Shown here piece after piece: positions 1-14,539 of a stretch of 14,539 nt of DNA. The position numbers and the translations under genes are program-made. This stretch comes from an uncultured Planctomycetota bacterium. GTDB taxonomy: Bacteria; Planctomycetota; Phycisphaerae; Sedimentisphaerales; Anaerobacaceae. The notes under the pieces are model-generated. The model had not been told where the DNA came from. It saw only the letters and a list, made by a program, of their open reading frames with translations, and searched no databases. The DNA lies in assembly GCA_903927855.1 (NCBI GenBank), contig CAIYOL010000382.1, positions 1-14,539 of the forward strand. Direction: 5' to 3'. Every line of letters starts with the position of its first letter. Position 1 is the first letter of the stretch.

Positions 1-1
1 T

Positions 2-727
2 CCTGCATATCTTCTTTTTGCCGTAGTCGTCTGGCTTGGCAAGTATCTGTTCGCCATGTTTGCCGATGTCGAACGGCCGGTGACGGGCATGAGCGACTTT
101 CTCAACGTTCTCATTCGGCCGAGGTATAGCCATTGTGCAAGCTTGTGGTACATATACGTGTGCTTCATCTATTTTATGATTATTCCTGTTATGTTTAAGC
201 TTGTGAAGCAGAGAATCGAGCTCCTGCTCATTTTTGCGATGGCGCTGTATTTTGTACCGAGAACTTCGTATTTTGCCTTGGAGCAGGTTTTCGAATATAT
301 GTTTGTCTTCCTTTTGGGTGGCTATGCTGCTTGTCACATAAAGGAATATTCAGAATGGATAGATAGGTGTTCCTGTTTATTTCTGGCGATTTTTACAGGG
401 GTATTTGTGCTCGCTTTTCTGGTGAACGTGCCCAAAATAATGCTGGGATTGCTTTCTTTGCCGGCCATTCATTCGCTTGTTCGCTGGAGGATTTTTGAAA
501 GGTCGTTTTTCCTGACGACATTCGGGAAATATACCTTTCCAATTTATCTGATGAATACGATGGCAATTGGTGTACCTAGTGTGATTACGCGGAAGAATGG
601 ATTGTGGGATGGGCCTGCTTCTTTTATTGTTTTTCCGGTGCTGCTGGTAAGCGGGCTTGCTTTGCCTATTCTGGCACAGAAACTTTTCATCTCAAGGGTT
701 CCCGGCCTTAGAAGCATTATCAGGTGA
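2..727 (+). CDS. Acyltransferase 3 family membrane protein, C-terminal part (cut by window edge)
   Basis: The frame is open from the left edge (base 2) to a TGA at 725-727, giving 241 visible residues, so the true start lies outside the window. The protein is a string of hydrophobic segments with short charged loops. The piece around residues 40-70 (RPRYSHCASLWYIYV, then a long hydrophobic run) resembles the H-x-LW-(F/Y) segment of acyltransferase 3 (OafA/WecH-like) proteins, which are usually about 340-380 residues with 10 or so membrane helices. The diagnostic N-terminal H-x3-R motif would lie upstream of the window and cannot be checked. By family these enzymes move acetyl or other acyl groups onto cell-surface sugars from the inner membrane. 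Its place beside a flippase and glycosyltransferases fits decoration of the polysaccharide repeat unit. An internal ATG at 56 is not the natural start, because the frame continues upstream with the same character. Confidence 0.72.
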   Translation, partial: PAYLLFAVVVWLGKYLFAMFADVERPVTGMSDFLNVLIRPRYSHCASLWYIYVCFIYFMIIPVMFKLVKQRIELLLIFAMALYFVPRTSYFALEQVFEYMFVFLLGGYAACHIKEYSEWIDRCSCLFLAIFTGVFVLAFLVNVPKIMLGLLSLPAIHSLVRWRIFERSFFLTTFGKYTFPIYLMNTMAIGVPSVITRKNGLWDGPASFIVFPVLLVSGLALPILAQKLFISRVPGLRSIIR

Positions 728-755
728 ACCGGGAAGCAGATATTATTTGAATGTA

Positions 756-2315
756 ATGGAAGCCATAAAAACATCGATCTTGGGATTGGTCGCCCGTTTA
801 GGTGGAGGCACTCTAAAAGCCAGGTGCGCGCGCAGCAGCGTTGTTTTGGGGGTTGGAGTTTTTGCCGCCAAGTTTCTTGGATTAGCAAGCAAGGTTATCC
901 TGACCAGGCTACTGGCGCCTCAGGAGATGGGGCTGATGGTAATGATAGTGAGCCTGACAGCGTTGTTTGATGTGCTTACAGAGATAGGTGTAAAACAATC
1001 GGTTATTCAGCACACGAAGGGCGATAACCCCGAATATCTCAATATGGCTTGGTGGTTTCAAAGCCTGCGAGCAGTAGGCCTATATGTGATTGCATTTATC
1101 TTGGCACCGTGGCTCTGCGAGTTTTATTTCCGCAGCAAAGCAGAGGTGCTAAGCCGGTATTCAATGGGAGAATTGACAACTCTGATTCGGGCTGCTTTTC
1201 TTACCATACTTTTCAATGGATTCATTAGCCCAAGGGCTTACATATTGGAAAAGACATTCAGGTTTGGCAAGGTGGTATTAATAACACAGGGCGGTCTTAT
1301 TTTGGGAACCATTGTTACTATTACCTTGGCGCTAATCATAAGAAATGTCTGGGCTATCGTGATAGGATTTGCATCAATGGGATTTGCAAAATGTATTTTG
1401 TCGCATGCGATTTGCCCCTTCAGGCAGAAATTTGCTTATCACAGAGAAAGTTTTCAGGGGTTATATGGTTTTGCGAGGGGAATGTTTGGCCTGCCAATAC
1501 TTGCGTATATGGCATTCAATATAGATGTTCTGGTCGCAGGCAAAATGGTTTCAACCTATTTAGTTGGTCTGTATGGTATGGCTTTGACCCTTGCAATCTC
1601 ACCCTGGGATTTTTTTGCCGGGATAATAAGCCCTGTTCTATTGCCGGCTTTTTCTGAAAAACAGGGCGACAAAGAAGCTCTCTGCAAAGGCGCCTTGAAA
1701 ATTACTAAATATACGGGATTATTTGTGATTCCTCCGATGGCATTGGCTCTGATTTGCGGTGGCACAATATTGACTATTATTTACGGTGATAAATATTCAG
1801 CAGTTGCGGTTCCATTCGGTCTATTGTGTGTTTACGTTGTGCTTCTTATACAGGGGAGTATATTTACAAGTTTATTTTTCGGTATAGGACAACCCGGCAA
1901 AAACAGAGCTTTTGCGGTAGTTCGCTGTTTAGTATTAATATCGCTCATATATCCAGGAATAAGATTTTTTGGGCTCACTGGCGCTGCAGCAGTGATACTG
2001 CTTGCAAGTTTTATTGCGATAAGTCTGCAGCTTACTGTGATACGTAAGGCGATCGGATTGAATATCTTCGATTATGTAACCTCTTGGTTGCCCGGTGTAG
2101 CCATGGCGATCCCCGTATTAGTGATTATCGTGGTCGTTCGAGGTCTCCAGCCCCGATATCCAATGGCGTATCTAACAATCGGGATACTGTCATGTATTAT
2201 TGTTTGTCTGTCTGGTCTATTGTTGCTTAAACATTTTGAAAGGCAAAGCCGGCATTTGCCAGCAAGTGCTGTGTCAGCAGGGTTTGCAGGCAGGGAGGAT
2301 GCGAGAAGTGTCTGA
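756..2315 (+). CDS. Wzx-type oligosaccharide flippase (polysaccharide transport family)
   Basis: Predicted 519-residue polytopic membrane protein of the MOP/PST flippase superfamily, which moves lipid-linked repeat units across the inner membrane. The N-terminus is typical: a hydrophobic helix at about 28-45, then an amphipathic stretch with LTRLLAPQEMGLMVM at about 49-63 and a second helix ending in TEIGVKQSVIQ (75-85). This closely matches the family pattern of R-x-L-x-P-x-(E/D)-x-G followed by G-x-x-x-x-(L/V)-I-Q. About 12-14 hydrophobic segments follow, ending near residue 500, and the length is normal. The frame is open upstream into the acyltransferase gene to 657, but the ATG at 756 gives the shortest sensible N-terminus. 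A TTG at 747, ten bases after GGGAAG (731-736), is an alternative start. The gene starts 28 bases after the acyltransferase and overlaps the pyruvyl transferase start by 8 bases. The substrate cannot be read from the sequence. Confidence 0.88.
   Translation: MEAIKTSILGLVARLGGGTLKARCARSSVVLGVGVFAAKFLGLASKVILTRLLAPQEMGLMVMIVSLTALFDVLTEIGVKQSVIQHTKGDNPEYLNMAWWFQSLRAVGLYVIAFILAPWLCEFYFRSKAEVLSRYSMGELTTLIRAAFLTILFNGFISPRAYILEKTFRFGKVVLITQGGLILGTIVTITLALIIRNVWAIVIGFASMGFAKCILSHAICPFRQKFAYHRESFQGLYGFARGMFGLPILAYMAFNIDVLVAGKMVSTYLVGLYGMALTLAISPWDFFAGIISPVLLPAFSEKQGDKEALCKGALKITKYTGLFVIPPMALALICGGTILTIIYGDKYSAVAVPFGLLCVYVVLLIQGSIFTSLFFGIGQPGKNRAFAVVRCLVLISLIYPGIRFFGLTGAAAVILLASFIAISLQLTVIRKAIGLNIFDYVTSWLPGVAMAIPVLVIIVVVRGLQPRYPMAYLTIGILSCIIVCLSGLLLLKHFERQSRHLPASAVSAGFAGREDARSV
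2293..2298 (+). promoter_or_regulatory. Ribosome binding site deciding the GTG start at 2308
   Basis: GGGAGG lies 9 bases before GTG 2308 and directly abuts the in-frame ATG at 2299, which is too close for normal initiation. The spacing therefore favours the GTG over the ATG. The site lies inside the 3' end of the flippase gene. Confidence 0.5.
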
Positions 2316-3617
2316 AAACTCATTTGCTGTTCATAAATCAGTAAAGATAGGTTTGCTTGGGGCGGCATTGGATACGGGCAACATGGGCGTTAGCGCGCTT
2401 GCTGAATCTGCGATTAAGTGTATCCTTCAACGTTGGCCCGAGGCGGAAATAACGTTGCTGGACAGTGGCCGCGTAGTGAGGGAAGAGAAGTTGAGAATAG
2501 GCGATAAGATCCTGTGTATAAAAAAACTGCCTATTCGTCTTTGCAGAAATATATTTCTTGAGAATCATTTTATTGTGCTTTGTTTCTATGGGTTTCTATT
2601 AAGGTTATTTAATGGGGAGAGATTCAGTCATTTCTGTATTCGACGGAACGCGAGTTTGAAACACATCTTACAGCTCAATATGGTCGCAGATATTACCGGC
2701 GGCGACAGCTTCAGCGACATATATGGTATGCGCAGATTTGTACTTGGTTTTTTGCGTAAATGGCTTGTTCTGCTTTTCAATAAAGATTTGGTAATGCTGC
2801 CTCAGACTTATGGGCCGTTTAAGCGACGGTTAGCCAGGGCTATGGCTCGACACATTCTAAATCGTGCCAAATTGATTTATTCGAGAGATAAGGCGAGCAT
2901 AAAACATGTAAATGCTTTACTCGGTAAAAATAACAATGGAAAAGTCAGGTTTGCCCCCGATGTTGCTTTTATCCTGGATGCCCAAAGCCATCACATATTG
3001 ATATTGAACCATCGACAGATATACGGGCACGGGACTCGATTGTCGTTGGCCTGAATATCAGCGGACTTTTGTTCAATGGCGGCTACAATCGTAATAATAT
3101 GTTTGGCCTGAAAAGTGACTACCGTGAATTGGTATACGATGTTATTGAGATGTTCCTAAAACGTCGGAAGGTGTCCGTTTTGCTGGTTTCGCATGTGTTT
3201 CCGCCCACAAATAATGCAGTGGAAAGTGATTCCGAAGCGTGTCTTAAGATGTATGAGTGTTTCAGGAAGATATACCCAGGCAGAATATTCATGGTGAAAG
3301 GCGAGTATGATCAGGGCGAAGTAAAGTACCTAATAGGTTTATCCGACTTTTTTATTGGCTCACGGATGCATGCCTGTATCGCAGCTATCTCCCAGAGTAT
3401 CCCCGCGGTAGGAATTGCATATAGCAGAAAGTTTTACGGTGTTTTTGAAAGTATTGGGGTAGCTGATTGTGTTATTGATGCGGGAAATTATGATAAAAAG
3501 CAGGTGCTTGAAAAAATTGAGTCGATTTTTGAACGGAAGGATAAAATCCGTGAAAATCTGAATTATGCTATACCACAGGTTAAAGAATGTGTATCGGGGA
3601 TATTTTCGGAGGGATGA
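2308..3617 (+). pseudogene. Polysaccharide pyruvyl transferase, broken by a one-base frameshift
   Basis: Two adjacent reading frames make up one polysaccharide pyruvyl transferase (WcaK/CsaB-like family), an enzyme that moves pyruvate from phosphoenolpyruvate to a sugar as a ketal. The first part reads from 2308 and runs out of the family pattern after FAPDVAFILDA (residues 216-225); it would stop at 3054. The second frame continues the family sequence from about 2985 (KPSHIDIEPS, then SIVVGLNISGLLFNGGY) to 3617. Family features are present on both sides: N-terminal GLLGAALDTGNMGVSAL (15-31), ITGGDSFSDIYG (129-140), LPQTYGPF (164-171), and in the second frame GSRMHACIAAISQSIPAVG with SRKFYG. 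Adding one base at the CCCAAA run 2981-2986 restores a frame of about 436 residues, the usual size. It overlaps the flippase by 8 bases. It may be a true recent mutation or a sequencing or assembly error; the lack of other decay fits either. The start was chosen as GTG 2308 for its ribosome binding site; ATG 2299 is the alternative. Confidence 0.85.
2981..2986 (+). other. Frameshift point (CCCAAA run) in the pyruvyl transferase
   Basis: Upstream of this run the conserved protein is read in the frame of 2308. Downstream it is read one base back, with AAG CCA TCA CAT ATT GAT starting at 2985. One extra C or A here would join them as D-A-P-K-P-S-H-I-D-I. The in-frame codons at the site (GCC CAA AGC) do not form an X-XXY-YYZ slippery heptamer, so programmed -1 frameshifting is not supported. 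A one-base loss in a short homopolymer is the simplest reading. Confidence 0.75.
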
Positions 3618-3700
3618 GTTTTCTACTTCTTAGACGCTGGTATGCAAGATAGGAGTAGATTGGATAGGGCTCGGGTGAAAGCATATTAAATTATGCACAT

Positions 3701-4921
3701 ATGTTAACTGGTGAAATCGTAAAAAACCAAAAAATAATACCTTCAATTGTCTGCTTTGCCGGCTGCGACTGGTGGTACCACAACAGGGGCTTATTTGTCC
3801 CACAGGTGATGACCAGGCTGGCAAAGCATACAAAGGTATTGTTCATAAATTCTTTGGGGATGCGGGTGCCGAATCTCAAAAGTGACCAGTTCGCCCTGCG
3901 CAAGATATTGCGCAAAATCCGTAGCTCCGCCCGTTTTTTGCGAAAAGACAGTAAAAGCGGTATGTACATCTTGAGTCCTGTCTCTCTGCCTTTTTGGGGC
4001 AGTACATTTGGCCGCGTGGTCAATGCGTACTCCATCCTGGTTCAGGTGAAGCTTGCCATGCTTATCTTGCGTATACGAAATCCTATTTTCTATGTAGGTT
4101 GCCCGCCTGCCTGGGAAGTTATAAAAAAAATGAAATATAATTATCTTGTATATGAGCGAACAGATCTTTTTGAGGAAATGCCTGGTATTGACAAACCTTA
4201 TATCGCCTCTCTTGACAACGACTTGGCACGTCTGTCCAATCTGGTCCTATATGTTGACGATGCTATGTTCAAGGATGGCGCCGAGCAGAATCCTAATTCT
4301 ATTTTAATAGGTCACGGAGTTGATTTTGACTTTTTTGCGGAGACGGAAAAATCAGATTACATACCCGAAGACGTTGCGCGAATTCCGAAACCGATAATCG
4401 GCTATTTTGGCGATATTTGCGACAAGACCTTTGATTTTGACCTTATACAACACTTAGCCAGCAATCTTTCGGAAATGTCTTTCGTTTTGGTCGGGCCCTT
4501 ATCTTCAAACGTGGATGGTTTGAGAAAATTAAAAAATGTCTATATACTTGGACAAAAACCATATGAAGACATTCCCCATTACGGCAATGTATTTGATGTC
4601 TCGATTCTGCCGTGGAAAAAGAACAAGTGGGTTATGCATTCTTATCCTGTAAAGATAAAAGAATACCTAGCACTAGGAAATCCATTTGTTTCGGTGGATA
4701 TTCCTGCGGCAAGGTCTTTCGCTCATGTAACCTACATAGCATCTGACTACGATGATTGCGTGGCCAAAGTGCGCCATGCGGCAAAAGACAAGGATCTGCA
4801 AAACAGGCAAAAACGAAAAGAGAGCGTAAGGAATGAGACTTGGGACAGCAAGGTCGAACAAATACTTGAATTCATTGACAAATCAGACTATTGGAAGCAT
4901 ATATCGAGTACAAAACAATAA
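3701..4921 (+). CDS. GT-B fold glycosyltransferase (family 1/4-like)
   Basis: Predicted soluble 406-residue glycosyltransferase. The N-terminal half carries a strand-like VCFAGCDWWYHNRGLFVPQ (17-35) and VLFINSLG (46-53), a pattern seen in TuaH-like family 1 glycosyltransferases. The central region has YERTDLFEEM (151-160) and ILIGHGVDFDFF (201-212), the latter resembling the x-NGVD-x-x-x-F hinge of GT-B enzymes. The C-terminal half has PIIGYFGDI (231-239), VLVGP (262-266), VYILGQKPYEDIPHY (280-294) and KIKEYLALGNPFVSVDIP (318-335), where Glu321 sits at the donor-phosphate/ribose position of the E-x-(L/M)-A-x-G-x-P signature. It most likely adds one sugar to the lipid-linked repeat unit on the cytoplasmic face; donor and acceptor are unknown. 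It follows an 83-base gap, the longest in the window, and has no strong ribosome binding site before ATG 3701. Length is normal for the family. Confidence 0.83.
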   Translation: MLTGEIVKNQKIIPSIVCFAGCDWWYHNRGLFVPQVMTRLAKHTKVLFINSLGMRVPNLKSDQFALRKILRKIRSSARFLRKDSKSGMYILSPVSLPFWGSTFGRVVNAYSILVQVKLAMLILRIRNPIFYVGCPPAWEVIKKMKYNYLVYERTDLFEEMPGIDKPYIASLDNDLARLSNLVLYVDDAMFKDGAEQNPNSILIGHGVDFDFFAETEKSDYIPEDVARIPKPIIGYFGDICDKTFDFDLIQHLASNLSEMSFVLVGPLSSNVDGLRKLKNVYILGQKPYEDIPHYGNVFDVSILPWKKNKWVMHSYPVKIKEYLALGNPFVSVDIPAARSFAHVTYIASDYDDCVAKVRHAAKDKDLQNRQKRKESVRNETWDSKVEQILEFIDKSDYWKHISSTKQ

Positions 4922-4967
4922 CAACGGGTTTTAATCCTACTTTCCGGACTAAATCTAAACCGTTTGC

Positions 4968-4974
4968 AGGGAGA
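4968..4974 (+). promoter_or_regulatory. Ribosome binding site for the TTG start at 4984
   Basis: AGGGAGA stands 9 bases before TTG 4984 in the methyltransferase frame. No comparable site precedes the earlier possible TTG at 4891, so this site decides the start. Confidence 0.5.
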
Positions 4975-4983
4975 ATACGCATA

Positions 4984-5754
4984 TTGACGCGCCTGCTGCG
5001 TTTTGCATTAGTATCCCTGAGGCGTAGGCATTTCGATTTTTTCGCTAATGCGGTGAGTTCCATTCTTGATTTATTTGGCGCAACAGTCAAGGACGCTTTT
5101 GGGGAACGCAGCGTAGTTCATTGTAATATATGCGGCTGGACGGGCAATTCGTTTTATCGCCACACCGGTCCAGGGTATGACGAAAAGAATTCTCTTTGCC
5201 CAGGATGCTTGTGTCAGGACCGGCATAGGGCACTGCTTGTGATTCTCGAAAAATGCACAGATTTTTTCTCGCCGGGCAAAAAAATCGTGGAGGTTGCGCC
5301 GGAACGCAATCTTGAAACGCTGTATGTAAATCAGGGATTGGACTATACGAGTTTCGATATCAAACGCCGTGCGATGGAACAGGGTGATGTTACTCGTATG
5401 CGTTATTTAGATAATTCAATCGATTATTTTCTTTGTCTTCACGTACTGGAGCACGTCCCCGGCGAAAAAGAGGCTTTATGTGAAATACATCGCGTGTTGA
5501 AGCCCGGCGGCTGTGCTGTTGTTCAGGTGCCGGTCGATTGGAATCTGCCGCAAAGTTACGAGTACCCCATGGCTGACCCCAGAGACACCTTTCATGTGCG
5601 TCGCTATGGAAGAGACTTCATAAAAAGGACTAATCTACCAGGATTTGAAGTTGCCTCCAAAAGCATAAATGACTGTTTAAGCAATGAAGACATAAACCAT
5701 TTCGGATGTTCTAGAGAGCCAGTGTTTTTTCTTAAAAAGGTATCAGCGACTTAA
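4984..5754 (+). CDS. Class I SAM-dependent methyltransferase with N-terminal zinc ribbon
   Basis: Predicted 256-residue methyltransferase. After a basic N-terminal segment comes a likely zinc ribbon: Cys47-x2-Cys50 (HCNICGWTG) and Cys72-x2-Cys75 (LCPGCLCQDRHR), a pairing recurrent in a family of methyltransferases from polysaccharide clusters. The SAM domain follows: motif I is IVEVAPERNLETLY (101-114), lacking the usual GxGxG as is typical of this subgroup, then YTSFDIK (121-127), DVTRMRYLDNSIDYFLCLHVLEHV (135-158) and the IHRVLKPGGCAVVQVPVDW segment (168-186). The HVLEHV and LKPGG pieces are standard class I signatures. It probably methylates a sugar of the repeat unit, but no acceptor can be named. 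I chose TTG 4984 because AGGGAGA precedes it at good spacing, leaving 62 bases after the glycosyltransferase. The frame also reaches TTG 4891, which would overlap the upstream gene by 31 bases. Confidence 0.83.
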   Translation: MTRLLRFALVSLRRRHFDFFANAVSSILDLFGATVKDAFGERSVVHCNICGWTGNSFYRHTGPGYDEKNSLCPGCLCQDRHRALLVILEKCTDFFSPGKKIVEVAPERNLETLYVNQGLDYTSFDIKRRAMEQGDVTRMRYLDNSIDYFLCLHVLEHVPGEKEALCEIHRVLKPGGCAVVQVPVDWNLPQSYEYPMADPRDTFHVRRYGRDFIKRTNLPGFEVASKSINDCLSNEDINHFGCSREPVFFLKKVSAT

Positions 5755-5766
5755 ACCTAAAATTGT

Positions 5767-6714
5767 ATGGACTTGTCAATTATCATAGTGAGTTATAATA
5801 CACGTCAGCTTACTTTGGAGTGCTTGAGGTCTATTTTTGAACAGACGTCGGATATTGATTATGAGGTTCTTGTAGTTGATAACGATTCGAGCGATGGTTC
5901 GGCCAATGCAATCGCTGGGTATTTTTCTCAGGTGCAGTTGATAGCTTCCAAAGAAAACCATGGCTTTGCAAGGGCCAATAATCTGGCGGCACAAAACGCC
6001 AAAGGTGATTATCTGCTTCTGCTTAATCCGGATACTGTGGTCCTTAATCGAGCGATTGAAAAATTGCTCTCATTTGCACGTTCGCATCCCAAGGCGGGGA
6101 TTTGTGGGGGCCGAACGATTTTCCCGGACAGGTCTGTCAATCCTAAATGCTGCTTTGGCGAGTCAACCGCTTGGAGCTTATTTTGTCGGGCATTTGGGCT
6201 TTCAAGGATTTTTAGAAATTTCGCTTTGTTTAACCCTGAATCATACGGTTCCTGGGCATATGACACCGTTAGGCAGGTGGATATTATTACAGGGTGCTTC
6301 TTTATGGTTAAACGTGATTTGTGGGAGCAATTGGCTGGTTTCAACCCCGTATTTTTTATGTATGGTGAGGAAGTTGACTTTTGCTTGCGAGCAAGAAAGC
6401 TTGGTTACAAACCTCTTTTTACCCCGGATGCCGAAATAATCCATTACGGGGAAGCATCTGAACCTGTAAAAGAAGAACGAATTTATAAAGTGCTTTGTGC
6501 TCAAAGCACTGTGATTCGAGAACATTGGCCTGAATATAAGAGGTGGTGGGGTTTGGCTATGCTTCTTATCTGGGTAAGAGTGAAATACTTTGTATTAGCT
6601 ATTCTCAGCAGGGTTAATTCTGCGCAATTTAATTCACAGGCCATTGTATGGAACAACCTGTGGAAACGGAGAAAAGATTGGTTAAAAAGCTGGGAGGCAG
6701 TGAGGCAGCCGTGA
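5767..6714 (+). CDS. Glycosyltransferase family 2 (rhamnosyltransferase-like)
   Basis: Predicted 315-residue GT-A enzyme. It opens with LSIIIVSYNTRQLTLECLRSI (3-23), then VLVVDNDSSDGS (34-45), NHGFARANNLA (64-74) and LLLLNPDTVV (83-92), where NPD stands in the DxD metal/nucleotide position. Further on, GCFFMVKRDLWEQLAGF (176-192) and FFMYGEEVDFCLRARKLG (196-213) carry the acidic ED-x-D-type acceptor/catalytic region. This whole arrangement is that of the WbbL-like GT2 group often named rhamnosyltransferases, though sugar specificity cannot be read from motifs. A hydrophobic stretch at about 259-280 suggests membrane association near the C-terminus. It begins 12 bases after the methyltransferase, with no obvious ribosome binding site, and its TGA overlaps the next gene's GTG start in a GTGA, suggesting translational coupling. 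Confidence 0.9.
   Translation: MDLSIIIVSYNTRQLTLECLRSIFEQTSDIDYEVLVVDNDSSDGSANAIAGYFSQVQLIASKENHGFARANNLAAQNAKGDYLLLLNPDTVVLNRAIEKLLSFARSHPKAGICGGRTIFPDRSVNPKCCFGESTAWSLFCRAFGLSRIFRNFALFNPESYGSWAYDTVRQVDIITGCFFMVKRDLWEQLAGFNPVFFMYGEEVDFCLRARKLGYKPLFTPDAEIIHYGEASEPVKEERIYKVLCAQSTVIREHWPEYKRWWGLAMLLIWVRVKYFVLAILSRVNSAQFNSQAIVWNNLWKRRKDWLKSWEAVRQP
6702..6705 (+). promoter_or_regulatory. Ribosome binding site and coupled GTGA start for the heparinase-like gene
   Basis: GAGG at 6702-6705 lies 5 bases before GTG 6711, and GGGAGG at 6692-6697 is 13 bases before it. The GTG shares bases with the TGA stop (6712-6714) of the GT2 gene. Together with the protein N-terminus (see the gene entry) this favours 6711 over the in-frame ATG at 6648. 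Confidence 0.45.
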
Positions 6715-8699
6715 GTATCTTCTGGTATTATCGTCGGTTGATGGCTATGAGGCCTGGAGAAATCATCTGGCGCCTCAGACGCATGCTATGGCAGTGTGCT
6801 GCCAGAATTTTGCACAATCGATGGGAACGACAATACCAAAATAATTTCACCGATTCGGAAAATGTTATTGACAAAATTGAGTTTTACGGTCTTGCTGACA
6901 TAAAACCCGGGGATGTTCCACAGGACTGGATTAAAAGCACTATTGCTGTGGCTGAAGAGTTGTTGCAGAATCGTAGCGATTGTTTGGCCCTGCGCAGGAT
7001 TGACCTAGGCAAAGAAATCAACTGGAACCGAGAATACAAGAGGGGCATCAATACACCTTTGCAATTTGGCCCATGGATGAACTATCGAGATACTACATCC
7101 TATGGCGATTTCAAATATTTCTGGGAGTTACCCAGACTACAGCACCTGATTATCCTTTCAAAAGCTTATTATCTGACTGGCAAAGAGAAATACGCCGAGG
7201 AAACCATAAAGCAGGTTGAGAGTTTTGTCAAACAGTCCCCTTATCTTTTAGGTGTCAACTGGATAATGCCGATGGAAGCAAGCATCAGGCTGATATCTAT
7301 TAGCTGGGTGACAGCGTTTTTGAAAGAATATCTAAGACGGGATAAACGTACCTGCAGCCTAATAGAAAACATAGTCAGAACTCATGTTGACTATGTGGCA
7401 AAAAACTTTTCAGCCTACTCTTCTGCTAACAACCATTTGATTGCAGAGGCAGCCGGAGTTTTCATCGCCAGCACTTGTTTCAGCCAATTGGATAGAATGA
7501 ACAAACACAGGCGAAACACCTATGATATTCTCTGTCGAGAAATTGGGCATCAATTTTATCCAGACGGAGTAAACAAAGAACAGACAACTCATTATCATAT
7601 TGCCTGTTACGATTGCTTTCTTTTGGCTGGCCTTTTGGGGAAAAACAATGGGGTAGGTTTTCCTGCCGAGTATTGGAAGACTCTTGAAAAGGCCGCTGAT
7701 TTTGTCTGGGCATTAGCGAATAACGATAATTCGATTCCCCAGATAGGCGACAGTGATGACGGCAGAATGACTGTATTGTCAGAAACCAAAACCAGTGAGG
7801 TGCAATCACTGTTGGCAACAGCCTCGGTTTTATTCGATCGCCCTGATTTTAAAGCAACAGCAAAGTACTTCGATGAAACATCGTTCTGGCTTCTGGGCAA
7901 AAAGGGCAAATCTATGTTTGAGATGATGCTGCCCGTTAGTAAACCCAATACGGCCTCAGTAAAATTTGAGGAAGGTGGTTATTATATTCTGCATAACAAC
8001 AGAACTGTACTCGTCAAATTAATTTTTGACTGCGGGCCGTTAGGATTTGGTTCAATCGCAGCTCATGGACATGCTGACTCTCTAAGCTTTATACTTTATG
8101 CCTACGGCCTAGAATTCTTTACAGACCCAGGAACCTATACGTACATCAGTGACAGTCCTTACAGGGATTATTTCCGTTCGACTGCTGCACACAATACTAT
8201 TGTAATAGATGGGCTGAACCAGTCACAGATTGAAGGCCCTTTCTTGTGGACACAAAAGGCTGACTCGTTTGTCAAAGAGTGGGTCAGTAACGAACACTAC
8301 GATAAAGTAGCGGGCTGGCATAATGGCTATCATAGACTGCATGACCCAGTTACACATCGGCGAGTGATAAAGTTTGAAAAAAAGCAGGAAATAATAACTT
8401 TAGATGACTATCTTGAAATGAAATCCAGCCATAAAATTGAGCAATATTTCCACTTGGCACCTTCATGTGATGTGGAAAATACAAACAACAATATTTGGAA
8501 AATAACAAAAGCTGGAAGAAAGATAGAATTAATCATAGATAATAAGCTCAATTGCAGGGTATATACCGGCAGTGAAAACCCTATTTGTGGATGGTTCAGC
8601 TGCAGTTATGATCGAAAGCAACCTATTCATACTATCGTTTGCTATGGGACGTTCCGGGGTAACCAGCATTTCACTACCAATATCAGGCTGGCAGTCTAA
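6711..8699 (+). CDS. Heparinase II/III family protein (polysaccharide lyase-like)
   Basis: Predicted 662-residue protein. Residues 1-20 (MSIFWYYRRLMAMRPGEIIW) match the usual start of the heparinase-like proteins of EPS clusters, supporting GTG 6711 rather than ATG 6648. An alpha/alpha toroid covers about 60-390, with WIMPMEASIRLISISW (184-199), SANNHLIAEAAGVF (238-251; Asn241-His242) and EQTTHYHIACYDCFLL (290-305; Tyr295, His296). The C-terminal beta domain begins near 415 and contains AHGHADSLSFILYAYG (451-466), FTDPGTYTYISD (470-481) and YRDYFRSTAAHNTIVIDG (484-501), the hallmark block of heparinase II/III (PF07940). These families cleave uronate-containing polysaccharides by beta-elimination with Tyr/His residues. 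No clear signal peptide is visible at the chosen start, which is odd for an enzyme acting on exported polymer. In an EPS operon it may trim, edit or release the product, but activity is inferred. Stop at 8697-8699. Confidence 0.87.
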   Translation: MSIFWYYRRLMAMRPGEIIWRLRRMLWQCAARILHNRWERQYQNNFTDSENVIDKIEFYGLADIKPGDVPQDWIKSTIAVAEELLQNRSDCLALRRIDLGKEINWNREYKRGINTPLQFGPWMNYRDTTSYGDFKYFWELPRLQHLIILSKAYYLTGKEKYAEETIKQVESFVKQSPYLLGVNWIMPMEASIRLISISWVTAFLKEYLRRDKRTCSLIENIVRTHVDYVAKNFSAYSSANNHLIAEAAGVFIASTCFSQLDRMNKHRRNTYDILCREIGHQFYPDGVNKEQTTHYHIACYDCFLLAGLLGKNNGVGFPAEYWKTLEKAADFVWALANNDNSIPQIGDSDDGRMTVLSETKTSEVQSLLATASVLFDRPDFKATAKYFDETSFWLLGKKGKSMFEMMLPVSKPNTASVKFEEGGYYILHNNRTVLVKLIFDCGPLGFGSIAAHGHADSLSFILYAYGLEFFTDPGTYTYISDSPYRDYFRSTAAHNTIVIDGLNQSQIEGPFLWTQKADSFVKEWVSNEHYDKVAGWHNGYHRLHDPVTHRRVIKFEKKQEIITLDDYLEMKSSHKIEQYFHLAPSCDVENTNNNIWKITKAGRKIELIIDNKLNCRVYTGSENPICGWFSCSYDRKQPIHTIVCYGTFRGNQHFTTNIRLAV

Positions 8700-8716
8700 A
8701 AGTTCAAAAGGCAGAT

Positions 8717-9859
8717 ATGATTCAAGCTGCTCGTATAGTTAGCGAAAGTGTGGCTTTCTCCCAAATGATTGATTCAGTTTGTAAAACTGCAAAAGCCGGT
8801 CTATGCCGGTTCTATGAACAAAGCTCCACGGAACTGCCCTACTCCACAACGCTCAGTTCTCATAATGAATGGAAAACACATGGTATTAGTATCAGATATG
8901 CTGCGATTAGCCAGATTGGCATCGCAGAATGGCTCAAAACCCATCCTGAAGATAAAGCATACCTGCCGAACCTATGGCCCAAAATAGCAAATAACCATCA
9001 CAAAATTACAGACATTGGCGATATCGCACTTGCGCTCTGGGCAGGAGTAGTAGGTGAAAAAGACCGCTGCGAATTGTTTGCGAAAGAACTATCCACCAGT
9101 TGGCAAAGTCAGGCGAACTTATGCAATGCGGTTGAGCTTGCCTGGATTGTTCAATCCTGTACGGCAGCTTTGTCTGAGCGGAAGGCCTTAGAACTATATA
9201 TTGAGCCGATCCTGAATGAGGCAAGGAGGCGGTTACTCTCGCTCTTTCGGCCACAACACAATCTTTTCCAGAGACATAATCGTTCGGGGTTTAAGGAGGT
9301 CATAAGCAGACGCATAGCATGTTTTGCTGACCAGGTGTATCCAATTTTAGCCTTGTCAAACTACGGTTTGTTATTTAACGACAAGCAAAGCATTGAGATT
9401 GCTGCTAAAACTACTGAACAAATATGCCGCCTTCAAGGCCCTCTTGGACAATGGTGGTGGCATTATGACACCGCAAATGGAAAGGTCTGCGAGGAATACC
9501 CGGTATTTTCTGTTCATCAGGATTCAATGGTGCCTATGGCTATAATGGCCAGTGACAGGGTAACCAGCCGAAACCATACGAAAGAAATTAAAGCTGGTTT
9601 GCAATGGATTTTGGGAAATAACGAATTGAACCAGAACTTGCTTTTGGCTGAACAAGGAATCATATGGAGGGATATCGAAAAGCGTGAGCCAGCGAAGGTC
9701 TCGCGCTCTCTCAGAGCATTGCTTTGCGTTAGCGGCCTGCGCTTTTTGCACAGTTTGGCCGATAAATGCTTCATCGGTTTTTGCATTAATCGCGAATGTC
9801 GGCCTTACGAACTTGGCTGGGTCCTGTATGCGTGGGCCGATCATCGATTTAAAGAGTAA
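8717..9859 (+). CDS. Unrecognised mostly helical protein, possible alpha/alpha-toroid
   Basis: A 380-residue protein I cannot assign to a named family. It looks largely helical and soluble, without signal peptide or membrane spans. It has regularly spaced amphipathic helices, as in (alpha/alpha)6 toroid folds used by glycoside hydrolases, epimerases, polysaccharide lyases and terpenoid cyclases. The most striking stretch is LQGPLGQWWWHYD (239-251) followed by VCEEYPVFSVHQDSM (257-271). Such G-x-W-W-(W)-x-Y-D and H-Q-D clusters of aromatic and acidic residues resemble a sugar-binding or catalytic cleft. The block around ACFADQVYPILALSNYG (201-217) may form another face of the same cleft. It begins 17 bases after the heparinase-like gene with AAAAGG (8706-8711) before ATG 8717, and ends 19 bases before the WecG/TagA gene. 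The tight linkage suggests a role with the heparinase-like protein, perhaps on the same polymer. Function is not established. Confidence 0.7.
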   Translation: MIQAARIVSESVAFSQMIDSVCKTAKAGLCRFYEQSSTELPYSTTLSSHNEWKTHGISIRYAAISQIGIAEWLKTHPEDKAYLPNLWPKIANNHHKITDIGDIALALWAGVVGEKDRCELFAKELSTSWQSQANLCNAVELAWIVQSCTAALSERKALELYIEPILNEARRRLLSLFRPQHNLFQRHNRSGFKEVISRRIACFADQVYPILALSNYGLLFNDKQSIEIAAKTTEQICRLQGPLGQWWWHYDTANGKVCEEYPVFSVHQDSMVPMAIMASDRVTSRNHTKEIKAGLQWILGNNELNQNLLLAEQGIIWRDIEKREPAKVSRSLRALLCVSGLRFLHSLADKCFIGFCINRECRPYELGWVLYAWADHRFKE

Positions 9860-9878
9860 GCCGCAACTGGAACAAGAC

Positions 9879-10676
9879 ATGACTCTATCGGAAAAATGTC
9901 CTACAGTGGAACTGCTTGGCGTAAAAGTGTGTGCATTGCGTATGAGCGAGGTGTTGGACATGGCCGATGAATGCATTGCCAAAAGAAACAAGCTTCTTGT
10001 AGGAATTCTAAATGTTGCAAAGATCGTAAACGTCCGTAAGGACCCGCTCTTGCGTACCAGCCTTGATGAATCGAACATAATACTGGCCGATGGGGTGCCC
10101 ATAGTATGGCTTTCACGAATGCTGGGGGCTCCCCTGCCGGAAAGAATAGCCGGCATAGATTTAATGTACCGACTGCTGGAAAGAGCTTCTGAAAAGAACT
10201 ATGGTATCTATTTATTAGGAGCTAAACCAGAAGTTGTGGAGAAAGTGGTCGAGATTGTTAAGAATAGTTACCTCGGTTTGCGTGTGGTGGGCTACAGAAA
10301 CGGCTATTTCAAACAGCATGAAGAATACGAAGTTACCAAGAACATAAATAATAGCTCCGCAGATATCCTTTTTGTAGCAATTAGTTCACCTAAAAAAGAA
10401 GCATTTCTTGGAAGATGGCGAAGCTCTCTTAACGTCCCAATCTGCCATGGCGTCGGGGGCAGCTTCGATGTCCTTGCTGCTGTTACCAAGCGTGCTCCAC
10501 TGTGGATGCAGAAATCCGGCCTGGAGTGGTTATATAGACTCATCCAGGAGCCGCGAAGAATGTGGAAGAGATACCTTGTAACCAATATTGTGTTCATAAC
10601 GCTAAGCATTAATGCGATCATTCGAGCCAAGTTGTGCGGCTTGCGCAATGGGTCGAAGATGGATATCGCGGACTGA
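9879..10676 (+). CDS. WecG/TagA/CpsF family glycosyltransferase
   Basis: Predicted 265-residue GT26 family enzyme. Members transfer ManNAc or ManNAcA (or related sugars) from UDP to a lipid-linked GlcNAc at the inner face of the membrane. Family marks run in order: ELLGVKVCALRMSEVLDMA (11-29), ILNVAKIVNVRKDP (43-56; Asn45), IILADGVPIVWLSRMLG (67-83; Asp71), PERIAGIDLM (87-96), GIYLLGAKPEVVEK (109-122), ILFVAISSPKKEAFL (163-177) and the C-terminal HGVGGSFDVLA block (190-200) with RAPLWMQKSGLEWLYRLIQEP (205-225). The usual PKQE is PKKE here. ATG 9879 puts the start at the normal position; the frame is open upstream to 9684 inside the previous gene, but that extension is unlike the family. The next gene is a UDP-GlcNAc 2-epimerase, whose product UDP-ManNAc is the natural donor, which strengthens the assignment. 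Confidence 0.9.
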   Translation: MTLSEKCPTVELLGVKVCALRMSEVLDMADECIAKRNKLLVGILNVAKIVNVRKDPLLRTSLDESNIILADGVPIVWLSRMLGAPLPERIAGIDLMYRLLERASEKNYGIYLLGAKPEVVEKVVEIVKNSYLGLRVVGYRNGYFKQHEEYEVTKNINNSSADILFVAISSPKKEAFLGRWRSSLNVPICHGVGGSFDVLAAVTKRAPLWMQKSGLEWLYRLIQEPRRMWKRYLVTNIVFITLSINAIIRAKLCGLRNGSKMDIAD

Positions 10677-10714
10677 TGTCGAATGACTTGTTTTAACTCA
10701 TTCTTGGGATCGCA

Positions 10715-11815
10715 ATGGGAAAACCACTAAAGATTATTCATGTTGTTGGCGCTAGACCGAATTTCATCAAGATAGCAAGTATCTTAAGGGCTTGCAAGAA
10801 AACCTCGAAGATTGAATCGCTGCTTGTTCATACTGGCCAGCACTACACCGAAAATATGAGTAAAATTTTCTTTAAGGACCTTGACATCCCATTTCCCGAT
10901 ATCGATCTCGAAGTCGGTTCAGACTCCCACGCACAGCAAACCGCTGAAATCATGAAGCACTTCGAACCCGTTGTATTAGAACATAATCCTGATGCTATCC
11001 TGGTGGTAGGTGATGTAAACTCTACTATTGCCTGTGCGCTGGTGGCGGCAAAATTAGGCGTCAAAACCGTCCACGTCGAAGCAGGATTAAGAAGCTTCGA
11101 CAGAACCATGCCTGAGGAAGTAAACCGCATCCTAACCGACGCCATAAGCGACCTTCTTTTCGTTACAGAGCCAAGTGGCCTGGTCAACCTCAAGCGAGAA
11201 GGCATCGATGGAACAAAAGTCCACTTTGTTGGAAATGTGATGATAGACACGCTTGAGCTTCACAAAAAAAAAGCCAGCAACTCACGTATACTTGATGAGC
11301 TAAATCTACTGGTTGGGCAATACGTTGTCGTCACTCTACACAGACCCAGTAATGTAGACCAGCATCAAGCACTCATAAGAATACTGAACGCATTGGCTGA
11401 GATTCAAAAAGAAATAAAGATTGTCTTTCCCATCCATCCCCGAACTTATAAACAGCTCACAGCAAATAGACTCATGCAAAAAACTAAGGACTTACCGAAC
11501 ATGTTGCTCATTAAGCCTTTAGGATATCTGAATTTTTTGAAATTGATGTCTGAGTCTAAGGTGGTGATAACAGACTCCGGCGGCATCCAGGAAGAAACCA
11601 CAATCCTGGGAATACCCTGTCTCACAGTCCGCGAAAACACGGAAAGGCCCATTACAATTACTGAAGGAACAAATGTTTTAGTAGGCACGGATACTAATAG
11701 AATAGTGGGCAGCTATCGTGAAAGTTTGAACAAGGCCAGACTACACACAAGGCCAAAGTTCTGGGACGGAATAGCTTCTGAAAGGATTGTTCGAATATTA
11801 TTGAATTGCCTATAA
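10715..11815 (+). CDS. wecB: UDP-N-acetylglucosamine 2-epimerase, non-hydrolysing
   Basis: Predicted 366-residue cytoplasmic enzyme that interconverts UDP-GlcNAc and UDP-ManNAc. The N-terminal VVGARPNFIK (10-19) and VHTGQHY (38-44) are standard. Catalytic positions of the WecB family are present: Asp100 in VVGDVNST (97-104), Glu122 in VHVEAGLRSFDR (119-130), Glu134 in MPEEVNRILTD (132-142) and His209 in VTLHRPSNVD (206-215). The UDP site shows as FPIHPRT (238-244), ITDSGGIQEE (285-294) and RENTERP (306-312). Length is normal. A weak GGGA (10706-10709) precedes ATG 10715, which follows the WecG/TagA gene by 38 bases. No UDP-ManNAc dehydrogenase (WecC) lies in the window, so the immediate product is probably used as ManNAc, or the dehydrogenase is elsewhere. 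Confidence 0.95.
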   Translation: MGKPLKIIHVVGARPNFIKIASILRACKKTSKIESLLVHTGQHYTENMSKIFFKDLDIPFPDIDLEVGSDSHAQQTAEIMKHFEPVVLEHNPDAILVVGDVNSTIACALVAAKLGVKTVHVEAGLRSFDRTMPEEVNRILTDAISDLLFVTEPSGLVNLKREGIDGTKVHFVGNVMIDTLELHKKKASNSRILDELNLLVGQYVVVTLHRPSNVDQHQALIRILNALAEIQKEIKIVFPIHPRTYKQLTANRLMQKTKDLPNMLLIKPLGYLNFLKLMSESKVVITDSGGIQEETTILGIPCLTVRENTERPITITEGTNVLVGTDTNRIVGSYRESLNKARLHTRPKFWDGIASERIVRILLNCL

Positions 11816-11866
11816 TTTGCTTGGCATGATTCGCCGAAAAATGTATTGCAAAATTGGACAAATTTA

Positions 11867-13837
11867 ATGTGGAGCAAACCACCTATCAAAGCGATTATAC
11901 TCGCTGGAAGATGTGACTTTGGGCGCTGTTTCATAACATCACGAATACCCAAGGTATTATGGCCAATAGCAGGAAAACCGGCCTTAGAGCGCTTGCTGGA
12001 CCATTTGGCCAATCAAGGTATAAAGCAGGCAACAATCTGCTCCAACGGTGACAGTTCATTGCTTGAAAAATCTATTCGTATTAATCGCCTTCTGGATGTG
12101 AAATTTCTAAACGAACAGCTACCCGTTGGCACTGCTGGGTGTATCCGAGATGCTGCTGGTGATGAAAAGGATACATTACTCCTGGTATTTCCTGCCAGTA
12201 TAGTATGTCCTCCTAAAATCGATGTGTTAATAAACGCCCACTACAGCAGTCAGTCTGATTTGACTGTGGCATTTAATCCATCTTCCAACCAAGACTCATC
12301 AGTAGGTGAGTATGCAGGCATTTATGTGTGTGAAACCAGCATCTTGAAACATATCCCAGAAGAGGGCTACTTTGATATCAAGGAAGGTTTAATTCCAGAA
12401 ATGCTCCGCTCCGGGGAAACTATTCACGCGGCAACATTACCAAATCATGCAGGAAACTTTCGAAACTGGCAAGAATATCTATTTGCTATTGCCGGTTATA
12501 TCCAGACTACTCCGAAACTTGATAATGGGTTAAAATTATCAAGGTCTGACAACTCACAAGTCTTATGGACCGCAGCCAATACCGTAGTTGACTCCAGCAC
12601 TAGAATTTATGGGCAGGTAGTTATTATGGATGGTGCTCGCATTTCTAAAGGTGCGGTCATTTTCGGACCGACTATAATTGGACGCAACGTTAACATTGAC
12701 CAGAACAGTATTGTAGTGAATAGCATTCTCTGGGACGGTGCGGAAGTAGGCCCAAATTGTGAGATTCAACGATGCGTAGTTGATTACCACGCAGCCATAC
12801 GCGGTAATACCGTTGTAGAAGGGAAAGCCGTATCATTTAAGCCGAAGGGAATGTTAGGAAATGTGATCGGCAACGTGTTAAAAGTTGCGAGAGATAACAC
12901 AAGTCGATTGCAGCATGTATTGCAACCACAATTCGATAAGTTAAATGGAAAATTGCCCTACCAGCTAAAGTCGCATAAGGTTAATATTGTTCCATGGCTT
13001 GCGGCCAGCATCGTTCTAATTGCTTTTCTTTGGTCGTACTGGCCGGGAATCATAGATCTTTGGAATGTATGGCAGCGAAATGATGAATACTCCTCTGGGC
13101 TTTTAGTTCCTTTCTTGGCTATTTACATCTTATGGTCACAGCGCCACTATATTACTCAATGCCGCATAGGGCCTTCTCTTTGGGGGCTATTTGCCTTCCT
13201 GGGGGCGCAGTGCATCAGGCTGTTTGGACTGTTCTTTATGTACGGCTCGGCAGAAAGACTATCCATTGTGCTTAGTGTTGCTGCCTTGGTGTTGTTGCTA
13301 TTCGGCTGGCAATTTTTCCGAAAGGTTTCGACGGCACTATTATTCCTGTTCTTAATGTTGCCCTGGCCTAATAGGATCCAGGCTGCTTTAGCGCTGCCTC
13401 TACAACAATGGGCCACTTCATCAGCCGTGTTTTGCCTGGAGATGATAGGCTATGAAGTTGTCCGGGAAGGCAACGTCATCCATATCGGCCAGGCAAGCGT
13501 CGCAGTAGCTGAGGCCTGTAATGGCTTGAGAATGATTACCGCCTTTTTTGTGATTAACAGTTTGGTTGTTTTGTTAGTCAAACGAGAGTGGTGGGAAAAA
13601 CTGCTCGTCCTCGCTTCGAGTCTGCCCATTGCTTTACTCTGTAACACAGTGCGATTAACTATTACTGCAATTGCCTTCACAATGCTCAGCGGTGAATACT
13701 GGGAAAAAATATTTCATGATTTTGGTGGCTACGCAATGATGCCTCTGGCACTTGGTATGGTCATTCTTGAGCTTTGGTTATTGACAAAAATTACAACAGC
13801 CCCAACGGAAAAACAAATTGTATTAGCAAGTAAATAA
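11867..13837 (+). CDS. Fusion protein: sugar nucleotidyltransferase-like + left-handed beta-helix + exosortase
   Basis: A single open frame of 656 residues with two normally separate proteins. Residues 1 to about 215 resemble a sugar-1-phosphate nucleotidyltransferase (IKAIILAG 7-14, IPKVLWPIAGKPALERLLDHLANQGI 27-52, LPVGTAGCIRDA 85-96, EYAGIYV 148-154). About 238-322 shows the hexapeptide pattern of a left-handed beta-helix (STRIYGQVVIMDGARI, GPTIIGRNVNID). After a linker (about 330-372) comes an exosortase of about eight hydrophobic helices (375-640). It holds the catalytic set Cys551 in VAEACNGLRM, Arg596 in NTVRLTI and His617 in HDFGG. Exosortases are membrane transpeptidase-like enzymes that cut and sort PEP-CTERM-type surface proteins. 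The nucleotidyltransferase glycine-rich loop GGxGxR is replaced by GRCDFGR (14-20), and the metal-binding Asp region reads VFPASIVCPP (107-116), so that domain may be catalytically dead. No EpsI-type C-terminal domain is present. Start chosen at ATG 11867; TTG 11846 is seven codons upstream. The ribosome binding site is weak. Confidence 0.87.
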   Translation: MWSKPPIKAIILAGRCDFGRCFITSRIPKVLWPIAGKPALERLLDHLANQGIKQATICSNGDSSLLEKSIRINRLLDVKFLNEQLPVGTAGCIRDAAGDEKDTLLLVFPASIVCPPKIDVLINAHYSSQSDLTVAFNPSSNQDSSVGEYAGIYVCETSILKHIPEEGYFDIKEGLIPEMLRSGETIHAATLPNHAGNFRNWQEYLFAIAGYIQTTPKLDNGLKLSRSDNSQVLWTAANTVVDSSTRIYGQVVIMDGARISKGAVIFGPTIIGRNVNIDQNSIVVNSILWDGAEVGPNCEIQRCVVDYHAAIRGNTVVEGKAVSFKPKGMLGNVIGNVLKVARDNTSRLQHVLQPQFDKLNGKLPYQLKSHKVNIVPWLAASIVLIAFLWSYWPGIIDLWNVWQRNDEYSSGLLVPFLAIYILWSQRHYITQCRIGPSLWGLFAFLGAQCIRLFGLFFMYGSAERLSIVLSVAALVLLLFGWQFFRKVSTALLFLFLMLPWPNRIQAALALPLQQWATSSAVFCLEMIGYEVVREGNVIHIGQASVAVAEACNGLRMITAFFVINSLVVLLVKREWWEKLLVLASSLPIALLCNTVRLTITAIAFTMLSGEYWEKIFHDFGGYAMMPLALGMVILELWLLTKITTAPTEKQIVLASK

Positions 13838-13864
13838 CGTCCCTAATCAGTTCTAATTTTAATC

Positions 13865-13869
13865 AGAGG
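13865..13869 (+). promoter_or_regulatory. Ribosome binding site for the chain-length determinant gene
   Basis: AGAGG stands 10 bases before ATG 13880 in the 42-base gap after the exosortase fusion gene. It supports ATG 13880; the next in-frame ATG, at 13886, would be 16 bases away. Confidence 0.45.
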
Positions 13870-13879
13870 TTAAACAAAA

Positions 13880-14539
13880 ATGAATATGATAGAGAAGCAT
13901 CAATCGCAACAGTTCCCGCAGGATATTATTCCTTTTGAAGTATCTGCCGAACCAAGAGCAGATTCGTCCCCCAACTTGATTAAGCCTATTCTAAGGCGGT
14001 GGTATATAGTTTTAATAACATTTTTAGTAATTTGCGCAATCGGTATTCCAGCGATATGGCTTTTAATCAAACCTATGCAAGCTGCCATTGCAGCAATCCG
14101 GGTTGCACCGATAATTCCGAGTATTTTATACAACGACAAGGACTCTGAGGTTGTATTACCGATGTACACAAACTTTGTGAACACCCAAGCTGACCTAATT
14201 ACGAGTGACCAGGTTCTGCAAAGAGTGGCGGATGACCTCGTAGACAAAAATCTGAGGTTTTTCAAGAATCTGAGGTTTTTCAAGAATGCTACTAATCCTG
14301 TTATCAAGTTAAGAGAGGCTTTAATAAGTGGGGATATTACTGTAGCTACCGAGCGTAACAGTGAGCTCATAAAAATAACAATGAAAAGTCCAGATTCAAC
14401 AGAAGCTGCGCAAATAGTCGACGCTTTTGTCAAAGCATACATGGCTATAGAAGTTTCAAAGGAAGCGCAGGGTGGAGACCAAACGCTTTCCGTACTGGAA
14501 AATGAACACAAAGTCTTGACCGACAAGCTGGAAAGAACA
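13880..14539 (+). CDS. Wzz/PCP-type chain-length determinant, N-terminal part (cut by window edge)
   Basis: The 220 visible residues run to the right edge with no stop. The first 35 residues are polar and cytoplasmic, followed by RRWYIVLITFLVICAIGIPAIWLL (39-62), one transmembrane helix preceded by basic residues. Then comes a periplasmic domain typical of polysaccharide co-polymerases: AAIRVAP (71-77) and LPMYTNFVNTQADLITSDQVLQRVADDL (93-120), which matches the Wzz segment with F-x-x-T-(Q/E)-x-x-x-(I/L)-x-S-x-x-V-L. Later LIKITMKSPDSTEAAQIVDAFVKAYM resembles the (I/V)-x-(I/V)-S-x-x-x-x-D-P-x-x-A-A-x-I-x-N motif, and the last residues begin a likely coiled coil. Such proteins set polymer length and export. 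Whether a BY-kinase domain or a second membrane helix follows is not visible. An 18-base tandem duplication lies in the periplasmic part (14249-14284). Confidence 0.85.
   Translation, partial: MNMIEKHQSQQFPQDIIPFEVSAEPRADSSPNLIKPILRRWYIVLITFLVICAIGIPAIWLLIKPMQAAIAAIRVAPIIPSILYNDKDSEVVLPMYTNFVNTQADLITSDQVLQRVADDLVDKNLRFFKNLRFFKNATNPVIKLREALISGDITVATERNSELIKITMKSPDSTEAAQIVDAFVKAYMAIEVSKEAQGGDQTLSVLENEHKVLTDKLERT
14249..14284 (+). repeat. Perfect 18-base tandem duplication inside the chain-length determinant
   Basis: The 18-base unit AATCTGAGGTTTTTCAAG occurs twice back to back (14249-14266 and 14267-14284), followed by AAT as the start of a third copy. It is in frame and encodes NLRFFK twice (residues 124-135). 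Perfect identity at third codon positions suggests a recent slip-type duplication. It adds six residues to the predicted periplasmic domain. Confidence 0.9.

Follow-up and report, generated by a model that had tools for sequence, protein, structure and literature searches.

To our knowledge, it is still an open question what accepts the proteins processed by exosortases and why exosortases are found in a polysaccharide-locus setting. The locus analysed here resembles that of the PEP-CTERM/EpsH (XrtA-type) system in having a generic exosortase, a Wzz/tyrosine kinase, a sugar-phosphate transferase and a PrsT-type TPR protein. It differs from that system in that its exosortase reaches no subtype cut-off among the 25 of 52 families listed, in that a nucleotidyltransferase/left-handed beta-helix (NTase-LbH) module precedes both the exosortase and the transferase, and in that the protein tail paired with it within its order, Sedimentisphaerales, scores below the PEP-CTERM cut-off. 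According to excerpts of Haft et al. 2006 (PMC1569441), four EpsH fusions are known, to CAAX-protease-like domains, and disruption of EpsH left the polysaccharide unaffected.

The cyanobacterial LbH uridylyltransferase tlr0611 (8x7s) has the motifs GKGTR, PKP, CGD and WID, whereas the fusion family is almost wholly without them. WbaP and WcaJ usually carry a membrane part N-terminally of the transferase; as compared with WbaP/PglC-type transferases, the transferase of the present operon has an NTase-LbH in that place. eIF2B is an assembly of catalytic and non-catalytic NTase-LbH subunits. In an excerpt of another report (PMC11228364), GMPPA is said to assemble with GMPPB. Like GMPPA/GMPPB and eIF2B gamma/epsilon, whose assemblies have non-catalytic members, the protein studied here combines an apparently dead NTase with an LbH, but it is joined to a membrane protease-like enzyme and the identity is about 20%.

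The fusion frame and its neighbours

The window, i.e. the whole stretch of 14,539 nucleotides that was analysed, contains on its + strand an open frame of 656 codons (11867..13837), which is predicted to encode a pseudo-nucleotidyltransferase, a left-handed beta-helix and an exosortase. The stop codon lies at 13835-13837 and no internal stop was found back to the ATG at 11867, which lines up with the starts of many relatives; an alternative in-frame TTG start is possible at 11846. A sugar-nucleotidyltransferase fold without the catalytic residues (residues 7-216; 11885..12514, +) was recognised by Pfam (NTP_transferase, residues 23-143, E 1.7e-7), profile alignment, a residue check and structure-model matches. 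It is followed by the LbH with its hexapeptide repeats (residues 234-322; 12566..12832, +), as indicated by Pfam (LbH_EIF2B over the same residues, E 7.9e-14, with 52 bits slightly below the cut-off of 54; Hexapep_GlmU, residues 252-317) and by a profile that aligns with 8x7s and eIF2B epsilon. A fast-evolving linker (residues 323-375; 12833..12991, +), delineated by its pLDDT and by an identity below that of the other three parts in six pairs, leads to the exosortase (residues 376-656; 12992..13834, +; PF09721, TIGR02602), for which the Pfam match (Exosortase_EpsH, PF09721) covers residues 385-639 with E 2.9e-59 and 201 bits, against a cut-off of 25.7. The earlier note on this DNA had described a frame running without a stop from a nucleotidyltransferase-like domain through a beta-helix into a complete exosortase; the 656 open codons, the order of the Pfam domains and the extent of the PF09721 match all agree with it.

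The exosortase part exceeded the generic NCBIfam models TIGR02602 (147 bits vs 105.55) and TIGR04178 (56.9 vs 23). None of the named subtypes (XrtA, XrtB, XrtC, XrtD, XrtN, XrtT, XrtV, XrtW and cyanoexosortases, within the 25 of 52 families listed) reached its cut-off, the best scores among them being those for XrtD (165.6 of 400), XrtW (149 of 425) and XrtA (148.5 of 208). Cys551 (13517..13519, +), Arg596 (13652..13654, +) and His617 (13715..13717, +), which we take to be the active-site residues of exosortases, were each invariant in 55/55 aligned proteins. The mean charges of the loops would place the module inside and Cys551 outside.

Upstream of the fusion lie the genes for a WecG/TagA/CpsF-type glycosyltransferase (9684..10676, +, start tentative; PF03808, E 2.9e-63) and for the UDP-GlcNAc 2-epimerase WecB (10715..11815, +; TIGR00236, 344.1 bits vs a cut-off of 210.15). 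Downstream is a Wzz/tyrosine-kinase gene truncated by the contig end (13880..14539, +; TIGR03017, E 2.2e-10), which clusters with full-length genes. The fusion frame begins 51 bases 3' of the wecB frame and ends 42 bases 5' of the Wzz/kinase frame; the three share the + strand, and these neighbours bear out the polysaccharide (EPS-type) setting that had been proposed. The TPR protein of L043, the one protein scanned, exceeded the PrsT model TIGR02917 (329.7 vs 312.2). The kinase of L040 met the generic TIGR01007 and stayed below the XrtA-type model TIGR03018 (96.1 of 230.65), and the sugar transferase of the same locus stayed below TIGR03013 (149.4 of 393.35). Neighbour genes were clustered after a crude gene calling, in which genes under longer frames are missed, while the map of the separate-gene loci comprises all frames.

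Several other features of these loci were observed. Two frames of the window (2200-3054 and 3069-3617) matched positions 1-157 and 182-279 of PF04230 (polysaccharide pyruvyl transferase); since the one covers the first and the other the second part of this family, the gene looks interrupted. A heparinase II/III-type polysaccharide lyase (6648-8699; PF07940, PF16889) lies within the polysaccharide cluster, and a relative of it has the same neighbours in L052. In the Wzz gene, a direct repeat of about 18 bases (14252-14287) was seen by eye; its two copies read aaaatctgaggtttttcaagaatctgaggtttttcaagaat, which translates to LRFFKNLRFFKN. L034 (2-4153), on the same contig as L012 (G006:C211), holds a 1384-aa frame in which NTase-LbH and exosortase are continued by the ATPase part of the Wzz/kinase; this is either a longer fusion or the result of a stop lost in assembly. 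A protein of about 270 aa ends the operon in L041, L044, L046, L047, L048 and L059 and contains internally LPxxPxAxxMxLTGFxCVSLVKDR. The one representative scanned matched no Pfam family; the protein may be related to the tails described below, or act as a helper.

The nucleotidyltransferase/beta-helix module

The best PDB profile match of the family module was 8x7s (E 2.7e-33, residues 9-315), and the family profile aligned over the whole module with this LbH uridylyltransferase, GMPPB and eIF2B epsilon. The structure model of the fusion protein (pLDDT 74; whole-protein pTM 0.43) was good in the NTase part and poor in the LbH part (pLDDT mostly 50-65), with a pLDDT of about 40 in the linker stretch (317-372); it matched the folds of GMPPB, MurU, HddC and GlmU.

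We checked the catalytic residues in 154 module proteins (150 distinct sequences), of which 137 are fusions from the order, 4 are fusions from family f19, 12 are stand-alone and 1 is fused to the transferase; 120 of these rows were the best matches of the search with residues 1-370 described below. The GTR Arg and two Asp are the catalytic and metal-binding residues of sugar nucleotidyltransferases. The first and second metal-binding Asp were each present in 0/154 proteins and the GTR Arg in 2/154 (3 rows being gapped), while the PK Lys was kept in 3/154, among them the window protein (Lys29). Gly91, in the GTAG stretch, and Asp170, in GYxDIKE, were conserved in 154/154, which indicates that the pocket is constrained by something other than catalysis. 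The NTase part had a dN of 0.12-0.39 in six pairs; its dS was 1.0-3.0 in five of these and could not be computed for the sixth, and the linker was the least conserved of the four parts in each of the six.

The first idea in the earlier note had been that an active nucleotidyltransferase feeds sugar nucleotide to the polysaccharide machinery. Its fold is indeed the correct one, the GTAG-like Gly is present in all 154 proteins and the window protein has Lys29, but the loss of the GTR Arg and of both metal-binding Asp led us to reject this reading, which is hardly credible. Judged from its residues, the domain seems catalytically dead: the nucleotidyltransferase fold announced in that note stands, while the catalytic residues are absent, and with them goes the tie to sugar-nucleotide supply through catalysis. 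An NTase and LbH fold without catalytic residues is as found in GMPPA/eIF2B-type members, the LbH part of our model being of low confidence. A role of the beta-helix as an oligomerisation platform, the other possibility raised at the time, is the better reading and a candidate role, so that the functional interpretation moves away from sugar-nucleotide supply and towards a module that couples without catalysis. The module would represent a widespread bacterial addition to the non-catalytic nucleotidyltransferases.

The C-terminal domain of GlmU is an acyltransferase, and the hexapeptide and GlmU-type Pfam matches would also fit a beta-helix that modifies a sugar in the same manner, in which case the NTase part would be a dead relic. 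This appears very unlikely, because the LbH, with its length of only about 90 residues, is similar to its counterparts in GMPPB, eIF2B and 8x7s, the last being the top match of the profile search, and because the NTase part retains invariant residues of its own.

Distribution of the fusion and the second module

A search with residues 1-370 yielded 780 proteins, and an exosortase was found, with Pfam and a local profile, in 120/120 of the best. In the order Sedimentisphaerales, 95/161 genomes matched the fusion protein at E 1e-45 and 73/161, single-contig assemblies included, had both parts in one frame. In 68 of these 73, a one-row match extends over residues 10-607 or more, and in the other 5 two rows fall into one frame; the 68 include G186, with a stop counted within its match, and G789, which is truncated by the contig end. 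Eight fusion loci came from metagenome-assembled records, 7 of them labelled Planctomycetota, Planctomycetes, Phycisphaerae, Phycisphaerales or Sedimentisphaerales and 1 'uncultured bacterium'. Seven further fusion loci belong to f19, another family of the class, and three to f57, a family that lies outside it. The source genome is fragmented (417 contigs, 90% complete), which could have favoured an assembly or sequencing artefact joining two genes, but the same one-frame layout in 73/161 genomes, some of them single-contig assemblies, refutes this, and we give it practically no weight. Together with the exosortase in the best 120 of the 780 homologues, it leads us to reject chance as well as assembly error. 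The fusion is a real and widespread architecture, and within the order it is the usual form of this exosortase. The earlier note had named homologues with consistently separate parts as grounds for dismissing the fusion; separate genes were indeed found in other lineages, but given its prevalence within the order the fusion is not dismissed by them. We found no description of an NTase-LbH-exosortase architecture in the open-licence literature (subscription papers and preprints lying outside this scope), which is consistent with its having been put forward as undescribed.

In 20 of the loci fetched, the module is encoded by a separate gene. The fetched stretch also contained an LbH-transferase in 18 of the 20 and an exosortase in 6 (L135, L137, L146, L158, L163 and L175); in L135 and L163 the four genes were consecutive matches. 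Split or exosortase-less forms also occur inside the order (L158, L053, L054), and G016 and G021 have kept the module and the operon with the exosortase absent, which argues for a role of the module independent of the exosortase.

The LbH-transferase, the candidate partner of the fusion module, is encoded two genes on, outside the window. Residues 1-346 of the polyprenyl-phosphate sugar-phosphate transferase of the operon (L060) have the fold of an NTase-LbH, the second and more diverged of the two. Furthermore, in G081 (L143), one case among the matches inspected with 397 class genomes searched, the module is joined to the transferase instead. As the module is joined either to the exosortase or to the transferase, a Rosetta-stone argument links these two enzymes; excerpts of Haft et al. 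2006 (PMC1569441) apply this argument to other EpsH fusions. Since one module of the polysaccharide machinery is attached covalently to the exosortase and the transferase bears its sister, a physical connection is suggested, which lends itself to direct testing.

In the exosortase tree, the fusions of the order grouped with those of f57 (98/99). In the module tree, from which the 455-aa module of L158 was left out by the length filter, the f19 fusions stood apart from those of the order. Two independent fusions are not established by this, as a single origin was not rejected (module AU p 0.213; exosortase tree p 0.479).

The main rival explanation is that operon neighbours were fused incidentally, NTase-LbH working alone in polysaccharide synthesis and the join fixing no more than co-expression or stoichiometry. 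In its favour are the 20 loci in which the module stands as a separate gene, no more than 6 of which have an exosortase in the stretch fetched, the split and exosortase-less forms inside the order and the fast evolution of the linker. We nevertheless find it unlikely, though deserving attention, since the join persists in 73/161 genomes of the order and in families f19 and f57, and since a second module sits on the transferase.

The explanation that we prefer, with a little more belief than doubt, is that the non-catalytic NTase-LbH modules dock and thereby hold the exosortase at the site of lipid-linked sugar priming, coupling sorting and polysaccharide. The exosortase would carry its dead sugar-nucleotidyltransferase and beta-helix on the cytoplasmic side, and the module would be a standing component of the planctomycete polysaccharide operon, whose transferase bears the more diverged copy. 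Docking would take place between the two modules or between copies of one, in the manner of GMPPA/GMPPB and eIF2B subunits, and would keep the exosortase where the lipid-linked sugar is primed; a bound nucleotide or sugar nucleotide would perhaps act as a signal. The substrates of the exosortase in most relatives of the order would be surface proteins with a PAPGA-type tail (see below), and a physical tie may exist between protein sorting and polysaccharide assembly. A more specific version, in which both dead modules sit in one cytoplasmic complex, the acceptor of the exosortase is the polyprenyl-linked glycan made by the partner and the sugar nucleotide is sensed as a go signal, is in our opinion rather improbable. 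The docking proposal is weakened by the poorly modelled LbH and the pTM of 0.43, and also by G016 and G021, which keep the module without an exosortase.

Tails paired with the exosortase

Tails encoded just downstream of the operon share IPAPGAILLGSIGVGxVGWLRRRR and are labelled PAPGA here. In a first set, they occurred in 15/17 fusion genomes vs 2/21 others. At E 1e-8, the PAPGA tail was found in 101/161 genomes of the order, namely in 83/89 with the exosortase of this clade vs 18/72 without it (odds ratio 41.5, relatedness being ignored), so that 18 genomes carry only the tail and 6 only this exosortase. Removal of the four seed genomes gave 79/85 vs 18/72, and the subset with ≥90% completeness and ≤5% contamination gave 37/38 vs 6/28 (a hand count, in which relatedness is again ignored). 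Among 16 mixed genera, 9 fitted the pairing of exosortase and tail, 2 went against it and 5 were ties (p 0.065). The 89 genomes are the matches at E 1e-45 minus G025 and G248, which have only the 45% type, and G016, G021, G227 and G331, which have only the module; 16 of the 89 are without a proven fusion, due to contig ends or separate genes, and the module frame of G807 holds a stop. The nearest PAPGA tail was 9.0-11.2 kb downstream (median 10.7) on 18 of 20 contigs picked from the matches listed, one of which, G325, has an exosortase fragment only; none was among the matches listed for the other 2. None of 5 PAPGA tails passed the PF07589 (PEP-CTERM) cut-off of 20.7, two of them scoring 18.0 and 17.5. 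The tail defines a candidate substrate set for this exosortase within the order.

Outside the order, at E 1e-6, the tail was found in 3/11 fusion genomes (3/8 in f19 and 0/3 in f57) vs 9/19 without the fusion. The pairing was not borne out there, the stronger tail matches being among the genomes without the fusion, and these counts indicate that the tail is paired with this exosortase within the order and not with the fusion as such. No PAPGA tail was found in the source genome, which had 23 matches to the tripartite PEP-CTERM tail above the cut-off, with tails of the VPEPAT kind (as typed with a loose pattern from part of 26 tails read). Because the fusion is the only exosortase found in this genome, it may serve the VPEPAT-type tails, or else a second exosortase and PAPGA genes may lie in the missing tenth. 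The absence of a PAPGA tail from the source genome, the mismatches between tail and exosortase in the order and the counts outside it weaken the docking and coupling proposal. G002, of the same genus, had 30 PEP-CTERM matches, with no fusion match at E 1e-45 and no PAPGA tail.

Frames of 630-750 aa in other planctomycetes (e.g. G123:C18, G095:C20 and G107:C49) hold an exosortase, with the NTase part unmatched, and may be other exosortase fusions. Stand-alone exosortases that share about 45% identity with the fused one form a sister group (L062, L063, L065, L066), its class loci being L159-L161, L164-L169, L176 and L177. In L065, the adjoining gene encodes the tail PAPGALLLGLIGLG.
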